Shown: piece after piece, positions 1 to 64,000 of the stretch
How the letters are laid out: every line of letters begins with the position of its first letter
How positions within the stretch are numbered: the first letter of the stretch is position 1
Source: Armatimonadota bacterium
Lineage (GTDB): Bacteria; Armatimonadota; Fimbriimonadia; Fimbriimonadales; Fimbriimonadaceae
Direction: 5' to 3'
DNA length: 64,000 bases
Assembly (NCBI GenBank): GCA_020161505.1
Contig: JAIUNY010000007.1
Coordinates: forward strand, 1-64,000
The notes under the pieces: generated by a model
Databases searched by the model: none
Seen by the model: the letters and a program-made list of their open reading frames with translations, nothing else
What the model was told of the DNA's origin: nothing
Translations under genes and position numbers: made by a program

Positions 1-1046
1 AAACGGCTAAGCGCGCGGGAATGAAGTATCTGACCCATACTACGCGACACCATGAAGGCTTTAGTCTCTATGACACGCGCGGATTGAGCCCGTTGGATGT
101 CACGCACACTCCCGCCAAACGAGATTTGATGAAGGAGTTAGTGGATGCTTGTCGCGCAGAGGGGATCCTGCCGATGTTCTACCACACCACCCTCGATTGG
201 AATGAGCCGACGTTCAATGGAGACTGGGATGCCTATCAGACTTACTTGCGTAAGAGCGTGGAGCTTCTATGTACTCACTATGGCAAGATTGGAGGCTTTT
301 GGTTCGATGGAAACTGGAGTAAGAAAGACGCCGATTGGCAAGAGACTCAACTCTACTCAGTGATTCGGAAGCTGCAGCCCGAGGCGATCATCATCAATAA
401 CTCGGGAATTGATGCGATGGGACGAGGTGGGCATCCGGAAGTTGATTCTGTGACCTTTGAGCGCGGTCGTCCATCACCGCTAGATCGTCAGGGGGCAAGC
501 AAGTATGTTGCCGCCGAGATGTGCCATACCATGAACTTTCACTGGGGTGTAGCGAACAAGGATTTCAATTTTCTCTCTCCCGCTCATGTGATCGAAGAGT
601 TCTGCTTTGCGCGCCGAGCCGGGGCGAATCTGCTCATGAACATTGGCCCAGAAACCCACGGTGCTGTGCCCGAGTACGAAGCGGCAGCTCTTGCTCGGGT
701 TGGGGAGTGGATCGAACTTCATGGGGGATCGACTGGCGTGATGTATCGCGGTCGCCCTGTAGGCATAGAAGGTGAGGGAGATGATTTCGCTCTCGCAATG
801 GATGGAGAGCTCTATCTGTTTATCACTGATCTCACGGCGACGAGTAATACCATGGTGCACTCAAGTGGTCACCGGGGAGCAGGTAAGCGTGCGTTCCGAA
901 ACGTGAGTGGCACCTACAAAGAAGTGACATGGATGGACAATGGTCAGAAACTGAACTTCGCCCAAGATGGATCGACCCTCACGCTCGATGCCACGGCCTA
1001 TCCTTACGGCACAAATACCGTGATCCGAGTGGCCAAGGTTCGATAA
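1..1046 (+). CDS. Alpha-L-fucosidase (GH29), 5' end outside window
   Basis: Retaining exo-glycosidase that removes terminal alpha-L-fucose from oligosaccharides. The reading frame is open from base 3, upstream of the first internal ATG at 21. It begins AKRAGMKYLTHTTRHHEGF, the GH29 block that follows the first beta strands, so the true start lies before the window and about 80-100 residues are missing. The catalytic nucleophile region is GGFWFDGNW, where the Asp of WFDG is the expected nucleophile. The C-terminal ~90 residues look like the usual beta-sandwich. No signal peptide can be judged. A bidirectional hairpin separates it from the convergent hydrolase gene. Family assignment is confident; substrate linkage is not deducible. 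Confidence 0.9.
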   Translation, partial: TAKRAGMKYLTHTTRHHEGFSLYDTRGLSPLDVTHTPAKRDLMKELVDACRAEGILPMFYHTTLDWNEPTFNGDWDAYQTYLRKSVELLCTHYGKIGGFWFDGNWSKKDADWQETQLYSVIRKLQPEAIIINNSGIDAMGRGGHPEVDSVTFERGRPSPLDRQGASKYVAAEMCHTMNFHWGVANKDFNFLSPAHVIEEFCFARRAGANLLMNIGPETHGAVPEYEAAALARVGEWIELHGGSTGVMYRGRPVGIEGEGDDFALAMDGELYLFITDLTATSNTMVHSSGHRGAGKRAFRNVSGTYKEVTWMDNGQKLNFAQDGSTLTLDATAYPYGTNTVIRVAKVR

Positions 1047-1050
1047 AAAA

Positions 1051-1082
1051 GGGGGAGATCGGACGCCCCGCCCGATTCCCCC
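1051..1082. terminator. Hairpin terminator between convergent genes
   Basis: The arms GGGGGAGATCGG and CCGATTCCCCC enclose a short GC-rich loop. On the minus strand the stem is followed directly by TTTTTT (bases 1045-1050 read in reverse), which is a good intrinsic terminator for the minus-strand hydrolase gene. The same stem can also end the plus-strand fucosidase message. Confidence 0.75.
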
Positions 1083-1108
1083 AAAGTTTGGCATCTACGT
1101 TGTCTTGC

Positions 1109-2551
1109 TTAGCGGGACATGATCTCTTTGGTCCAAGACATCATGAGCTTTGTGAAAGCAGGATTGAATTTGCCGCGTGAATACCCCACTTGGGCTTCCT
1201 TTTCGGTGGCCCAAGTGTGGAACAAGTGATCGCTGTTGGGGAGGCTGACAAACCGCCCGTAACCTGGTCGCGCCGCGTTTACTGTGTCGGCCATTAACTG
1301 GTGGCAGAGGTCGTAGGTGACAAAGTCACTTTGACCTCTCACCGCCAGCACATGTCCCTTCATCTGAGCGAGATAGCGAGGGAAGTTTGTGTCATTCAAC
1401 TCGCGCCAAAAAGCGAGAGTTTTTCCACTAAAAGTGTTGTTTGGGAAAGTCTGTTGTGCCTCTGAGGCAAGTTCCGGATACTTTGCTTTGATGTCTTCGA
1501 CAGACATCTTCTCAAAGAATACAAGCGCGAAAAGTCGCGCACTGATCCGCATCATTTCATCGGTATCAGCAGCGGATCGGCCAGCGAGCAAGCCTTGATA
1601 TCGGGTGATGTCGAGCATGTACTCGAACCAGGTCCGCATGGCTGAGCCATAGATTGCCAATCCTTTCACGGGAAATTCGCTGGCGACCACTGGTCCAAAC
1701 GATCCTCCCATGCTGTGACCAAAGATAAACACGTTGTCCTTATCCACCGCCGGATGCTCCATGGTCTGCTTCATCGCCTGACGATAGATATCGAGTTCAG
1801 TCGTGAAGTCCATGGTCTCGAAGGGGCCTCCTTCACTATCACCTACACCTGGCTTTTCAACGCGAACCGTGACATAGTTGCTGTTGGCAAACTCAAACAG
1901 AATCGGGCCGTCGAGGGAGTTGACATCGCCGGTCGCGGTTTCGAGGGTGAAGTCGTAAGAAATCGGTGAGAAGCCTTGAATAAAGAACAAGACAGGGTGT
2001 CTGCCTGGCTTCTTCGGCAGGGTGATGATCGTGCGCATTCGCGCTCCGTTGCTGACCACGTGAGAATAGATCACGTCGTAGTTGGAATTGCCCGGATCCC
2101 TTGGCTTCTCGGTGTAGTTGGCTTTCAGAGTCTTTGACTCCTTATTGCGCAGAACCACGAAGGTGATTTCTTGTCCAGTCTTCAGATCCCGGATCACGGC
2201 GCCGAGACGACCCGGGCCGGCTTCCGTGCCGTTCAGTGAAATCAGAACATCCCCGGCCTTGAGACCGGCTTTGTCCGCCGTGAGGCCAGCGGCAACCGTT
2301 GTGACGACAAGTCCGACGCCTGGCTGCAGAGAGTTTGCCGCCCGAACATCTTCGGAAACTGGCCCGAACGAGGCTCCGAGTGTTCCCTTCCGAGGCAGGG
2401 TATCTGCCGCGTTTGCGGTCCGAGAGAACAAGATCGGGAGAGCGTCAAGCATCGTCACCGGACGACCCGATGCAGAAGAATCGGGGCTGGCGAAGAGAGC
2501 CACCGGAAGCACGGAACACAGCGCAGTGAGGAGAAAAGGCAAGCGTTTCAT
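1109..2551 (-). CDS. Secreted PDZ-domain alpha/beta hydrolase
   Basis: Predicted exported hydrolase. I chose the ATG at 2551 because the protein then starts with a classical signal peptide (MKRLPFLLTALCSVLPVALFA). A longer reading from 2584 would run through the palindrome upstream. Residues ~60-140 form a PDZ domain (GVGLVVTTVAAGLTADKAGL, then KAGDVLISLNG). The rest is an alpha/beta hydrolase with an oxyanion strand (VLFFIQGF), the nucleophile elbow GHSMGG and a late DH pair (SDHLF). PDZ plus serine hydrolase resembles periplasmic esterases or peptidases of the COG1073 type. It is divergent from the PadR gene, with a palindrome in the shared region, so PadR control is likely. Confidence 0.85.
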   Translation of the reverse strand: MKRLPFLLTALCSVLPVALFASPDSSASGRPVTMLDALPILFSRTANAADTLPRKGTLGASFGPVSEDVRAANSLQPGVGLVVTTVAAGLTADKAGLKAGDVLISLNGTEAGPGRLGAVIRDLKTGQEITFVVLRNKESKTLKANYTEKPRDPGNSNYDVIYSHVVSNGARMRTIITLPKKPGRHPVLFFIQGFSPISYDFTLETATGDVNSLDGPILFEFANSNYVTVRVEKPGVGDSEGGPFETMDFTTELDIYRQAMKQTMEHPAVDKDNVFIFGHSMGGSFGPVVASEFPVKGLAIYGSAMRTWFEYMLDITRYQGLLAGRSAADTDEMMRISARLFALVFFEKMSVEDIKAKYPELASEAQQTFPNNTFSGKTLAFWRELNDTNFPRYLAQMKGHVLAVRGQSDFVTYDLCHQLMADTVNAARPGYGRFVSLPNSDHLFHTWATEKEAQVGYSRGKFNPAFTKLMMSWTKEIMSR

Positions 2552-2554
2552 GTA

Positions 2555-2571
2555 TATTACAAAGTGTAATA
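2555..2571. promoter_or_regulatory. Palindrome TATTACA-N3-TGTAATA, candidate PadR operator
   Basis: A perfect 7-bp inverted repeat with a 3-bp centre lies just upstream of the hydrolase start codon (2551) and about 75 bp before the divergent PadR gene. Bound protein here would block the ribosome site or promoter of the hydrolase. PadR proteins commonly bind ATGT/ACAT-type dyads near their own gene, which fits but does not prove the match. Confidence 0.5.
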
Positions 2572-2645
2572 CCACATTCTCCAAGCCACAGTTCCCCTAA
2601 ATCGGTCAAAATGATCGACAGCCCGCCCATGGAGTCAGCGCAAGC

Positions 2646-3233
2646 GTGAAAGAAAGAGAACTCTCGACCCTCGAAACCACCATCCTCGGGCTCTCTTGGG
2701 CGAACGGGCCCTCCACAACCTACGCCATCATGAAGAGTCTCAGCCGCGCGGCGAGCACCTTCTACAAGTCGCGCGCTGGGGCCACCTATTCCGTGGTGAA
2801 ACGCCTGATCGGGTTCGGATTGATGGAAGAAGTACCCTCTCCGACCGGAAAAGAGAAGTTCGTGAGGATCACCGACGCCGGCCTGGTCGCGCTGCGCAAG
2901 TGGTTGCTCCCGCCCTTCCCGCAGGGCGAAGTGGCCTTTTCGGTGGATTTCATCCGCCTCAGAATCTATTTTCTTGCCGCGATCACACCCGAGCAGCGGA
3001 CGCAGCTCGTCGATGCCGCCGAACACGATATTCGCGAGTTTGAAGCGCGGTGCACCAGCATGATGCGCAAAATCCAGGATCTGGATGACTACTACTCGGC
3101 CCTTGCGACGGTTTCCGCGCTGTTGGAGTGCCGGGCGAGACTAAAATTCCTCACCATCGTCCGTGAGCTGATGAACGAGCCTCCGCCGGAAGGCGACTGG
3201 AACGCGGCTTTGATCGCACTCATCGAACAATGA
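2646..3233 (+). CDS. PadR-family transcriptional regulator
   Basis: DNA-binding repressor of the PadR/Vir-like type. The start is a GTG at 2646. The N-terminus (ELSTLETTILGLSW) leads into a winged helix of ~85 residues with the typical wing (TYSVVKRLIGFGLMEEVPSP). The C-terminal ~90 residues form the helical dimerisation region. The 195-residue length is normal for the long PadR subgroup. It overlaps the next gene by four bases (ATGA), so regulator and YjbR-like protein are co-translated. Likely targets are the divergent PDZ hydrolase and itself through the palindrome at 2555-2571. Effector unknown. Confidence 0.85.
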   Translation: MKERELSTLETTILGLSWANGPSTTYAIMKSLSRAASTFYKSRAGATYSVVKRLIGFGLMEEVPSPTGKEKFVRITDAGLVALRKWLLPPFPQGEVAFSVDFIRLRIYFLAAITPEQRTQLVDAAEHDIREFEARCTSMMRKIQDLDDYYSALATVSALLECRARLKFLTIVRELMNEPPPEGDWNAALIALIEQ

Positions 3234-3619
3234 CCGACGAGATCCGCGCTCGGCTGCTGGCTCCGTTTGCGGAGCTCCCGGAGGCAGCCATCGAAGAGGT
3301 CGGCCCTCATGTCCGAATGACGGTTCGAGGGAAAACCGTCGGCTGGGCCATGGAGAACCACCATGGGAATCAACGGCTCGAGATCCATTTCAAGGCCACG
3401 CGCGAGATGCAGGCGTCGGTGGTGGATCAGGATCCGAGGGTGCTCTTCATCCCCCCGACCGTCGGGCATCGAGGCTGGGTGGGGGCCTGGCTGGATCTGC
3501 CCGAGGTTCCGTGGGAGCTGATTGCCGAGTGTCTGCTTGAGGCATGGGAAGGCGCCGCTTCGGCCCGAGCTTTGTCCGCCTATCGCGCCGCGCAAGAAGC
3601 GAACCACGGAAATCCGTGA
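3230..3619 (+). CDS. MmcQ/YjbR-like protein
   Basis: A small 129-residue protein with the YjbR/CyaY-like fold pattern: an N-terminal helix ending in LPE, then strands around VRGKTVGWAMENH, a DPRVLFIPP block, and a C-terminal helix after WELIAECLLEAW. Members are often called DNA-binding, but their molecular role is poorly defined. The start overlaps the PadR stop (ATGA), indicating a two-gene operon with the regulator. It may be cotranscribed with the broken DinB gene 54 bases downstream. Confidence 0.7.
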   Translation: MTDEIRARLLAPFAELPEAAIEEVGPHVRMTVRGKTVGWAMENHHGNQRLEIHFKATREMQASVVDQDPRVLFIPPTVGHRGWVGAWLDLPEVPWELIAECLLEAWEGAASARALSAYRAAQEANHGNP

Positions 3620-3673
3620 GTGGACGAAAATCGGGGCACTTTCTTGGTTAAGTCTACTGTAAGGGGGTGTGAT

Positions 3674-4162
3674 ATGCAGTCTCTTGTCGATTCATTCGCT
3701 CGTCAACATTTCGCTGCTCTGGCCATGCTCCGGCAAGCCGTGGAGGTCTGCCCGGACGATCTCTGGTTGGAAGGGGAGTTCCCGCGTTCCACCTGGCGCA
3801 TTGCCTACCATGCCGCCTATTATGTCCACCTGTATCTCTACCCTGATCTGGAAAGTTTCACCGTGTGGGAGAAGCACCGGGAGAAGGCCGGTCAGCTCTG
3901 GGGCAGCCCGAAAAAAGTGGAGCCCTACACCCGCGAGGAGATGATGGAATACATCGACCTGATCGTGAAAGAAGTGCCCGAGCGCCTGCCGTTGCTCGAT
4001 TGAAACAGTCCCGAATCGGGATTTCCCTGGTACGAGAACTGCGGCAAGGTCGAGCACATGATCCTCAGTCTGCGCCACGTTCAAGGCCACACCGGCCAGA
4101 TCTCCGAGCTTCTGTTGGCGCGGGGGATCGAGACGGACTGGATCGGGAACTGGCAAGGGTGA
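3674..4162 (+). pseudogene. DinB-family protein interrupted by in-frame TGA
   Basis: DinB/YfiT four-helix-bundle protein, a metal-dependent transferase-like family. ATG 3674 is preceded by AAGGGGG at 3661-3667, a good ribosome site. The frame reads to TGA at 4001-4003 (after LPLLD), then continues open in the same frame to 4160-4162. The continuation encodes GFPWYENCGKVEHMILSLRH and a TGQISELLL helix, which are typical DinB C-terminal elements with the expected metal-binding His in the last helix. Only one base (TGA to TGG, Trp) would restore a ~162-residue protein. A real nonsense mutation or a base-call error is more likely than recoding. The truncated 109-residue product would lack the last helix. 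Confidence 0.7.
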
Positions 4163-4168
4163 TGTAAA

Positions 4169-4522
4169 ATGACGGAAATGGAGAACCTCCCTCTCTCCCA
4201 GGAACGGCAGGCTGAGATCACTCCGCTGGAGTTGGCAAAGTTGATTCTTCAGATCCTCCAACGGAACGACCAAATGAGGCCGGACGAATTACGCTGGAAG
4301 GTGAACTATTACCCCTACAGCCTCCAGTCGATCCGCGGGTTTGAAGTGATCGGTCATGCGCAACCGGAGGTTCTGAGCTTTGCGAGGAAGTGGTCGGAGG
4401 CAGTTGCAATCCTGAAGAGCAGGGCATTCATTGCCGCCGATCCCACGCAGCGGGACGAGAACTTCGTGATTCCGACTTCCTTTGCTGACCCGAATAGTCT
4501 GGACAAACCCGGTGCTGCCTGA
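4169..4522 (+). CDS. Short helical protein, possible N-terminal half of TIR-like gene
   Basis: A 117-residue frame starts six bases after the DinB stop. It has no family I can name with confidence. Residues ~14-100 read as helices (LELAKLILQILQRNDQM, then VLSFARKWSEAVAILKSRAF), consistent with a small winged-helix or helical N-terminal module. It overlaps the next frame, which encodes the TIR-like domain, by 41 bases in the +1 frame. The two may be one protein separated by a frameshift near the CCC-GGT codons at ~4507-4512, or two coupled proteins. Confidence 0.5.
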   Translation: MTEMENLPLSQERQAEITPLELAKLILQILQRNDQMRPDELRWKVNYYPYSLQSIRGFEVIGHAQPEVLSFARKWSEAVAILKSRAFIAADPTQRDENFVIPTSFADPNSLDKPGAA

Positions 4523-5066
4523 TCCCGTTTCACCCTATACCGATCTACGGCCCTTCATTGTTCACGGGCACGATCACGTATTGAGGGACGATCTGAGAAA
4601 CCTCTTGATCGAGCTTGGTACGCAGAGTCCGATCGTGCTGGACGGTCAGGCGAACGTTGGGCAAACGATTATTGAAAAGTTTGAATCTGAGTCAGATCGG
4701 TGCAACTTGGCGGTCGTACTCATTACGCCTGATGACCAGGTCGTGATGCCGGGAGGAGCTGAGTACGCGAGTGCCCGACCGAATGTCTGGATCGAGCTCG
4801 GATACTTTCTCGCTAAATTCGGGCGTAAATCGGGCCGCATCATTCTCGTCTACAAAAAGCCCGCCCAGATTCCTTCGGACCTCCAGGGAATTCTTTATAT
4901 TGACGCGACTTTAGGCTTGACGGGGTTGGTCAGGGACCGTCTCGAGGGGGAACTCAACGGGATCGTCACCACGGGAGAAATTCCTGAAAGCCACAGCGCG
5001 ATGTTCCCGGCTGGTGCTGACTACTCGGTTCGCGGACGACTCTTCATTGTTCCTGATCCAACCTAG
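4482..5066 (+). CDS. TIR-like (CAP12/PF10137-type) nucleotide-binding domain
   Basis: The body matches the predicted nucleotide-binding TIR-like family, whose members occur as NAD-degrading effectors in CBASS-type anti-phage systems. Diagnostic blocks are FIVHGHDHVLRDDL, the GQTIIEKFE helix, LAVVLITPDD, ARPNVWIELGYFLAKFGR (with the conserved Glu) and IPSDLQGILYI. The only start in frame is a TTG at 4482. The first ~25 residues look like linker, so the natural N-terminus may be encoded by the preceding +1 frame. No cyclase, STING or other CBASS gene is nearby, so a defence role is inference from the family. The stop overlaps the convergent nuclease gene by 4 bases (CTAG). Confidence 0.75.
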   Translation: MLTRIVWTNPVLPDPVSPYTDLRPFIVHGHDHVLRDDLRNLLIELGTQSPIVLDGQANVGQTIIEKFESESDRCNLAVVLITPDDQVVMPGGAEYASARPNVWIELGYFLAKFGRKSGRIILVYKKPAQIPSDLQGILYIDATLGLTGLVRDRLEGELNGIVTTGEIPESHSAMFPAGADYSVRGRLFIVPDPT

Positions 5067-5914
5067 TCCGAAGAGTTAAGACGGAGCTTGACGATTACGG
5101 GGAAGTGGTCGCTCGGAGCGCGTCCTGCGGGGGTGAGGGATCGGTCGATGGTGGTTTCGACCATCGACCACTCCCGCGACGCGAGAACGAAGTCGATCAT
5201 GTCCCCCTCCGTGATGTCCGGTTTCCACCCATTGAAGGTGACAAAGGGGCCAGCTTGGGGCCGGGAGACTTGCCAACCCGCCTTCCTCAAATGCGAGATC
5301 GGCTCATCGTCGGGATAAGAGTTGAAGTCGCCCATGATGACGCTCGGCACGGAAGCGCGCTCCTGAGCAAATTCCGCCATCTGAGTGGCGCCGAGGAGCC
5401 GGGCTTCTTGGGATTCGTGGTCGAGATGGGCGTTGAGGACGAGAATCCGACCGCCTTCGGCCAAGAAAAACTCGCCCCAGGAGAAGATTCGCGGGAATCG
5501 CGCCGTGCCACCCATCGAACCAGGAACCTCCGGTGTGGCACTGATCCACCGCGTGCCACCTTCGCGCAGACCGAACCGCGATCTGCGATAGAACAGCGCG
5601 CTGTATTCACCTTTGCGCAGGCCGTCATCGCGTCCAACCCCGACCACAGCGTGAGTGCGAAAGGCTTGGCGCAACTCATCGACTTGGCTGGCCTGGGCCT
5701 CCTGGACGCCGAAGAGATCCGGGTCATGCTTGCGGATCAGCTCGATGAGAGCCTCCCGGCGGTTTGGCCACGCGTCTTCACCATCCGGCGCGGTGCCATA
5801 GCGGATGTTGTAGGTCATGGCGGTGATGGGCAGGGCTTCGGAGCGCTGGGAATCGGAGTTCTGGGAATCGGGACTCTGGGACATGATCAGGGCCGACGCG
5901 AGAAGGCTGAGCAT
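5063..5914 (-). CDS. Secreted endonuclease/exonuclease/phosphatase family protein
   Basis: EEP-superfamily metal-dependent phosphoesterase. Seen motifs: MTYNIRYG (metal-binding Asn), DLFGVQEAQ (Glu), ILVLNAHLDHES (His/Asn), VIMGDFNSYPDD (Asp-x-Asn) and the final SDHFPVIVKL (Asp-His). The length of 283 is normal. The N-terminus is short and hydrophobic (MLSLLASALIM), suggesting export. This subgroup acts on sugar phosphates, phospholipids or nucleic acids; the substrate cannot be told. It lies just downstream of a second, membrane-anchored EEP gene on the same strand (38-bp gap), suggesting a tandem pair. Confidence 0.85.
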   Translation of the reverse strand: MLSLLASALIMSQSPDSQNSDSQRSEALPITAMTYNIRYGTAPDGEDAWPNRREALIELIRKHDPDLFGVQEAQASQVDELRQAFRTHAVVGVGRDDGLRKGEYSALFYRRSRFGLREGGTRWISATPEVPGSMGGTARFPRIFSWGEFFLAEGGRILVLNAHLDHESQEARLLGATQMAEFAQERASVPSVIMGDFNSYPDDEPISHLRKAGWQVSRPQAGPFVTFNGWKPDITEGDMIDFVLASREWSMVETTIDRSLTPAGRAPSDHFPVIVKLRLNSSD

Positions 5915-5952
5915 CGTGCCCTCAGGCTACCCGGCATCGGGGCTTTTTCGGG

Positions 5953-6945
5953 CTAACGCAGGGTGAAATCGCTTACCACGATTCTATGATCCGAGAACTC
6001 GGTCTTCACCACCCAGGTGTTCAGGAATTTCACCTTGGGCGAACCCCAAATCTGGTCGATCCGGACAATGTTTGGGTAGGGGTTCACGCAAGTGGCTCCA
6101 AGCCATCGGCCGGTGCTTCGGTAGGCGTCGGTGAGTCCTGCGGTGAGGCCCGATTGCGAAGAGGGGTCCGGCGGCGTGTTCCAGTCTCCGCCGATGAGAT
6201 CCGGAGTGAAGTTCGCCGATTTCAAGTCAGCCGCCATCTCGTCAACCTCCTCTTTGCGGCTGGTTCGCGAATCGGTAAAGCTCCGCCAGGCATCAGGGGA
6301 AAAGAGGTCGATGCGCATCACGGGCGGCGCGAGGCGGAGGCTGACCAGGTTGAGGCGCTCTCCCTCCGGCCCGAGCCATCGGGCGGCGGTGAAGTTTCCC
6401 CGGATCCGATCAAACTTGACGGGATCCAGTTCGCCTTTCGCAAGGATCACGGCATCGGGCCCCCGGACGATCGCCGACGGTTCCCCTCGGAAAACGATCC
6501 GCGCCACGTTTTGGAGTTCCTTCTCGCTCGGGCTCTCCTGGAAGAGAATGATGTCTGGGCGGAGGGGTTTCACTTCCAGAGCCGCCCCGAGCATCCCTCC
6601 AGCACAGTTGAGGCTGACGATTCGGTAGGTTTTGTCGGCGGTCGCGGGAGGGAAGGCGGCCCGGCTCACCGGGATCGTGTCTTCGGTCAGAGCCAAGCTG
6701 GGGATGAGCCAGAGGGTGAAGAGTAGTCTCCGTTTGGCTTTGTTCAGCAAGAAAAGCGGAAGCAGGACCCCGCATCCCACCCACGCTGGCCACACGGTGA
6801 CTGCGGTCGTCGGCAAGGGTTGAGTGAGCTGAAGGATCGCCCAGATCGCCAGGAGGGCTATGCCGATCCGAGGGCCCCAGATACTGAGCCGCCGTGGCTT
6901 CGGGGGCGCGCCCGTACCAGCGTCCAGCATCTCCTCATCGGGCAT
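5953..6945 (-). CDS. Membrane-anchored endonuclease/exonuclease/phosphatase family protein
   Basis: A second EEP protein of about 330 residues. I chose ATG 6945 (MPDEEML), because the earlier in-frame Met residues lie in sequence shared with the divergent ATPase gene. Two or three hydrophobic segments at residues ~25-95 (IGIALLAIWAILQL, VGCGVLLPLFLL, LLFTLWLIPSLAL) precede the catalytic part. This topology resembles YafD/AvrPphE-type EEP proteins. Motifs include IVSLNCAGG, PDIILFQES, LIGGDWNTPPD and FSDHRIVVSDF. The role is inferred from the family only. Confidence 0.8.
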   Translation of the reverse strand: MPDEEMLDAGTGAPPKPRRLSIWGPRIGIALLAIWAILQLTQPLPTTAVTVWPAWVGCGVLLPLFLLNKAKRRLLFTLWLIPSLALTEDTIPVSRAAFPPATADKTYRIVSLNCAGGMLGAALEVKPLRPDIILFQESPSEKELQNVARIVFRGEPSAIVRGPDAVILAKGELDPVKFDRIRGNFTAARWLGPEGERLNLVSLRLAPPVMRIDLFSPDAWRSFTDSRTSRKEEVDEMAADLKSANFTPDLIGGDWNTPPDPSSQSGLTAGLTDAYRSTGRWLGATCVNPYPNIVRIDQIWGSPKVKFLNTWVVKTEFSDHRIVVSDFTLR

Positions 6946-6997
6946 GGGGACAGAGTACCGGAATCCGTTCGGGAAACCCCTGCTGTACAATCGACCC

Positions 6998-7714
6998 ATG
7001 CCGCGATTCATCACTCGGGCGCAGTTGGTGCGGGAGATCCCGGTGGATCGGACGCGGTTTCCGTTCACCCTCCCCGTGTTCCGAGACTTTGAAGGGATTG
7101 ATTTTCACCCCCGGGTGACGTTTTTTGTCGGAGAGAACGGATCAGGGAAGTCCACGATGCTTGAAGCCGTGGCGGTGGCCGCTGGTCTCCCTGCGGAGGG
7201 TGGGTCGAAAATGCATAGATTTAGCACTCACGACACTCACTCGGACTTTTTTGACTCTCTCACGATTGTTCGCGGCGAATTCCCGGCGGACACGTTCTTC
7301 CTCAGGGCGGAGTCATTCTACAATTTAGCTACGTATCTCCAAAAAGATGGCTTGTATCGGTATGGAGACATTCACCATGTCTCCCATGGGCAAGGCTTTC
7401 TGGAGGCCATTATGGCATTCAAGCCTCATGGTCTCTATCTCTTTGATGAACCGGAATCCGCCCTGTCGCCTCAAGGGCAGGTCACTCTTTTGGCGCGGAT
7501 GAAGGAACTCGTTGATCTTGACTCGCAACTCATCATCGCCACCCATTCCCCAATTCTTCTTGGATATGGAGATGCGCTGATTTACGAGTTTTCTAACGAG
7601 GGTATCCGTGAAGTAAAGTACCGAGAAACCCAGGCGTATCTGCTGACCAGAGACTTTATCGCGAATCGAGACCGATATGGAAGACTCCTCGGCCTCGATC
7701 CGCTTCCGGACTAA
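6998..7714 (+). CDS. AAA/ABC-type ATPase (COG3910-like)
   Basis: A stand-alone P-loop ATPase of 238 residues. ATG 6998 (MPRFITR) was chosen; earlier Met codons lie in the divergent gene. Walker A is GENGSGKST, Walker B is LYLFDEPESALSP, and the H-loop is IIATHSPILL. This is the compact ABC/Rad50-like arrangement with a short lid that contains the signature-like SHGQGFLEA. Family members are annotated as predicted ATPases without a known partner. Nothing adjacent suggests a transporter or a defence partner, since the neighbours are an EEP protein and a phosphatase on the opposite strand. Confidence 0.8.
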   Translation: MPRFITRAQLVREIPVDRTRFPFTLPVFRDFEGIDFHPRVTFFVGENGSGKSTMLEAVAVAAGLPAEGGSKMHRFSTHDTHSDFFDSLTIVRGEFPADTFFLRAESFYNLATYLQKDGLYRYGDIHHVSHGQGFLEAIMAFKPHGLYLFDEPESALSPQGQVTLLARMKELVDLDSQLIIATHSPILLGYGDALIYEFSNEGIREVKYRETQAYLLTRDFIANRDRYGRLLGLDPLPD

Positions 7715-7717
7715 GCC

Positions 7718-9076
7718 TTAACGCGGCCCGCGCATCTCGGACTGACTGACTTCGTGACGCCAAAGTTCGTCCCCGTTCTTGTCATGCGCAGAGAGCACGA
7801 GCTTGCGATTCCCCCAAGGCCCCGTCACTTTGATGAGCCCGAAGTTGCGCTTCTCCGTCACAAAGGTTCCGGCAACTCGCGCGGGGTTGTCTTGCTCATT
7901 GTCTCGACGACCGGCCCCGCTGCCGAGCGGACTGCTCGTATACTCGAGCCACGGATATTCCGCCCCTGGCCACTGGACCTTGAGCAGTTCGGTATGATGG
8001 CGATCTCCACTGAGGAACATCACGCCACTGATCTTTTGCGCCGCGATAAAATCGAACAGATCCTTCTGCTCATTCGGGAACCGGGTGAACGCTTCGAACA
8101 GCACCAGAGGCTGAATCATCTGACCACCAGAAGCAATGATCTTAAAAGTCTTATCGCTGCTCACCAGTGACTTCTTCAGCCAATCCATTTGCTCCTTCCC
8201 AAACATCACTTTGCCGGGTCCATCCGGGAAGCGATTTGGTGATCGATGATAGCGATTATCGAGCATAAAGACTTCGACATCACCCCATTCAAAGCGGGTG
8301 AAGACGCCTGGCGTCTCTGGCGTTCCGTAAACGACTTGAGGCCAATAGAGTTTGTGCAACTCAAGCGAGACTCCCTTCAGGCGGAAGCTGGAGTCGCTGT
8401 CGTTCGGGCCGTAGTCATGGTCATCCCATGTTGCATAGTGGTGAGTTGATCCCAGCAAGGGTTGCAACGCGGGATGCGCCCGATCCGTGCGCCAGCGATA
8501 TCGCATCGCGTCTTCGGTCAGCCAGTCCATTTCCCGGTGATAAAAGTTATCGCCGAGCCAAAGCATCAGATCTGGGCGCTTGGCGTGGAGCGATCCAATC
8601 GTTTCGTAGTCCCCGCCATAGGGCGTTCCCGGCCGGTCATATCCCGGGCGGATTTCGTTCCAGTAGGCGCAGCTCCCGATTCCCATCGTGAACTCAGGCG
8701 GCTGAGGCGGATTCGTCTTCCATCGCCAGTGATCCTGCGTTTGGAACTCCAGCGGATAGTCGCGCTTCACCTCTTTGCCGTTGATCAACAAGCGGTAGTC
8801 AAACTTCGTCCCCATTGGCAGATCCGTCAGCTTGATGAGGGCGATATGATCGCCTTGCCGAGCCGTGGTCACCGCATCCGATTTCTTCCACGCGGATTCG
8901 CCTTTCGCGCGATATTCGATCTGAACCTTCGCAGGCTGGGTGGTTTGCGTCCAAATCACCGTCTCCGTCATCTCCGCATAGCCCAGCATCGGCCCGCTGG
9001 AGAGCAGCGGGTGGGGTTGCGCGTGGGCCAGCATCAGGCTGCTCGCGATCACTCCAAGGGTCATCCATCGTCGCAT
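7718..9076 (-). CDS. PhoD-like alkaline phosphatase D family protein
   Basis: Secreted phosphodiesterase/monoesterase of the PhoD family. Signal peptide: residues 1-20 (MRRWMTLGVIASSLMLAHAQ). A fibronectin-like N-terminal domain covers residues ~25-115. The catalytic domain carries GIGSCAYWN, LWLGDNFYHRE, ATWDDHDYGPND and FLSGDRHHTELL, all metal-ligand blocks. The C-terminal tail is a short beta segment. It likely frees phosphate from organic phosphoesters outside the inner membrane. No Pho-box was recognised upstream. Confidence 0.9.
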   Translation of the reverse strand: MRRWMTLGVIASSLMLAHAQPHPLLSSGPMLGYAEMTETVIWTQTTQPAKVQIEYRAKGESAWKKSDAVTTARQGDHIALIKLTDLPMGTKFDYRLLINGKEVKRDYPLEFQTQDHWRWKTNPPQPPEFTMGIGSCAYWNEIRPGYDRPGTPYGGDYETIGSLHAKRPDLMLWLGDNFYHREMDWLTEDAMRYRWRTDRAHPALQPLLGSTHHYATWDDHDYGPNDSDSSFRLKGVSLELHKLYWPQVVYGTPETPGVFTRFEWGDVEVFMLDNRYHRSPNRFPDGPGKVMFGKEQMDWLKKSLVSSDKTFKIIASGGQMIQPLVLFEAFTRFPNEQKDLFDFIAAQKISGVMFLSGDRHHTELLKVQWPGAEYPWLEYTSSPLGSGAGRRDNEQDNPARVAGTFVTEKRNFGLIKVTGPWGNRKLVLSAHDKNGDELWRHEVSQSEMRGPR

Positions 9077-9214
9077 GTCCCCAGGCTACCCAACGCCTTG
9101 GCTCCCTTAACTCGCAGGATGTTTTTTTGAATGGCGCACGGTCCGGGCAGAGTTCAGCACAATCAATCAAGAACGGCGAGGCAGCCCGGGAGCAGACTGA
9201 TTCTCGAAACGGAT

Positions 9215-10090
9215 ATGAAATCGGAAGCAAGAATCGAGCATGAGCAGCGGATCTTCGATCTGCTGAACTTAGTGTGCCAAAACTTGGATCAAGATTGGAC
9301 GGCGACCCAACTCGCCGATGCCGCAGGGTTCAGTCGATTCCATTTTGCGAGGGTGTTCACCGGATTACTTGGCGAGTACCCGGGCGATCTGCATCGAAGG
9401 CTTCGTCTGGAACGCGCGGCAGCTCAGCTCGCGGAAACCGAGAGGAGCATCGGCGAAATAGCCCTCGATGCGGGCTATTCCCCGGAGGCTTTTGCGCGGA
9501 TCTTTCGGGAGTTCTATCACCAAACTCCCTCGACGTTCCGAAAGCGGCCGAGCCATCCCTGGCTCCAGGCGGCGAACCGAGTGCACTTCGATCGCACCAC
9601 CGAAATCATGTTCCGAGGAGATCAACCCATGAATCTAGAAATTCGAGAACTTGAGCTGACGCCCGTCCTTGCCCTGCGGCATGTGGGGCCCTACAACGAA
9701 ATTGGCAACGCGTTCCGGGCCCTCTTTGCACAAATTGAACAGCACCAGGTGCCCGTGATCGGGCCGGGTTTTGCTCTCTACCACGATGATCCAGGTCAAG
9801 TCGCTGCGCCTGAGCTCCGATCCGATGCCGCCGTGCCGGTTCCGCTGACCTACCTGGTGGCACCAGAGGGTCTACACCTCACCGAGATCCCTGCCGGACG
9901 GTACGCGGTGGGATTGCACAAAGGCCCTTACGAGCTGCTGGGCGACGCATGGAACAGGTTCCACGGTCAGGACATGATCGAAGCCGGGGTGCAAGCTCGA
10001 GAGAGCGTATGCTTTGAGCGCTATCTCAACGATTGGAACATCGTTCCGCCCGAGGAACTCCTGACCGAGATCTGGGTGCCGATCGCGTAG
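9215..10090 (+). CDS. AraC-family regulator with GyrI-like effector domain
   Basis: A two-domain transcription activator. I chose ATG 9215 (MKSEARIEHE) over 9131, because the first 28 residues of the longer form look non-coding. Residues ~12-115 hold the double AraC helix-turn-helix (LADAAGFSRFHFARVF and IGEIALDAGYSPEAFARIF). Residues ~130-290 are a GyrI/SOUL-like small-molecule-binding domain (LRHVGPYNEIGNAF, PAGRYAVGLHKGPY), as in SoxS/Rob-type multidrug sensors. It likely senses small amphipathic compounds. It is divergent from phoD-like, which could be a target, but no operator was identified. Confidence 0.9.
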   Translation: MKSEARIEHEQRIFDLLNLVCQNLDQDWTATQLADAAGFSRFHFARVFTGLLGEYPGDLHRRLRLERAAAQLAETERSIGEIALDAGYSPEAFARIFREFYHQTPSTFRKRPSHPWLQAANRVHFDRTTEIMFRGDQPMNLEIRELELTPVLALRHVGPYNEIGNAFRALFAQIEQHQVPVIGPGFALYHDDPGQVAAPELRSDAAVPVPLTYLVAPEGLHLTEIPAGRYAVGLHKGPYELLGDAWNRFHGQDMIEAGVQARESVCFERYLNDWNIVPPEELLTEIWVPIA

Positions 10091-10120
10091 CGCCCAGAAC
10101 CTGATCCAGGAGCGCACAGA

Positions 10121-10151
10121 AGGCAAGAGGGGCATTCCCGCCCTCTTGCCT
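10121..10151. terminator. Inverted repeat after AraC gene
   Basis: The 11-bp arms AGGCAAGAGGG and CCCTCTTGCCT flank a 9-base loop in the gap between convergent genes. No T-run follows on either strand, so it may be a weak or factor-assisted terminator. A second GC palindrome (GGCCCTGCAGGGCC) lies at 10191-10204. Confidence 0.5.
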
Positions 10152-10209
10152 CTGTGGGGTCAGCCGAGATTGAGATCTCGGTTGAGGAGAGGCCCTGCAG
10201 GGCCGGCCT

Positions 10210-10554
10210 CTAAATGAAAAAAGTGAGGAGAGCAAGCAGATGGAACACACAGAAGCATAAGCAAGTCAGCATCTTCGGCCAGTGTCGATTTTTCTCGCGT
10301 TGTCCCCGAATTGTCTCCGCAAGGCACCAGAGAGTGAGGAGAGGAATGGTCGGTAGGGCAAGGCAGTAGAGCCCGTAGTAAACGTCTCGGGCCAAAGCCT
10401 GAGAGATGGGAATCAGTGAAAGGCCCATCAGGACGGCATAACTCCGAGCCTGCATCGCGGCCCCGCGGGAGGCGTGGGCGAGCTGTTCGGCGATCAAGAT
10501 CCCGGCAGGGTTCTCTGCCCCGGGCGGATCGAGACGAGAAGGGGGATCTGGCAC
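10210..10554 (-). CDS. Small multi-pass membrane protein, unknown
   Basis: A 114-residue protein I cannot assign. Residues ~35-55, 60-80 and 95-113 are hydrophobic (YAVLMGLSLIPISQAL, LYCLALPTIPLLTLWCL, LTCLCFCVFHLLALLTFF), so it probably crosses the membrane three times. It lies 36 bp downstream of another small membrane protein on the same strand and is probably cotranscribed with it. An earlier or later start cannot be excluded, since no clear ribosome site was seen. Confidence 0.5.
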   Translation of the reverse strand: MPDPPSRLDPPGAENPAGILIAEQLAHASRGAAMQARSYAVLMGLSLIPISQALARDVYYGLYCLALPTIPLLTLWCLAETIRGQREKNRHWPKMLTCLCFCVFHLLALLTFFI

Positions 10555-10590
10555 GGCTTGTTTCCTCGCGTCTCTTCGAGCTTGATCTAC

Positions 10591-10962
10591 TTACGAGAAG
10601 ATCCACCGGCCGGCGACGTCAAAAGAAGTATAAACCGCTGCTCCACACGCAAAGACGCAGAGCATCAGAATCGCCCAATGTCGACTGCCTTCCATCACGG
10701 CTCTGATGAACACCACGAGATGCCAAAAAAACATGATCGGGGCAATCAGAATCACCAAGCATGCAAGGTAAAGAAGCGGCGTGTGGATACAGGATACGCA
10801 AGAAACTCCGAACGAGTAAACCACCACGCCGATCAAGCCGTGGGTGTAGGCTTTGCCCTCTTTCAGCACCTTGGGGTTGAGTGGAAACGGTGGTTGCGCC
10901 ACAGGGGGAGCGGTTGGCAGACTCAGCGGAACAATCCGGGGTGGCGTTGATTGACTACTCAT
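10591..10962 (-). CDS. Small membrane protein with proline-rich N-terminus, unknown
   Basis: 123 residues. The first ~30 are proline-rich (PTAPPVAQPPFPLNP), followed by hydrophobic stretches at about 40-60, 65-88 and 95-112. The composition resembles small TM2-like or DUF4190-like membrane proteins, but no motif settles it. It forms a probable two-gene unit with the membrane protein downstream. It is divergent from parA, with a ~290-bp spacer. Confidence 0.55.
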   Translation of the reverse strand: MSSQSTPPRIVPLSLPTAPPVAQPPFPLNPKVLKEGKAYTHGLIGVVVYSFGVSCVSCIHTPLLYLACLVILIAPIMFFWHLVVFIRAVMEGSRHWAILMLCVFACGAAVYTSFDVAGRWIFS

Positions 10963-11249
10963 TCTTCATCCGCTCTGTACTCGCGTGGCTGAATCCTCCT
11001 GTGCTCTGGAAGCATCAGCGCGCAAGCTACTCCCATTGGACTAGCGCTGACCGCGAATCTTCTTCCGCCCACCACTCCTCTTCAACACGTCCTCAAGCCC
11101 AAAAACGTTCCCGGTGGAACCGGACGCGGGTGGCGGCACGTCGTCCGCTGGAGCAACAGGAGGGTCTCCAGCCGCGCGTGGCTCACTGGGGGAAAAGTCG
11201 ATCCCGCATCCCCCGCCGAACCACCCCCAAACGTGCCAAAATCACCGGG
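10963..11249. other. Spacer between divergent membrane-protein and parA genes
   Basis: No Met-initiated gene is convincing here. On the minus strand a 66-codon frame (11041-11241) is open between a TGA and a TAG. It has protein-like content: Trp/Gly-rich start, Pro/Ala-rich middle and a basic end (GLEDVLKRSGGRKKIRGQR). It lacks ATG, GTG or TTG near its beginning, so it may be a broken or mis-called small gene. No parS-type 16-bp palindrome was found. Confidence 0.3.
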
Positions 11250-12044
11250 ATGCCAGTGGTCGGAATTGTGAATCAGAAAGGGGGAGTGGGCAAGACCACC
11301 ACATCGGTGAATTTGGCCGCCGGATTGGCCCTGCGCGGAAAGCGCGTCCTTCTCATTGATGCCGACCCCCAGGGCAATGCCTCGACCGGCCTCGGGATCG
11401 ACAAAGCGGATGTCACCCAAACTCTGTTTGATGTCTTTTCCCACCTTGTCGATGCTCCCGAAGGGAACGATTCCGCCATCCGGGGAGCCATCCGGGCGAC
11501 CCAGTGGGAGAACCTCTCCATCATCCCCGCGACCCTCGATCTGGCTGGTGCCGAGCCGGTGCTGATGAACGCGGTCGGCAAGGAGCTCATTCTCCGTGAC
11601 GCCTTGGAGCCCGTGCTCCCCGATTTCGACTGGATCATCATCGACGCCCCGCCCTCGCTCGGGCTGCTGACGGTGAATATCCTTGCCGCCTGCGAGAAGG
11701 TCATCGTCCCGTTGCAGAGCGAATTCTATGCTCTCGAAGGCCTGAGCCACCTGATGAAAACTCTCGAAATCGTGCGCAGGCGCATCAACCCCAAGCTCGA
11801 GATCTCGAAAGTGCTGCTCACGATGGTCGATCATCGGAATAAGCTCAGCCAGCAGGTCGCGGAAGAAGTCGAGAACTTTTTTGGCGACCGCGTGGCGAAA
11901 TCGAGCATCCCGCGCAACGTCCGGCTCGGCGAGGCTCCGAGTTTCGGCGAACCTGCGATCACGCTTTTCCCCGATTCCAAAGGCTCGCAAGCCTATGCGG
12001 CCTTTATTGATGAACTGTTAGGAGAACCATGCGTCGCGCGTTAG
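11250..12044 (+). CDS. parA: Chromosome-partitioning ATPase ParA/Soj
   Basis: Walker-type ATPase that moves ParB-parS complexes during chromosome segregation. ATG 11250 gives MPVVGIVNQKGGVGKTTTS, placing the deviant Walker A (KGGVGKTT) at its usual N-terminal position. Codons further upstream are not conserved-looking. Other motifs: LLIDADPQGNAS and DWIIIDAPPSLGLLT. At 264 residues, and without an N-terminal helix-turn-helix, it is of the chromosomal Soj type. parB starts inside its last codons (16-base overlap), so the two are translationally coupled. Confidence 0.95.
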   Translation: MPVVGIVNQKGGVGKTTTSVNLAAGLALRGKRVLLIDADPQGNASTGLGIDKADVTQTLFDVFSHLVDAPEGNDSAIRGAIRATQWENLSIIPATLDLAGAEPVLMNAVGKELILRDALEPVLPDFDWIIIDAPPSLGLLTVNILAACEKVIVPLQSEFYALEGLSHLMKTLEIVRRRINPKLEISKVLLTMVDHRNKLSQQVAEEVENFFGDRVAKSSIPRNVRLGEAPSFGEPAITLFPDSKGSQAYAAFIDELLGEPCVAR

Positions 12045-12895
12045 GGAAAGGACTCTCACAACTTCTCGGTGAACAAGCCGAAGCCAGCGCGGAAGCGAAC
12101 ACGATTCCCGTCGATTCGATCCGCGCGAACACGCGCCAACCGCGCACCCTCTTTGATGAAGATGCCCTCCGGGATCTGTCGGCTTCTATCAAGGAGCACG
12201 GCGTTCTGCAGCCTCTCATCGTCCGCCCGATCAGCGAAGGGAAGTACGAGCTGATCGCCGGAGAGCGTCGTCTCCGAGCCTCGAAACTCGCGGGGCTCAG
12301 CGAAGTTCCGGTCATTGTCCGCGCGGCGAGTGCCCAGGTGTCGCTGGAGATTGCTCTGATCGAGAACGTCCAGCGTGAGGATATCTCCGCTATGGAGTGC
12401 GCGATTGCGTACCAAATGCTCGCCGAGGAGTTCAGTCTCAACCACGAGCAGATTGCCCAACGAGTCGGCAAGTCGCGCGTCGCGATCTCCAACACGATGC
12501 GGCTGCTCAAGCTCCCGCCTCACATCCAAGAGGCGATCGCGAACGACGAAATCAGCGAAGGCCATGCCCGTGCCCTTCTCTCAGTGGATAGCCCGATGCG
12601 TCAGGCACAGCTTTTTGAGAAGATCGTCCGCGACGGCTTGAGCGTGCGCGAAGCCGAGAAGCTCGCCCGGGGCGATGAGCCGAAGCATCAGGGCAGAAAA
12701 GCCGACAAGAAGCAGAATGCCCTCCCGATCACCCATGCCGATCCGAACTGGAACGCCCTCGAGCAAGGGCTCAGCGAATACTTCGGCACCGTGGTGAAAC
12801 TCGAAGCGGGAGAAGTCGGAGGCAAAATGGTGTTGAACTTCTACAGCGACGATGATCTTCAGCGAATCCTCGATATCCTGGGCGTCCATCTGTAA
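12029..12895 (+). CDS. parB: Chromosome-partitioning protein ParB
   Basis: CTP-dependent parS-binding clamp. The N-terminal ParB/Srx domain shows the box GEYELIAGERRLRASKLAG (here GKYELIAGERRLRASK) and ENVQREDISAME. The HTH region follows (LNHEQIAQRVGKSRVAISNT), then EGHARALL. The C-terminal ~60 residues form a dimerisation domain separated by a Lys-rich linker. 288 residues is standard. It overlaps parA by 16 bases. No parS was seen in the window. Confidence 0.95.
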   Translation: MRRALGKGLSQLLGEQAEASAEANTIPVDSIRANTRQPRTLFDEDALRDLSASIKEHGVLQPLIVRPISEGKYELIAGERRLRASKLAGLSEVPVIVRAASAQVSLEIALIENVQREDISAMECAIAYQMLAEEFSLNHEQIAQRVGKSRVAISNTMRLLKLPPHIQEAIANDEISEGHARALLSVDSPMRQAQLFEKIVRDGLSVREAEKLARGDEPKHQGRKADKKQNALPITHADPNWNALEQGLSEYFGTVVKLEAGEVGGKMVLNFYSDDDLQRILDILGVHL

Positions 12896-12958
12896 GTCCG
12901 CCTGTCGGGCCGGGGAGAGTCACGGGCGGGGTTTGATTCGTCCTACCTCCAGAGCACT

Positions 12959-13471
12959 ATGAAAAATCTGATCCTCCTCGCGTGTCTCGTGGCGGGCTTT
13001 GCACTGATGGGGTGCAACCAGCAAGCCGGCGACGACAAACTCACCCCTTCCCAGGCGCAGCAAAAGGTGGGGTTGACCGACGATCAGGTCGGCAAGGCGA
13101 GCGGAAGCAACGCGGTCGTCAGTGCCGACGGATCCACCACTTCCGTCCTGCCGGAAGATGATTTGGAGAGCTTTGGACTGAAACTCTATCCAGGCTCGAC
13201 GATCCGCAAGGGCAACGCCTTCCAAAAAACTAATCCCCGGGATGTCACGATTTACTACACACTCCTCACGAGCGACCCGGCCAAGAATGTCCTGGCCTAC
13301 TACGCCAAGGAATTGAAAGTTGACCCCAAGGAACCCAAGGCGAAAGACTCGCTCGTCAGCGGCAAGCTGGAAAACGGCCATTCCGCCGTCGTCACGGTGA
13401 TTGACGAAGGCGATCGTGGCTCCCGGATCGAAGTCCAAATCCTGCGTGCTCGCACCGACAAGGACAAGTGA
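12959..13471 (+). CDS. Lipoprotein, unknown function
   Basis: A 170-residue predicted lipoprotein with signal MKNLILLACLVAGFALMGC (lipobox ALMGC, lipidated Cys19), followed by a Gln/Ser-rich linker. The folded part (residues ~65-165) has strands around LKLYPGSTIRKGN, VTIYYTLLTSDPAKNVLAYY and SAVVTVIDEGDRGSRIEVQI. This is the pattern of small adhesin-like beta-alpha domains also found in Gram-positive DUF lipoproteins. Its stop overlaps the ATG of the DinB gene (GTGATG), so they were probably one operon with parAB upstream. Confidence 0.7.
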   Translation: MKNLILLACLVAGFALMGCNQQAGDDKLTPSQAQQKVGLTDDQVGKASGSNAVVSADGSTTSVLPEDDLESFGLKLYPGSTIRKGNAFQKTNPRDVTIYYTLLTSDPAKNVLAYYAKELKVDPKEPKAKDSLVSGKLENGHSAVVTVIDEGDRGSRIEVQILRARTDKDK

Positions 13472-13913
13472 TGCACTCGCTCGCGGAGGCTTGGCTGATT
13501 GGCAGCCGGATCACGATTTTCCTCCTGGATTCTCTCTCGGATGAGCAGTGGCAGGCGGATTTGACCAAAGGAAAGGCGGTTGCTGGACAGTTCACCCACC
13601 TCCACTCGGTACGAAGTCCGTCGACCCCGCCCTGGAGGCTGGTCTCCTGAAGCTCGAGCCGAAAGAAACCACCCGCGCCGAGGTGCGCGAGCAGCTCGAA
13701 CTCTCGGCTCTCCGACTCGCAGAGGTCATCGACCGGGCCGCCACCGAAGGAAAGCGGGTGAAGGGATTCAAGCCGAGCACGGAGGCCTTTGTCGGCTACC
13801 TCTGCTCGCACGAAGCTCATCACAGGGGCATGATCGAGATCGCCCTTCGTCAAGCGGCTGTTCCGATGGACGATAAAGCCAGCTACGGAATGTGGGAGTG
13901 GGGCGTCCGCTGA
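13471..13913 (+). pseudogene. DinB-family protein with internal frameshift
   Basis: A second DinB-type gene in two frames. From ATG 13471 it encodes the first helix and HLHSVR, then within ~15 codons reaches a stop at 13648-13650. The rest of the domain continues in the -1 frame from about 13605 (KSVDPALEAGLLKLEP) to TGA 13911. This part includes the helix LCSHEAHHRGMIEIALRQA, which holds the typical C-terminal metal His. One inserted base at the CGA-AGT junction (~13611) restores a continuous protein of ~148 residues. Either a real frameshift or a sequence error; if real, the truncated protein lacks its metal site. Confidence 0.7.
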
Positions 13914-13969
13914 GATCGTGCCTCGGGCCCCTGGCACCAAGCCGAACACCAGACAGTTGAAGTGAAAAG

Positions 13970-14857
13970 ATGAAGAAGTTCCTCAGCGCAGCCCTCGGGC
14001 TCCTCGTGATTGGCGGAGTCGCCTACGTGGGCATCTCCATGCGCCAGAACGACGGCAAGCTGCCCTGGGAGAATCTCGTGAAGCCGATCTCGGTCAAGAT
14101 TCCTGCAGGCACCCAGGTGCCGCTGATCTTGTTGGAAGGGCTGGATGCCGGGGGCTCGAAGGTCGGGCAGAAGGTCAGGCTCGCCGTCTCGGAAGACGTG
14201 AAGCTGGGCGATCATGTGGTCATTTTTCGGGGAACCGAGGTTTCAGGTGAAGTCACGGAATCGCGGGGGGCGAGTCTGATGGGTGCCGTCGGGAACCGCC
14301 CGGCACGTCTGGCGATCACCCTCGGGGAACTCAAGCTTGCCGGGAACAAGGAGATCTCGTTGAAGGGCGACAAAGGGGCGGTGTACACCTTCACGCAGGC
14401 CAACACAGCGGATCGCGCTGACTCTGCGAAACTGGAGCGTCTCTGGGAGGATCCGAAGTCGCGGGAAGCCCTGGAGAAGCTCAGCGAAGACCTGAAAGCA
14501 GGGAAGAACCCCGCTGAACAGGAAGCCGCCCTGAAACAGTTTGCCGAAGGGCTCGGACTCGAGACAACGCGCGAACTGACCGAAAAGCCCGTCGAGCCAG
14601 GCCGAAACCTGACCCTGGGATCCGCTCTCAATGCCCTGCAAAGAGGCGACCTTGCCGGGCTGGCCGGAGTGGACGCCGTCCTCGCCGCCCAGGCGGTCGG
14701 AGAGATCGCCGATCTTGCTTCCAGCGTTGACCATAAGCTCCGAGGGGTTTTCAAAGGCCGAACCATCCGGGCCACGATCGGAACGCCGCTTCAGGTGAAG
14801 ACCGGGGAAACCGTCACAGTCGAGGTTCTGCCGGAACTCCCCAAAATCGGAAACTAG
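13970..14857 (+). CDS. Membrane-anchored protein with two TrbI/flagellar-like beta segments, unknown
   Basis: 295 residues. One N-terminal anchor (residues 4-25, LSAALGLLVIGGVAYVGI) is followed by an exported region. Two short stretches, residues ~42-120 (ISVKIPAGTQVPLILLEGL, GDHVVIFRGTEVSG) and ~262-292 (TIRATIGTPLQVKTGETVTV), resemble the type of beta-barrel seen in conjugal TrbI or in LysM-like secreted proteins. Between them lies a charged helical region (EEQ/KLER-rich) of ~120 residues. I cannot name a family. The PAGT and GTEVSG blocks suggest a capacity to resist or bind polymers, but this is weak. Confidence 0.6.
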   Translation: MKKFLSAALGLLVIGGVAYVGISMRQNDGKLPWENLVKPISVKIPAGTQVPLILLEGLDAGGSKVGQKVRLAVSEDVKLGDHVVIFRGTEVSGEVTESRGASLMGAVGNRPARLAITLGELKLAGNKEISLKGDKGAVYTFTQANTADRADSAKLERLWEDPKSREALEKLSEDLKAGKNPAEQEAALKQFAEGLGLETTRELTEKPVEPGRNLTLGSALNALQRGDLAGLAGVDAVLAAQAVGEIADLASSVDHKLRGVFKGRTIRATIGTPLQVKTGETVTVEVLPELPKIGN

Positions 14858-14979
14858 CCAGACGCCAGGTCTCTGTTAAATGTTCGATTGAAGGCACGAA
14901 ACTTAACTTTTCTTCTTCGTCGCTTAAACGAACTCCTGCCCAGAATACGCCGAGGCAATCCCTTGCCGAGGCTATTCTT

Positions 14980-15813
14980 ATGAAGCGTTCTGCATTCACC
15001 CTGATCGAGCTGTTGGTGGTCATCGCCATCATCGCGATCCTGGCCGCGATTCTTTTCCCTGTGTTCGCTCAAGCCAAGCTTGCTGCCAAGAAGACTCAAG
15101 CACTGGCTCATGCCAAGCAAATCGGAACCGCCGCCCACATCTACGCCACCGACTATGATGATTTCTTCCCGTCGGTCTACGACGGAGGCGAGTACGGCGG
15201 AAATCCGCAGGGCGTCTTGATCCCCTACATCAAGAACTGGAACATCTGGTACGTCAATCGCGAAGACAGCTCCGGCCCGAGCGGCGACCGCGCCGACTTC
15301 GGCTACAACTGGGGCTACGAAATCCGCTCCGCTGAAGCCATGGTGAGCGAAGAAACGTGTACGACCGGCGCACCGGTGACGAGCTGCAGTGGCAACCGCG
15401 TGAACCGGGGCAAGTCGATCACCCAGATGGTCAACCCGGCTGAGCTCTTCGCGTTTGGCGATAGCTACGACACCTGGCGCATGACGATGGGCGGAGATGG
15501 CTGGCAGCTCGACACCTGGCCAACTGGCACGAACTTCCGGAATAGTCGGCTCCGGTACGGCGGCAAACTCGTGATGGTTTACGCCGACAGCCACGCCAAG
15601 ACCGTCGCCTTCAAGGGTGGTGCCGTGAGCTGGGGCCGAAAGGGACGTATCACCTCGCCGAAGAGTCTGGAGCAACGAATCAATGGATTCTGCGCCGATC
15701 CCGATGCCACCATGCGGCCATTCCCGCGCAGCGGCTACCCGCTGGGTAGCATGACTTGCCGTCAGTTCGTCTCCATCCCCGAAGCCTCGGGAGTTGTGTG
15801 GTGGAACGACTGA
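14980..15813 (+). CDS. Type IV prepilin-like protein with N-terminal methylation motif
   Basis: Pseudopilin-type secreted protein. The leader MKRSA is followed by FTLIELLVVIAIIAILAA, the class III processing site and hydrophobic helix, and then LFPVFAQAK, common in Armatimonadota. The C-terminal ~200 residues form the globular domain of the DUF1559/H-x9-DG-like group: DSYDTWRMTMGG, then a C-terminal block (VMVYADSHAKTVAF) where the usual ADGH reads ADSH. There is a possible disulphide around residues 124-134. Prepilin peptidase processing and assembly into a pilus or secretion pseudopilus is inferred. A coupled lipoprotein follows. Confidence 0.85.
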   Translation: MKRSAFTLIELLVVIAIIAILAAILFPVFAQAKLAAKKTQALAHAKQIGTAAHIYATDYDDFFPSVYDGGEYGGNPQGVLIPYIKNWNIWYVNREDSSGPSGDRADFGYNWGYEIRSAEAMVSEETCTTGAPVTSCSGNRVNRGKSITQMVNPAELFAFGDSYDTWRMTMGGDGWQLDTWPTGTNFRNSRLRYGGKLVMVYADSHAKTVAFKGGAVSWGRKGRITSPKSLEQRINGFCADPDATMRPFPRSGYPLGSMTCRQFVSIPEASGVVWWND

Positions 15814-16094
15814 TCCTCAAGCTCGTGGGGGCGGCGATGCTCGTCGCCCTCATCGGGTGTTCGGGCGGAGATGCTGCCTCGGACATGACCACGGAGCAGG
15901 AAAAGGCCAACGCCGTCGCTGAGCAAAAGGCGGCGGAAAACAGTGGTTGGACTCCCGAGCAAGTGGCGAAGTTCGAGGAGGTGAAGCGGGCCGAGGACGG
16001 AGCACCGGATAAGAACGCGGGCTCTGGGAATACCTTTCCCGGGGCTCCCGGATCAACCGGAGCCCCGGCCGCCTCAACTGAGGAAGCCAAGTAG
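15801..16094 (+). CDS. Small lipoprotein coupled to prepilin gene
   Basis: About 97 residues from GTG 15801 (or GTG 15798). It begins inside the prepilin gene, overlapping its stop by 13 bases. Signal: ERLILKLVGAAMLVALIGC with lipobox ALIGC. The remainder is Glu/Ala-rich (TEQEKANAVAEQKAAENS, TPEQVAKFEEV), then Gly/Pro/Ala-rich, so mostly disordered. Prepilin-lipoprotein pairs of this sort occur in this phylum, and the context suggests a role in prepilin export or assembly. That is inference only. Confidence 0.65.
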   Translation: MERLILKLVGAAMLVALIGCSGGDAASDMTTEQEKANAVAEQKAAENSGWTPEQVAKFEEVKRAEDGAPDKNAGSGNTFPGAPGSTGAPAASTEEAK

Positions 16095-16130
16095 CATCCT
16101 CTCATCATTGGCGGAGCGCGGGCGGCTGGA

Positions 16131-16916
16131 TCAGTCGTCCGTGCTTTTCTGTTCGAGGGTCTCTTGCGAGGTCGGAATCTGGGGGGCGACGGTGGCCTTG
16201 GCGAGATTTTCGCGTACCTGAGCGCTCGTTGCATCCGCCACGCGATCCGCCATTTCGTCGACGATCTCCTTCATTTTCCGCTCGCCTTGCATCGCCAAGA
16301 CGCCGAAAGTCACCGAGCCCATAATCGCCAGCAGCATCACGACCGTTGCCGCCACCGCCACGGAGATCGAGTTTTCGCTCGCCATTGCCATCGTCACAAT
16401 GCTCAGAATGATGGCGGGGTAAAGGCCTGCCATGAACGGCATGAACATGGTGCGCCGCGCCTTGATGCGTGTTCGACCGTTGCGCGAGGTCATTTTGAGC
16501 GGGCCATAGGCAGAGCCCGACCGGACGTAGCCTTCCAGAGTTCGGCCGACTTGGGTCGTCATGAACGTCCGCGTGCCGTTACCGGCAAATCTCAGTCGGC
16601 CTGGAGCGCTGCCCATCAGATCGGTGACGATGTCGAAATCTTCGGGATCCAGTTCGCCCTCGACGACGCGCTCGTACTCATCAAAAATCGGCAATCCCAT
16701 GAAGCGACGATGCACATCCTTGGACGCCGGAGTCGCGGACATGGCGGCCAGGAGAAACTTCTCATCCACCCCAACATCAGCGGCGAGTCGCTTCAGCTGA
16801 TCGAGGTCGATGCCTGGGGTGTACGACGAGGATTCATGCGATTCCTCCTGCATTTTCGCGGCGCGGAGCACCAAATCGGCAGCTTCTTGCTCGCTGAAAA
16901 CGCGTCGATCACTCAT
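16131..16916 (-). CDS. Paralogous membrane protein C (three-gene tandem family)
   Basis: Third and last gene of a tandem of three homologues. ATG 16916 was chosen because it overlaps the stop of gene B by 8 bases, as B overlaps A. The N-terminal ~60 residues share the family module VFSEQEAADLVL..., YTPGI, then a short helix ending VGVDEKFLLAAM. The middle (~80-165) is a beta-rich domain ending SRNGRTRIKARR, followed by two membrane helices (~170-215). The C-terminal tail is helical and charged (ERKMKEIVDEMADRVADA). Function unknown. The N-terminal module resembles domains found fused to SHOCT/2TM and signalling proteins in other phyla. Confidence 0.75.
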   Translation of the reverse strand: MSDRRVFSEQEAADLVLRAAKMQEESHESSSYTPGIDLDQLKRLAADVGVDEKFLLAAMSATPASKDVHRRFMGLPIFDEYERVVEGELDPEDFDIVTDLMGSAPGRLRFAGNGTRTFMTTQVGRTLEGYVRSGSAYGPLKMTSRNGRTRIKARRTMFMPFMAGLYPAIILSIVTMAMASENSISVAVAATVVMLLAIMGSVTFGVLAMQGERKMKEIVDEMADRVADATSAQVRENLAKATVAPQIPTSQETLEQKSTDD

Positions 16917-17688
16917 GGGTTTTGAGCTCAACGTCGGAAGAGGTGACCGTCGAGGTCGAGGTGGAGTGGGCGAGTTGATCGCGATTCAAACCGGGCTGAT
17001 TGCTCAATTCGTCCACCAGGATCTTCGCGATGCGATCGACTCGCTCTTCTCCCAGTTTCATGTGCTTTTTGGCGAGCATCTGCGGCCACAGATACGTGAG
17101 AAGGAACACGATGGACGAAAGAATGATCGAGGTGATAATCGCGGGAGCGCGGCCATCGCGGAGCCCCACGAGCATGAACGGCAGGATGATCCACATCGTG
17201 GTCATCGGGATCACTGCCGCCCAGGATGAAATCTTGTTCTCGATTCTCGTCCGCCCGTTTCGGGAGGAAACCTTGATGGTGGATTGCGAGGTTTTGTCGT
17301 AGGTGGTGCCGGTGATTGTGCGTCCGAGAATCTGAGGGCCGTACATGGCTCCCGCCCCAGACATGCTGGGATGGGTGAGTTCGCTGGCCACAAGATCAAA
17401 CTGATCCGGATCGATTTCAACATCGATCACTCGTTCAAAGGTATACGAAAGTGGCCAGCCGAGGAACGACTTCTTCTTGTCAGCAACGCCCGGGGCGATA
17501 TGGCCCTGCATGGCCTGACGCAAATAGTCCTCGCTGACCCCGACGTCCTTGGCGATTTTCAAAAGTTCCGTGTAAGTGATCCCCGGAGTGTATTCGTGGT
17601 TGGAAGTTGCCGAAGCCTCCTGCAATTTCACCGCCGCGAGCACGAGGTCTGCGGCTTCTTGCTCGCTGAAAACGCGGTTCTCACTCAA
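16909..17688 (-). CDS. Paralogous membrane protein B (three-gene tandem family)
   Basis: Middle member of the tandem set. It starts with TTG at 17688, inside the last codons of gene A (TTGAGTGA, 8-base overlap). It shares VFSEQEAADLVL, YTPGITYTELLKIA, VGVSEDYLRQAM, GRTITGTTYD and SRNGRTRIENK with its neighbours. Two transmembrane helices are at residues ~165-185 and 195-215 (MWIILPFMLVGL, IITSIILSSIVFLL), followed by a charged helix GEERVDRIAKILVDEL. Probably the product of gene duplication. The three may form a hetero-oligomeric membrane complex, which is inferred only from co-translation. Confidence 0.75.
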   Translation of the reverse strand: MSENRVFSEQEAADLVLAAVKLQEASATSNHEYTPGITYTELLKIAKDVGVSEDYLRQAMQGHIAPGVADKKKSFLGWPLSYTFERVIDVEIDPDQFDLVASELTHPSMSGAGAMYGPQILGRTITGTTYDKTSQSTIKVSSRNGRTRIENKISSWAAVIPMTTMWIILPFMLVGLRDGRAPAIITSIILSSIVFLLTYLWPQMLAKKHMKLGEERVDRIAKILVDELSNQPGLNRDQLAHSTSTSTVTSSDVELKTHE

Positions 17689-18463
17689 GGCCCATCTCCT
17701 CCCGGGCGATCCGTTCTTGCTCGGCTCGGTTGGCAGCCTGAGTGTTTTTCAGATTGTCACGGAGTTTCGGGTCGTCCAGCGAGGCCGCTTCGTCGAGCAC
17801 GAGATCTGCGATGCGATCCACCCGCTCTTTGGCTTTACGGATGTCCGACCTCGCCAACGCCTGGCCTCCAAACCACGCGGCGACGGCCCCGAGCAGCATC
17901 ACAATGGCGACAATGCTTGCCGGGCCGCCCTTGCTCAACGCCGCCATCGTGGCCCCGCTCCCGGCAATCGCCAGTGAAACGGGAAAGGCGTAGGCATAGC
18001 TCATCACCTGGCTTTCGATTTTGGTGCGACCATTGCGTGAGCTCACCTTCATGTTCGCGTAATACGTTTGCTCGTAGAGCGTGCTTGTGATCGTGCGGCC
18101 GAGGGTTTTGGGGATGTAGGCTGCGCCATAGGCACGCATGCTCGGAGTGGTCATTTCCGGTTCGACGATGTCGAAATTGTCCGGGCTGATCTCGTAGTCC
18201 ACCACTCGTTCGATCTTGCTCGAAAGCGGCCAGCCCATGAAGGTCGGCCAGTTTTCAGTAACTTTGCGACTCTTTTTTGTATTCACCGCCTCGCGGAGAT
18301 ACTTCTCATCCACCCCGACATCTCCTGCGATCCGCAGGAGCTCCGTGTAACTGATTCCCGGGGTGTAGCTGTCGGTGGAGCTTGATGATTGCTCCTGAAG
18401 CCTGACCGCCTCCAGCACCAAATCGGCTGCTTCTTTCTCCGAAAAAACCTGCTTGTCGTCCAT
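17681..18463 (-). CDS. Paralogous membrane protein A (three-gene tandem family)
   Basis: First gene of the tandem operon. It is 260 residues, with the family N-terminus VFSEKEAADLVLEAVRLQEQ, YTPGISYTELLRIA, then VGVDEKYLREAV. Central beta domain (~85-165) with GRTITSTLYEQT and SRNGRTKIESQ. Two membrane helices follow at ~170-215 (VSLAIAGSGATMAAL, ASIVAIVMLLGAVAAW). The tail KERVDRIADLVLDEA is nearly identical in type to that of gene B. A and B are closer to each other than to C. No catalytic motif is visible. Confidence 0.75.
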   Translation of the reverse strand: MDDKQVFSEKEAADLVLEAVRLQEQSSSSTDSYTPGISYTELLRIAGDVGVDEKYLREAVNTKKSRKVTENWPTFMGWPLSSKIERVVDYEISPDNFDIVEPEMTTPSMRAYGAAYIPKTLGRTITSTLYEQTYYANMKVSSRNGRTKIESQVMSYAYAFPVSLAIAGSGATMAALSKGGPASIVAIVMLLGAVAAWFGGQALARSDIRKAKERVDRIADLVLDEAASLDDPKLRDNLKNTQAANRAEQERIAREEMGLE

Positions 18464-18497
18464 GTCTGGTTGAGCCTCAAGAACCTACGGAAAATGG

Positions 18498-20000
18498 TTA
18501 CCGCGCGTTCCGAAAACCGTCACTTTGAGCCCATGCGGGGCTCCGTTCGGCCTTCGCACCTGCTGCGAGGGTGGGTGAGCTTGGGCCGGTTGTCGCGGCG
18601 GCAAGAATCGCGCCGAGCTCTTCGGGCACGCCCGCTTGAGGCTTCCAGTCCCCGAACTCGCGGCCCAAGAACCCTGTGTCGAACTGGGCAGTGGCGAAGT
18701 CCGGGTGGGCGAGGAGGTCTCGGGCGTAGGAGATGTTTGTCTTCACTCCGAGCACATGGGTTTCGCGCAGCGCCGAATCGAGGCGGTTGATCGCGGCGGT
18801 TCGCGTCGGGGCATGGACAATCAGCTTGGCAATGAGGGAATCGTAGAACCGGCTGATTTCATCTCCGCCCGCGAACCCTGTGTCGAACCGGATGCCGGGG
18901 CCGACGGGAGCCTGCATCGCCAGGAGCTTTCCGACGCTCGGCAGGAACCCATGGGCAGGGTCTTCGGCAACGACCCGAAGCTCGATCGCGTGGCCTTGGA
19001 TGGCGCTCCGATCGCCCGCCATGATGGCGGCCGGAAGTTCAAGTTTCTCGCCTAAAGCAATATGAATCTGTGCCTGCACGAGATCCACGCCGGTGATCGC
19101 CTCAGTCACGGGGTGCTCGACTTGGAGTCGGGCGTTGACTTCGAGGAAATAGAATGCTCCGGTCGCGTCGTCCACCATGAATTCGACGGTTCCCGCGCCG
19201 TGATACTCCGCTGCGGCGATCAATCGAGTAGCAGATTCGCGCATTTTCTGCCACAAATCGTCCGTCATGACGGGGCTGGGCGCTTCTTCTACGACTTTTT
19301 GGTGGCGTCGCTGAAGCGAGCACTCCCGCTCAAACAAGCACGCGATTTGTCCATGTTTGTCTGCAAGTACCTGAACCTCAATGTGGCGAGGCTTTTCGAT
19401 GAGCTTCTCGACCATCATGGCGTCATCGCCGAAGGCCTTGAGCGCCTCCTCTTGCGCGAGACGACAGGCACTATCGAATTCGCTCGGATCGCGGACGACA
19501 CGCATGCCGCGTCCGCCGCCCCCCGCAGAGGCCTTGAGCATGACCGGGAATCCGATCTGATTCGCGGCGATTTTAAGCTGATTCAGGCTCGCTCCAGGTT
19601 CGAAGAAACCTGGGGTGATGGGTACGTCGTTTTCGACGGCGAGTTGCTTTGCGTCGATTTTTGCCCCTAACTTGCGCATAGCACTCGGGCTGGGGCCGAT
19701 GAAGGTGATTCCTGCCGCCTCGCAGGCTTCGGCGAACTCGGCGCGCTCGCTGAGGAATCCATAGCCAGGATGGATCATCGTCGCGCCTGTAGTGAGGGCT
19801 GCGCCGACAATCTTGTCGATATCCAAATAGCTCGCGCTCGGCTCAGGGGCGCCCAGATGAACGACCTCATCGGCAAGGAGCGCGTGCATCGCGTGGAGAT
19901 CAGCATCGCTCGCCACCGCGACGGTCGGGATGCCCATCTCTTTGGCCGCGCGGATCACGCGGACCGCGATTTCGCCACGATTTGCGACAAGAAGTTTCAT
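18498..20000 (-). CDS. Biotin carboxylase subunit of an acyl-CoA carboxylase
   Basis: ATP-grasp biotin carboxylase. ATG 20000 gives MKLLVANRGEIAVRVIRAA. Other diagnostic blocks: ASAGGGGRGMR (ATP-binding loop), ERECSLQRRHQKVVEEAPS, FYFLEVNARLQVEHPVTE. About 500 residues with no C-terminal AMKM biotin carrier site, so it needs a separate carrier protein. The co-translated enoyl-CoA hydratase suggests a leucine or odd-chain acyl-CoA catabolic pathway (3-methylcrotonyl- or propionyl-CoA carboxylase) rather than fatty acid synthesis, but AccC cannot be excluded. The last ~45 residues (Pro/Ala-rich) look like a linker to a lost carrier domain. Confidence 0.85.
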   Translation of the reverse strand: MKLLVANRGEIAVRVIRAAKEMGIPTVAVASDADLHAMHALLADEVVHLGAPEPSASYLDIDKIVGAALTTGATMIHPGYGFLSERAEFAEACEAAGITFIGPSPSAMRKLGAKIDAKQLAVENDVPITPGFFEPGASLNQLKIAANQIGFPVMLKASAGGGGRGMRVVRDPSEFDSACRLAQEEALKAFGDDAMMVEKLIEKPRHIEVQVLADKHGQIACLFERECSLQRRHQKVVEEAPSPVMTDDLWQKMRESATRLIAAAEYHGAGTVEFMVDDATGAFYFLEVNARLQVEHPVTEAITGVDLVQAQIHIALGEKLELPAAIMAGDRSAIQGHAIELRVVAEDPAHGFLPSVGKLLAMQAPVGPGIRFDTGFAGGDEISRFYDSLIAKLIVHAPTRTAAINRLDSALRETHVLGVKTNISYARDLLAHPDFATAQFDTGFLGREFGDWKPQAGVPEELGAILAAATTGPSSPTLAAGAKAERSPAWAQSDGFRNAR

Positions 20001-20761
20001 TGATCCTCCCACTGGGTGACGTAGGGTGCGGGTTGCTTGTCGAGAAAGGCTGCGATTCCGGCCCGGGCTTCTTCGCCTGCTCGAACTTCTGCGAGGAGGT
20101 GAGCCGCCGCTTGCTTCTCCAAAGTGGCCTCGAGGGCCAGCTGTTTGCTGCGGGCCACGCTCCGCGGGCCGTTGCGCAAGACATCATTCACCTTCGCGCG
20201 AACCATCTCGCCTAGCTGCGATTCGTCGCAGGCATCGTGGATCAGTCCGATCCGTAAGGCCTTCTCGGCGTCGAAAACTTCGCCCGTGGTGAAGAGCGCC
20301 CGCGCGTGACCCGAACCGATTTTTGTGATCACATGCGGCGAAATCGTGGCAGGCACCAGCCCGAGCCGAACTTCGCTGAAGCTGAACTTGGTTCCTTGAG
20401 CCGCCACCGCGACATCGGAACACGCCACGAGTCCCGTGCCTCCGCCGAATGCGGCCCCGTGGATCTGGGCGACAATGACGGCAGGACAGGAAACCATCGC
20501 TTCAAAGAGCTCGGCGAGGCGGAGGGCATCATCGCGATTCTGCTCTTTGGTGTAGGTGGCGGCTTCGCGCATCCAATTCAAATCTCCGCCGGCGCAAAAG
20601 GCTTTGCCCTCGCCCCGCAGCACGACTGCTCGGATCGATTCATCCATCCCGCGAAACGCCTGAGTGAGGGCGGAGATCAACTCACCATTGAACGCATTTC
20701 GCACATCCGGACGGTTCAGCGTGAGCTTGAGAACCGGCCCCTGCGACTCCACATTGAGCAT
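19997..20761 (-). CDS. Enoyl-CoA hydratase/isomerase family protein
   Basis: Crotonase-fold enzyme, 254 residues. It has GEGKAFCAGGDLNWM (oxyanion-hole block), AAFGGGTGLVACSDVAVAA and FSEVRLGLVPATISPHV. These features fit methylglutaconyl-CoA or enoyl-CoA hydratases. The stop overlaps the ATG of the biotin carboxylase (ATGA), so the two are co-translated. A -10-like TATACT (20770-20775) lies only 8 bases before the start, suggesting a leaderless or very short leader message. The pairing supports a leucine-degradation-like role. Confidence 0.85.
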   Translation of the reverse strand: MLNVESQGPVLKLTLNRPDVRNAFNGELISALTQAFRGMDESIRAVVLRGEGKAFCAGGDLNWMREAATYTKEQNRDDALRLAELFEAMVSCPAVIVAQIHGAAFGGGTGLVACSDVAVAAQGTKFSFSEVRLGLVPATISPHVITKIGSGHARALFTTGEVFDAEKALRIGLIHDACDESQLGEMVRAKVNDVLRNGPRSVARSKQLALEATLEKQAAAHLLAEVRAGEEARAGIAAFLDKQPAPYVTQWEDQ

Positions 20762-20793
20762 AGATTCTCAGTATAGCCCGCCCCCAAATAGAT

Positions 20794-20825
20794 CAGCCCG
20801 GAGCACGAATTTCGGCTCCGGGCTG
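20794..20825 (-). terminator. Terminator of the PEP-CTERM protease gene
   Basis: An 11-bp perfect stem (CAGCCCGGAGC and GCTCCGGGCTG) with a 10-base loop lies 22 bases after the protease stop on the minus strand. The downstream sequence is only moderately T-rich. Confidence 0.6.
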
Positions 20826-20846
20826 GTCTTGAGAATCCCCAGTGGA

Positions 20847-21737
20847 TTAGCTGTTTTTCTTGGCCTTGCGCTTCTTGGCAAGAGCGGCCAGGGCGAGGAT
20901 CGTCATGGTCGCCGGTTCCGGCACGCCGCTGGTGGTTTGGATCCAGTCGAGGTGTTGGGAAACCCGAACCCAGCCGCTGATGTCGCCGTAGTCTTGGTTG
21001 TTGATTCCGTCCCAAGATGCCTTGAAGCTCGTCACACCCGCGAGCTTGAAGGTCGAGCCATCTTGGATCAGGAGAGCTCCGCCGGAGTCGCCTGCGTCCA
21101 CGCCGAACTCCAGATCTTGCTGAGTTGCCGTGCCAGAGAAGTTATCGGCGCTGCTGCCGCTGTCGAAGTCGGCCCAGAGGATTTTGTTGTTGGGGCCGCC
21201 GCCGAAGTCAGCGAAGCCGTCCACGACGTTTCGACCTGCGCGCTTCAGGCCATCAAAGGAGTTGCCACCCGTGATCCCCGTGCCCGTGGTTCCGAAACCG
21301 ACACCGACACCCACCTTTCCGATTTCGTCGGTGTTGCTGTACAGACCGATCGGGGCGGCGCCCACGACATCGGTCGTGAACTGCACCAAGGCGAGGTCAA
21401 AGCCGTTGGAAAGCGTCCAGGCCGTTGGGGTGTAGACGATATTCGTTGACGTGTAGGTGTTGCCACCGACCGTGAACTGAACCTGGCTAAAACCGCTGGT
21501 CACGTGGGCCGCCGTCAGCATCCATCGCGAGCTGATCAGGGTTCCGGTTCCGCTGGCTCCGCTCGAACCATTGTTGGTGGCGAAAACGCTGCCCACTCCG
21601 GCAAAAGCGGCGTTGTTCCCGAAGGTCGTGTACTGAGAATCGGCAACGTCGTGTCGGCGAACAAGCGCCTGGGATGCGAACGGTACCGAGATTGCGGCAA
21701 AAGCAAGCGCCAGCTTGGCACTAGAAGTGAGTTTCAT
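20847..21737 (-). CDS. Secreted trypsin-like serine protease with PEP-CTERM tail
   Basis: S1-family protease, 296 residues. Signal peptide residues 1-24 (LALAFAAISVPFASQA). Catalytic His in WMLTAAHV, Asp in NGFDLALVQF, Ser in DAGDSGGALL. The C-terminus VPEPATMTILALAALAKKRK is a PEP-CTERM sorting tail (VPEP motif, membrane stretch, basic end), so the enzyme should be handled by the exosortase system, anchored and perhaps released later. The gap between enzyme and tail is very short. It has its own terminator. Confidence 0.9.
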   Translation of the reverse strand: MKLTSSAKLALAFAAISVPFASQALVRRHDVADSQYTTFGNNAAFAGVGSVFATNNGSSGASGTGTLISSRWMLTAAHVTSGFSQVQFTVGGNTYTSTNIVYTPTAWTLSNGFDLALVQFTTDVVGAAPIGLYSNTDEIGKVGVGVGFGTTGTGITGGNSFDGLKRAGRNVVDGFADFGGGPNNKILWADFDSGSSADNFSGTATQQDLEFGVDAGDSGGALLIQDGSTFKLAGVTSFKASWDGINNQDYGDISGWVRVSQHLDWIQTTSGVPEPATMTILALAALAKKRKAKKNS

Positions 21738-21844
21738 ATGGGGTTCCTCGATCCAAAAAACGATCTTCCACGCCCGACAAAGCCGAGCGAAGTTTCACTT
21801 GGAAACCATTCTATCGGAATACCGTCAAAAAAGTGTAAAGATTG

Positions 21845-21895
21845 GGCCCGTGAAATTACGGGGAATCGGTGCGATTTCCCGAATTTTCACGGGCC
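21845..21895 (-). terminator. Long two-tier hairpin terminator after aspartase/fumarase
   Basis: An outer 11-bp stem (GGCCCGTGAAA/TTTCACGGGCC) and, after a small internal bulge, an inner ~10-bp stem around a 3-base loop fold almost the whole 51 bases. On the minus strand it is followed by CAATCTTTACACTTTTTTG, a T-rich tract. It ends the message of the gene stopping at 21914. Confidence 0.7.
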
Positions 21896-21913
21896 GGTGG
21901 CTCGTTGCCTGCG

Positions 21914-23311
<1,398 letters not shown>

Positions 23312-23341
23312 GCCCCGAGGATTACCCGGGAATCAGGCAAG

Positions 23342-23367
23342 TCCCTGGGGAGGGGGTTCCCCAGGGA
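23342..23367 (-). terminator. Perfect hairpin between membrane protein and aspartase genes
   Basis: TCCCTGGGGA and TCCCCAGGGA are 10-bp perfect arms around GGGGGT. It lies just past the stop of the minus-strand membrane protein and before the aspartase start (23311). No strong T-run. Confidence 0.5.
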
Positions 23368-23371
23368 AGGT

Positions 23372-23827
23372 TTACAATTCGAGGGGCTTCACGCCAGACG
23401 AGTTCGCTGACGGAGAGTTTTGCTTCGGCTTTCTTCTTGGTCGAAGGTCTTTGGGGAGAGCGGTTGCGACCCAAGCCGCTGCCAGGCCACACGCAAGCCA
23501 GCGAATAGCTGGAATCACGTAACTCCCTACTCCTAGCTGCGCAGCAACATCGGGAAAGCGAAGATTGGTTTCGATTGCGATTACCGTGCAAGCGATCACT
23601 GCTGTGGAGACGCCAGTCACTCCGATCCAGATCGCTCTGTGCTTAGATACAAGCGTGCCAATGATCGCTGCTAACAGAAGAGTTATCAGTGCGAAAAGGA
23701 GCACTTTCCACTGAGGAATTGGATTGCCTGAATTGATGACCAACGCAAACACGATTTGCGTTATTGAATAGAACAGCACTCCAAGGATTGTGAATCGGAG
23801 AGTTAAAGTTTGTTTTGAAAGATCCAT
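23372..23827 (-). CDS. Four-helix membrane protein, unknown
   Basis: 151 residues with about four hydrophobic helices (~12-32, 42-60, 66-86, 98-122) and a basic Arg/Lys-rich C-terminal tail (RPRRKPKQ). No recognised family. Base composition is visibly more AT-rich than in the flanking metabolic genes. This, and its position next to a prepilin gene and an IS element, suggests an accessory patch. Confidence 0.55.
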   Translation of the reverse strand: MDLSKQTLTLRFTILGVLFYSITQIVFALVINSGNPIPQWKVLLFALITLLLAAIIGTLVSKHRAIWIGVTGVSTAVIACTVIAIETNLRFPDVAAQLGVGSYVIPAIRWLACGLAAAWVATALPKDLRPRRKPKQNSPSANSSGVKPLEL

Positions 23828-23905
23828 TCTGCGTCCTCATCTACGTAAAGGAGTATCGGGTGGACACCCACTTCGCCACCCGAGCCTGGTACGACCTCGA
23901 CCATT

Positions 23906-24436
23906 TCACTTCCGTTGAACCACCGAACCTTCCAATAAGAGTCGTTGGTAGCTGCCAGTTGCTGCACCAATGACGCCATTGTCGGGGATATCTGCCTCGA
24001 CGAGGTTTACGAGCCAGCCTGGACTTCTTGAGTTTACTATGTGCTTGTCGAATAGTATCGAGTAGCCATGCTCTGCGATACCGACAAAGCTATGCCTGAA
24101 CGCCGCCTCCACAAATGGGCCAACAGCAGGGCTACCCTGGTTTTGCCGCACTAGCTCATTGGCGATTCCGTCGCGCGAATAGTCCCTGGTACTGCACGCT
24201 AAAGCTACTGGAACCAATCCCTCTTGTACGAGAGGGATCACACTCAACGCAACTTTCTGATCGTGGTTGCTTTGGTAGAGGGATTGCGCTATCGCCATTT
24301 GCCGCAAGCGGCTGATGTCGTCAGCCTTCTTTGCTCTCTCCTTCCCTTGGGCCAGTGTGGGAAGGACGATCCCTGCTATGATCGCGATCACGCCGATCAC
24401 AACCAGTAGCTCGATGAGTGTGAATCCCTTTTGCAT
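23906..24436 (-). CDS. Type IV prepilin-like protein (second)
   Basis: Pseudopilin. ATG 24436 gives MQKGFTLIELLVVIGVIAII, the processing site (KG|FTLIE) and hydrophobic helix, then LPTLAQGKERAKK and DDISRLRQMAIAQSLYQSN, as in general secretion pseudopilins. The globular part (~110 residues) has no DUF1559 signature and may be truncated or divergent. It begins 2 bases after the stop of the Cys-rich protein, so the pair is coupled. Lower GC than the surrounding genome. Confidence 0.75.
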   Translation of the reverse strand: MQKGFTLIELLVVIGVIAIIAGIVLPTLAQGKERAKKADDISRLRQMAIAQSLYQSNHDQKVALSVIPLVQEGLVPVALACSTRDYSRDGIANELVRQNQGSPAVGPFVEAAFRHSFVGIAEHGYSILFDKHIVNSRSPGWLVNLVEADIPDNGVIGAATGSYQRLLLEGSVVQRK

Positions 24437-24438
24437 TG

Positions 24439-24826
24439 CTATTCCTGCGGCGAACAACTGTCACTGGGGCAGGCTGCTACGTACTTATGATCGAAGCAAC
24501 CCGCGGGTGTGTCCGAGCTTCTTTGATAGTAGAACTTCCCCGAATCGCAGGAGAATCTTCGGCACGACCATTCGTACATTCGATAGGGTTTTTCACTATC
24601 CATAAGCCAGCAGCTTTCCTCGAATCGTTTATCCTGCTTATGGATATACGTTCCGCCAACGCAGTTCTGACAGACCGGGAGCGGTGGATTTTGCGGGGCG
24701 ATCACCATCGTTGCGAGTCGCGAGCCGAGACGAGTGTCAGTCAGTTCGCTCATTTCAGCATAGGAACCGAGACCGCTAGTGGAGAGAAGGGTCATTCCGA
24801 AGAGTACGGTGGAGTGAGCCCTTTTC
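24439..24826 (-). pseudogene. Cys-rich secreted protein, start codon split by IS3 element
   Basis: The frame 24439-24825 encodes ~129 residues with no start codon in its own sequence before 24793-24795. Its first codons (KRAHSTVLFG, then MTLLSTSGLGSYA) look like a signal peptide lacking its Met. The base at 24826 is G, and the flank on the other side of the IS (26014-26013, minus strand) is A-T, so removing bases 24827-26012 restores ATG-AAA-AGG preceded by GGAG ten bases earlier. The mature part has eight or more Cys (CQNCVGGTY, SCRRFSCDSG, AACPSDSCS), suggesting disulphides. Coupled to the prepilin gene. Function unknown, possibly a minor pilus or surface protein, now at best expressed from an internal ATG. 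Confidence 0.7.
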
Positions 24827-24835
24827 TGTGGACAC
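24827..24835 (-). repeat. IS3 terminal inverted repeat, left
   Basis: TGTGGACAC on the plus strand; matches the reverse complement of 26004-26012. Confidence 0.85.
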
Positions 24836-24858
24836 CGAAGGAGGGGTGAGTTGGGTGT

Positions 24859-25674
24859 TCATTGGTTTTGGTATTCCTTGAGAAAGGGGATCGGGGCCTT
24901 CATTCCGAGTGCGGAGTGAGGGCGTTCATTGTTGTAGAGGTGAAGGTAGTCGTTCACCGCTCGCTCGACATCGAGAAGATCGGTGTAGATGTCCAGGTCG
25001 CCTTCTTCGGTTTTGAAGCTCTTGAAGAAGGACTCAATGAAGGCATTCTGGGTGGGTTTGCCGGGATCGCTGAAGCTGGAAATCCCATGAAGAGACTTCA
25101 CAAAGGCCAGGAAGTCATGGCTTACATAGCCTGAGCCACGGTCGGAATGATGAATCCAGCCAGGGGCTGGTTCGGCATGGACAAAGGCTTCTTTGAGCGC
25201 ATTTTTCACCAGCAAAGTGTCATTGCGAAGGCTCACCCAAGAGCCCACCACCTCGCGCGAAAAGACATCGAGCACCGCGGCAAAGAAGGCCCGCTTACCA
25301 CCATAGAGACGAACCTCGGTGACATCGCTGGCCCAGATCTGACCAGGCCCGGAAGGAACAATGCTCCGAACCAAGTTGCTTGCTCCGGCCAGATGAAACG
25401 GGATGCGCAGGGGCGAGCGGCGCGGCTTGCCGCCCTTTACGCCGAGGCGATTCATCTCGGTTCGGCAAGCCTTGGGGCTTGCGCCCAGAGCGGCCGCCAC
25501 CCTGCGATATCCATAACTGGGATGCTTCTCGCGCAGCTTCAAAATGGGCTCTTCAAGCGGAAATTCTTGCTCCTTCACCACGCGGTAGACCTGCGAGCGG
25601 CTTACTCCCAAAAGCCGGCTGAGACGCTTCACCGTGAGTTCTTTGAACTCCGGTGCGCGGGATTGAATGGTCAC
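24859..25674 (-). CDS. IS3 transposase OrfB (DDE integrase core)
   Basis: 271 residues, starting at GTG 25674, which overlaps the orfA stop (GTGA). It has an HTH-like N-terminus, then the rve core: IWASDVTEVRL (first catalytic Asp), HHSDRGSGYVSH (second Asp), and the late Glu in KPTQNAFIESFFKSFKTEE, the DDE triad spacing of IS3. C-terminal YNNERPHSALGMKAP. Likely produced mainly as an OrfAB fusion by -1 frameshifting. Confidence 0.93.
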   Translation of the reverse strand: MTIQSRAPEFKELTVKRLSRLLGVSRSQVYRVVKEQEFPLEEPILKLREKHPSYGYRRVAAALGASPKACRTEMNRLGVKGGKPRRSPLRIPFHLAGASNLVRSIVPSGPGQIWASDVTEVRLYGGKRAFFAAVLDVFSREVVGSWVSLRNDTLLVKNALKEAFVHAEPAPGWIHHSDRGSGYVSHDFLAFVKSLHGISSFSDPGKPTQNAFIESFFKSFKTEEGDLDIYTDLLDVERAVNDYLHLYNNERPHSALGMKAPIPFLKEYQNQ

Positions 25675-25976
25675 GATTCGCTCCCGCTTGGTGACTTTTT
25701 TTCATCAAGCACAAAGCGCAAGAACTTAGCCTCCAGCTTTGCCTGACGCAGCTCTTCTTCGAGCTGCTCAATGCGAGCAGAGGCGCTGACGCACTGACTG
25801 CGCCAATCCCTGCCATCAAAGGAGTGCTCGCCTAGGGTTTTGAACTGATCCATCCAGCGATCCATCATGCCATTGGAAATCCCATGCTCGCGGCATGCTT
25901 GGCTCTTCGCGATTTCGCCCTCAGCAATCCGGCGACACAGCTCTAACTTGAATTCGCGGGTGTGATTACGACGCAT
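25671..25976 (-). CDS. IS3 OrfA (helix-turn-helix, transposase_8-like)
   Basis: 101 residues: N-terminal HTH (TREFKLELCRRIAEGE, QACREHGISNGMMDRWM) and a C-terminal leucine-zipper-like helix (ARIEQLEEELRQAKLEAKFL). It binds the IS ends and limits transposition, and its frame continues by -1 shift into OrfB. Confidence 0.9.
   Translation of the reverse strand: MRRNHTREFKLELCRRIAEGEIAKSQACREHGISNGMMDRWMDQFKTLGEHSFDGRDWRSQCVSASARIEQLEEELRQAKLEAKFLRFVLDEKKSPSGSES
25695..25701 (-). promoter_or_regulatory. Programmed -1 frameshift site A-AAA-AAG
   Basis: Within orfA the codons GAA-AAA-AAG form a canonical slippery heptamer. Shifting back one base gives an open frame (KKVTKRERIVTIQ) that runs straight into OrfB, producing the fused transposase typical of IS3 elements. 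A downstream stimulatory structure was not analysed. Confidence 0.75.
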
Positions 25977-26003
25977 TGGTACACCTCACAAAGTGTAGAT
26001 GAC

Positions 26004-26012
26004 GTGTCCACA
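26004..26012 (-). repeat. IS3 terminal inverted repeat, right
   Basis: GTGTCCACA on the plus strand; the outer CA matches the TG end of the left repeat. Internal homology beyond 9 bp is weak. Confidence 0.85.
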
Positions 26013-26127
26013 ATTTGGGGCGCACTCCAGCAAAGCCCAGGAGGGGGAACCGTACTCGGCTGGGCGGTAGCTCAGTCGATCACGCGCACCACTTGTCTCG
26101 CAACTGGCCTCCGGCCCCCCAGAACAA

Positions 26128-26424
26128 CTAGCCCAAAAGACCGTTGATCCGACGCGCCAGCTCAAAATCATAGCTTGTCAGACCGCCACCCGCGTCGTGG
26201 GTGACCATGCTGACTCGAACCTTCTTGTATCCGATGTGCAAATCCGGGTGATGATTCAAGGCATCCGCGACGTAGCCCACGGCGGCCCCGAAAACCAGTC
26301 CATCTTTGTAGCTCTCAAAAGAAAAATCGCGAACCAGCGCGGGGCCATCGAGCGACCAACCGGGCGCAGTGGAAAGAGCTTCCTCAACGGCAGAGGGCGA
26401 AAGTTTGTCGTAACTCAGGGACAT
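26128..26424 (-). CDS. 4a-hydroxytetrahydrobiopterin dehydratase
   Basis: Pterin-4a-carbinolamine dehydratase, 98 residues. Conserved features: PGWSL, RDFSFESYKDGLVFGAAVG, and the active-site motif HHPDLHIGYKKVRVSMVTHD (catalytic His cluster). It regenerates dihydrobiopterin for aromatic amino acid hydroxylases, or serves as an accessory enzyme of molybdopterin use. No hydroxylase gene is in the window. Confidence 0.9.
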   Translation of the reverse strand: MSLSYDKLSPSAVEEALSTAPGWSLDGPALVRDFSFESYKDGLVFGAAVGYVADALNHHPDLHIGYKKVRVSMVTHDAGGGLTSYDFELARRINGLLG

Positions 26425-26465
26425 AGCTGACTTCCTTTACGAAGCGAACCGCACGGCACTCAGCA

Positions 26466-27968
26466 TCAGAATCCGTCGAGGAGTGAATCCCTGCCTCGCG
26501 CCGACACTTCGTGGAATTCGGTCGCAACCCGCACCGCTTCATCAACCGGCAGATCATCGATCTCCGTACTTTGGAAAGTCGCAGCCGCACTGGAGCAAGT
26601 GACCGTCGCAAGTTTGAACACGCGCTGAGTAGGGGTTTGGGAGATCGTGACCGCCTGAATCTTGTCACCGGGCAGGAAGTTCCACTGCCGCTTGAGCCAC
26701 CCGACCCGAGTCGCCAACACGCCGCTCACTTGAGCCCACCGCGCAGTGCGCCAATAGATATATCCGCTGAATGCTGCGAGCGCCATCAACCCCACGAAGA
26801 CCCCGGCAGCTCCCCACTTGAGCCAATAAACACTAATCAAGGAAATCGCGACAGAAGGCAAAAAGCCGGACCGTAGGTGCCGCCAGAAGGTGCTCTTGCT
26901 GACCTCTCGCCATTCCGGGGCGGAGAGATCGTACTTAGGCAAGGTCAGGCGCATCATGCGATCGCGCTCTGATTCCCGAAGCACTGGAGTGAGCAGGGGT
27001 GCGGTCTGAATCTGAACTTCCTCATTCCGCTTTTCCCCTCCAAATCCCCCGGCGGTTGCAACGTACATCTTCGAGATATTCAGCCATCGCTGGACAAAGT
27101 TCTGGCTCACGTGAACGGTCTGAATCCGTCTGAGAGGTACCGTGTTCTCAAAGTGATTGAAGAGCCCGTAGGCGCGTTTGATTTTGCCGTCCTTCTCCGT
27201 GATTTCGAAGTCGAAATACTTCACGAAAGTCGAGACAATCGAAACGACCCAGCCAATCGCGAAGAAAGCGAGCATCAAACCGCCCCAGAGCATCCAGTTT
27301 TGTTGTTGGGCGGGCACTCGGGCCGCCGTACGGATGGTGTCGCGGTCAATGGCATTGAAGAAAGTCTGCTGAAAGGGCGGAAGCGCAAGCAAACCGAAGA
27401 TCGCGGCGAGGATGGTGAGGGCTCGGTTTTCGCTCGCTCCCACGAGCAGGATCTCCCAGATCGTGGGTTTGTAGACAATCTTCTTGTCTCGGGCTTCCAG
27501 AACCGGCGAATAACTCCTTGGCCGCTCGCCCGTGAGTTGGGCCCGCAGCACATGAGCCTGCTCATCGGTGAGCGCAGAGATGGCCGCTTCCGCCGCTCCG
27601 CCCGCTGCGGTCTCGATCTGAACATCCACCAGCCCGAGCAGGCGGTGAAGGAGCGTCCGCTTGAAGTTGATGTTCTGAATCCGATCCAGCGGAATCGTCC
27701 GAAGGTTCTTCGTGATGATCCCTGACTTGATCAAGAGGTTTCCTTGGTGAATCGCGTAGCCGTAGCTGAAGTACCGGAGCAAGGCGGGAATCACGACGGC
27801 AAGACCGAGGAGAGACAAGTACAGCTCCACTTGAGTCTCGGAGTCGGTGCTCCCTCGCTGGAAAATCTGAACCCCCACAATCAGGATCACGACAAAGAGC
27901 TGCCGCAGAGCGCGAGGCAGCTCGATCACGATCGTCAGAGGGTGGATGCGGTGGAAGACCGGATTCAT
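26466..27968 (-). CDS. Large PH-domain membrane protein (YdbT-like)
   Basis: About 500 residues with three bacterial PH (bPH2/DUF304) units, separated by membrane helix pairs (~15-55, 200-250, 360-400). Each PH unit has the LDRIQNINFKR-type strand (TIPLDRIQNINFK; VPLRRIQTVHVS; KIQAVTISQTPTQRV). ATG 27968 overlaps the stop of the smaller partner by 4 bases. The pair corresponds to YdbT and YdbS, membrane proteins implicated in envelope stress or export of peptide toxins in Bacillus. In this organism the role is unknown. Confidence 0.8.
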   Translation of the reverse strand: MNPVFHRIHPLTIVIELPRALRQLFVVILIVGVQIFQRGSTDSETQVELYLSLLGLAVVIPALLRYFSYGYAIHQGNLLIKSGIITKNLRTIPLDRIQNINFKRTLLHRLLGLVDVQIETAAGGAAEAAISALTDEQAHVLRAQLTGERPRSYSPVLEARDKKIVYKPTIWEILLVGASENRALTILAAIFGLLALPPFQQTFFNAIDRDTIRTAARVPAQQQNWMLWGGLMLAFFAIGWVVSIVSTFVKYFDFEITEKDGKIKRAYGLFNHFENTVPLRRIQTVHVSQNFVQRWLNISKMYVATAGGFGGEKRNEEVQIQTAPLLTPVLRESERDRMMRLTLPKYDLSAPEWREVSKSTFWRHLRSGFLPSVAISLISVYWLKWGAAGVFVGLMALAAFSGYIYWRTARWAQVSGVLATRVGWLKRQWNFLPGDKIQAVTISQTPTQRVFKLATVTCSSAAATFQSTEIDDLPVDEAVRVATEFHEVSARGRDSLLDGF

Positions 27969-28633
27969 CGCGGCTCTTGGGGCGGAGTGTCGTTCGCCGG
28001 GGACGCAGGGGGAATCTCGGCGAGACCCTCCAGCCCGGGGGGTTGCCAAGCGGTTCCCGCGATCGGAGAAGGTGGTAAATCGGGGAGCTGAGGACCAGAG
28101 TCCGAAGGAGCGACCATCGGGGCAATGGGTTCGTCCAGCGCCTGTTTCGGGGTGTCTTTGATCAATGTGGCGCGCAATTGCTCGCCCCGGGCTTCCGTCA
28201 GGCCAGGGATCGAGACCGCCGCCGTCGGCATACCGCCGACAAACAAGCTGACGTTGACGAGTCCAAGCGCTCGGGCGATCGGGCCGGCAGAGATATCAAC
28301 ATGCTGGATCCGATTGCGACTCACAAACCGCCAAGATCTCCAGAAAACTCCTTTCGCGACGGCCAGATCATCCTCGCCCAACCGAAAGCGGTAGAGGTGG
28401 TACGTGCGACCGACAATCCACTGCCCGATGCCCAGGGAGAGCACGAGCAGCCCCCCCGTGATGGCGAGGGGGGGCACCCGCCAGTTGTCGAGTCGTCGCG
28501 TGATGAGGAACTCGGGGACTCCCACCATCAGAGCAATGATGAGCGTCGAGATGAGATTTTCGACTCGCCACAAGGTCTTCACCTGAGGCTCCAACATCTC
28601 CCAAGTCTCGGTTTCGAGGGCGCGTCCTGGCAT
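27965..28633 (-). CDS. Small PH-domain membrane protein (YdbS-like)
   Basis: 222 residues. Two membrane helices (~28-48 and 55-75), then one bPH2 domain (LYRFRLGEDDLAVAKGVFW, RNRIQHVDISAGPIARALG, LFVGG). The C-terminal ~55 residues are Pro/Ala-rich and probably disordered. First gene of the two-gene unit; overlaps the large partner by ATGA. The two probably form one membrane complex, as in the YdbST type. Confidence 0.8.
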   Translation of the reverse strand: MPGRALETETWEMLEPQVKTLWRVENLISTLIIALMVGVPEFLITRRLDNWRVPPLAITGGLLVLSLGIGQWIVGRTYHLYRFRLGEDDLAVAKGVFWRSWRFVSRNRIQHVDISAGPIARALGLVNVSLFVGGMPTAAVSIPGLTEARGEQLRATLIKDTPKQALDEPIAPMVAPSDSGPQLPDLPPSPIAGTAWQPPGLEGLAEIPPASPANDTPPQEPR

Positions 28634-28750
28634 TCCTGACTGTTCTTACCCGGAATTGAGACGCGAGGTTCGCCGCAACGGGGAAAACCGCAGAAACCAG
28701 AGGGCCCCTTCTGGGAGTATCCTAGACCGGAAAAATGTTTGGAGAGAGCG

Positions 28751-29419
28751 ATGTCTAGCCCAATCTTCGAGCCGTTTGGCGAGGATATGTTCCTGAACAC
28801 GGAGCGGAGATGCCCCGTGATTCTCTGCCTTGATACCTCGTCTTCAATGACGCCCCACATCGGGATTGTCAATCAGGGCCTGAGAGCGCTGAAGGCCGAC
28901 TTGCAAACCGACATCCTGGCCAGTCAGAGAGTGGAGATTGCGATCGTCACCTTTGGGCCGGTGCAGCTGGTGCAAGATTTCGTCACGGTGGATCACTGGG
29001 TGCCGCCGACTCTGCACCCACAGGGCAATACCCCGCTCGGCGAAGCGCTGATTCAGTCGATCCAGCAGATCACGATCCGCAAGCGTGCCTACCGCGAGGC
29101 GGGAGTTCCATATTACCGGCCCTGGCTGTGGCTGGTCACCGACGGCGCACCGACCGACAACTGGCAGAAGGGGCTAAATGTCGCCCAGGCCGAGATCCAG
29201 CGGGGCGGCTTGGAGCTCTTCACGATCGGCACGGACGGAGCCGACTTCAGCATTTTGCGAACCATCAGCTCGCCTCGTCAGCCGGTGCGACTGCGTGATG
29301 CCAAGTACCGCGAGATGTTCGTCTGGCTTTCTCAGTCGCTCAAGCCGGTTTCCAAGTCCGATCCCGGATCGAAGCTCCAGCTTCCGGATCCCCGTGAGTG
29401 GGGCGAAATCACGAGCTGA
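28751..29419 (+). CDS. VWA-domain protein, TerY-like
   Basis: A 222-residue von Willebrand A domain with a full metal-ion-dependent adhesion site: LDTSSSM (D-x-S-x-S), Thr in the GNTPLGEAL loop, and Asp in VTDGAPTD. ATG 28751 has GGAGAG just upstream; the 28739 start is less likely. No signal peptide, so it is cytoplasmic. It resembles TerY of the tellurite/stress (Ter) systems. It is followed by a PP2C phosphatase and two kinases at 6-bp and overlapping spacings. This is the TerY-P signalling unit described for bacterial Ter gene neighbourhoods. Confidence 0.9.
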   Translation: MSSPIFEPFGEDMFLNTERRCPVILCLDTSSSMTPHIGIVNQGLRALKADLQTDILASQRVEIAIVTFGPVQLVQDFVTVDHWVPPTLHPQGNTPLGEALIQSIQQITIRKRAYREAGVPYYRPWLWLVTDGAPTDNWQKGLNVAQAEIQRGGLELFTIGTDGADFSILRTISSPRQPVRLRDAKYREMFVWLSQSLKPVSKSDPGSKLQLPDPREWGEITS

Positions 29420-29425
29420 TTCGCT

Positions 29426-30199
29426 ATGGAATGGTTCGTCGCGGCGGCTAAACAAACCGGTCGGGTGCATACCGATCCAGAGCAGGGTCAGGATGCCTAC
29501 GGTTTCCTGAGGCTTGCCCAGGGAGATGTTTTGGTCGCCGCGATCAGCGATGGTGCCGGATCCGCCGAACATGGGGCGGTGGGTTCGGAGCGAGGGGTGG
29601 CGGCCTTTCTGCAAGCAGGCAAGGAGTTCATCGAAGCCGGCCTCAATCCCCTCACCGCAACCGATGAAGAGTGCGCCGATTTGTTCGGAGCCGTGCATCG
29701 GAGCCTGATCGCTCATGCGGGCAAGGCCGAAATCCCTCTCCCCGAGATGAGCGCGACTCTGGTCGCGGCGATCATCACGCCGGAGGGTGGACTGTTTCTC
29801 CAAGTCGGAGATGGCGCGGCGGTGTTTGCCAGCGGCGAAACCCTCGCTCTGCCCCACTTCCCTGCGGATGGCGAATTCGTCAACATCACCCAGTTCATCA
29901 CCAATCCCGAATGGCGTGAGAACCTGATCCTGACCCGGCACCAAGGTGCAATCGAGGATGTATTCCTCTTTTCCGACGGACTGCAATACCTGCTGATCGA
30001 CTTCAAAGATCAAGTTCCTCATGCGCCCTTTTTCGGTCGATTGAGGCAGATGATGCGCGACCCGGCCGCGACCAAAGAGATTCTCGAAGGCTGGATGAAC
30101 CAGATGCTGGCCTCGGATCAAGTGACCAGTCGGAGCGATGATGATACGTGCCTCCTGATGGCGCATCGGAGGGCGAAACCGCGCGATGGAGCAGAGTGA
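29426..30199 (+). CDS. PP2C-type Ser/Thr phosphatase of TerY-P unit
   Basis: 257 residues with PP2C metal-binding motifs: ISDGAGSAEHGAVGSERG, FLQVGDGAAVF, LFSDGLQYL and SDDDTCLLMA. The TerY-P triad includes such a phosphatase, which presumably removes phosphate added by the neighbouring kinases from the VWA protein or a target. Starts 6 bp after the VWA gene and overlaps kinase 1 by 14 bases. Confidence 0.88.
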   Translation: MEWFVAAAKQTGRVHTDPEQGQDAYGFLRLAQGDVLVAAISDGAGSAEHGAVGSERGVAAFLQAGKEFIEAGLNPLTATDEECADLFGAVHRSLIAHAGKAEIPLPEMSATLVAAIITPEGGLFLQVGDGAAVFASGETLALPHFPADGEFVNITQFITNPEWRENLILTRHQGAIEDVFLFSDGLQYLLIDFKDQVPHAPFFGRLRQMMRDPAATKEILEGWMNQMLASDQVTSRSDDDTCLLMAHRRAKPRDGAE

Positions 30200-32195
30200 G
30201 CTCCGGCTCAATCTTGGCCTGAAAGCGAGCTACCGCACCGGTTCTGGCGGCACGATTCACCTGGGCAACAAACTCGGACAGGGCGGCGAGGGCGTGGTGT
30301 ATCGCGTGCTCGAGAACGCGGAGTGGGTCGCAAAGATCTATCACGACAACGACGTTCGGTACGCGAAGGGCAAGAAAGCTGCGTTCTTCACCACCCTCAC
30401 CAACGATCGATTGCTGGAGGCAACATCCTGGCCTTTTGACACCTTGCTCGACGAGCACGGTCGCCCGATCGGCTTTCTCATGCCGCTGCTGAGTGGGACA
30501 AAGTCTCTCTTCGAGGCCTATCACCCTAAGTCACGCAGCCGAGAGTTCCCTCGGGCAGATTTCCGATTCCTTGTTCGCGTGGCGAAGAACTTCGCGACGG
30601 CGGTTTACTACGTTCACGAGGCCGGATGCATCATCGGCGATCTGAACGAGAGCAACACACTCGTGGACGACCGCGCAATGGTCAAGCTGATTGATGCCGA
30701 CAGCTTTCAGGTGATTGCGGAGGGCGATCTCTACCCTTGCCCCGTGGCGAAGACCGAACTTCTTGCCCCAGAACTCCACGGCGAAGACCTCGATCTCGTC
30801 GAGCGAACCATCACTCACGATTGCTTCCCCCTCGCCGTCCTCTTGTTTCACATCCTGGTGCTTGGTCGGCACCCCTACGCAGGGATTCCGATCGATGACC
30901 AAGAGTTCACGTTGGAGACCGCGATTGTCAATCACTGGTACGCCTACTCGGAACGCCGGGACATTCCGCAAAAGCCTCCTCGCGGCATGGACTTGAGCTA
31001 TCTCTCCCCCGAGATTCTCACTCTGTTCGAGCGGGCCTTCGATGGCGATCTCGACGATCGTCCGTCCTCACAAGAATGGCACGAGGCCCTCACGCGCTAT
31101 GAAAATGAACTGATGGTCTGCTCGCAGTCGCCGCAGCACTGGTACTGGCGGGGGGGCGTGGGGTGCCCGTGGTGCGCGATGGAAACCGCCTGGCGCGTTC
31201 GGCTGTTTGGCGCGGAAGTCGCGGCGGCGGTGAAGATCGCTCCTGAACCTGAGCTTGCGAGTTTCACTGAGTACGAGCGACTCATCAAGCGGATGGAGAA
31301 CACCAACGCTCCCATCTTCTACGTACCGGAAAAGCTTCCCACAAAGGAGGATTTCCAACGTGCGGGACGGATCAAATCGGATGGACAAGGCACCTCGCGC
31401 GGCGCGAATTGGGTCGTGTCGGTTTTCCTGATCGTCTGGACTTCCCTCTTTGCCTACGGTTTCGTCAGCCAGTCCGCCGGTCCGGCTGTTGCCTCGTTGA
31501 TGCCTTTCCTCGCGATCGCGATTTGGCTCATCGTCATCGCCCAGCAGGGCATCCTCGGAGGAACCCCTCCAGCTCAGCGATACCGCGAGACTCGAAAGCA
31601 ACTCGAGGATCTGCTGACTCAGCGTCGTGAGTTCATTGATTCGCAAGATTTCGAGGCGACGAAACGACAACTCATTTCGGAAGCAAAGGCCACGCTCGCC
31701 ATGCTTCGGGAACCTCTGCCCATGGAGTACCAGTTCCTCCTCGAGGCGATCCCCAACGAATCGGAGACCTTGCTTCAGAGATACAGCGTCAATGCTTCGC
31801 CGCTCAGCGAGGGCCCGCGGGGGCGGCTTCGTGGGCTCGGCATTCAGGATGCCTGGGATCTGCTGCAGCACGGGATCAAGCGTCCGGAAGGCTTCACGGA
31901 TCGTGACTGGAAAGTCGCGCAAGATTGGCTGATGGAACTGGTGAAGACAATCATCGGTTCACAGTATCAGAGTCATTTTGATGACCACGTTTTGTCCACG
32001 GGCAAGCAAATCCAGTTGCGCGCCCACCAGAAAATTGTGGAAGCAGATCGTCAACTTTCTGATCTCTCGGTTCGCCTGCGCGACTACGACGCGCGAGCGG
32101 AAGCGGAAGACATCACGCTGCGCAAGAAACTTTGGGACGAATATGTTCGAGCCGTCGGGTGGGGGATGTCGCCGGACATCGATCAAGGATCATGA
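30186..32195 (+). CDS. Membrane-anchored Ser/Thr kinase 1 with zinc knuckle and HhH (TerY-P)
   Basis: 669 residues. Kinase domain ~20-300: Gly loop LGQGGEGVVYR (30-40), Lys50 in WVAK, catalytic GDLNESN (Asp152), metal-binding DADSF (Asp170/172), APEL activation-end. Then Cys/His knuckle (CSQSPQHW ... GCPWCAME near residue 325), two membrane helices (~408-453), a coiled segment, and a helix-hairpin-helix-like stretch (GRLRGLGIQDAWDLL, ~545). The GDLN form replaces HRD, as in several TerY-P kinases. It overlaps kinase 2 by ATGA. Cytoplasmic kinase at the membrane; substrates unknown. Confidence 0.88.
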   Translation: MEQSELRLNLGLKASYRTGSGGTIHLGNKLGQGGEGVVYRVLENAEWVAKIYHDNDVRYAKGKKAAFFTTLTNDRLLEATSWPFDTLLDEHGRPIGFLMPLLSGTKSLFEAYHPKSRSREFPRADFRFLVRVAKNFATAVYYVHEAGCIIGDLNESNTLVDDRAMVKLIDADSFQVIAEGDLYPCPVAKTELLAPELHGEDLDLVERTITHDCFPLAVLLFHILVLGRHPYAGIPIDDQEFTLETAIVNHWYAYSERRDIPQKPPRGMDLSYLSPEILTLFERAFDGDLDDRPSSQEWHEALTRYENELMVCSQSPQHWYWRGGVGCPWCAMETAWRVRLFGAEVAAAVKIAPEPELASFTEYERLIKRMENTNAPIFYVPEKLPTKEDFQRAGRIKSDGQGTSRGANWVVSVFLIVWTSLFAYGFVSQSAGPAVASLMPFLAIAIWLIVIAQQGILGGTPPAQRYRETRKQLEDLLTQRREFIDSQDFEATKRQLISEAKATLAMLREPLPMEYQFLLEAIPNESETLLQRYSVNASPLSEGPRGRLRGLGIQDAWDLLQHGIKRPEGFTDRDWKVAQDWLMELVKTIIGSQYQSHFDDHVLSTGKQIQLRAHQKIVEADRQLSDLSVRLRDYDARAEAEDITLRKKLWDEYVRAVGWGMSPDIDQGS

Positions 32196-34234
32196 GTCAG
32201 TTCTATAAGGTAGGGGAATCAGGGGAAAAGAGCCGGATCACGCTAGGGGCCCGAATTGGCGAAGGGGCGGAAGGCGAGATTCGTCACGTCGAAGGCCATG
32301 CGGATACGCTTGCCAAGCTGTACAGAGAAATCGAAAACGCTCCGACGCAGAAGCTGCAAGCGATGCTGCGGAAGGATTCACCGGAGCTCGAGGCCCACAC
32401 AAGCTGGCCCAGCGCGCTCGTCGTCGATGAAAGCAAGCGGATCGTGGGCTTCCTCATGCCCTTTCTGCACAAATGGATTCCAATTTTCCGGGTTTACAAT
32501 CTCCGTCTGCGTCGCCAAAAACTCCCTGAGGCCGACTTCCGGTTCATTGTGGAGGTCGCGACCAACCTTGCGGCTGCCGTCGAGGTGGTTCACCGGAAGG
32601 AAATCGTGATCGGCGACCTGAACGAGAGCAACGTGTTGGTCTCACCCCTGGCTCAGGTTCGTCTCATTGACACGGATAGCTTCCAGTTCACCGACGGCGA
32701 TGTCACCTTCCAGAACTTTCTTGCAAAGACGGAGTACCTCGCTCCGGAGCTCCATGGACGAGATCTACACACCCACGCCCGAACCGCCGATCACGATCGT
32801 TTTGCCCTGGCAATTCTCATCTTCCAGTTGTTGATGCTTGGTCGTCACCCCTTTGCCGGGCGACCGGCCGACGACGAGGACATCAGCCTGGAAAGTGCCA
32901 TCCGCAAGGGTTGGTATGTTTTCGGACGGAAAAACTCCGGCGAGCTTCTGCCGCCAGCGGGGCTCGCCATCGAGAGCTTGAGCCCAAGGCTCTGCGATCT
33001 TTTTGAACGGGCTTTCGCGCTCGATCGCCCAGATGGTCGTCCGACGGCGGGAGAATGGCAATCTGCGCTTGAGGAATTTGCTCAGAGTCTGATTCCCTGT
33101 CCCAGCCAGGCCAAGCACGTTCATGGCGGGCACCTGGAGTCATGCCCGTGGTGCGCATTCCAAGCCCAGATGCGTGTCGCTCCCTTTGGCGTCGGCGATA
33201 CCTCTCCTGCGGCCCCGATTCCTCTGCAAAGAGAGATCGTTCCCGTCGATCCGGCCCGTTTTCAGCGAGCCCTCGTCCTTTCGAGCGCGGAAGTAACCTC
33301 CGCTCTCAATACAACCCGAGGGGAAACCGTGGCGAGCGTCGAGTCGATCACCGCCGAGCACAGGCAGCCACGGAAGTGGCACTCCTTCCCCTTGAGCATC
33401 GGGGCGGTTGTTTTCATCACGATCCTGGCCGGGTTCGGCATTCTGGCAACCCTGGCGGTGAGTTCGTCCGGCCTCAGCATCGCGAGTGCCTTCCCCGCAG
33501 TCATCCCGGGCCTTCTCCTCTTTTGGACCATCGGCGGCATGGTGAAGCTTCAGCGGCTGAAGTCACTTTACTGGTGGCATGATGATCGACTGCTGGCCCT
33601 CGTCACGCCCCTGCAGCAGCATCCCCTTCAACAGAGAGCGCACTCCCTGGGGCGAGACATCATCTTGCTGGAACGTCTGCGTCAGCACAAATTGATGATC
33701 GAAATCGCCGCCCTGGAACGGGTGATGTCCCGCGCTGGGCATGAGAGCCCGAATGCCTTCCTCCGCAAGTACCTTCTCGCATCGGCGCAATCGGAGTCGC
33801 GCGATCAGATCCCATTCAAGCGACTTCGAACGAAGGGAGTCAACACTGCCGAAGACCTCTCGTTCGAGAAATACGGCGAACTTGACTTCATCTCCCCTTC
33901 CGTGCTCGACGGGATGCTAACCTGGAAACTCTCGCTTCTCCACGCGTTTTACGGCGAAGAACGCGGAATGCTCTCCGAGGCCGTCCGGGCCGCGATCTCC
34001 GAGGAAGTGAAGATTCTGGATTCAGAGATCTCACACAAGATCGCCGACATGGGCGACAGTCTGAATCAGTTCGTCGAAACGTTCTCGCAGGAGTACGCGA
34101 TGATCGCGGATGATATTCTAACTGTGCGCGACTCTCGGCATGCGGCCCTGCTCGCCTATGTCGAGTACGCCCTGAGTCATGGGGCCAAGCTCTCGGAGAA
34201 TCCCAATCGAAAAGAAACTCCTCAGACCACTTGA
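32192..34234 (+). CDS. Membrane-anchored Ser/Thr kinase 2, paralogue of kinase 1 (TerY-P)
   Basis: 680 residues from ATG 32192. The same order of parts as kinase 1: Gly loop IGEGAEGEI (22-30), Lys42 in LAKLY, GDLNESN, LIDTDSF, then LAPELHG. CPWC knuckle near residue 316 (SCPWCAFQ), two membrane helices (~400-450), and a helix-hairpin-helix-like stretch (KRLRTKGVNTAEDLSFEK, ~540). All catalytic residues are kept, so both kinases should be active. Duplicated kinases under one VWA/PP2C pair suggest two inputs or a kinase cascade. The stop overlaps the convergent GH4-like gene by 13 bases. Confidence 0.88.
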   Translation: MSQFYKVGESGEKSRITLGARIGEGAEGEIRHVEGHADTLAKLYREIENAPTQKLQAMLRKDSPELEAHTSWPSALVVDESKRIVGFLMPFLHKWIPIFRVYNLRLRRQKLPEADFRFIVEVATNLAAAVEVVHRKEIVIGDLNESNVLVSPLAQVRLIDTDSFQFTDGDVTFQNFLAKTEYLAPELHGRDLHTHARTADHDRFALAILIFQLLMLGRHPFAGRPADDEDISLESAIRKGWYVFGRKNSGELLPPAGLAIESLSPRLCDLFERAFALDRPDGRPTAGEWQSALEEFAQSLIPCPSQAKHVHGGHLESCPWCAFQAQMRVAPFGVGDTSPAAPIPLQREIVPVDPARFQRALVLSSAEVTSALNTTRGETVASVESITAEHRQPRKWHSFPLSIGAVVFITILAGFGILATLAVSSSGLSIASAFPAVIPGLLLFWTIGGMVKLQRLKSLYWWHDDRLLALVTPLQQHPLQQRAHSLGRDIILLERLRQHKLMIEIAALERVMSRAGHESPNAFLRKYLLASAQSESRDQIPFKRLRTKGVNTAEDLSFEKYGELDFISPSVLDGMLTWKLSLLHAFYGEERGMLSEAVRAAISEEVKILDSEISHKIADMGDSLNQFVETFSQEYAMIADDILTVRDSRHAALLAYVEYALSHGAKLSENPNRKETPQTT

Positions 34235-34914
34235 TCCAGCCACGCTCGGAGAGGGGTTTCTTTGCCGGAACTCATCAGTTCGAACAGTTCCTCGTCCCGC
34301 CGTACCCACCGAAGAATCTGGTGGGGGATCAGGCTTTCCTGGACGTCGGTAAGCGGCTCAGGCCATCTCAGAGATTCCCCGGCTGCGAACGGCGTCTCAC
34401 GCATCAGGCTCACGACTCGAGCGGAGTCGGGGATCTGCGGGACGAGGATCTGGAGAGCATCTGCCATGGCCTCAACCCGGCTGAATTGCTCGTGGTTCGG
34501 CACGCTGAGAAGCTGCTTGGTGTGCTCGCTCAGCGATTCCGGCGGCGTGGGCCTGTTCCGATCGCCCCCGTAGAAATGGATAGGGATCTCCTGGTCTTCA
34601 AACATGGCCAGGCTCGGCGAGAGATGGGTTCCGATGAGTCGCCGAGCGCAGTCCTCGTGGAGACACAGAATCGCGTCCGTCGTTCCCGGAGCAGCCTCCT
34701 CCAGACTCGTCGTCGAGCTCACCGTTGCTTCCGAGTTCCAATCGTCCATCAGGCATCGAGCCAGACGGTCCATCAGGTCGAGCCGTTCTTCGTTGGCATC
34801 CCACAGTCGAATCGCAAGCGGGACATCCGGGTACCAGTTACAGAGGGTGGCAAACACGGGCGGCGCGCACCTTACATTTCCCGCTCCCAACACCGTCACA
34901 ACACGCCCTGCCAT
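34222..34914 (-). CDS. Rossmann-fold protein resembling GH4/malate-dehydrogenase-like N-terminus
   Basis: About 230 residues from ATG 34914. N-terminal strand-turn VVTVLGAGNVRCAPP is like the GAGS(V) NAD-binding start of GH4 glycosidases. IRLWDANEERLDLMDRLA fits the acidic residue after the second strand. It is much shorter than GH4 (~440), and the catalytic half is missing. Either a divergent member or a decayed one. The 3' end lies over the kinase 2 stop on the other strand. Confidence 0.45.
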   Translation of the reverse strand: MAGRVVTVLGAGNVRCAPPVFATLCNWYPDVPLAIRLWDANEERLDLMDRLARCLMDDWNSEATVSSTTSLEEAAPGTTDAILCLHEDCARRLIGTHLSPSLAMFEDQEIPIHFYGGDRNRPTPPESLSEHTKQLLSVPNHEQFSRVEAMADALQILVPQIPDSARVVSLMRETPFAAGESLRWPEPLTDVQESLIPHQILRWVRRDEELFELMSSGKETPLRAWLDQVV

Positions 34915-34992
34915 CGCTCGGAAAGTGTACCGATGAACCCATCTGCTGCGCATAAGGAATTGCCACCCGGAACTAGGTAACCTGCATGCTTC

Positions 34993-37602
34993 ATGGATCC
35001 GTTTGAAGATGCCAAACCGGAGTTCTCAGGCACTCTCATCACGATGGAGTTCGGTCAGGCGGGCCGGATCAGTCAGTTATGGGCAAGCGATCCAACCTTG
35101 CCCGAGGAGGGCGAGGACTTCCAGTTCATCCTCCCCCCGATCCAATTTGGCGAGGAAGATGCCAGCGACTACACCCCCGGAACCATCCTGATTGGGGTGC
35201 GATCATCCCCGGACGAGCCGTGGATTGTCAGTCGAAACCAGGGCGCGAGGATGCTCAAGGAGGACGAGGAAGGCGAAAGCGACGAAGCCGAAGTCGATCT
35301 CGAACTCCTGTTTAGCCAGAGCAAAGTTGGTTTCGAATACTTCTTTCCCTTCCTCGATGGACTGCAAGTCACGGGGCGCTTCCACGAGATTCCTGGTGCC
35401 CTGCCCCAAGTGGCGTGGGATATCGAGATCAAGAACACAGGACGGCGGACGATCGAAATCGGCGAACTGGGCTTTCCGCTTGCCTTCAACAACTTCTACG
35501 ACGGATTTGGGTGGTCGGACGAACAACTCAAAAAGCTCTGGCAAAGCCGCCTTTACGTACACAAATCCATCGGAGGGGGATCGAGCTACGTCTTCGCGCA
35601 GCGAATGAGCGCAGAAAGCCCAGGGCTCCTCGTCTTCCCTGGGCCGGGCACAGGGTGGGAGTTTAGCGCTCATGTTTCGGGGACTCTACACACTCCGCAT
35701 CAATGGGAGGGGATTCCGGTGGTTTATGTCCACAGCAAGGCCACGATTGAGCGAGAGGAGTGGCCGACCTGGTTCAACGAGCACACCTCCTTGATCCTGG
35801 AACCTGGCGATTCCCGCACATTCTCGATGCGGTTTGTCCCCTGCGAGAGCGACAAGCACGACGGGGTCGCGGTCACCCTTGGTCTCTGCGGACGACCCAC
35901 AATCAAGCTGATCCCGAGCGCGGTGGCTCCAATTGATGTGGGGATCGCCGTGGAGGTGAACGGCGTCACGCCGAAAAGGTTCTTCGTGAGTCGGGAGACC
36001 ATGACCGAGGTGGATACCGACGAAAACGGCGGATTCTGCTTTGTCAAACCCACTGAGCCAGGATCACTGATTGTCAGTTTTCAAGACGGAGACGGGGTGA
36101 TGTGTCACTCCCACCTGATGTTCACCGAGCCGTTGCAGACTCTTATCACCAAACGGGCAGACTGGATGACCAAGCATCAAGTGGTGAACAAACCCGGATC
36201 GGCGATGGACAAAGCCATCGCCCAAACCAATATCGCAACGGAAGAGCAACTGCTCAGTGACGATGAATACCTGGAGAGTTCGGGGCTGGAATGTTCGTTA
36301 GCGGATGCTCTCTTTCTCGCCGAAAAGAATAATCTCTATCCCGATCCAGCGCAAATCAAGGTACTTGATGACTATGTGGAGGTCTTCCTCCGAGGCTATG
36401 TCCACAATCCAAGCAATGGGGCGGTAGCAAGCATCCTCGTTGGAGGGATTCCGATGTACTTCGGTCGGCCGATGAGTTATCCGATTGTCGCCAATCTCTA
36501 TCACGCCCTCTCTCGGGTGGCTCGGGTCTCGGCGGGTCTTTCCCATCCGCCAAAGGACTATCTGCTTGCCGCTGCGCGGACGTATGAAGCCATGTTCACC
36601 CACGGCTGGCGGATGTATGTCCGTACGGTGGGAGTCCTTGGGTTTTCCCAGGCGTACGACCTTCTTTCTGATCTTGAGTCTGAGGGACTCCTTGAAGAGG
36701 CCACTTCGCTGCGCTCCAAACTCACAAATAAAGCCCAGAGTCTTCTCGCTCTTGACTATCCCTTTGCCGGCGAAACCGTAATGGACACGAGCGGATTCGA
36801 AGAGGTCTTCTCGGCAGCAAAGTTTCTGGATAATGATGAGCACATGGAGCGAACTATCCGCTGTGCTTTTGCCGTGCGATCCTTGGCCCCGAGTTGGTGG
36901 TGGTACGGAAGTGATAAGCGCCACTTCGACAGCGACGAAAGCAATCCCCTTAAGGCACTCGTCGATCGTGGCGAGGCCTGCTTGGCCCATACAACGATTC
37001 CGAATAGCCTCATTTTCTTCGGGGTGATGGATCGCGACTATCTCGCCCTTCCGGAGGCTTATCTGCGGATGGCCTGCGGCGGGATGCTCGGCCCTTGGGC
37101 CCTCATCCGCGAAGACGGCGCCGCCAGCATGTGTTACTGCCCCGACCTGGCGAGTAAACAATCAGGCTATAACCCTTACACCGGATCCAGCGGATTGGGA
37201 TACTTCCACTATCTGCGGGGCGTCTCGGCATGCGTCTTTCCCAACCGAGAGTTTGGGCTGTTCTCGTTTGGTTGCCAGTATTTCCTAGATGAAGACACCC
37301 ATGTCGTCCGGCCTTGGGATGGTGTGGGACGTCGCGTGCTCATGCGTCAGATCGGAGTCACCGCCGAGGCGCGGTTCGGGCAGATCAAGGAGTTGCGTCT
37401 CGCCGCCAACCTCCGTTCATGCCGAATCATCCTGGCCAACCCGAGCGATCAGATCATTGAAACATCGCTTCGACTCACTGGGCTGTGGGGTCTGAGTCTG
37501 GTAGTCGGGGGCCGAACCATCCCTGCCGCCAACGGTGGATTCGAGGTGCCGGTGACGCTTTTGGGCCGCTCCGAGGTCGTGATCGAGGCCGAAGCGCGCT
37601 GA
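34993..37602 (+). CDS. Large glycosidase-like protein (DUF5695-like), unknown
   Basis: 869 residues with no obvious signal peptide. The N-terminal ~300 residues are beta-rich (SRNQGARMLKEDEEG, FFPFLDGLQVTGRFH), the middle ~100 a beta-sandwich, and the C-terminal ~450 an all-alpha barrel type with Trp/Asp/Tyr-rich blocks (APSWWWYGSDKRHFDSDESN, LALPEAYLRMACGGMLGPWA). The overall shape resembles DUF5695, a secreted or periplasmic carbohydrate-active family. Catalytic residues not assigned. No adjacent sugar genes on this strand. Real gene on length and codon pattern; function weakly inferred. Confidence 0.6.
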   Translation: MDPFEDAKPEFSGTLITMEFGQAGRISQLWASDPTLPEEGEDFQFILPPIQFGEEDASDYTPGTILIGVRSSPDEPWIVSRNQGARMLKEDEEGESDEAEVDLELLFSQSKVGFEYFFPFLDGLQVTGRFHEIPGALPQVAWDIEIKNTGRRTIEIGELGFPLAFNNFYDGFGWSDEQLKKLWQSRLYVHKSIGGGSSYVFAQRMSAESPGLLVFPGPGTGWEFSAHVSGTLHTPHQWEGIPVVYVHSKATIEREEWPTWFNEHTSLILEPGDSRTFSMRFVPCESDKHDGVAVTLGLCGRPTIKLIPSAVAPIDVGIAVEVNGVTPKRFFVSRETMTEVDTDENGGFCFVKPTEPGSLIVSFQDGDGVMCHSHLMFTEPLQTLITKRADWMTKHQVVNKPGSAMDKAIAQTNIATEEQLLSDDEYLESSGLECSLADALFLAEKNNLYPDPAQIKVLDDYVEVFLRGYVHNPSNGAVASILVGGIPMYFGRPMSYPIVANLYHALSRVARVSAGLSHPPKDYLLAAARTYEAMFTHGWRMYVRTVGVLGFSQAYDLLSDLESEGLLEEATSLRSKLTNKAQSLLALDYPFAGETVMDTSGFEEVFSAAKFLDNDEHMERTIRCAFAVRSLAPSWWWYGSDKRHFDSDESNPLKALVDRGEACLAHTTIPNSLIFFGVMDRDYLALPEAYLRMACGGMLGPWALIREDGAASMCYCPDLASKQSGYNPYTGSSGLGYFHYLRGVSACVFPNREFGLFSFGCQYFLDEDTHVVRPWDGVGRRVLMRQIGVTAEARFGQIKELRLAANLRSCRIILANPSDQIIETSLRLTGLWGLSLVVGGRTIPAANGGFEVPVTLLGRSEVVIEAEAR

Positions 37603-37632
37603 GAGTCGCCTCCCGAGTATCATAGAGATCAG

Positions 37633-37992
37633 ATGCAGAACCTGCCCGAATGGTGGCTGACCGTCTCAGGAGTCTTTTTCTTCCTTGGCTCGATTGCCCT
37701 GGGAGTGCTCATGGTCGTGTCCATCGTTCTGGTTTGGCTCCTGCTCGACCTCCGCAAGAACATTCAGATTCTCACGCTCAAGGTGCAGGCCCTGACGGAT
37801 CGCGCTGATGCCATTGCGAAGAACGTTCAGGGTGTGACGGAAGAGGTCGGAGTGCGAACCAAAGGGATCGCCCGGGTGGTCGATGAACACGCTAGCACAG
37901 CCTTCGGGATCATCGAAAAGCTGGCTCCTCTCTTCGTGGGTCTTGGCTTGGTGAGTCGGATCATGAGCCTGCTCCGCTCTCGGCGGGTTTGA
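37633..37992 (+). CDS. Single-pass membrane protein, DUF948-like
   Basis: 119 residues. A long N-terminal membrane helix (~8-38, FFFLGSIALGVLMVVSIVLVW) is followed by a coiled-coil region (LKVQALTDRADAIAKNVQ, VTEEVGVRTKGIARVVDEH) and a C-terminal hydrophobic patch with a basic tail. The shape is that of DUF948 general stress proteins, but the assignment is by appearance only. Starts 30 bp after the glycosidase-like gene. Confidence 0.55.
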   Translation: MQNLPEWWLTVSGVFFFLGSIALGVLMVVSIVLVWLLLDLRKNIQILTLKVQALTDRADAIAKNVQGVTEEVGVRTKGIARVVDEHASTAFGIIEKLAPLFVGLGLVSRIMSLLRSRRV

Positions 37993-38036
37993 GACATTCT
38001 CAGTCCGAGCGATTGTTAACCCACAATCAGCCTTAT

Positions 38037-38060
38037 AAACATTACATAAATGTAATGTTT
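38037..38060. promoter_or_regulatory. Perfect 24-bp palindrome upstream of CoA-transferase
   Basis: AAACATTACAT-AA-ATGTAATGTTT: 11-bp arms with a 2-bp centre, 70 bp before the CoA-transferase start. It is AT-rich and sits in the only non-coding gap here (37993-38129). It is most likely an operator for a TetR/GntR/PadR-type repressor controlling the CoA-transferase. Its half-site TTACA/TGTAA is shared with the palindrome at 2555-2571. Confidence 0.55.
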
Positions 38061-38129
38061 TAGTCCCGCTACAACCCCTCGGCTTTTGACCCTGGGACCC
38101 TCGCAACAGTTATCCAGACTGGAAGTGCG

Positions 38130-39404
38130 ATGAGAACTGTATCCGCCCAAGAAGCCGTCAAACTCGTCAAGTCCGGCGACCGAGTCTTCCTCCACGGTAT
38201 GGCAGCGGTTCCCCAAGTCCTCGTCAAGGCTCTGGTGGCGCGCGCCGACGAGCTGCGCGATGTCGAGATCGTTCATCTCCACACGGAAGGTGCCGCTGAC
38301 TACGTGGAGCCCCAGTACGAGAAGAGCTTTTTCACCAACTGTCTGTTCGTTGGCGGAAACGTGCGCCCAGCGCTCTCCACCGGCCGCGCTGACTACATTC
38401 CGGTCTTCCTGAGCGAATGCCCCGTGCTCTTCCGCAAAGGAATTCTCCCGCTCGATGTCGCGATGGTCACGGTGAGTCCGCCGGATGCTCACGGATTCTG
38501 CTCACTCGGCGTCAGCGTCGATACCAGCCTCGCCGCGGTTGAAAGCGCGAAGATCGTTATCGCCCAGGTGAACCCCAACATGCCGCGCACTCATGGCGAC
38601 GGAAACATCCACTTTTCCAAGTTTGATGCGATGGTCGAGGTCAACGAGCCCCTCGTGACCCATGCGCAGCCGGAATCGAGTGACGAAGACGTCGCCATCG
38701 GCAAGCACGTCGCCAGCCTCGTTGAAGATGGCGCAACCCTGCAAATGGGCATTGGCTCGATCCCGAACGCGGTTCTCGCCGAGCTCACCAACCACAAGAA
38801 CCTCGGCATCCACACCGAGATGTTCTCCGATGGCGTCATCGAACTGGTCAAGAAGGGCGTCATCAACAACAGCCAGAAAACGCGCCACCATGGGCGCATC
38901 GTCGCGGGGTTTGTGAGCGGGAGCCAAGCACTGTACGAGTTTGTCAACGACAACCCTGGCGTGCTTCTTCTGGACATCCAGTATGTCAATGACACGAGCG
39001 TGATCCGCAAGATGCCGAAGATGACGGCCATCAACAGCGCGATTGAGATCGACCTCACCGGTCAAGTCTGCGCGGACAGCATCGGCACGCGGCAATTCAG
39101 CGGTGTTGGCGGACAGATGGACTTCGTCCGCGGCGCAACCTTGAGCGAAGGCGGCAAGCCGATCATCGCCCTGCCATCGCGCACGCGCAAAGGCGGCACG
39201 CGCATCGTCCCGACTCTCCAAGTCGGAGCCGGTGTCGTCACCACCCGCGCTCACGTTCGATACGTGGTCACAGAATTTGGGATTGCCGATCTCTACGGGA
39301 AGAACCTGCGCTCACGGGCAAAGGAACTCATCAAGATCGCGCACCCAGACGACAGAGAAGCACTGGATCGAGCCGCCCACGAGCGGTTCGGCGGGCATTT
39401 CTAA
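38130..39404 (+). CDS. Acetyl-CoA hydrolase/transferase family (butyrate- or 4-hydroxybutyrate-type CoA-transferase)
   Basis: 424 residues, class I-like CoA-transferase of the acetyl-CoA hydrolase/4-hydroxybutyrate type. Blocks: MGIGSIPNAVLAEL, GIHTEMFSDG (Glu is the likely thioester-forming residue), FSGVGGQMDFVRGA, and the C-terminal TEFGIADLYGKNLRSRAKE. It transfers CoA between acetate and short-chain acids. ATG 38130 is preceded by a palindrome. The intrinsic terminator at 39425 makes it monocistronic. It may link to the biotin carboxylase/enoyl-CoA hydratase genes in catabolism. Confidence 0.88.
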   Translation: MRTVSAQEAVKLVKSGDRVFLHGMAAVPQVLVKALVARADELRDVEIVHLHTEGAADYVEPQYEKSFFTNCLFVGGNVRPALSTGRADYIPVFLSECPVLFRKGILPLDVAMVTVSPPDAHGFCSLGVSVDTSLAAVESAKIVIAQVNPNMPRTHGDGNIHFSKFDAMVEVNEPLVTHAQPESSDEDVAIGKHVASLVEDGATLQMGIGSIPNAVLAELTNHKNLGIHTEMFSDGVIELVKKGVINNSQKTRHHGRIVAGFVSGSQALYEFVNDNPGVLLLDIQYVNDTSVIRKMPKMTAINSAIEIDLTGQVCADSIGTRQFSGVGGQMDFVRGATLSEGGKPIIALPSRTRKGGTRIVPTLQVGAGVVTTRAHVRYVVTEFGIADLYGKNLRSRAKELIKIAHPDDREALDRAAHERFGGHF

Positions 39405-39424
39405 CCTCATCCTCTCCGAATCAT

Positions 39425-39468
39425 CCCGTCTTCGCCGAACCTCGCTCGGCCAAGACGGGCTCTTTTCT
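39425..39468 (+). terminator. Intrinsic terminator of CoA-transferase gene
   Basis: Stem CCCGTCTT-C-GCCGA / TCGGC-C-AAGACGGG (13 pairs with one C-C mismatch) around ACCTCGC, followed by CTCTTTTCT. About 20 bp past the stop at 39404. Confidence 0.8.
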
Positions 39469-39508
39469 GTCTGGGCCACCCGAGTGTCGGCGAGCGGCCC
39501 AAAACGAC

Positions 39509-41719
39509 TCAGCGAACCAGGAGGTTTGGCGCAAACAGATCGCCGTACTTCTGCGGCGCAAGCGTCCACGGAGATCCGTCGAAGTTCGCGTAGGGGTACA
39601 CCGAGATCAAAGGCTCAGGCAACGATCCCTTCTTGATCTCGGGCGACGTCAAGGTCTTCACCTTGTCCCATCCCGCCCCGCTCACCTTGACGCCCCGACT
39701 GGAAATCTTGAATTTCGCCTCGCCGTATCCTGCCTTCGCCTCCTTGTCCTGCTTCGAGACCGTCGCCGATCCCAGATAGTGATTGCCCACGGCGTACAAG
39801 GTTTGAGGCATCGAATCATACGAGGAAAGGCCGTGGTTCAGGAATACATTTCCCACAAACCGATGATCCCCGGAGTAGGTCACCGACATCCCAGCGACTT
39901 CCGTCGTGTGGGGCTTCATAAAGGGCGTTGATCGACCCAGCTCGTCGCGCACTTCCATCCTTCCGCCGAAAAGATTCGCCACAAACGCTCCCCCTTGCGA
40001 CCAATCGCGGATCGAAGTGTGAGACATTAAAGCATTGCGATCCACGATGAACGGGCCGTGATTGACCTCAAACCAGATATCCACCGTGAGGTTGTCGTGG
40101 AAGAGATTCTGGGAAACCTGCGTGCCCTGCGTCATCCAGTCGAGCCAGAGGCCCTGATAGGTGCGATACACGCGGTTTCGGGCGATCAACGTATCAATCG
40201 CCCCGTGGAACTTGATCCCCGCCACCTCGGCACCGTGGAAATACATGCGGGTGTGGATGTCGTGAACCAGATTGTCCGTGATCTCGCTGAACGAGACCCC
40301 GAGGCTCCCGACAATGCCCACCTGCTCGCACGACCACACATGGTTCCGCCGCACAATGTGGTGGCCGATCCGATCTTTCGTCCAGGGAATTCGGAAAGCG
40401 TGGGCCCGATTGATTGTCTCGACGTAGCCTTCGGCGGTGTCGGCAGAGGTGTTGTCGAACTCATCGCCGTACTTGCCCAGAGCGATCCCCGCGCATACCG
40501 AGTGGTGCACCTTGTTGCCCTCGATGATCCAGCCTTTGCTCCAGTGCGTACCAATGATCGCCTTTTGCTCAGCAGTCGGGGGCGCCCAATTGCTGGCGGC
40601 TTGGGACATCTCAAAGCCACGAACCGTGATGTAGTTAATCCCTGGTTCGCTGGGATAGAAAACGGTTTGCCGGACGTTGACCTCCACTTCTTCCCGGTTC
40701 GGATCCTTGGTGCCGAACTTGGCCCACACTTCAGTCTTCTCTGCCCCGACGCGGGCGAACCAGAGGTTGTCGTTTGTGTTTAGTCGTCGCGGCCCCTTGA
40801 AGGCGAGCCACACTTTTTGCGTCCCGCTCGTGCGTCGGATTGGCAACTTGAGGTTCTGCCACGACTGCCAACTCCCGGTATTCGGAACCATGAGAGTGCC
40901 AAGCTGGCGACCTTTTTCACCACCCAGGCGCACCTCAATCTCCCCGCCCATGGTTTCGGAAGCGACACGAAGCTCCAGGCTCGTGGATCCTTGCCCAAAA
41001 TCAACTTCCGCGAGAGCCCCGTGGCCATCTTGAATCCACCCCAGGCACTGACCGCCATCATTGGTCTCGGCCAGCCGGGGACCGTTGCTCGGAGTGAACG
41101 ATTGGGCAGGAGTCACCGATTCAGCGGCTCGGATCGAGGCAACGTTAAGCAAGTACCCCTCCGTCAAACGATGAACCCAACTCGGCGCCTCCTTGGCGGT
41201 GACTTCCGCAACCGAACGGGCCTCGGTGAGCCAATCACCATTCAGATAGACCGCGCCCGTGTGGTGCTTCCGACCGCGAGGATCAAACCAGTCCCCCCGA
41301 ACTTCGTCTGCAAATGGATTGAAGGCACCGAAGAGGGTGTTCGGAATCTCAACTTTCCAGACTCCTCCTCCCAGAGATCGCCAGCCTTTGATGACCTCCG
41401 ATCCCTTAATATGAACCTTTTCGCCCTTGGCCGCCTCGTAGGTGATCCTTGCTTGAGGAGACGTGCCCCCACGGGGTGGAGCGACGTTTTCCCTGTAGAT
41501 GCCGGCTTTCACGAGGATCCGATCTCCGGCTTGCGCCATGTCCGCCGCAGCCGAGATCGTCAAGAGCGGTTTTTCCTCGGTGCCAGGGTTTTTGTCGCTT
41601 CCCTTTTTGGAAACAAAAATCGTGCGGGGGGATGCGGTCGCGTCGGGCGAAATCGATGAACTCAGGAGGGCGGCGGTCGCGAGGGCGCTCATCATGATGA
41701 CCATTCCAGTCAGGTTCAT
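39509..41719 (-). CDS. Secreted right-handed parallel beta-helix protein
   Basis: 736 residues. Hydrophobic N-terminal signal (MVIMMSALATAALLSSSI), then FVSKKGSDKNPGTEEKPLLT, the classical start of pectate-lyase/alginate-type beta-helix proteins, with ISAAADMAQAGDRILVKAGIY. A beta-sandwich insert (~residues 215-330) resembles a carbohydrate-binding module (DGGQCLGWIQDGHGALAEVD). The main helix follows with PbH1 coils: HSVCAGIALGKYG, IVRRNHVWSCEQVGIVGS, ITDNLVHDIHTR, NRVYRTYQGLWLDW. Function is probably polysaccharide lyase/hydrolase, but catalytic residues were not identified. Confidence 0.8.
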   Translation of the reverse strand: MNLTGMVIMMSALATAALLSSSISPDATASPRTIFVSKKGSDKNPGTEEKPLLTISAAADMAQAGDRILVKAGIYRENVAPPRGGTSPQARITYEAAKGEKVHIKGSEVIKGWRSLGGGVWKVEIPNTLFGAFNPFADEVRGDWFDPRGRKHHTGAVYLNGDWLTEARSVAEVTAKEAPSWVHRLTEGYLLNVASIRAAESVTPAQSFTPSNGPRLAETNDGGQCLGWIQDGHGALAEVDFGQGSTSLELRVASETMGGEIEVRLGGEKGRQLGTLMVPNTGSWQSWQNLKLPIRRTSGTQKVWLAFKGPRRLNTNDNLWFARVGAEKTEVWAKFGTKDPNREEVEVNVRQTVFYPSEPGINYITVRGFEMSQAASNWAPPTAEQKAIIGTHWSKGWIIEGNKVHHSVCAGIALGKYGDEFDNTSADTAEGYVETINRAHAFRIPWTKDRIGHHIVRRNHVWSCEQVGIVGSLGVSFSEITDNLVHDIHTRMYFHGAEVAGIKFHGAIDTLIARNRVYRTYQGLWLDWMTQGTQVSQNLFHDNLTVDIWFEVNHGPFIVDRNALMSHTSIRDWSQGGAFVANLFGGRMEVRDELGRSTPFMKPHTTEVAGMSVTYSGDHRFVGNVFLNHGLSSYDSMPQTLYAVGNHYLGSATVSKQDKEAKAGYGEAKFKISSRGVKVSGAGWDKVKTLTSPEIKKGSLPEPLISVYPYANFDGSPWTLAPQKYGDLFAPNLLVR

Positions 41720-41869
41720 TATCTCACTGTTTCAACGATGAGCGATTGATGCGGGACACTTGCGTGAGAATTCAAACATAAACGCTGCGCGGGGATTGAT
41801 GCACCACTCGTCAAACACTCGCGTCAAGTCGCCAGGATATGGCAGACTACAGAACAGAACGGAGACCCC

Positions 41870-42628
41870 ATGGCGCAGGATACGCACGAGCCTCAACAGG
41901 AAGAGATCGCTCAGCAGAGCGAAACCGTGAAGGAACAGTTCGCCAGCGAGGCGCTGATTGCCTTGCTTCCCGGCCTTCTTATCGCCCTCGTCGGCGGAGT
42001 GGTGATGTACTACCAAAGCAAGCAGGGCGGACTGTGGGTTGGGCTCGGAATTGTCTTCATTCTCATCGGACTCGGCATCGCGGGTTACGGTCTCTCACGG
42101 CTGAAGAAGGTTCGCGAGGTTCAGGATGTCAAGATCACCTGCCCGTTCTGTCAGGAAGTGAACGCCCTGACCATGGAGCCTCACTCCGACTTCCGATGCA
42201 GCCACTGCAATCGTGAAGTACCGATCCAGAACGGCAAGATGCTCCAGGTGTATCAAGTGCGATGTGGTTTCTGCAACGCGCTGAATTTCTACAGCGAAAA
42301 GAGCACGGGTCTGATCTGCGAAGAATGCGACCGCGAGATTCCGATCGCCACCGACGAAGCCTCGCCCGCGAAGAAAGTCTTTGCCGCCTACACCATCAAA
42401 GACGACAACCAGCCTTACGATCTCATCCTCACCTCGGCTCCGGACTCCGAGGACATGGTCAAGTGTCTCCAGCAGATGCTGGCCCTCAACCGTAACCAGG
42501 TGAAGGACATCATCGGAGATCTTCCCCAAACCCTTCTCACCGGGATCCCGAAGAAGAAGGCCGAACTTCTCGTCGCCCAGATCTCCGTCCATAAAGGGAC
42601 GGCAGAAAGTCAAGTCTCGGAATCCTGA
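41870..42628 (+). CDS. Membrane zinc-ribbon protein with L7/L12-CTD-like tail
   Basis: 252 residues. A charged N-terminus is followed by two membrane helices (~30-75, ALIALLPGLLIALVGGV, GLGIVFILIGLGIAGYG). Two zinc ribbons follow: CPFCQEVN...CSHCNRE (residues ~90-115) and CGFCNAL...CEECDRE (~130-155). The last ~65 residues (YDLILTSAPDSEDMVKCLQQ... LPQTLLTGIPKKKAELLVAQ) have the strand-helix pattern of ribosomal L7/L12 C-terminal domains. Function unknown; the L12-like tail is also seen in a few non-ribosomal proteins. Confidence 0.7.
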   Translation: MAQDTHEPQQEEIAQQSETVKEQFASEALIALLPGLLIALVGGVVMYYQSKQGGLWVGLGIVFILIGLGIAGYGLSRLKKVREVQDVKITCPFCQEVNALTMEPHSDFRCSHCNREVPIQNGKMLQVYQVRCGFCNALNFYSEKSTGLICEECDREIPIATDEASPAKKVFAAYTIKDDNQPYDLILTSAPDSEDMVKCLQQMLALNRNQVKDIIGDLPQTLLTGIPKKKAELLVAQISVHKGTAESQVSES

Positions 42629-42721
42629 TCCGCCGACGAACCTAGCATTCTTGCCGTAGCAAAACTACGTGCGAAAAGCTTAACTTTCGTCCGGGAAACT
42701 CCGACGATTGATGGTGTGGGA

Positions 42722-43504
42722 ATGAGGATTTCAACAATGGCGATGTTCGGCGTCGCGTGCGCGGGAGGCGGAGTGTTGCTCGGATGCGGAGGGGGCGGCT
42801 CCAGTAGCTCGAATCCTCTGACCTGCGGACCCACTTACCTCACCCCCAATTACGTGAGTGCCATTGACCCAGGGGACAACACCCCCAATGAAGTCCTCAC
42901 CTGGTCAGAGTTTCCGATCCGCCTCTACATCAAAAACACGGTGAGCCATCCCTCCACCGTGGCAACCACGGATGAGCATGCTCTGGAAGGCGCTGCCCGG
43001 TGGACAAATGCGTCAAATGGTCAGGCCAATTTTGTGCGCGTCTCCACCGAGAGCCAAGCTCAGGTCACGTTTGAAGTAGCCACGCTGCCTTCACCCGTCG
43101 GTTCCGGCGGAACCCTGGGCTACACCGAGGTGATGTACTTCCCCAGCTCCCGGAGGATTGTCTCCGCCCGTGTGGTGGTGAATGTCTGGAACGGGATGAC
43201 TGCTGACCAGTTTAACAAGGGCCTGAAGAACACGATCACCCACGAGTTCGGGCATGCGCTCTTTATGCAAGGCCACAGCGATGCCGATGCAGACGTGATG
43301 TACTTCCAAGGCGAACTCGATCTGGACAACGTCCTCACGAGCCGCGACGTCAACAGCTTCCTCACGGCCTATTGCGGCACCTTCCGATCTCGCGCCACCC
43401 GATCACTTCCCGGCGAGAAACCAGTGATGGTCAGAATCGAGTGCAAGAACGACGGCTCTTTCACCGAGACGCACGTTTGTTCTGGCGGATCATGCGAACA
43501 CTGA
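42722..43504 (+). CDS. Lipoprotein metalloprotease, metzincin/matrixin-like
   Basis: Start at ATG 42722 (MRISTMAMFGVACAGGGVLLGC, lipobox VLLGC); an upstream GTG at 42716 is possible. A Gly/Ser-rich linker is followed by a domain with the zinc motif HEFGHALFMQGHSD and a Met-turn (DVMYF). The third His is one residue later than in the standard HExxHxxGxxH, the spacing found in a matrixin-like HExGHALGxxGHS variant, and the usual Gly after HAL is Phe here. The ~30 C-terminal residues contain four Cys. An outer-membrane-anchored or periplasmic protease. Confidence 0.7.
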   Translation: MRISTMAMFGVACAGGGVLLGCGGGGSSSSNPLTCGPTYLTPNYVSAIDPGDNTPNEVLTWSEFPIRLYIKNTVSHPSTVATTDEHALEGAARWTNASNGQANFVRVSTESQAQVTFEVATLPSPVGSGGTLGYTEVMYFPSSRRIVSARVVVNVWNGMTADQFNKGLKNTITHEFGHALFMQGHSDADADVMYFQGELDLDNVLTSRDVNSFLTAYCGTFRSRATRSLPGEKPVMVRIECKNDGSFTETHVCSGGSCEH

Positions 43505-43505
43505 T

Positions 43506-43940
43506 CTAGAAGCCCAGTACTTTCCGGAGCTCCGCCTGAATCTCCGCATGATCGACCGGATGAAACGCCGGTGAGCCGGGCCAGTCGTAGAACCAAATGG
43601 GCTTCGTACGCAGTTCTTCCGCCTCGTCGGAGAAGCGGGGCACCACGTGGGCATGCAGAGCTGGCTCCAGATTCCCCAGAATTTCGTAGTTGATCCTGAC
43701 CGCTCCCGTCACCTGCAGAACCGCATCCCCGAGCCGGGTCATGTCATGTAAGAATTGAGCCCGAGCCTCTCCGGTCAGGGCATTCAGGTGCGGCACCACA
43801 GGATCGGGATACAGCAAGCAATATCCAGGAAGCACTTGCGGATCGCCCATCACGGCCCAGCCGCTCGGCATTCTGCCCAGCACTCGGGGGAGCTCACCCG
43901 CTCGACAAGCCTCGACGAATCGGTGGATGGCGGTGCTCAT
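43506..43940 (-). CDS. HIT-family nucleotide hydrolase/transferase
   Basis: 144 residues from ATG 43940, which overlaps the stop of the giant repeat protein (ATGA). HIT triad in EPALHAHVVPRF (H-A-H-V-V-P, the last His replaced by Pro, as in the HxHxxPR subtype). It is similar to Ap4A-like hydrolases of the HIT superfamily. The co-translation with the sugar-acting operon upstream is unexplained. Confidence 0.8.
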   Translation of the reverse strand: MSTAIHRFVEACRAGELPRVLGRMPSGWAVMGDPQVLPGYCLLYPDPVVPHLNALTGEARAQFLHDMTRLGDAVLQVTGAVRINYEILGNLEPALHAHVVPRFSDEAEELRTKPIWFYDWPGSPAFHPVDHAEIQAELRKVLGF

Positions 43941-46648
43941 GGATTCACCCTCTTGGCGACCGCACGCACCGCAGGAATCGGATCGTTTCGGAGCGACATC
44001 ATCGCTTCTCTCCCCGATGCCGGACACCTTCCGTCGAGCTGCAGCATCGCGGTGATCCGAACCCCCGGACGAGGATCGAGCAAGCTCTTGGCAATCTCCT
44101 CCAAGGCGTTGTACATGTTGATTCGTCCCATGATGGTCAACCCGAGCCGGGCCCGGCTTTCATCTGGCTCGCCCGCCAAGGCCTGCCCGATCTTGTATCC
44201 CATTTCCGGCTGACTCACGATCAAACGCATCGCGGCTTCTCGAACAAATGGATCACTCGAACCGAGCATCGTGCTCGCGGTGCCGAGCGATGCGGAATCC
44301 CCCATCTGGCTGAGCGCGACCATGCTCGCCCGAACCAACAGGGGGTCATCCGAAATCAAAAACGGCAGAACCGCATCCGTCGCTCCTCGAGCCTTCAGGG
44401 CACCCGCCGCTCGGATCGCCACCAATCTCAGAGCCGGTTTGTCCCGAATGATCCCTGGCAGCAGGGCTCCAATGTCGGTAGCGTTTGCTTCAATCGCGAT
44501 GCGGATGATCGGCTCGATATCGGCATCGACCCCTTCCAGAGCTTTCGCCCCGAGGGCCGCGACCGCCGGAGCCCCCAGAGCCCGAGTGAGTCTTCCCCAC
44601 GCCCGAACCTGGAGTCTCTGGACGCTTCGCAGTCGATTCGCGATGAGCCAATCGTAGCCGGGCATCCCAATGGCGATCAAATCGCGAAGAGCTGTTTCCA
44701 CCTGAGCCTGCGCGGTTCCGACTCCCCACTGGCTTGCCAAGCGGTAAAGCCGATCCATCTCTTGCGGTGAAGGCATCGCCTTACTCCCAGGCTCAGGATC
44801 GGGAGTCACCGGAGGGGGCGGGGCATCACCGGTCGCCGGGGTCGAAAGATCCTGATCGAACGCGGTGGCAAGCGCGGTGGCGAGTCCCCACCCATCGCTC
44901 ATCCCGACGGGATATTTATCTGTCCCGCTGAGATCGAGAAACAGGCCGTAACTCGGCATGCCTCGATCTTCTCGACCAAAGGCGGGGAGCGCCGTGTAGG
45001 TGTCGGTGCCCGCCGCCTCGATGAAAAGTCCAAAACCGTTGGCGACTCCCGTGCCCGGGCGCGCATCCTTGGAGGCATAGAGATCATCGCCTGCACGGTC
45101 GAAAAGCACGGCCACCCCATAATCGTGTCCAATGGCTTGCGCTGCCCCGACCTTGACGGTGTAGGAATCATCCCCACCCAGGTCGAAAAGATAGGCCGAT
45201 GTCAGGTGCATCGCGCTACCTTGAACGTAGTGATGCCCGGAATAGGTATCCGCGCCATCGGCGTCACAAAGCGATCCGACGGCGAACCAGTAGCTCGCGC
45301 CTTGAGCATAGGAGTCGGCGAGGTAGCGGTCGTTTCCGCTCACGTCGGTAAGGAATCCCGCACCGCCCGCGACTCCGCCGCTGTCCTCGCGGTACCCCAT
45401 GCCGAACCCTTGGGAGAAACTATAGGCCACTCCCGTGAAGAGCGGAGAATTCATGATCCGACCGTCCGCGCGGTAGGTGTCACGCCCGGCTCGATCCACG
45501 AGCCACCCGACCCCTCGCGTTCGTCCCGCTCCCTGACCAAAGAGTTCGCATCGATACGAATCGTGTCCACCCGTGTCGAGGCAGAGCCCCACTCCGACCA
45601 TCCCGAATCCAGACCCAAGAGCCACGTGGCTGAGCGTGTCATCCCCGCCCTGATTGACGAAGATCCCGACTCCGCCAATTCCTGCTCCGAAGTTCACCGA
45701 CTGACCGCGCAAGTCGTCGTTGCCGCCAGCATCGACGGCGATCCCGATCCCCAAAGCCGCCGCACCCACGCTCAGATCGGGGACGGCGTAGGAGTCATCA
45801 CCACTCACGTCGATCAACACGCTGGAGTAGCCGACCCCCGCCCCATGCCGACCGGTGTACCGATCATCGCCTCCCAAGTCAATCGTGATGCGGGCATCCA
45901 GATCATCGTGAAGGTCACTGCCTCGCCCCGCAATCACCATCGGCAAGGTTCCTACGCGGGTTTTGATCTTCCCGGAGACCTCCTCTTTGTTGGCTTGAAG
46001 CTTCGTGGTCGCAAACTCTACCGAGGCTGCAAGTCGTTCGGCGGCTCGGAGCATCCGAGGCATGTCAATCCGGTCCGCCAAAGCCAGCGTCTGAGCAAGC
46101 CCAAGAGTCTGCCCGCGCACGAAACTCAGCTGAATCGATGGCTCCTCCAGAGCAAGGGTCGGAAGCGATTCGATCAGCTGGCGTTGCTCGGCTGGGCTCA
46201 GTCTCTCACAAGCCCCGCGAATTTCGGCATCGCAGAGCACGACCGCCGCTCCGAGCTCCTCGACAATCGCCTTGAGACCGGGCGGCAGCGTGGCCCCCAC
46301 GGGCTGTACCGCGATCGCGGTCGATCGCGGTGAGAAGGTGACCTCCAGCATCCCCGCCGCCTGGCGGAGCAACTCCGAGCTCGATGCCTTCCCCGCGACG
46401 GCATGCTTTGACATGAATTCCTGGCTCGCCGCCAGGGGATCGCTCAGGCCCACGCGAACGGGCGAGATCATCGGCATTCCCGGGTAGAGCCGCCGTTCAA
46501 CGACCAGGTGCTGCCGCGTCATGTTTCCGACGAACAGCATGTCGTCGATTCCTGTGAGTTCTTTCTCCGTGAACTGGGCAAGCCCGAGGCCTGGCATCAT
46601 CGCCAATACGAGCCCAAGCAAGCGCGGCCATCCCTGCCGATGCAACAT
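43937..46648 (-). CDS. Giant secreted repeat protein with D-x-x-G-x-D-x-Y repeats and HEAT-like region
   Basis: About 903 residues from ATG 46648, with a signal peptide (WPRLLGLVLAMMPGLGLAQ). After a helical N-terminal domain (~250 residues), about 12 tandem ~27-residue repeats with consensus [ILVF]-D-x-x-G-x-D-x-Y-x(n)-G-x-G-x(2-3)-G-[VF]-[AGL]-x-[LF] cover ~275-620 (e.g. IDVSGDDSYAV, LDTGGHDSYRC, FDLGGDDSYTV). A Pro-rich linker follows, then HEAT-like helices to the end (FVREAAMRLIVSQ, PGVRITAMLQLDG). The Asp/Gly pattern suggests a calcium-binding beta-roll-like solenoid. Function unknown. Coupled to a HIT gene downstream and placed after GH51. Confidence 0.8.
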   Translation of the reverse strand: MLHRQGWPRLLGLVLAMMPGLGLAQFTEKELTGIDDMLFVGNMTRQHLVVERRLYPGMPMISPVRVGLSDPLAASQEFMSKHAVAGKASSSELLRQAAGMLEVTFSPRSTAIAVQPVGATLPPGLKAIVEELGAAVVLCDAEIRGACERLSPAEQRQLIESLPTLALEEPSIQLSFVRGQTLGLAQTLALADRIDMPRMLRAAERLAASVEFATTKLQANKEEVSGKIKTRVGTLPMVIAGRGSDLHDDLDARITIDLGGDDRYTGRHGAGVGYSSVLIDVSGDDSYAVPDLSVGAAALGIGIAVDAGGNDDLRGQSVNFGAGIGGVGIFVNQGGDDTLSHVALGSGFGMVGVGLCLDTGGHDSYRCELFGQGAGRTRGVGWLVDRAGRDTYRADGRIMNSPLFTGVAYSFSQGFGMGYREDSGGVAGGAGFLTDVSGNDRYLADSYAQGASYWFAVGSLCDADGADTYSGHHYVQGSAMHLTSAYLFDLGGDDSYTVKVGAAQAIGHDYGVAVLFDRAGDDLYASKDARPGTGVANGFGLFIEAAGTDTYTALPAFGREDRGMPSYGLFLDLSGTDKYPVGMSDGWGLATALATAFDQDLSTPATGDAPPPPVTPDPEPGSKAMPSPQEMDRLYRLASQWGVGTAQAQVETALRDLIAIGMPGYDWLIANRLRSVQRLQVRAWGRLTRALGAPAVAALGAKALEGVDADIEPIIRIAIEANATDIGALLPGIIRDKPALRLVAIRAAGALKARGATDAVLPFLISDDPLLVRASMVALSQMGDSASLGTASTMLGSSDPFVREAAMRLIVSQPEMGYKIGQALAGEPDESRARLGLTIMGRINMYNALEEIAKSLLDPRPGVRITAMLQLDGRCPASGREAMMSLRNDPIPAVRAVAKRVNP

Positions 46649-46684
46649 GTTGCCCAGTTTAGCCGAGACTCCGCCTCTCACGGA

Positions 46685-48169
46685 TCATCGAGCCAATTCC
46701 ACTTTCACAATTCCTGCGGCAGGCAGTTCGATGACCACTTGACCATTCGTCACCTTGGCGGCGAGAGATTTCGGTGCGATGACCGGGTCGCGCCCTGGCT
46801 GATGGCTGGTCTGCGGGTCGTCGGCATGGAGAAGCCACGCGCGCGCCGATCCGAACGTGATCTCATCCCCGCCAATCACGAGCTCCGCTGTCTCGTCAGG
46901 GTCAAGGTTCGCGCAGGTAAGGACGTACCGACCGTCTTTCGCCCGAGAAACCGAAGCGGTCACCCTTTGGTGCGACAGGGTCTGATCCCGGAATGGGAAA
47001 CGAATCTCCTCGGTTTCAACCTCGTGCCGAATCGCCTCTTGACCTCGGTGAGCTTTGTAGAGAGAGAACACTTCGTACACCGGCGTGGAGTAGCTCACCC
47101 CATCGACGGTCTGGAAGGGTGCCCCCAGGACATTGCAGAGCTGAGTGTAGGTGGCGGCGGCGAGGATATCGCAGTGGTTGTGGAACAGATCCAAATGCGC
47201 CGCCACGCAGACGGCATCGCGCAGCGTCACGTGCTGCCAGAAGAACTTCTCCCAAGCATCGGAGTGCCACGGGCCGTATTCGCCGATCATCAGCTTGATC
47301 CCCCGATCAAACCGGTCGATGATCTCCCGCTGCTTCAGGAACATATCCTCGATCTCCAGCGTGCGCCACATCAGAGCCGAGAACTGATCGGCATTGAAGG
47401 CGTTGGACTTCCCCGTTCCATTCGGATCGCCCCAGATGTAAAAGTGCGCATCCACAGCGTAGATTCTCGGTCGACGCCACTCGAACAACGTCTTGAGGAC
47501 TCCCTCTGTCCAGACCTCGCGTTCCTCCGGCTTGTTTCCGTCGGGCCCGCCGACAATGAGGCGCATCGGCATGTCTTTGTAGCGCGGAATCGCGCTTTCA
47601 AATCGCCGGTACGCTTCGCCGTAGGTCGTGGGAGTGAACTTGCCGCCGCAATCCCAGCACTCGTTCCCCACTCCCCAATACGCGACGTCGTAGGCTTCGG
47701 GATGCCCGTGTGCGGCGCGCTGCCGACTCAGTGTAGTATCTCCGCGGTAGCTCAGGTACTCGATCCACTCGACCATCTCGCGTGGCGAGCCTGTCGCCAC
47801 GTTGCCGTTGATCCAAGCCTTCGCGCCGGTACGCCGGCAAAACTCCATGAACTCATGGCTGCCAAATCGGTGATTCTCCACCTCATCCGGCCCCCATCGG
47901 TTGGTGATCGTTGTCGGGCGATCCTTTACCGGGCCGACGCCATCACGCCAGTTGTAGGCGTCGGCGAAGCACCCTCCCGGCCAGCGGATCAGCTCCAAAC
48001 CGAGATCGGCGGACTTCCGGAGGATCAGTTCGTCGTAGTCGTCTTTTTTGGTATTCCAGATCCCTCCATTCACGCACCCACTCAGCATCTCGACGAAGTG
48101 TCCGTGGAGTTCGGGCGCGATCGTACCGATCGGTTGATTGTGCAGCAGGGTGAGTCGGACGCGTTTCAT
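46685..48169 (-). CDS. Alpha-L-arabinofuranosidase (GH51)
   Basis: 495 residues from ATG 48169. Blocks: HGHFVEMLSGCVNGGIWN, ELIRWPGGCFADAYNWRDG, AYWGVGNECWDCGGK (acid/base Glu in GNE), and a later GEYGPWHSDAWE (nucleophile Glu). No signal peptide, so it is cytoplasmic. It cleaves alpha-L-arabinofuranosyl side chains from arabinan or arabinoxylan. It overlaps the upstream ATP-grasp gene by ATGA. Confidence 0.92.
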   Translation of the reverse strand: MKRVRLTLLHNQPIGTIAPELHGHFVEMLSGCVNGGIWNTKKDDYDELILRKSADLGLELIRWPGGCFADAYNWRDGVGPVKDRPTTITNRWGPDEVENHRFGSHEFMEFCRRTGAKAWINGNVATGSPREMVEWIEYLSYRGDTTLSRQRAAHGHPEAYDVAYWGVGNECWDCGGKFTPTTYGEAYRRFESAIPRYKDMPMRLIVGGPDGNKPEEREVWTEGVLKTLFEWRRPRIYAVDAHFYIWGDPNGTGKSNAFNADQFSALMWRTLEIEDMFLKQREIIDRFDRGIKLMIGEYGPWHSDAWEKFFWQHVTLRDAVCVAAHLDLFHNHCDILAAATYTQLCNVLGAPFQTVDGVSYSTPVYEVFSLYKAHRGQEAIRHEVETEEIRFPFRDQTLSHQRVTASVSRAKDGRYVLTCANLDPDETAELVIGGDEITFGSARAWLLHADDPQTSHQPGRDPVIAPKSLAAKVTNGQVVIELPAAGIVKVELAR

Positions 48170-49011
48170 GAGTGTGCGAGGATGCTCTTCAGACACCGGA
48201 CAAACTCGGTGCAAGCGGCAGGATTCTGCGTGAGAAAGAGAGACGGCTCGACGAGTTCGAGCTCGCTGAGCACCCACTGATTTTGATGCCGCATGAGATC
48301 GACACGGGCGTAGAGAATCGAAGAATCCAGCTCCGCGAGGACGCGGTGCACGAGATCGAGCGCGGCGGCATCGGCCTCCCCAAGCACAACCGCTTCGTGC
48401 TCGTCATTAAATCGTGGAGCCTTGACAACCGCATGACTGAACCGTCCACCCAAGCACACGCACGAGATTTCCCCGCCGCGCTCGACCTCGGGGAGATACG
48501 GCTGGAGCATCGTCGGCCGATGCGCCACTGACTCGAGCAGGCACGCGGCTCCGACTTCAGAATCAAAGAACCGATACGTCTCCCAAGACCCCGCTGAGAC
48601 CGTGGGTTTAATCACAAAACCGTCAGAAAATCCGGCCAGCGCCAGCTTCGCCGACTCGAGGTTCGGCACCGAACCAACCTCAAAGAAGACAGTCGGCACA
48701 ATCGGGATTCCCTTGTCATCCCAGGCCTGGAGATATGTTTTGTCGAGATTTCCCAGCACAACTGGAGCTGGATTCAGGAGCCGAGTAACCCGGGCGGTGG
48801 CTTCCACCCACTCCCGGAAGGACTCCGGGGCGAGGTAGTAGTCCCAGGTGGATCGGATCAAGGCCACATCGAATCGACTCCAATCGACGTCTGGGTCATC
48901 CCACGCCGCGAGCTCTGTGTCAAAACCGGCGTCGCGGCATTCCGCCATCAGCATCGCCTCATCGACATCCGGTTCAGGAAGGTCTCGGCAGGTGACAAGC
49001 GCCAACTTCAT
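48166..49011 (-). CDS. ATP-grasp protein (RimK/cycloserine-ligase-like)
   Basis: 281 residues. N-terminal strand MKLALVTCRDLPEPDVDE, then RSTWDYYLAPESFREWV. ATP-grasp core: GFVIKPTVSAGSWETYRF (Lys-containing strand), LQPYLPEVERGGEIS, CLGGRFSHAVVKAP, and the metal-binding ELELVEPSLFL. It resembles the cycloserine biosynthesis ligase DcsG and glutathione synthetase-like ligases. Substrate unknown. It is coupled to GH51 on one side and to a secreted protein on the other. Confidence 0.8.
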   Translation of the reverse strand: MKLALVTCRDLPEPDVDEAMLMAECRDAGFDTELAAWDDPDVDWSRFDVALIRSTWDYYLAPESFREWVEATARVTRLLNPAPVVLGNLDKTYLQAWDDKGIPIVPTVFFEVGSVPNLESAKLALAGFSDGFVIKPTVSAGSWETYRFFDSEVGAACLLESVAHRPTMLQPYLPEVERGGEISCVCLGGRFSHAVVKAPRFNDEHEAVVLGEADAAALDLVHRVLAELDSSILYARVDLMRHQNQWVLSELELVEPSLFLTQNPAACTEFVRCLKSILAHS

Positions 49012-49766
49012 CGCGCAACTCCCGCCTGCTCCGACGGTGCCGGTGGCGGATTCTTCCGAATCTCAGCTTCCGTCATCGTGCAGGCGTGGAACCATTTCCA
49101 CTCTTTCTCAATCCATCGGAAGCGACCGATCATCGCGTCGCCATTGGTTTTGAAGTTGTCCCATTGAGAGTCCAGCGCCTTCCAATAGTCGCCCCCCATT
49201 CCCATCATAAACTTGGCTTTGTTCCGGTCGTCCGTCTGTTTTGGATCATCCACCACAAGACGAGCTTGGACAGCCGTGTAAACCCCAGCGATGTCCTGCG
49301 GGTCAATCGCGACACGCCCGGAAGTCGGCCAGAAATGGTAGTTAAATCCAACCTTTCCCTTCACGCTGATTCCTCCGCTCGGCTCCGCTCTCACGTCAGG
49401 AGGGACGCTGACATCGTCCTTGAAGTCCTCTCGATAAGCCGCACCACCTGGTTCCAGGGTGTGCTGAACCTGCGTCCACTTCCCGGTTTTCTTGCTGAGA
49501 ATGAATCCCTGGACGTTCCGGATTTGGTACCGGGTGTTCTTGCTCGGGCTTCCGCCCTCTGGCTCGTAAACTTGCCCCCAGGTGATGAAAGCCTTGAACT
49601 CGCCCGGATTGTTGCCCATCCCGAGACGAGGCTTCTCGCGCCAATCAAACCCCGGCAAAGTTCCCCTGGGAATCGCGACATGCGGCAGTTTGGTATCGTC
49701 GATGATCTCTTGAATACGGGCCTCGTCGGACCCGGCCAAGGTGGCGGATAGAACTAGAGGAAACAT
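49008..49766 (-). CDS. Secreted protein, unknown (first gene of GH51 operon)
   Basis: 252 residues. Short signal-like start (MFPLVLSATLAGS). Strand-rich body with GEFKAFITWGQVYEPEGG, KTGKWTQVQHTLEPGGAAY and YHFWPTSGRVAIDPQDIAGV. Pro-rich C-terminal tail (KNPPPAPSEQA). No family recognised; the fold looks like a galactose-binding or jelly-roll domain. Overlaps the ATP-grasp gene by ATGA and so belongs to the operon. A role in polysaccharide handling is only suggested by context. Confidence 0.55.
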   Translation of the reverse strand: MFPLVLSATLAGSDEARIQEIIDDTKLPHVAIPRGTLPGFDWREKPRLGMGNNPGEFKAFITWGQVYEPEGGSPSKNTRYQIRNVQGFILSKKTGKWTQVQHTLEPGGAAYREDFKDDVSVPPDVRAEPSGGISVKGKVGFNYHFWPTSGRVAIDPQDIAGVYTAVQARLVVDDPKQTDDRNKAKFMMGMGGDYWKALDSQWDNFKTNGDAMIGRFRWIEKEWKWFHACTMTEAEIRKNPPPAPSEQAGVAR

Positions 49767-49798
49767 CGACCCTCAGTCTACGCAGTATCCTCCCTCGA

Positions 49799-50236
49799 AT
49801 GCCATCGGCACCGATTCGAGTTTCCGCTTACGTGCTCCTGGAGGATGCCGGGAAGGTGCTTTTGTGCCGACTCTCCGAATCAATGGGGGATTCAGCCGGT
49901 AAGTGGACTCTCCCCGGCGGCGGCCTGGACTTCGGGGAACATCCCGAGGAAGCAGCCTTGCGCGAGGTGATGGAGGAGACGGGATTGGAAGCGCGGATTG
50001 ACGGTTTCGCCGCCTTTGACAACCTCGTGATGCCCGTCGCGGGCGTGCCGACTCATGCGGTGCGAATTCTCTTCCACGGATCCGTGATCGGAGGCGAACT
50101 TCGACCCGAGCAGGATGGCTCAACCGACACGTGCGCCTGGTTCTGCCCGGATGAAGCCGCCACGATGCCCTTGGTCGAACTCGCGGAGGCGGGATTGGTT
50201 GCTTGGCGGGCCCGGCATCGGGAAGGAGCAAAATGA
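49799..50236 (+). CDS. Nudix hydrolase
   Basis: 145 residues with a full Nudix box GGLDFGEHPEEAALREVMEETGLEA (GX5EX7REUXEEXGU), residues ~42-64. It hydrolyses a nucleoside-diphosphate-linked substrate. Divergent from the GH51 operon (33-bp gap to the secreted-protein start). The stop overlaps the ATG of the lipoprotein by ATGA, so the two are coupled. Confidence 0.9.
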   Translation: MPSAPIRVSAYVLLEDAGKVLLCRLSESMGDSAGKWTLPGGGLDFGEHPEEAALREVMEETGLEARIDGFAAFDNLVMPVAGVPTHAVRILFHGSVIGGELRPEQDGSTDTCAWFCPDEAATMPLVELAEAGLVAWRARHREGAK

Positions 50237-50625
50237 AAGCGGTTTGGCTGAGTGCTCTGGCTTTTGCCCTCGCTGGTTGTGTCGCAGAGGCTCCGGTCGA
50301 ATCTGGGACGACCTCCGAGCCCGCCTCGATCCAGGTCAACACGAGCATCGGATTTCGCAGCGACGAATCGCTCCGAGAGCACTACAACAAGCACCATCGC
50401 CAGTGGGGCGAGATCACCCGTGCGGAGTATCTCTTCATGGCCCAGGAGCTCCGTGATACTCCGTCCAGCAAAGACGTCTTGGTCGCCTATCGTCCAGATG
50501 GTGTGGTGAGCAAATACGACCGCCGCGACAACGAATTCCTCGCCTACAACCGGAATCTCACCATTCGCACGTTCTTCCGACCAAACGACGGCGAGCGGTA
50601 TTTCCACCGACAGAAAAGGCGTTAG
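50233..50625 (+). CDS. Lipoprotein with BECR-type RNase-like domain
   Basis: 130 residues from ATG 50233. Lipoprotein signal MKAVWLSALAFALAGC (lipobox ALAGC, Cys16). Residues ~46-127 match the polymorphic-toxin C-terminal pattern: LREHYNKHHRQWGEITRAEY, then DVLVAYRPDGVVSKYD and NLTIRTFFRPNDGERYF. In toxin tails this type of module (BECR-fold, RNase-like) is normally paired with an immunity gene and carried by large secreted effectors. Here it is a free lipoprotein and no immunity gene is recognisable. Translated with a Nudix hydrolase. Function is inferred. Confidence 0.65.
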   Translation: MKAVWLSALAFALAGCVAEAPVESGTTSEPASIQVNTSIGFRSDESLREHYNKHHRQWGEITRAEYLFMAQELRDTPSSKDVLVAYRPDGVVSKYDRRDNEFLAYNRNLTIRTFFRPNDGERYFHRQKRR

Positions 50626-50661
50626 CCCGACAAGTAATTTTGCCTCCTACAAAGAATAAGT

Positions 50662-50693
50662 TCCCTCGATGAGAGTCAAACCTCATCGAGGGA
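50662..50693 (+). terminator. Terminator-like hairpin after lipoprotein gene
   Basis: 12-bp perfect arms TCCCTCGATGAG / CTCATCGAGGGA with an 8-base loop, 36 bp past the lipoprotein stop. No T-run follows. The rest of the 50626-50860 gap is AT-richer than the surroundings, with no gene seen. Confidence 0.65.
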
Positions 50694-50860
50694 GTTGCTG
50701 TGGAAAGGAATCCTGTGCGATCCTCCGCAAGTCTTCTAAGAGTGAGTTATCCGACAAAACAACTACATCTTAAGACAACAAAGCTGACGGCATTTTGAGA
50801 GCACTTAGCTTCGGATGAATTGGGAATGGTGTCTGTCAGTATCACCCCCATGACAGGCTA

Positions 50861-51208
50861 CTAGATATTCGGATTTAACCACAAGGCTGGCTGTTGGATT
50901 TCCCAGACTAGCGACAAAGCACCGCAAATCACAAAGAGCCCAAAACTCGCTAGTATCCAGTAAATCAATGTCACAGGCACGCTATCCAGGGTTCTACCTA
51001 GTCGGAATCTGAACAACAACACCTTACCGGTGCCGAAACAAATTCCGAGGAAACCTATGAGAGCACCTAAGTCAGCCACCCATATTGGCATATCACCTGG
51101 CCAAACATTGTGGGACGAGAGCAAAATCACGGCGACAGACACGACGAAGCACACAACCGCTGCAACTATGCCTACGACTCGCCACTCGCTTCGAGCTTCT
51201 AAAATCAT
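50861..51208 (-). CDS. Small membrane protein, unknown
   Basis: 115 residues from ATG 51208, overlapping the end of the upstream gene by ATGA. Hydrophobic segments at ~12-32, 45-66 and 80-102 (VVGIVAAVVCFVVSVAVILL, LIYWILASFGLFVICGALSL). No family seen. It lies in a lower-GC patch and is co-translated with the poly-C-tract gene. Confidence 0.6.
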   Translation of the reverse strand: MILEARSEWRVVGIVAAVVCFVVSVAVILLSSHNVWPGDMPIWVADLGALIGFLGICFGTGKVLLFRFRLGRTLDSVPVTLIYWILASFGLFVICGALSLVWEIQQPALWLNPNI

Positions 51209-52188
51209 GGCGTACATACCTCTGCACTCGCATTGTCATCTGGAAGCAACAATCTACATCCGCGCACACAGCGATCATAATCTTCACGGCACTCGTTCAA
51301 GTCGGCCTGCAGGTCTTCGCGGATAGCCATCATTGTGAGCCCCCAAATCACGCCGCCACCGATCACGGAACCGAAAGCTCCTGCGACTGCACCGGCTCCA
51401 CTGCCCACAAGAGCACCGGTTACAGTAGCTCCCACGACCAAGCCTCCGTAGGCAATAGTAGCATCACGCCCTTTCCTTGCAGCGTCACGCTTTGCATCGG
51501 AAGTACAGTCACGACCAGTTTCATTGCAGCCACGCATGCAACTTCTGAAGGGATCTAGAGACACGACTCCTGCTCTCACTTCTGCCAGAGGAGCCGTAGT
51601 TCCAATCGGATAGTAAATATCACTGATGCGATCCCAGTACCCGAGTAACTTGCCGGTTGCATCCTCATCAGCCTCGACCATAACGACGGTAGGCATATCG
51701 ACTCTAGAAGCCGTCAGCATCGTAACATCACCGTTCATGTTTTTTACTGGAGCAAACGTGACGACTTCGTTGGCACTTTGAGTTGCAGTGATCTGTTGAA
51801 TCTCTCCGGATATATCCACTAACCATTCAACTTTTTTGCCCCCTCCGAGATTAATCTGCCCTGTGTTCGCAGAGATCGCTATGCTGCCGGAAGAGTATCC
51901 AAGGGAAATCAGGTGGTTCTTGAACTGCTCGTGATTTTCTTCTTGCGGCGACAGATTGGTGACAGTCCTTGCTTTCATCCAAGCCATGAACTCACTTGTC
52001 CTCGACACCTCCGTCACGCGCTGAGAAATTTCAGATTTCTGTTCCATTGGCTCACCCTTTTTGTTGGTCAGAGTCAAGGGGCTAAGCAGGAGTAGCGATG
52101 CAATAGCCAATCCCGCAGTGATCAGAGGACGTCGTTGCAACGCTTGGAAAACGGGGGGGGGGGGAGTTGTCCTTTCATGACATCGCAC
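51205..52188 (-). CDS. Exported Cys-motif protein with 12-base homopolymer at its 5' end
   Basis: 327 residues read from GTG 52188. The codons ACT-(CCC)x4-GTT encode TPPPPV from a run of 12 C just before an N-terminal membrane segment (LITAGLAIASLLLLSPLTL). Body: beta/alpha region, a Cys-pair motif CMRGCNETGRDC (~residues 215-226), glycine-rich hydrophobic stretch (VVGATVTGALVGSGAGAVAGAF), and a second Cys-pair CREDYDRCVRGC. The C-x3-C-type pairs at both sides of a Gly-zipper are unusual. At 10 or 13 C, an ATG 11 bases downstream of the GTG (M-K-G-Q) would come into frame. Function unknown. Low-GC patch. Confidence 0.6.
   Translation of the reverse strand: MRCHERTTPPPPVFQALQRRPLITAGLAIASLLLLSPLTLTNKKGEPMEQKSEISQRVTEVSRTSEFMAWMKARTVTNLSPQEENHEQFKNHLISLGYSSGSIAISANTGQINLGGGKKVEWLVDISGEIQQITATQSANEVVTFAPVKNMNGDVTMLTASRVDMPTVVMVEADEDATGKLLGYWDRISDIYYPIGTTAPLAEVRAGVVSLDPFRSCMRGCNETGRDCTSDAKRDAARKGRDATIAYGGLVVGATVTGALVGSGAGAVAGAFGSVIGGGVIWGLTMMAIREDLQADLNECREDYDRCVRGCRLLLPDDNASAEVCTP
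52153..52164 (-). repeat. Homopolymer of 12 G (poly-C on coding strand)
   Basis: Twelve consecutive G on the plus strand lie within the 5' coding part of the gene ending at 51205. A tract of this length is the longest G/C homopolymer seen in the window. It is a candidate slipped-strand mispairing site or sequencing weak point. Confidence 0.85.
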
Positions 52189-52271
52189 AGGTACCAGGAA
52201 TTAGCCATGACAGTCAAGAATCTCGATAAATAAGTGAAGTTTTGCTTTGGCATTGATTCTTGAGTCTAGAA

Positions 52272-53258
52272 TCACCCTTGAAGACGTGTCATTTTTGTTA
52301 CATGCACAGCTCGTAGACTGCAAGTCTTACTCGTCCGGATTTGTTTCATGCGTCCGGTCAGCCCTTCTTGACTTTCTGGCGAGAGGGTTCCAGACTCACA
52401 CCGCGCCAGGCATGAAAGGCAGTCGCCGACTCGGCAAGAAAACCCAATCCTCACCTTCGCGCGAAGTAGAGCATCGAGCACGGACTCGAAAGGCCGGTAC
52501 GGAATCTCCTGCCCCTCAAAGCTGAAGGTTCCGCCAAGGGCGTCAAGCATCTCGCCCATCACCTGATGCGTGATCTCCCACGGCGACCCCGGATCTGGCT
52601 CATCGAGGATTTGCCAGGCGAGCACTCTGGTGCCTTCCACCTCGGGTACGCGGTCCATGCGCGCCAGGCGCTGCTCGAATACCGAGCTCAGCCCGGGCCA
52701 ATCCGCGACATAAGGAATCGGATTCCGCAAGAAAGCCGTCATCTCGAAGCTCGGATCACCAACCAACCCCTTAGGATCGATCACCCTCCAGCCTTTGCGC
52801 TCATCCCAGAGGATGTTGAAATGATGCAAATCGCCATGCAGAAAAACCTTCTCCGGTGAGCTTGCATCAAGCCAGCGAAGACTCATCGAGTCTCGATCAA
52901 AGTATTCCGAGAGAGGCAGCATCCCCTCAGCCGGAAGCCCGCGCATCTGCGCGGCAAAGCCCAGAACGATCTCCAAGCAATCCTCATCGCTCAATCCCGA
53001 GTCGGCGAGAGTCGTCCCTGGCACCACGCGCTCCATCAGCAATGACCCGGTTTCCGAATCGTGCTCAAATACCTCTGGTCCAATTCCGCCACTCAAAAGC
53101 AAAGCCGCGCGCCAGCCAGAGGACATCTCTTCCCCCCGAAACGGCACTTTCAGCACCCGAGTGGCATCGGCGTACACGCGCGAGCAATGCCCTGCGGGCA
53201 ACTCCTCCGTCGGAGAAAACCCCCACTTCTCCGCCAGCCGCGATGCGATCTCATCCAC
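52272..53258 (-). CDS. Aminoglycoside/hydroxyurea-kinase-like domain fused to 2Fe-2S ferredoxin
   Basis: 328 residues. N-terminal ~240: APH(6)/hydroxyurea kinase-type fold with TRVLKVPF (Lys), LHGDLHHFNILWD (catalytic Asp), VIDPKGLVGDPSFEMTAFL (metal Asp). C-terminal ~85: FSFEGQEIPYRPFESVLDAL and FSCRVGDCLSCLARCESG, a plant-type 2Fe-2S motif with Cys at 275, 280, 283 and 313, i.e. C-x4-C-x2-C-x29-C exactly. A clean in-frame fusion with no linker disorder. The 3' end reaches a low-GC stretch. Enzymatic role unknown; a self-contained kinase-redox fusion is unexpected. Convergent with nothing; divergent from ROK. Confidence 0.7.
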   Translation of the reverse strand: MDEIASRLAEKWGFSPTEELPAGHCSRVYADATRVLKVPFRGEEMSSGWRAALLLSGGIGPEVFEHDSETGSLLMERVVPGTTLADSGLSDEDCLEIVLGFAAQMRGLPAEGMLPLSEYFDRDSMSLRWLDASSPEKVFLHGDLHHFNILWDERKGWRVIDPKGLVGDPSFEMTAFLRNPIPYVADWPGLSSVFEQRLARMDRVPEVEGTRVLAWQILDEPDPGSPWEITHQVMGEMLDALGGTFSFEGQEIPYRPFESVLDALLRAKVRIGFSCRVGDCLSCLARCESGTLSPESQEGLTGRMKQIRTSKTCSLRAVHVTKMTRLQG

Positions 53259-53343
53259 CGCACGGTTCTACCAGCGAAATCCCCGGAAAAGGGTCCAAAA
53301 CGCCCCGACCTTCCCCGGTTTTTCCGGGTAGGTTGAAAGCACG

Positions 53344-54348
53344 ATGGCACAAGGAAAGTATGTCGGCCTTGATCTCGGAGGGACGACGATCAACGTCACC
53401 GCGTTTGACGGTGAAAACTTCCTGATTCCGGGAATGCACGAAATCCCAAGCCTCGTTTCTTCTGGCCCCGAAGTCTGTCTCAATCAGCTTCGGATGGCAT
53501 ACCAAGCCGCACTGAATCTCACCGGATGGAGCCACGATGAGGTCACCGCCGTCGGCCTCGATACCCCCGGCCCGGCCAGCGCCGAAGGCGTGATGAGCAG
53601 CACCGGCGGTACCAACTTCGGACACGCAGGTTACGGGCACTTTGATATGCGCGGTGGCCTTTCCGACCTCATCGGCAAACCCGTCAGCTATCTCAACGAC
53701 GCCAACGCCGCTGCTCTCTATGGGCACCGAGCAACCTTCGGCGACGATCCCACCAAAAGCACGGTCAGCCTCATCATCGGCACCGGCTTGGGAGGAGGAA
53801 TTGTCGTGAACGGTCGGATTGTGGTTGGCAAAGTCGGCTATGCCGCCGAGCTCGGTCACACCAGACTCCCCGGCGACTGGCACCCCACCGAGCAGATCAC
53901 CGCCCACTGCAACTGCGGCAGGATCAATGATCTGGAGTCTATCGTCAGCCTCACCGGAATCCGCCTCAATCTGCTTCCCTACTACCTCCCCCGATTCCCC
54001 GACCACTCTCTCGCGCAAATGGACATCAGCGATGCCGCGAAAAAAGTTCGCGGACTCGCCGAGGAAGGCGATCCGCTCGGACAGATCATTTTCCGCACTC
54101 AAGCCCACGCGATCGCGGCTCACATCGACCAGATGATCAACGTTCTGGATCCGGATGCCATTCTCCTCGGGGGCGGCGGCGTGCAGACCAGTGAGGCCTT
54201 CCATGACTGGTTCCTGAATGAGATTCGCAACGCTTGCACCTTCCGCGAGGAGCAAGCGGACCTCGCGATCCTCTTCGTCAAAGATGGCGATATGGCAGGG
54301 GCACGAGGCTCCGCCATCTACGCATCCCAGCAATATCCCGCCGATTAG
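53344..54348 (+). CDS. ROK-family sugar kinase
   Basis: 334 residues. ATP-binding start YVGLDLGGTTINV, a sugar-binding catalytic loop NDANAAALYG (Asp base), GTGLGGGIVVNGRIVVG, ELGHTRLPG, and the zinc motif region CNCGRIND. It phosphorylates glucose, fructose or N-acylhexosamine; the exact substrate is unknown. In several related genomes it acts as polyphosphate- or ATP-dependent glucokinase. Confidence 0.9.
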   Translation: MAQGKYVGLDLGGTTINVTAFDGENFLIPGMHEIPSLVSSGPEVCLNQLRMAYQAALNLTGWSHDEVTAVGLDTPGPASAEGVMSSTGGTNFGHAGYGHFDMRGGLSDLIGKPVSYLNDANAAALYGHRATFGDDPTKSTVSLIIGTGLGGGIVVNGRIVVGKVGYAAELGHTRLPGDWHPTEQITAHCNCGRINDLESIVSLTGIRLNLLPYYLPRFPDHSLAQMDISDAAKKVRGLAEEGDPLGQIIFRTQAHAIAAHIDQMINVLDPDAILLGGGGVQTSEAFHDWFLNEIRNACTFREEQADLAILFVKDGDMAGARGSAIYASQQYPAD

Positions 54349-54388
54349 GTCTCGCTTTGCCGCCTCTTCGGGTGGCGTAAGGAGAGGA

Positions 54389-55372
54389 ATGATGGCTCAG
54401 CCCACGGATTGGACGCGACTCAATCGTCGCTACGGAAACGCAGGAAGCGATGCCTCCTGGGCCAAGGTGCGCGAGCTCTACGAAGACGACAAGGTAGTCG
54501 AGGCGTGGCAGGCCGCACAGAGTCTGGGGACGGGTTCGCGCGGTTGGGGTCTCGTCACTTTGCGTATGGTCGAAGCGGAAGCGGTCTCCCGGCTTGCAAG
54601 CGAGCAAGTGTCTTTCGGGAGCACCCTGACCGTCGAGTTTCCACGGGTCGATGATCCTGAACTCGCACCAGGAATCGGCGGAATGATCCGGGAGGTTTGG
54701 CAGGAGGTCTGTCTCGAACTTGGGCTCACGCCAGAGCTTCCCGTTGTCGTCACAGTGCTCTTGCCCAACTTCGACGCCCAATGGGTTCCTGGACGACATG
54801 GCTACTGCATCGGCAAGAACGGACTCACCAAGGTCTGCATCCCCTGGCGATCCTTGCGTCGGTCCGACGATCTGCGGGCAGTTCTGCTCCACGAACTCGC
54901 CCACGCCGCTACCCGAGAGCTCTCCCACGACCTGATGCCCACGTGGTTGAACGAGGCGATTGCGACGGAAATGGAAGGCAGCCTCAGTCGGCAGTACCTC
55001 ATGCAGGTTCGCACAGGGCGAGTCTCCTGGATGTCTCCGGGCGAGCTAGAGGGAGCCTTCGAGGTCGATCGGCGCGATGTGCATGCCGATCAATGGGTGC
55101 ACTTGGCTTATCAGCAATCGGCGGCCATCGGACGGTGGATCAGCGGATCCAGCAGTCTCGGGCGGCGGAAGCTGGGCGATGTCGCCAAAGCCTTCGCGAA
55201 CAACTCCACCTGGACGGAGCTGAAGCTTCGCGTCACCGGGCAAACCCATGCGGATGAAGCTCTTCGGGAGATTCTCGGATTCGGCGAAAAGGAGCTGTTC
55301 GACCGCGTGCGCCACTCCATCGAGACCCGGACGCTTCCCATGCCCATACCGGCTTCGATCACCGAAAGCTAG
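54389..55372 (+). CDS. Gluzincin-type metallopeptidase-like protein
   Basis: About 327 residues from ATG 54389 or 54392, preceded by GGAGAGG. Catalytic motif HELAHAATRE (HExxH) followed by WLNEAIATEMEG (downstream Glu), the pattern of peptidase MA-like (DUF1570-type) proteins. The N-terminal ~120 residues are a helical/tetratricopeptide-like lead. No signal peptide. Starts 40 bp after the ROK gene; maybe cotranscribed. Confidence 0.75.
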   Translation: MMAQPTDWTRLNRRYGNAGSDASWAKVRELYEDDKVVEAWQAAQSLGTGSRGWGLVTLRMVEAEAVSRLASEQVSFGSTLTVEFPRVDDPELAPGIGGMIREVWQEVCLELGLTPELPVVVTVLLPNFDAQWVPGRHGYCIGKNGLTKVCIPWRSLRRSDDLRAVLLHELAHAATRELSHDLMPTWLNEAIATEMEGSLSRQYLMQVRTGRVSWMSPGELEGAFEVDRRDVHADQWVHLAYQQSAAIGRWISGSSSLGRRKLGDVAKAFANNSTWTELKLRVTGQTHADEALREILGFGEKELFDRVRHSIETRTLPMPIPASITES

Positions 55373-55407
55373 ACGAAACCCCTCCCGATTCGTGTAGGAT
55401 TCGTTCT

Positions 55408-55881
55408 ATGCAATCCGCCGCCACGACGGTCGAGGAATATCTCGCCCAACTTCCGGAAGATCGACGCCTCGCCCTTGAAACCGTCCGGGCCGAGATCCTG
55501 GCGCACTTGCCCGAGGGCCTCGAAGAAGGGATGCAGTACGGTCATATCGGCTACTACGTCCCCCACAGCCGCTATCCCGACGGCTACCACTGCGACCCAA
55601 AGGAACCGGTTCCCTTTCTCGGACTCGCCAGTCAGAAAGCCCACATGGGTGTGTATATGTTCTGCACCTATGTTGATACGGAACTCAGCGAGTGGTTCCG
55701 GGAGGAATACCTAAAGACGGGCAAAAAGCTCGACATGGGAGCCGCTTGCGTGCGGTTCAAGAAGCTGGAGAACCTCCCCGTCGAACTCATCGGCCGCACG
55801 CTCGATCAGATGACCGTCGACAAGTTCTTGGATATCTACGAAGCCAGCATTCCGCCGTCGAAGCGGAAGAAGAAGAAGTAG
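55408..55881 (+). CDS. DUF1801-family protein
   Basis: 157 residues. Begins with TVEEYLAQLPEDRRLALETVR, then GYYVPHSRYPDGYHCDP, FLGLASQKAHMGVYMFC, and a Lys-rich end (PPSKRKKKK). This is the DUF1801 (YdhG/YjhG-like) fold also used by iron-binding frataxin-like relatives. Biochemical role unknown. Confidence 0.85.
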   Translation: MQSAATTVEEYLAQLPEDRRLALETVRAEILAHLPEGLEEGMQYGHIGYYVPHSRYPDGYHCDPKEPVPFLGLASQKAHMGVYMFCTYVDTELSEWFREEYLKTGKKLDMGAACVRFKKLENLPVELIGRTLDQMTVDKFLDIYEASIPPSKRKKKK

Positions 55882-55984
55882 CTCCATCGACTGAGAACAC
55901 TTCCTGAAGGGCGAACTTCAAGCGGGTTGCTCAAACGACGGATCTGATTGAGCACTCTCCGGCTGGGCGGGTACCCTCCTCACC

Positions 55985-56530
55985 ATGGTCGATCCAAATT
56001 GGGTGCGACAAGTGCTCCACCAGAACCCCCATTGGGCAAAGATGGCGACTTACAAAGAGGTGCCCATCATCGCTGAGCTACTGATGCCTGGCGATCAAAT
56101 TCTCGATGTCGCGTTCGGGTTGTACGAAGATCATCTCGGGCTCGTCGTCGTGACTCCGACGAAGGTTCTTTTCGGGGGCAGAAAAGCCGCTTCGCTCCTT
56201 CAGCACACCAAGTCCGAGGTGTTCGAGTTGCAGCGAATCACCTCTGTCCAAGTAAACGCTTCTGCTCTTCTTTCGACTCTGGTGATCGTGACTTCCGGGG
56301 CAAAAGGCGAGATCAAATCAATGGCAACTCCCGAGTGCAAGCGGATTGCTGATGGGATTCGCTACCTGCTCGATCAGCGGAATGCAGCCCCTCCCATGCA
56401 GCCCCCACCTGCGGTGATCCCGCCGCCCATCTCTCTTACAGACGAGCTACGGAAGCTTGCTGATCTTCGGGCGGCTGGATTCATCAGCGATCAGGAATTC
56501 GCCCAAGCAAAGGCAAAGCTTCTCTCGTAG
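55985..56530 (+). CDS. PH-like domain plus SHOCT protein
   Basis: 181 residues. A bacterial PH-like domain at ~25-130 (MPGDQILDVAFGLYEDHLG, VVVTPTKVLFGG, EVFELQRITSVQV), a Pro-rich linker (PPPAVIPPP), and a C-terminal SHOCT module (SLTDELRKLADLRAAGFISD QEF). These occur as cytoplasmic signalling or oligomerisation adaptors. Function unknown. Confidence 0.7.
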   Translation: MVDPNWVRQVLHQNPHWAKMATYKEVPIIAELLMPGDQILDVAFGLYEDHLGLVVVTPTKVLFGGRKAASLLQHTKSEVFELQRITSVQVNASALLSTLVIVTSGAKGEIKSMATPECKRIADGIRYLLDQRNAAPPMQPPPAVIPPPISLTDELRKLADLRAAGFISDQEFAQAKAKLLS

Positions 56531-56559
56531 TGCTTTTCTGAATTCGGCATTCTGGAGCG

Positions 56560-56961
56560 TTAGAGGCGACTCAAACTTCCGTCGCCCTGTACCCCTCGAT
56601 AGAAGCAGGTCGGCGCACCGGTGTGGCAGGCCCCGCCTCCCTGCTGATCCACGCGCAGAACCAGAGCATCTTGGTCGCAATCCACGAGGATTTCGATCAC
56701 TCGCTGGATCTGGCCGCTCGTCGCTCCCTTATGCCAGAGCTCCTGGCGACTCCGACTGTAGTAGACCGCCTCGCCGAGTTCGAGCGTCTTGCGTAAAGAC
56801 TCCTCGTTCATGTAAGCAACTATCAGAACCTGGCCTGATTCGGCGTCCTGAGCCACCGCGACGATGAGCCCCGCAGCATCAAACTGGGGCATGAACTGAT
56901 CGCCTGACTCCACCGCTGTTTTGTCGCCGCGCGGAAACAGCCTGGGCAAAGAAGAAGACAT
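56560..56961 (-). CDS. hisI: Phosphoribosyl-AMP cyclohydrolase
   Basis: 133 residues from ATG 56961. HisI motifs: [60 protein letters not shown] and the C-terminal Cys/His ([11 protein letters not shown]). It hydrolyses phosphoribosyl-AMP to PROFAR in histidine synthesis. No other his genes are adjacent, and a fused pyrophosphohydrolase (HisE) is absent. Confidence 0.93.
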
Positions 56962-57016
56962 GACGAGCAAGGTACCCGTCATGTCTTCGCGTCCCGGAAC
57001 CAGAGCAGGGACAGAT

Positions 57017-57325
57017 TTATCGGATGAAGTGAATCTGTGGGTCGCTCATGTTGTCCAGGAGCATGAGGCTGACAATCGGCATCGGGCGATCTTTTGCCAC
57101 TTCTCGAGCCTCATCGAAGCTCACTTCTTCCGATTGCATCCCGCCCATATCGATCCACTGGGCAAACTCGCGAGCACCGGATTCACTGCTGAAACAGGCA
57201 AGTCCGTGCACGCCATCATGGCAATAGCAGCCGTATTTCCCTGTGGGAAGGTGCTTGACAATAAACACCCTTTCCGGGAAGTCGGAGGTCAGGCCAAGAA
57301 TCGGACAATCGAGCAACTGGTTCAT
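57017..57325 (-). CDS. Small hypothetical protein
   Basis: 102 residues with no recognised family. Pattern: [36 protein letters not shown], then [21 protein letters not shown]. Mixed alpha/beta, acidic, no signal peptide. Real on composition and lack of a better overlapping frame. Confidence 0.55.
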
Positions 57326-57394
57326 TGCGGTTCATTGCACTTATCGGCGCGATTCACCAATTCTTGAGCCCCTTTCTCCGTGCAGTCTCATGCC

Positions 57395-58378
57395 TCAGTG
57401 CGCCAGCAAGATTTCCAGCATCTTGCGATCCAGCTGATGCCCCCGGAACTCTTCGTACCGCACATCCACGCGCTCGGAATCCAGCACTCCAAAGTTGCCG
57501 CGTAGATTCCACAGCCCCCAGCCCCAGCCGAGTTCTCCCCACACACCCATCAAGTCATCCATCCAGGGCAGCAGAACCTCGTGCGGAGTCAGGTTGTGGC
57601 ATCCCCATTCGCCCACGTGGACTCCAACACCTTTGGCTTCCAGATCCACAAAGCTCTGGCACTTCTCCCGAAGCTTGGAGCGATCCCAAAACTTGCCCCG
57701 AATATCCATCGGCCAGGCTGGGGTTGGCCAGTCCTTGATATGCGGAACCCAGCCCGCTTTGTGGTGGCTCAGTTCAAACGGCAGATATCCCCGCGTGCTC
57801 TGCCCGACTCCGGCATCGGCCAGACTCCATACGGGTTCCTGACCGTATTTCATGCCATCCACAATGATGAGCCGACCCGGATCAACCGAGCGGATCGCCT
57901 CGATTGCTGCGAGCATTGCCCGGACGTAGGGACCTTCCTCCATATCGGGAGGTTCGTTGAGGAGATCGAAGCTCACCTCGTGGTTCGGCAGACCTTTGTA
58001 TCGCTCTGCAAACACCCGCCACGTTCCCGCGAAGGCATCAATTGCCGGCTGATCTTCCCACAGACTGTACGGTTCATCGGGCGGCGTATTGACGCAGTAT
58101 CCCGGAGCGCGGTGCAAATTCACATTCACGTGGATCCCGTACTTCTTGCCCCATTCAATCGCCTGGTCAATCTCCGCGATGACCGACTCGTCCATTTTCA
58201 GGGGCTCTTCCTCACTCGCCCAGCACCGGTAGCTCATCGGCAGACGGGCAAAGTCGAATCCCCAGTCACTGATGATCTGGAAATCAGACTCGCGGAAAGG
58301 GGCGTTGCGGTCGTACCAGAACTTTTCAAGCAAATTGAATCCGCGCCAGCGGGGGAGTCGGGAGGCTGAAATTTCCAT
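57395..58378 (-). CDS. Glycoside hydrolase family 5-type (cellulase-like)
   Basis: About 327 residues from ATG 58378 (MEISASRLPRWRGFNLLEKF). (beta/alpha)8 barrel signs: FARLPMSYRCW, IDQAIEWGKKYGIHVNVNLHR, VSFDLLNEPPDME (acid/base Glu in NEP), VGVHVGEWGCHNL (nucleophile Glu in GEWG), WGWGLWNLRG. No signal peptide. It probably hydrolyses a beta-glucan or mannan oligosaccharide; substrate is not determined. Confidence 0.88.
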   Translation of the reverse strand: MEISASRLPRWRGFNLLEKFWYDRNAPFRESDFQIISDWGFDFARLPMSYRCWASEEEPLKMDESVIAEIDQAIEWGKKYGIHVNVNLHRAPGYCVNTPPDEPYSLWEDQPAIDAFAGTWRVFAERYKGLPNHEVSFDLLNEPPDMEEGPYVRAMLAAIEAIRSVDPGRLIIVDGMKYGQEPVWSLADAGVGQSTRGYLPFELSHHKAGWVPHIKDWPTPAWPMDIRGKFWDRSKLREKCQSFVDLEAKGVGVHVGEWGCHNLTPHEVLLPWMDDLMGVWGELGWGWGLWNLRGNFGVLDSERVDVRYEEFRGHQLDRKMLEILLAH

Positions 58379-58501
58379 GGTTCTAGTCTGCCCGAATCCG
58401 CCGGAAACTCGCCCACGAAATTCGGGGAACCATTCTTCGGTCACCTTCTGATAGAGTAGTTGTTACAGAGCCGATTGCGGCTCAAACGGAGAAGAAAAAT
58501 C

Positions 58502-58873
58502 ATGAATATGCCAGCTGCTTGGCTCGAACTGAACTCCTGGAACACCCAGGACGCGATGAGTTTCTACGGACACGTTTTCGGATGGACCACCTCTGAAATG
58601 GACATGGGTGAGATGGGGATCTACCGGATGTTTCACAACGGCGATGACCAATTTGGAGGGATCATGCAGATGACCAATCCGGAGTGGGAAGGCTTCCAGC
58701 CCGCCTGGATGATCTACTTCTCCACCGATGATATCGAGTCCGCGTGTACTCGGGTGAAGGAGGCGGGCGGCGAGGTTCCCTACGGTCACTTCCCCATCCC
58801 CGGTGGCATGATTGCGATCTGCAAAGACAAAGAAGGCGCGTACTTCAGTCTTCACATGGCCGTGAGCGAATAG
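58502..58873 (+). CDS. VOC-family (glyoxalase-like) protein
   Basis: 123 residues from ATG 58502, with GGAGAAG at 58488-58494. Vicinal oxygen chelate fold: AAWLELNSWNTQDAMSFYGH, FGWTTSEMD, MIYFSTDDIESACTRVKEAG, ICKDKEGAYFSLH. Single VOC half, so functional as a dimer. It is of the type annotated as bleomycin-resistance-like or glyoxalase-related; substrate unknown. Confidence 0.85.
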   Translation: MNMPAAWLELNSWNTQDAMSFYGHVFGWTTSEMDMGEMGIYRMFHNGDDQFGGIMQMTNPEWEGFQPAWMIYFSTDDIESACTRVKEAGGEVPYGHFPIPGGMIAICKDKEGAYFSLHMAVSE

Positions 58874-58894
58874 ACTCACCGATCGACTCCCCGG

Positions 58895-58914
58895 CCCCGG
58901 CGTGATCGCCGGGG
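58895..58914 (+). terminator. GC hairpin after VOC gene
   Basis: Stem CCCCGGCG / CGCCGGGG with a 4-base loop TGAT, 22 bp after the VOC stop. No T-run; a moderate terminator candidate. Confidence 0.45.
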
Positions 58915-59011
58915 CGGGGGAATCGAGTCAAGCCGCTTCGTCACTCCAGACAGGGACTCATCACTGGGGACAAGGAAGCCACCGAGCCCGATCCCCACAA
59001 TTCATTCAGCG

Positions 59012-59500
59012 ATGACGCGCCCTCTGTGGAATGGTCTCGGTGCTCTGTGCATTGGCCTCGGTGTTCTAGGAATCTACGTTCCTGGCATGCCGACCACGGT
59101 CTTTTTCATCATCGCTCTCTACTGCCTGGGCTTGGGAGGTAATGAAAAATCCCGAAGCTGGCTCCTGAATCACCCGCGATTCGGTGCCGTTTTGCGCGAT
59201 TGGGAAGCCACCAAGGCGATCCCCCGCAAGATCAAGTTCATTTCGGTGGCAAGCATCGTGGTGTCTTGCGGCATTTCGATGTTCATCATCCCCAGCGCCA
59301 TCGGGCGTAACGCCACCGCCGCGCTGGGCATTGCGGGGATTGTTTACATCCTCACTCGCCCCACCCGCGAGAATCTCTCCGCCGTCGCCGTCGAGGACGG
59401 TCTTGGTCGCGATGCCCAACGTTCGGAACCAACCGAGATGAATCGCCAGAGCGTTTCATCCCCTTTGCCCACCGCCAGCCCGACTCTTCTTGAGCGGTAA
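59012..59500 (+). CDS. YbaN/DUF454-family membrane protein
   Basis: 162 residues. Inner membrane helices at ~8-28, 27-45 and 75-115 (LGALCIGLGVLGIYVPGMPTT, FFIIALYCLGLGG, IVVSCGISMFIIPSAI, ALGIAGIVYILTRPT). Conserved P-G-M-P-T-T block and SRSWLLNHPRFG. DUF454 proteins are of unknown function. The last ~40 residues run antisense over the 3' end of the glycosylase gene, and may be an overlong tail. Confidence 0.75.
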   Translation: MTRPLWNGLGALCIGLGVLGIYVPGMPTTVFFIIALYCLGLGGNEKSRSWLLNHPRFGAVLRDWEATKAIPRKIKFISVASIVVSCGISMFIIPSAIGRNATAALGIAGIVYILTRPTRENLSAVAVEDGLGRDAQRSEPTEMNRQSVSSPLPTASPTLLER

Positions 59501-60039
59501 AACGCACTCGGCTCCTCGGCAACTTCGATTCTCCATTCCCCATCGGGATCAAAGAGATCAAGCCCATCCATCTCTCGGCTGATCTCCAGGGCTTGAGTGA
59601 TCTTGCCCGGCCCGCTGAGAAGGTCGAAGTCGTTCCTGGCCTTCGGGCGATTTGCGCGCAGGGCCTGCAGACTCTCGAGTGGTTCCAACGCACGGACGAG
59701 AATCGCCGCCCCTTCCTGTTCTGGTCGAGCGGCGATGTTCAGCATCCAATGACACCCATAGCTCAGATAGACATAAGCGTGTCCGGCTGGGCCAAACATC
59801 GTCAGATTCCTCGGGGTCGGGCCGCGGAAAGCGTGGCTTCCCGGATCTTCTGAGCCCCCGTACGCCTCGAGCTCAATCAATCGAAATCGACCGTGAGGTG
59901 TGATGAGCTGGCTGGCGAGCAGTCTTTGCGCGGCGATCTCGACTGGCCACTCGGCGAGCTCGGTTCTCCCCAAAAGTTCAGGCAAAAAAGTCTCCCAGGG
60001 GCTGACAATTCGGGATTTTGTGCTTATAATGGTAGACAC
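59344..60039 (-). CDS. 3-methyladenine DNA glycosylase (AAG/MPG type)
   Basis: Base-excision enzyme removing alkylated purines, ~232 residues. GTG 60039 was chosen, because the longer reading would start inside the imuB coding region. Conserved blocks: RLLASQLITPHGRFRLIELE AYG, SHAFRGPTPRN, MFGPAGHAYVYLSYGCHWMLN, GAAILVRALEP, SGPGKITQAL, RRVGLAVGKG. Divergent from imuB with overlapping 5' ends. The promoter of imuB lies inside its first codons. Confidence 0.9.
   Translation of the reverse strand: MSTIISTKSRIVSPWETFLPELLGRTELAEWPVEIAAQRLLASQLITPHGRFRLIELEAYGGSEDPGSHAFRGPTPRNLTMFGPAGHAYVYLSYGCHWMLNIAARPEQEGAAILVRALEPLESLQALRANRPKARNDFDLLSGPGKITQALEISREMDGLDLFDPDGEWRIEVAEEPSAFYRSRRVGLAVGKGDETLWRFISVGSERWASRPRPSSTATAERFSRVGRVRM
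60002..60030 (+). promoter_or_regulatory. Sigma70-like promoter of imuB-dnaE2
   Basis: CTGACA (60002-60007), 17-bp spacer, TATAAT (60025-60030), then ATG of imuB at 60048. An inverted ACAT...ATGT pair (ACATATACACATGT) overlaps the start of transcription and could hold a repressor, but no known LexA box was recognised. The promoter lies in the 5' end of the divergent glycosylase gene. Confidence 0.65.
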
Positions 60040-60047
60040 ATATACAC

Positions 60048-61259
60048 ATGTTTTTGTTTGTTCAGATGTCCGGACTCTACCTCGCAGGGATCGCACAGCG
60101 GCACCCCGATTGCCCTCGTGCTCTCGTGGCTTGGCGCGGAGATCGGGTAGTGGAGTGCGACGCCAAAGCCCTTGCGCGTCAAGTGCAGCCAGGCACCTTG
60201 ATCTCCGAAGCCAAGGCGATTCTGCGTGAGGATGGACGCGCCGTCGAGATCATCGACCATGAGTTTTTAGAAGCCCGCAACCAGTGGCTCGATGTCTGTC
60301 TTGCCTATACCAACCGGATCGAGGCGGTCACTTCGGCGAGTGCCTTTCTCGATTTCTCCTTGCATCCCCAACCCTACGAAGTCGCCGAGGAGCTTGCGGT
60401 GGCTCTCAGCGAGAAGTTCCCCTATTCCGTGCATCTCGGCATGGCCCCCAGCAAGTGGGTGTCGGAGCTAGCGGCTTTGCCGATGCCTGTTCCCTTGCCT
60501 CCTAACGGACTTCCCTGGTTCGTGCCAATTTCTGACTCTGCCGCGTTCTTGGCGGATCTACCCACCAAGGTGCTCAAGCCTCTGCCCACTAAGGTGATTG
60601 AAACGCTCATCAAGCTGGGATATCGCCGGGTGAGGGATGTCGCCAAAGCCCCCCTTGGCGTGCTCACCGGGCAGTTTGGGCCGATGGGAATCGTGGTTCA
60701 ACAAGCGGTGAAAGGAGCGGCTTCGGAGTCTTTGAGCCCCAACTACCCCGATCTGATGATCTCCCAAACCCTGCGTCCTGCGGGAGTGCTTCACGACTTT
60801 GAATCTCTCAAGAAAGCGGCGGCGCAGGTCGCTCAGGAACTGGCTTTTGAGCTTTCCGCGCAAGACCGATCGGCGCAGGAAATCCTCTTCACTTTGGAGC
60901 ACGAAGAGCACCCGCGATGGCATTTTCGTCGGCCTTTACCGAAGCCCGTTCAGACCGCTACTGCTCTGCGCACCGTGCTCCACTATGCCCTGGACCAAGC
61001 TCAAATGAAGGGTGAGCTTCCGGGAGGAGTCACTGCGGTGTCGGTTGCTCTTACCGGGCTTAAGGTTGCTCCCCGGGTTCAAAGAACCTTCCAGGGCCGA
61101 CACAACCCGGTCGAGCGAGCGCAATCGGCCGAAAACGCTCTGCGCCAGGTGAAATCGATTCATGGCGTCGAAAGCGTCGTCAAAGCCCATGAACTCCATG
61201 TCCCCCGGCGCATCGCCCTGCTTCGTCTGTGGAGGCAGACCACCGGATGGACATCCTAG
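60048..61259 (+). CDS. imuB: ImuB-like Y-family polymerase homologue
   Basis: 403 residues from ATG 60048 (or 60066). Y-family-like domain: LYLAGIAQRHPDCPRALVAW at the start and a central ALAVALSEKFPYSVHLGMAP block where a catalytic Y-polymerase has its S-x-E acidic residues. Here these are not evident, consistent with the inactive ImuB. The C-terminal little-finger region (~260-390) follows. ImuB helps DnaE2 access the replication clamp in SOS mutagenesis. The gene ends without the usual C-terminal tail, which appears in the next gene. Overlaps dnaE2 by 13 bases. Confidence 0.85.
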   Translation: MFLFVQMSGLYLAGIAQRHPDCPRALVAWRGDRVVECDAKALARQVQPGTLISEAKAILREDGRAVEIIDHEFLEARNQWLDVCLAYTNRIEAVTSASAFLDFSLHPQPYEVAEELAVALSEKFPYSVHLGMAPSKWVSELAALPMPVPLPPNGLPWFVPISDSAAFLADLPTKVLKPLPTKVIETLIKLGYRRVRDVAKAPLGVLTGQFGPMGIVVQQAVKGAASESLSPNYPDLMISQTLRPAGVLHDFESLKKAAAQVAQELAFELSAQDRSAQEILFTLEHEEHPRWHFRRPLPKPVQTATALRTVLHYALDQAQMKGELPGGVTAVSVALTGLKVAPRVQRTFQGRHNPVERAQSAENALRQVKSIHGVESVVKAHELHVPRRIALLRLWRQTTGWTS

Positions 61260-64000
61260 CTCGGTGGCGCGAGGCCGGGCGCTGGTGGGAGGGCGAGCCG
61301 CCCCTGGAGGTGATTCAATACCGCGATGCCAAGGGGATCAAGCGCGAAAAAAACCGCGAGCTGCCCCCATTCCATACGCCACATTCCGGTCGGGTAGATT
61401 CGGTCGATCACCGAGAGGATTACATCCTGAGACCCCGCAAAACCCGTGACGAAAAGGTCGCGATTGCCTGCGGGCTCATCAAGTCTCCCGGCGCCATTCC
61501 GGTGCATCGAGCGAGGGAGAGCTATGTACCGCTCCATGTCTATTCCGGCTATTCCTTTGGCAAAAGCACGCTTTTTGCTCGCGAACTTCCCCGCCGCGCG
61601 GCGGATCTTGGCCTGCCCGCGATGGCTCTCACCGATTGGATGAGCCTAGCCGGAGTCATGGAATTCGCCCACGAAGCCCGTAATGTGGGGATCACTCCTG
61701 TGATCGGAGCCACGGTGGAGATGGAAGAAGGCGGGCATCTCGTCATCATCGCGCAAACCAGCAACGGCTACCGCGCCCTTTCGCGGCTGATCACTCAGTG
61801 CCATCTCAGCCAACCGCGACTGTTCCCTTTGTGCTCATGGGATTTCCTGGAGGCATTTGCCGAGGATTGGCTCATCCTCACAGGAGGAGATGGCGGGTGG
61901 ATCAACCTGCCCCTCGTGCGGCGCGATCATGCCATCGCAGAAGAGCGGCTCTTGCGATTGATCTCCCTCGTGGGGCGAGAAAGGCTCTTCATTAGCATCG
62001 AGCGCTCCGCCGTGCCGTGGGAGATCATGGTGAACGAGGTGCTGTTGGGTCTGGCAACCAGGCACCATCTAAGGTGTGTGGCGGCCAGCGCCATCACCCA
62101 TGCCCACCGCGACAACTTTCCGAGTCAAGACATCTTGGTCTGTGCGGAAACTCTGTGCACGGTCGAGGAGCTTATTGGGCGAAAACCCCAAAGGCATCCC
62201 AGCCAACCCGCAGTTGCCTCGCGTCCGCAGCGGGCTTTCAATGGCGAGAGGTTTCTGCGATCTCTCGATGAGTTCAATCGGCTCTATGCCGATCATCCTG
62301 AGCTGATCGACAACACCCATCTGGTCACCGAGATGGTCGAGAGTTGGGTGCTCCCCCCGCGGGCCGAGCTTCCTTGGCTGACCGATGATCCTGCCGAAGC
62401 CCTGCGATTTGCCGTTCAACGCGGCGCGGAAGAGCGGCATAAGAAGATGAATCATCGCCTGAAAATGCGCTTGGGGCACGAGGTGGACCGGATCATCAAT
62501 CTGGGATTTGCCCACCACTTTTTGGTCGCCTGGGAGCTGTGCGAATGGGCAAAAAGAGAGGGGATTCTGCTCAGCGGGCGGGGTTCGGTGGTTGATTCTG
62601 CGGTTGCCTATTGCCTGGGAATGAGCCGGATTGATGCTTTCGCCCATGGGCTCCACTTCGACCGATTCCTCCCCGCAGACGGCAGCAAACGCCCCGACAT
62701 CGACATCGACTTCGAAGCCGCCCGGCGCGATGACGTACGCAACCACCTCATCAAGCGATTCGGGGCCGATCATGTCGCAAATGTGGGAGCGTTCGGAGCT
62801 TATTGCAGTCGGGGGATCATCCGAGCGGTCGGCAAAGCGATGGGGCTCGATCAAGCGGCTCTCGGGTTCCTGGCGAAACGCGTTCATATGGGAGTCGCCC
62901 CCGATCAGATCGCCAGTGCTTTGGAAAAACGCCCGGAACTCCGGCAATCTGGCATCAGCACGGCGCGTTTGGAGTGGATTTTTCGCCTTGCCGGACAGCT
63001 GATGGATGTCCCGATCAACCTCCGTGCTCACTCATCAGGAGTCGTGGTGTGCGATCGCCCGGTCTACGATTTCGTCCCGATCACTTGGTCGGCGGGGATG
63101 CAGGAAGACAACGACTCATCCGGGCATTTACGCATGATGCAGTGGGATAAGCGGAGCGCGAAATACTGCTTCGATAAGTTCGATCTGCTGTGCTTGCGAG
63201 GGCAGGATGCTCTCTCGGGGACTCAGCGCAGAATCCGGGAATCGAACCCGATTTTCCATGTCGAAGATGTCCCGATCGACGATCCGGAAACCTATCGCAC
63301 CATGCGGTCGGGGCACTTGGTGGGGATCCCGCAATCAGCATCACCCGCGATGCGCCAGGCTCACATGAGGATCAAAACCCAAGACCTCGCCGATGCCAGC
63401 CTAGTGCAAGCGGGTATCCGCCCCGGGGTCGGTGGCGCGGTGAAGATGAATGAGCTCATCGCGCGTCGCCACGGGCACAAACCCTATGCCTTCGAGCATC
63501 CTGACCTGGAGCCGATTCTTGGGCACACCTACGGGATCGTAGTGTTTCAGGAGCAGATCGACCAGCTTCTCCAGGTTTTCGCGGGCTACTCCGGCGGCGA
63601 GGCGGAAGATATCCGCGATGCCATTCACAAGCGTCGCAAGGAGGATTACGGCAAAACCATCCGTGAAGAGCTGATGGAGCGGATTCATTCGCGGGGATAC
63701 ACGCCAGAAGTCTGCGAGCATGTGTTCGATCTCATCGCGAATTTCAAGGGATACGGCTTTGCCCAGGGGCATGCATTGGCCTTTGCAGAGATCTCGGTGA
63801 GGTCGATTTTCTGCCAGCAAAACTTCCCCGCCGAGTATTTCGCGTCCCTCCTCGATTGCCAGCCCGCAGGATACTACGGCCCCTGCACTCTGGCGAATGA
63901 GGCTCGCAATCGGGGTGTGATGATGCTCCCGCCTTGCGTGAACAGGGGGTCTCTGAGGTTCGAAGTCGAGGCGGTGAAATCGCGCGAGGATCCCCAAATC
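61247..64000 (+). CDS. dnaE2: Error-prone DNA polymerase III alpha DnaE2 (3' end outside window)
   Basis: 918 codons from ATG 61247 are open to the window end; no stop is reached. Residues 1-~90 are an extension with AGRWWEGEPP, resembling the C-terminal tail of ImuB proteins. The PHP-like region (~93-250) has SYVPLHVYSGYSFGKSTLFA and ALTDW, where the metal-binding second His (HxH) is Tyr99, so probably inactive. Polymerase core: GRGSVVDSAVAYCLGMSRID and the catalytic PDIDIDFE (Asp484, Asp486). Further: RKEDYGKTIREELMER and NFKGYGFAQGHALAFA. Translesion synthesis with ImuB. No ImuA in the window. Confidence 0.92.
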   Translation, partial: MDILARWREAGRWWEGEPPLEVIQYRDAKGIKREKNRELPPFHTPHSGRVDSVDHREDYILRPRKTRDEKVAIACGLIKSPGAIPVHRARESYVPLHVYSGYSFGKSTLFARELPRRAADLGLPAMALTDWMSLAGVMEFAHEARNVGITPVIGATVEMEEGGHLVIIAQTSNGYRALSRLITQCHLSQPRLFPLCSWDFLEAFAEDWLILTGGDGGWINLPLVRRDHAIAEERLLRLISLVGRERLFISIERSAVPWEIMVNEVLLGLATRHHLRCVAASAITHAHRDNFPSQDILVCAETLCTVEELIGRKPQRHPSQPAVASRPQRAFNGERFLRSLDEFNRLYADHPELIDNTHLVTEMVESWVLPPRAELPWLTDDPAEALRFAVQRGAEERHKKMNHRLKMRLGHEVDRIINLGFAHHFLVAWELCEWAKREGILLSGRGSVVDSAVAYCLGMSRIDAFAHGLHFDRFLPADGSKRPDIDIDFEAARRDDVRNHLIKRFGADHVANVGAFGAYCSRGIIRAVGKAMGLDQAALGFLAKRVHMGVAPDQIASALEKRPELRQSGISTARLEWIFRLAGQLMDVPINLRAHSSGVVVCDRPVYDFVPITWSAGMQEDNDSSGHLRMMQWDKRSAKYCFDKFDLLCLRGQDALSGTQRRIRESNPIFHVEDVPIDDPETYRTMRSGHLVGIPQSASPAMRQAHMRIKTQDLADASLVQAGIRPGVGGAVKMNELIARRHGHKPYAFEHPDLEPILGHTYGIVVFQEQIDQLLQVFAGYSGGEAEDIRDAIHKRRKEDYGKTIREELMERIHSRGYTPEVCEHVFDLIANFKGYGFAQGHALAFAEISVRSIFCQQNFPAEYFASLLDCQPAGYYGPCTLANEARNRGVMMLPPCVNRGSLRFEVEAVKSREDPQI

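Follow-up and report, generated by a model that had tools for sequence, protein, structure and literature searches.

How should an operon of VWA protein, phosphatase and kinase genes be understood when it encodes two membrane kinases instead of one? Such a locus was present in a window of 64,000 nucleotides (the whole stretch of DNA analyzed) from a member of the Armatimonadota, and the first-pass annotation had proposed that its single phosphatase may serve two coupled kinases. We analyzed the four genes, their distribution and phylogeny, and the explanations that could account for the second kinase.

Gene organization and predicted products

The four genes of the operon, coding for a VWA protein, a PP2C-family phosphatase and two kinases designated K1 and K2, were found as complete open frames (Table 1). 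VWA and PP2C were separated by a 6-bp gap, PP2C and K1 overlapped by 14 bases, and K1 and K2 by 4 bases (ATGA). The frames, the gap and both overlaps agreed with the first-pass annotation, and its view of the locus as a single compact unit held, the genes being co-directional and tightly packed. The linkage of K1 and K2, found once, may be regarded on sequence grounds as a real variant. The G+C content and GC3 of all four genes were the same as those of their neighbours, and a recent foreign origin of the operon was ruled out by composition. A simple scan revealed no sigma-70 promoter-like site for the operon, and Rfam and tRNA scans of the window gave no matches.

Table 1. Features of the operon, its surroundings and kinase K1; positions are in nucleotides of the window for genes and in residues for parts of K1
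Feature	Position	Strand	Basis or remarks
IS3-like transposase gene pair	24859-25976	-	rve (integrase core) matches in the longer frame
bPH_2 gene pair	26466..28633	-	Pfam; two overlapping frames
VWA protein, TerY/YegL-like	28751..29419	+	222 aa; Pfam VWA 1.6e-07; MIDAS intact
PP2C_2-family Ser/Thr phosphatase, PphC-like	29426..30199	+	257 aa; Pfam PP2C_2 1.5e-35; metal residues intact
K1, YegI-like membrane Ser/Thr kinase	30186..32195	+	669 aa; Pfam Pkinase 4.7e-11
K2, second YegI-like membrane kinase	32192..34234	+	680 aa; Pfam Pkinase 4.6e-12; domain order of K1
Flanking gene	34222..34953	-	matches no Pfam family; found in each of the 8 genus genomes
Large DUF5695 protein	34993-37602	+	869 aa; just beyond the 34222-34953 gene
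K1, kinase domain	about residues 13-307		Pfam Pkinase, alignment
K1, C-H-C-C zinc-type site	C312, H318, C327, C330		alignment
K1, two TM helices	404-430, 433-456		hydropathy, AlphaFold2 model
K1, coiled coil with HhH-like insert	542-590		AlphaFold2 model, alignment to E. coli YegI

The metal sites of the VWA protein and the phosphatase, previously annotated as intact, proved to be among the conserved features of their families. The MIDAS residues of VWA (D28xS30xS32, T94 and D131) were kept in 90–91 of 91 alignment rows, and the metal-binding aspartates of PP2C (D23, D42, D129, D184, D239 and D240) in 89–91 of 92. VWA was 72% identical to its counterpart in G221, a genome of the same bacterial family, and both proteins fell into the same clades as the VWA and PP2C proteins of single-kinase triads of this family.

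Both kinases retained the glycine loop, the ATP-binding lysine and the catalytic aspartate, while a D-x-D motif replaced DFG. With open frames, these catalytic residues and the identity given below for their kinase regions, they fit the earlier description of two complete but diverged membrane kinases. The CPWC knuckle noted previously turned out to be part of a C-H-C-C set that was invariant in 40 sequences of the kinase family and is predicted to bind zinc. Two membrane helices were predicted in each protein from hydropathy and AlphaFold2 models (mean pLDDT 85 and 84 for K1 and K2). Both models followed the same order: a kinase fold, a small beta hairpin with a helix where the C-H-C-C site lies, then a pair of hydrophobic helices and a coiled-coil helical hairpin. 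The predicted hairpin, overlooked before, brackets an HhH-like element. Pfam called no HhH domain in K1 or K2 and gave a weak HHH_5 match for E. coli YegI; the element is backed by alignment to YegI and by the models. The common order of kinase, CPWC, two helices and HhH put forward in the first-pass annotation is consistent with alignment, hydropathy and models. No OB-fold was present in either model, the part following the kinase being nearly all helical, and Foldseek and PDB sequence searches with K1 and K2 returned generic protein kinase folds only.

The triad and its genomic setting

Homologous loci were sought by scanning a single genome for each species, and the best 80 of the 344 loci were examined. 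VWA, PP2C and kinase genes followed each other in that order in 77 of these 80, the three exceptions being loci cut by contig ends; the 80 loci came from 11 phyla, and nine of them were archaeal. Such conservation of order indicates that the triad is a widespread unit in bacteria and some archaea and that its assignment to the TerY-P kind, made in the first-pass annotation, is right; homologous loci do not have unrelated neighbours. According to PMC11090510, which refers to Anantharaman et al. 2012, TerY-P combines a TerY-like VWA protein with a PP2C-like phosphatase and with a kinase bearing a zinc ribbon at its C-terminus. The operon matches this description, its Ser/Thr kinases carrying a predicted zinc-binding site after the kinase domain, but it differs from the triads described there in having two kinases, with membrane helices and HhH following the zinc-type site, and in lacking restriction or CoCoNuT genes directly beside it.

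The closest model is the yegL-pphC-yegI locus of E. coli K-12 (L069), where VWA, PP2C and membrane kinase genes occur in the same order. YegI aligned with K1 and K2 across the whole domain order, including the C-H-C-C site and the HhH region, and its kinase region shared 37% identity with that of K1. E. coli possesses a single kinase, and in K-12 a yegJ gene separates pphC from yegI, whereas here there is no insert and the second kinase follows K1. The connection to Ter-type signalling suggested previously proved weak: no TerD gene was detectable in the genome, which rules out an association of the operon with TerD, and the E. coli locus is a closer model than a tellurite operon. No other ter or restriction genes were found beside the operon; such linkage is frequent in TerY-P but not required.

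Triads with the same gene order, belonging to the same kinase, VWA and PP2C clades, were identified in nine genomes of the bacterial family (G198, G117, G061, G105, G161, G173, G230, G213 and G221). Each had a single kinase with no linked second one, in contrast to the pair described here. The kinase family was absent from all seven other members of the genus. In six of them the bPH_2 pair adjoined the orthologue of the 34222-34953 gene with no more than about 100 bases between them, while in the seventh the two lay on different contigs. Since the site is empty in six genus members, the operon is accessory, either gained here or lost repeatedly elsewhere. The IS3-like pair, which precedes the operon by about 2.8 kb on its upstream side, is a possible, unproven agent of rearrangement.

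Distribution and origin of the second kinase

The kinase type was present in 14 of 85 genomes of the bacterial family, with a side-by-side pair in this genome only. Among 291 genomes of the phylum, the others with two full copies carried them on different contigs. No linked pair was detected in 369 genomes from the class of Bordetella, in 30 genomes drawn from the scanned loci (one genome being common to both sets) or in 47 plasmid records (one place each). For the phylum and the Bordetella class, scoring covered the three or four best candidate places of each genome, and all linked-pair counts represent detection at the thresholds used. A second complete kinase was likewise missing from all of the best 80 of the 344 scanned loci, in 71 of which the sequence extended for 1.2 kb or more past the kinase. 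The twin-kinase layout emphasized in the first-pass annotation is not conserved, no other linked pair having been found in the phylum, in about 400 further genomes or on the plasmids. As the pair is unique among all genomes checked, the idea of coupled twin kinases rests on one genome. The triad being widely conserved and the second kinase not, the locus is a known system in a lineage-specific form, with the second kinase as its only unusual part.

Two complete TerY-P triads (L057 and L058) were found on different contigs of G213; one of their kinases belonged to the clade of the bacterial family, and the other grouped with E. coli and other phyla.

Identity between K1 and K2 was 42% for the kinase region and about 13% for the C-terminal part; the low C-terminal value had been missed in the first-pass annotation. 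Against single kinases of other genera in the bacterial family, the corresponding values for the two were 37–50% and 11–18%. Since K1 and K2 are no closer to each other than to kinases of other genera, their split is either old or was followed by fast evolution. Both fell inside the kinase clade of the bacterial family (support 100/98), and phylogeny suggests that K2 represents an additional, lineage-specific copy belonging to this clade. The whole-length tree joined them weakly, on long branches (91/78). The kinase-region tree placed them apart, with a longer branch for K2 (1.09) than for K1 (0.79), and a constraint joining them was not rejected (AU p 0.276). By identity or path, the nearest kinases were those of G230/G061 for K2 and of G236/G198 for K1.

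Duplication in place and capture from another triad both appear compatible with these trees. It is possible, although rather doubtful, that K1 and K2 derive from two separate triads within the bacterial family and were united through recombination instead of being duplicated in place. Their different nearest kinases, a mutual identity not exceeding that to single kinases of other genera, and the occurrence of two unlinked triads in the relative G213 are in line with recombination; on the other hand, a sister relation was not rejected and the whole-length tree joins the pair, if weakly. A recombination origin would be compatible with function as a phosphorylation switch.

The extra copy could also be a non-adaptive duplicate or a captured kinase beside a normal triad, redundant or heading to loss and with no two-input logic. 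We consider this unlikely, even though the linked pair occurs only once and K2 has the longer branch in the kinase-region tree. The K2 frame is uninterrupted for 680 aa, and all catalytic and C-H-C-C residues that are invariant in the family are preserved in it; their retention despite the low identity to K1 points to long-term selection on K2.

Proposed function of the operon

We propose that the operon probably encodes a reversible phosphorylation switch at the membrane, of the TerY-P or YegL-PphC-YegI type. PMC13232886 reports that YegI, a membrane kinase, undergoes autophosphorylation on serine and that the phosphatase PphC dephosphorylates YegI. By analogy, K1 and K2 would each autophosphorylate, and the single PP2C would remove the phosphate from the kinases and reset the system. 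VWA would act as a metal-dependent adaptor or as a substrate that may be phosphorylated by the kinases. Control of both kinases by one phosphatase is plausible on the same analogy. The differing C-terminus of K2 could bring a second input to the shared phosphatase and VWA. The different C-terminal halves fit two inputs, but this is weak evidence, since the C-termini of the family evolve rapidly, whichever two genera are compared. In a stricter and improbable arrangement, K1 and K2 would be bound together in an obligate hetero-oligomer, or would act as a two-input gate of two sensors that differ in their membrane and C-terminal parts, with one PP2C for reset and one VWA reader.

Triads resembling TerY-P have been reported as anti-phage systems (PMC7699616, PMC11090510, PMC10889362), and the accessory nature of the operon, with its empty site in congeners, would suit a defence cassette like the stand-alone TerY-P systems. 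Such a role nevertheless seems very unlikely. In stand-alone TerY-P systems tested against phage the kinase is fused to a C-terminal OB-fold, and in CoCoNuT-linked ones it carries a C-terminal zinc ribbon (PMC11090510), whereas K1 and K2 have membrane helices and HhH like YegI, and no OB-fold in their models. The immediate neighbours, the bPH_2 proteins and the protein with no Pfam match, are not defence genes. PADLOC, whose models may not cover this type, detected nothing in VWA and gave general kinase-level matches only, E. coli YegI being treated no differently.

As a probable phosphorylation switch, the operon is a natural variant in which two intact, strongly diverged kinases accompany one phosphatase. 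It could help to separate the conserved interface of kinase, VWA and PP2C from the fast-evolving sensor part, although a single case of the pair carries limited weight.

Relatives of the kinase were also encountered in other settings. On a Hyphomicrobiales metagenome contig (L148:5367-6548), the kinase was split by a stop into two adjacent in-frame segments near the contig end. Seven contigs of the IMG/VR viral collection (L183-L189) encoded kinase relatives and could be either virus or host DNA.

Follow-up and report, generated by a model that had tools for sequence, protein, structure and literature searches.

A predicted small-molecule kinase joined in frame to a plant-type [2Fe-2S] ferredoxin in a single genome of the Fimbriimonadaceae

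A single open frame of 328 codons plus stop, lying in the 64,000-nucleotide stretch of Armatimonadota contig JAIUNY010000007.1 analysed here (the window), encodes a predicted small-molecule kinase continued directly into a predicted [2Fe-2S] ferredoxin. Our comparisons indicate that the kinase-ferredoxin fusion (P0001; Table 1) is real and apparently unique to the window genome among the genomes searched, and that it is most likely a recent gene fusion whose product would have tethered but independent activities. The initial annotation of this DNA had described a small-molecule kinase and a [2Fe-2S] ferredoxin in one continuous frame; that description is borne out, and each sequence detail that it gave is correct.

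Profile and motif comparisons establish the N-terminal half as a predicted full-length kinase of the APH_6_hur type with intact catalytic motifs. Residues 12-217 match APH_6_hur (PF04655) in Pfam with 69.1 bits against a gathering cut-off of 27 (E-value 4.8e-19), and both the catalytic HGDLHxxN motif and the D(P/A)KG motif, the Asp of which we take from its role in the APH fold to be metal-binding, are present. They take the forms HGDLHHFN and DPKG that the initial annotation had pointed to, and their columns (residues 141-148 and 161-164) are conserved across 15 aligned kinases. The fused protein thus resembles the APH_6_hur kinases, namely the APH(6) streptomycin phosphotransferases and the Hur hydroxyurea phosphotransferase, but differs from them in falling far under the APH(6) equivalog cut-off and in having a C-terminal ferredoxin that is absent from 18 aligned homologues. 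By the NCBIfam equivalog cut-off it does not qualify as an APH(6)-I streptomycin phosphotransferase (64.7 bits against 325). Because the kinase is APH_6_hur by profile yet lies outside the named APH(6) equivalog, its substrate cannot be assigned from the family. The kinase assignment rests on sequence, since the AlphaFold2 model of this half, computed from an alignment that contained no kinase rows and from which three misaligned viral kinases had been removed, is poor and is not interpretable there.

A tree of 18 kinase sequences places the window kinase outside the clade formed by the kinases of six sister species (G002-G007; clade support 1.000); its nearest grouping, with weak support (0.771), is with kinases of other genera. 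The window's own genome gave neither a further kinase match nor a further ferredoxin match. Plasmid records match the kinase half among the matches listed, with 0 of 228 covering 80% of the query. A phage origin was rejected: no phage record matches, and scans of viral contigs returned no ferredoxin and three weak relatives of the kinase, all without a ferredoxin. Two features of the homologues deserve separate mention. One kinase (L022, 1426-2343, plus strand) has an insertion of about 35 residues, rich in Cys and His (HHNESGHCGQC...GCLHH), that could bind metal. Two sister kinases (L038, 5553-6365; L039, 4922-5734) share an insertion, PSPSMGRVREGL, that is absent from the other aligned kinases and that could be an in-frame repeat element.

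The C-terminal half is likewise established, by profile, alignment and predicted fold, as a full-length plant-type [2Fe-2S] ferredoxin with all four ligand cysteines, for which cluster binding is predicted. Residues 249-316 match Fer2 (PF00111) in Pfam with 35.2 bits against a cut-off of 21 (E-value 1.2e-8), and the match is not a chance one, because six stand-alone ferredoxins from the same genus share 39-49% identity with this half. The fused ORF has Cys at residues 25, 94, 275, 280, 283, 287 and 313, of which C275, C280, C283 and C313 give exactly the C-x4-C-x2-C-x29-C ligand spacing of plant-type [2Fe-2S] ferredoxins that the initial annotation had reported. In the AlphaFold2 model residues 241-328 form a block with pLDDT 88-98, and the best structural matches of the modelled ferredoxin half are solved plant-type ferredoxins. 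Its best NCBIfam match is to PRK05713-like ORFs, which we take, from the NCBIfam name, to be ferredoxin reductases; these differ in having the ferredoxin N-terminal in a longer ORF, whereas that of the window lies C-terminal to a kinase. Most other ORFs matching the ferredoxin profile have about 316-390 aa.

Table 1. Features of the fused ORF and of its surroundings in the window
Feature	Position	Strand	Remarks
Fused ORF, 328 aa (P0001)	52272..53258	-	continuous frame from a GTG start
Kinase half, residues 1-242, APH_6_hur (streptomycin/hydroxyurea kinase-like)	52533..53258	-	Pfam 4.8e-19; 37-50% identity to 14 aligned family kinases
Catalytic loop HGDLHHFN, residues 141-148	52815..52838	-	H141, G142, D143, L144, H145 and N148 invariant in 15 of 15 kinases
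DPKG, residues 161-164	52767..52778	-	D161, K163 and G164 invariant in 15 of 15 kinases
Junction, kinase C-terminus ..MLDALGG joined directly to ferredoxin N-terminus TFSFEGQ..	52527..52538	-	no linker
Predicted plant-type [2Fe-2S] ferredoxin half, residues 243-328	52275..52532	-	Fer2 1.2e-8; 39-49% identity to stand-alone ferredoxins; block pLDDT 88-98
Span of cluster cysteines C275, C280, C283, C313	52320..52436	-	invariant in 23-row alignment
327-aa ORF	51205..52188	-	GC3 0.50; between ferredoxin and 140-aa ORF; no confident Pfam match
140-aa ORF	50203..50625	+	converges on ferredoxin; same convergent orientation near ferredoxin in two sisters
914-aa HEAT-repeat gene	43937..46681	-	marker of ancestral ferredoxin neighbourhood
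HIT-domain gene	43506..44027	-	marker of ancestral ferredoxin neighbourhood

The two halves were found joined only in the window genome: 0 of the 84 other genomes of the family have both together. A whole-protein query matched 65 of 201 genomes (the window's own included) and, in a search of the family, 47 of 85 genomes (the window's own again counted), and outside the window genome the kinase and ferredoxin matches always lay at different places. Among ORFs in 154 fetched loci, both profiles occur in one ORF only at the window's own place, to which loci L001, L127 and L142 all correspond. The ferredoxin profile matches 32 of 291 genomes of the phylum; for the other 31, the kinase profile in the same ORF was checked at the fetched loci, and the remainder were judged by ORF lengths or by the whole-protein search. 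Outside the genus, these matches fall mostly in ORFs of about 316-374 aa, usually near the N-terminus at the loci examined. A search of genome contigs with the whole protein (P0001) gave no match, and one with the ferredoxin alignment gave 73 loci; the open-licence PMC literature, judged by titles and abstract openings, yielded no APH-ferredoxin fusion. A conserved kinase-ferredoxin family would have both halves in one ORF in more than one genome, and we found them so in one. An old conserved fusion was rejected for lack of a second case among the genomes searched, and the remark of the initial annotation that it knew of no family combining such a kinase with a ferredoxin agrees with this distribution.

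Comparison with separate homologues places the junction at the point where kinase homologues stop and stand-alone ferredoxins start. All 18 aligned kinase homologues end where the window ferredoxin begins; the alignment covered 18 of the kinase ORFs found and omitted others, among them ORFs truncated at a contig end (L021) or split (L023). Stand-alone ferredoxins of about 84-93 codons occur in six of the seven sister genomes (G002-G007), at loci other than those of the kinases; the seventh (G001) has merely a weak ferredoxin match, inside a longer ORF. The stand-alone ferredoxins share with the window ferredoxin 39-49% identity, the four ligand cysteines and, in four of six (G002, G003, G004 and G007), the position of the C-terminal end, those of G005 and G006 being somewhat longer; they differ from it in being separate genes with their own start, whereas the window ferredoxin is fused behind a kinase and evolves faster.

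These observations bear on the proposal, made in the initial annotation, of a redox-controlled or redox-linked phosphotransferase. Its author had named orthologues ending before the Cys region as evidence against it, and the 18 aligned kinases do end there, as homologues whose strict orthology to the window kinase is not established. The proposal is not supported: kinase homologues end at the junction, and relatives of the ferredoxin in the genus have genes of their own, located elsewhere. A kinase whose phosphotransfer is gated by the oxidation state of the cluster would gain some plausibility from the tether, which in the AlphaFold2 model passes from helix 226-241 into strand 243-247 with no linker and so makes mechanical coupling conceivable, but elsewhere in the family the kinase has a gene to itself, the fusion is in no other genome searched, and there is no conserved sign of coupling. 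Redox control of the kinase is thus possible and unsupported, and we regard it as very unlikely. The fusion looks like a recent event in a single lineage and not like a new family of redox-controlled kinases.

Could the frame be two genes after all? A small consensus error at the junction might mask an overlap of a kinase stop with a ferredoxin start. That the halves meet at their natural ends, with no linker, is what such a pair would give, and so is the arrangement in the six sister genomes with a stand-alone ferredoxin, up to four of which have it abutting or overlapping the stop of the gene before it (SurE twice and Ham1/RdgB twice): the ferredoxin ATG of G005 and of G006 follows immediately on an in-frame TAA, in G002 the SurE stop overlaps the ferredoxin start in a 4-bp ATGA, and in G003 there is a GTGA overlap if GTG is the ferredoxin start. 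However, the junction sequence is not homopolymeric, by our reading of the letters no single substitution would yield a stop together with a usable ferredoxin start, so that a two-base indel would be needed, and the contig runs unbroken for 135,866 bases in an assembly whose completeness is rated at 99.94%. We consider two overlapping genes unlikely. A frameshift at the C-terminus was ruled out, the tail aligning in frame with the stand-alone ferredoxins to the same stop position; of a 3' frameshift or assembly error, which the initial annotation had named as a risk, nothing in the sequence gives a hint, judged from the letters and not from reads. Apart from the fused ORF, a run of about 12 G at about 52154-52166, near the start of the 327-aa ORF, is a place where the consensus length may be uncertain.

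Gene neighbourhoods suggest how the fusion may have arisen. In sister genomes the ferredoxins (L040-L044, L033) sit among nucleotide-housekeeping genes, downstream of SurE in G002, G003, G004 and G007 and of Ham1/RdgB in G005 and G006 (one of each identified by Pfam, the remainder by place or alignment), with an HD/YfbR-like hydrolase downstream in five of six. In the window genome the SurE and HD genes lie on contigs C3 and C22, away from the fused ORF. Three markers of the ancestral neighbourhood (HIT gene, 914-aa HEAT gene, 140-aa ORF) lie within 9 kb of the window ferredoxin, but the block of ferredoxin and 140-aa ORF is inverted with respect to the other two genes. Among the sisters, the 140-aa ORF has the ferredoxin close by in G003 and G007 only, lies elsewhere in the genome in G005 and G006, has no match in G002 and G004, and is present in G001, which has no stand-alone ferredoxin. 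The ROK gene neighbouring the fused ORF has no close sister relative (28-31% identity).

According to the reading that we favour and hold to be probable, two genes that are separate elsewhere were fused in frame in this lineage, giving two activities that would be tethered yet essentially independent. A rearrangement with its breakpoint immediately 5' of the ferredoxin would have placed the kinase gene directly upstream; the kinase would then have been another of the upstream genes that abut this ferredoxin, and loss of its stop would have joined the frames. The order of these events is one that we infer. A breakpoint at this place, with the kinase moved upstream, accounts for the altered neighbourhood, for the ROK gene without close sister relatives and for the position of the kinase outside the sister clade; counting against it, the ferredoxin start of G004 and of G007 does not coincide with the end of any upstream ORF. 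The product would combine a kinase acting on a hydroxyl or hydroxylamine group of some small molecule with a one-electron carrier, each working essentially independently of the other, and a separate ferredoxin may also be made, starting from ATG codons within the frame (residues 234 and 237).

The window ferredoxin has changed more than its relatives. Seven of 31 sites that are invariant in the other six ferredoxins are altered in it, against 0-3 when each of the others is tested in the same way; with one of each close pair kept, the counts are 8 of 33 against 2-4, an excess partly to be expected if, among the seven lineages, that of the window is simply the furthest removed. Four of the seven changed sites cluster around the fourth cysteine, where the FKACxC block is altered and a near-invariant Phe, at 310, is Ser. 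GC3 is 0.547 in the ferredoxin half vs. 0.694 in the kinase half. The faster change and the lower GC3 count against a functional fusion in that they would fit decay too: the kinase would have lost its stop and would carry, as a passenger, a ferredoxin that no longer matters and whose HD partner is no longer adjacent. Against such decay, the frame is open to the ancestral stop position, all four ligand cysteines are retained, and the modelled fold has a block pLDDT of 88-98. We rate a decaying passenger as improbable; as judged from the alignment and the model, the ferredoxin half is intact yet diverging, with its four ligands kept and its fold predicted at high confidence.

A more specific role was also considered, in which the fusion joins two arms of a class I ribonucleotide reductase (RNR) defence: a Hur-like kinase would inactivate hydroxylamine poisons of the hydroxyurea type, and a YfaE-like ferredoxin would restore the radical cofactor. 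Hur is described as phosphorylating the hydroxyl of the hydroxylamine moiety of hydroxyurea (PMC3335164), and YfaE, of E. coli, as having a role in maintaining the RNR radical cofactor, with mutants that are hydroxyurea-sensitive (PMC8304116). The placing of the sister ferredoxins beside SurE, Ham1/RdgB and HD/YfbR-like genes speaks for such a role. The class I RNR small subunit (PF00268) has a match in 16 of 85 genomes of the family, including all eight of the genus; none of the eight carriers outside the genus has a stand-alone ferredoxin, so an association with RNR is unsupported there. The window ferredoxin resembles YfaE in being part of a set of small ferredoxins of which seven of seven match the YfaE profile weakly, and membership of YfaE was ruled out for it (18.9 bits against an NCBIfam equivalog cut-off of 75). 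Linkage to nrdB, a criterion for YfaE, is not found in the window genome, where the PF00268 match is on contig C27 and the ferredoxin on C29. Because the YfaE cut-off is failed, the PF00268 gene is unlinked and the carriers outside the genus are without a stand-alone ferredoxin, we give this role a very low probability, about as low as that of redox gating and slightly below it.

As a singleton, the fusion is of limited significance, apart from illustrating how a protein domain can be gained from a ferredoxin gene that in many cases directly adjoins the gene before it. If it is expressed with both halves working, the protein would be a naturally occurring small-molecule kinase that has its own electron carrier attached.
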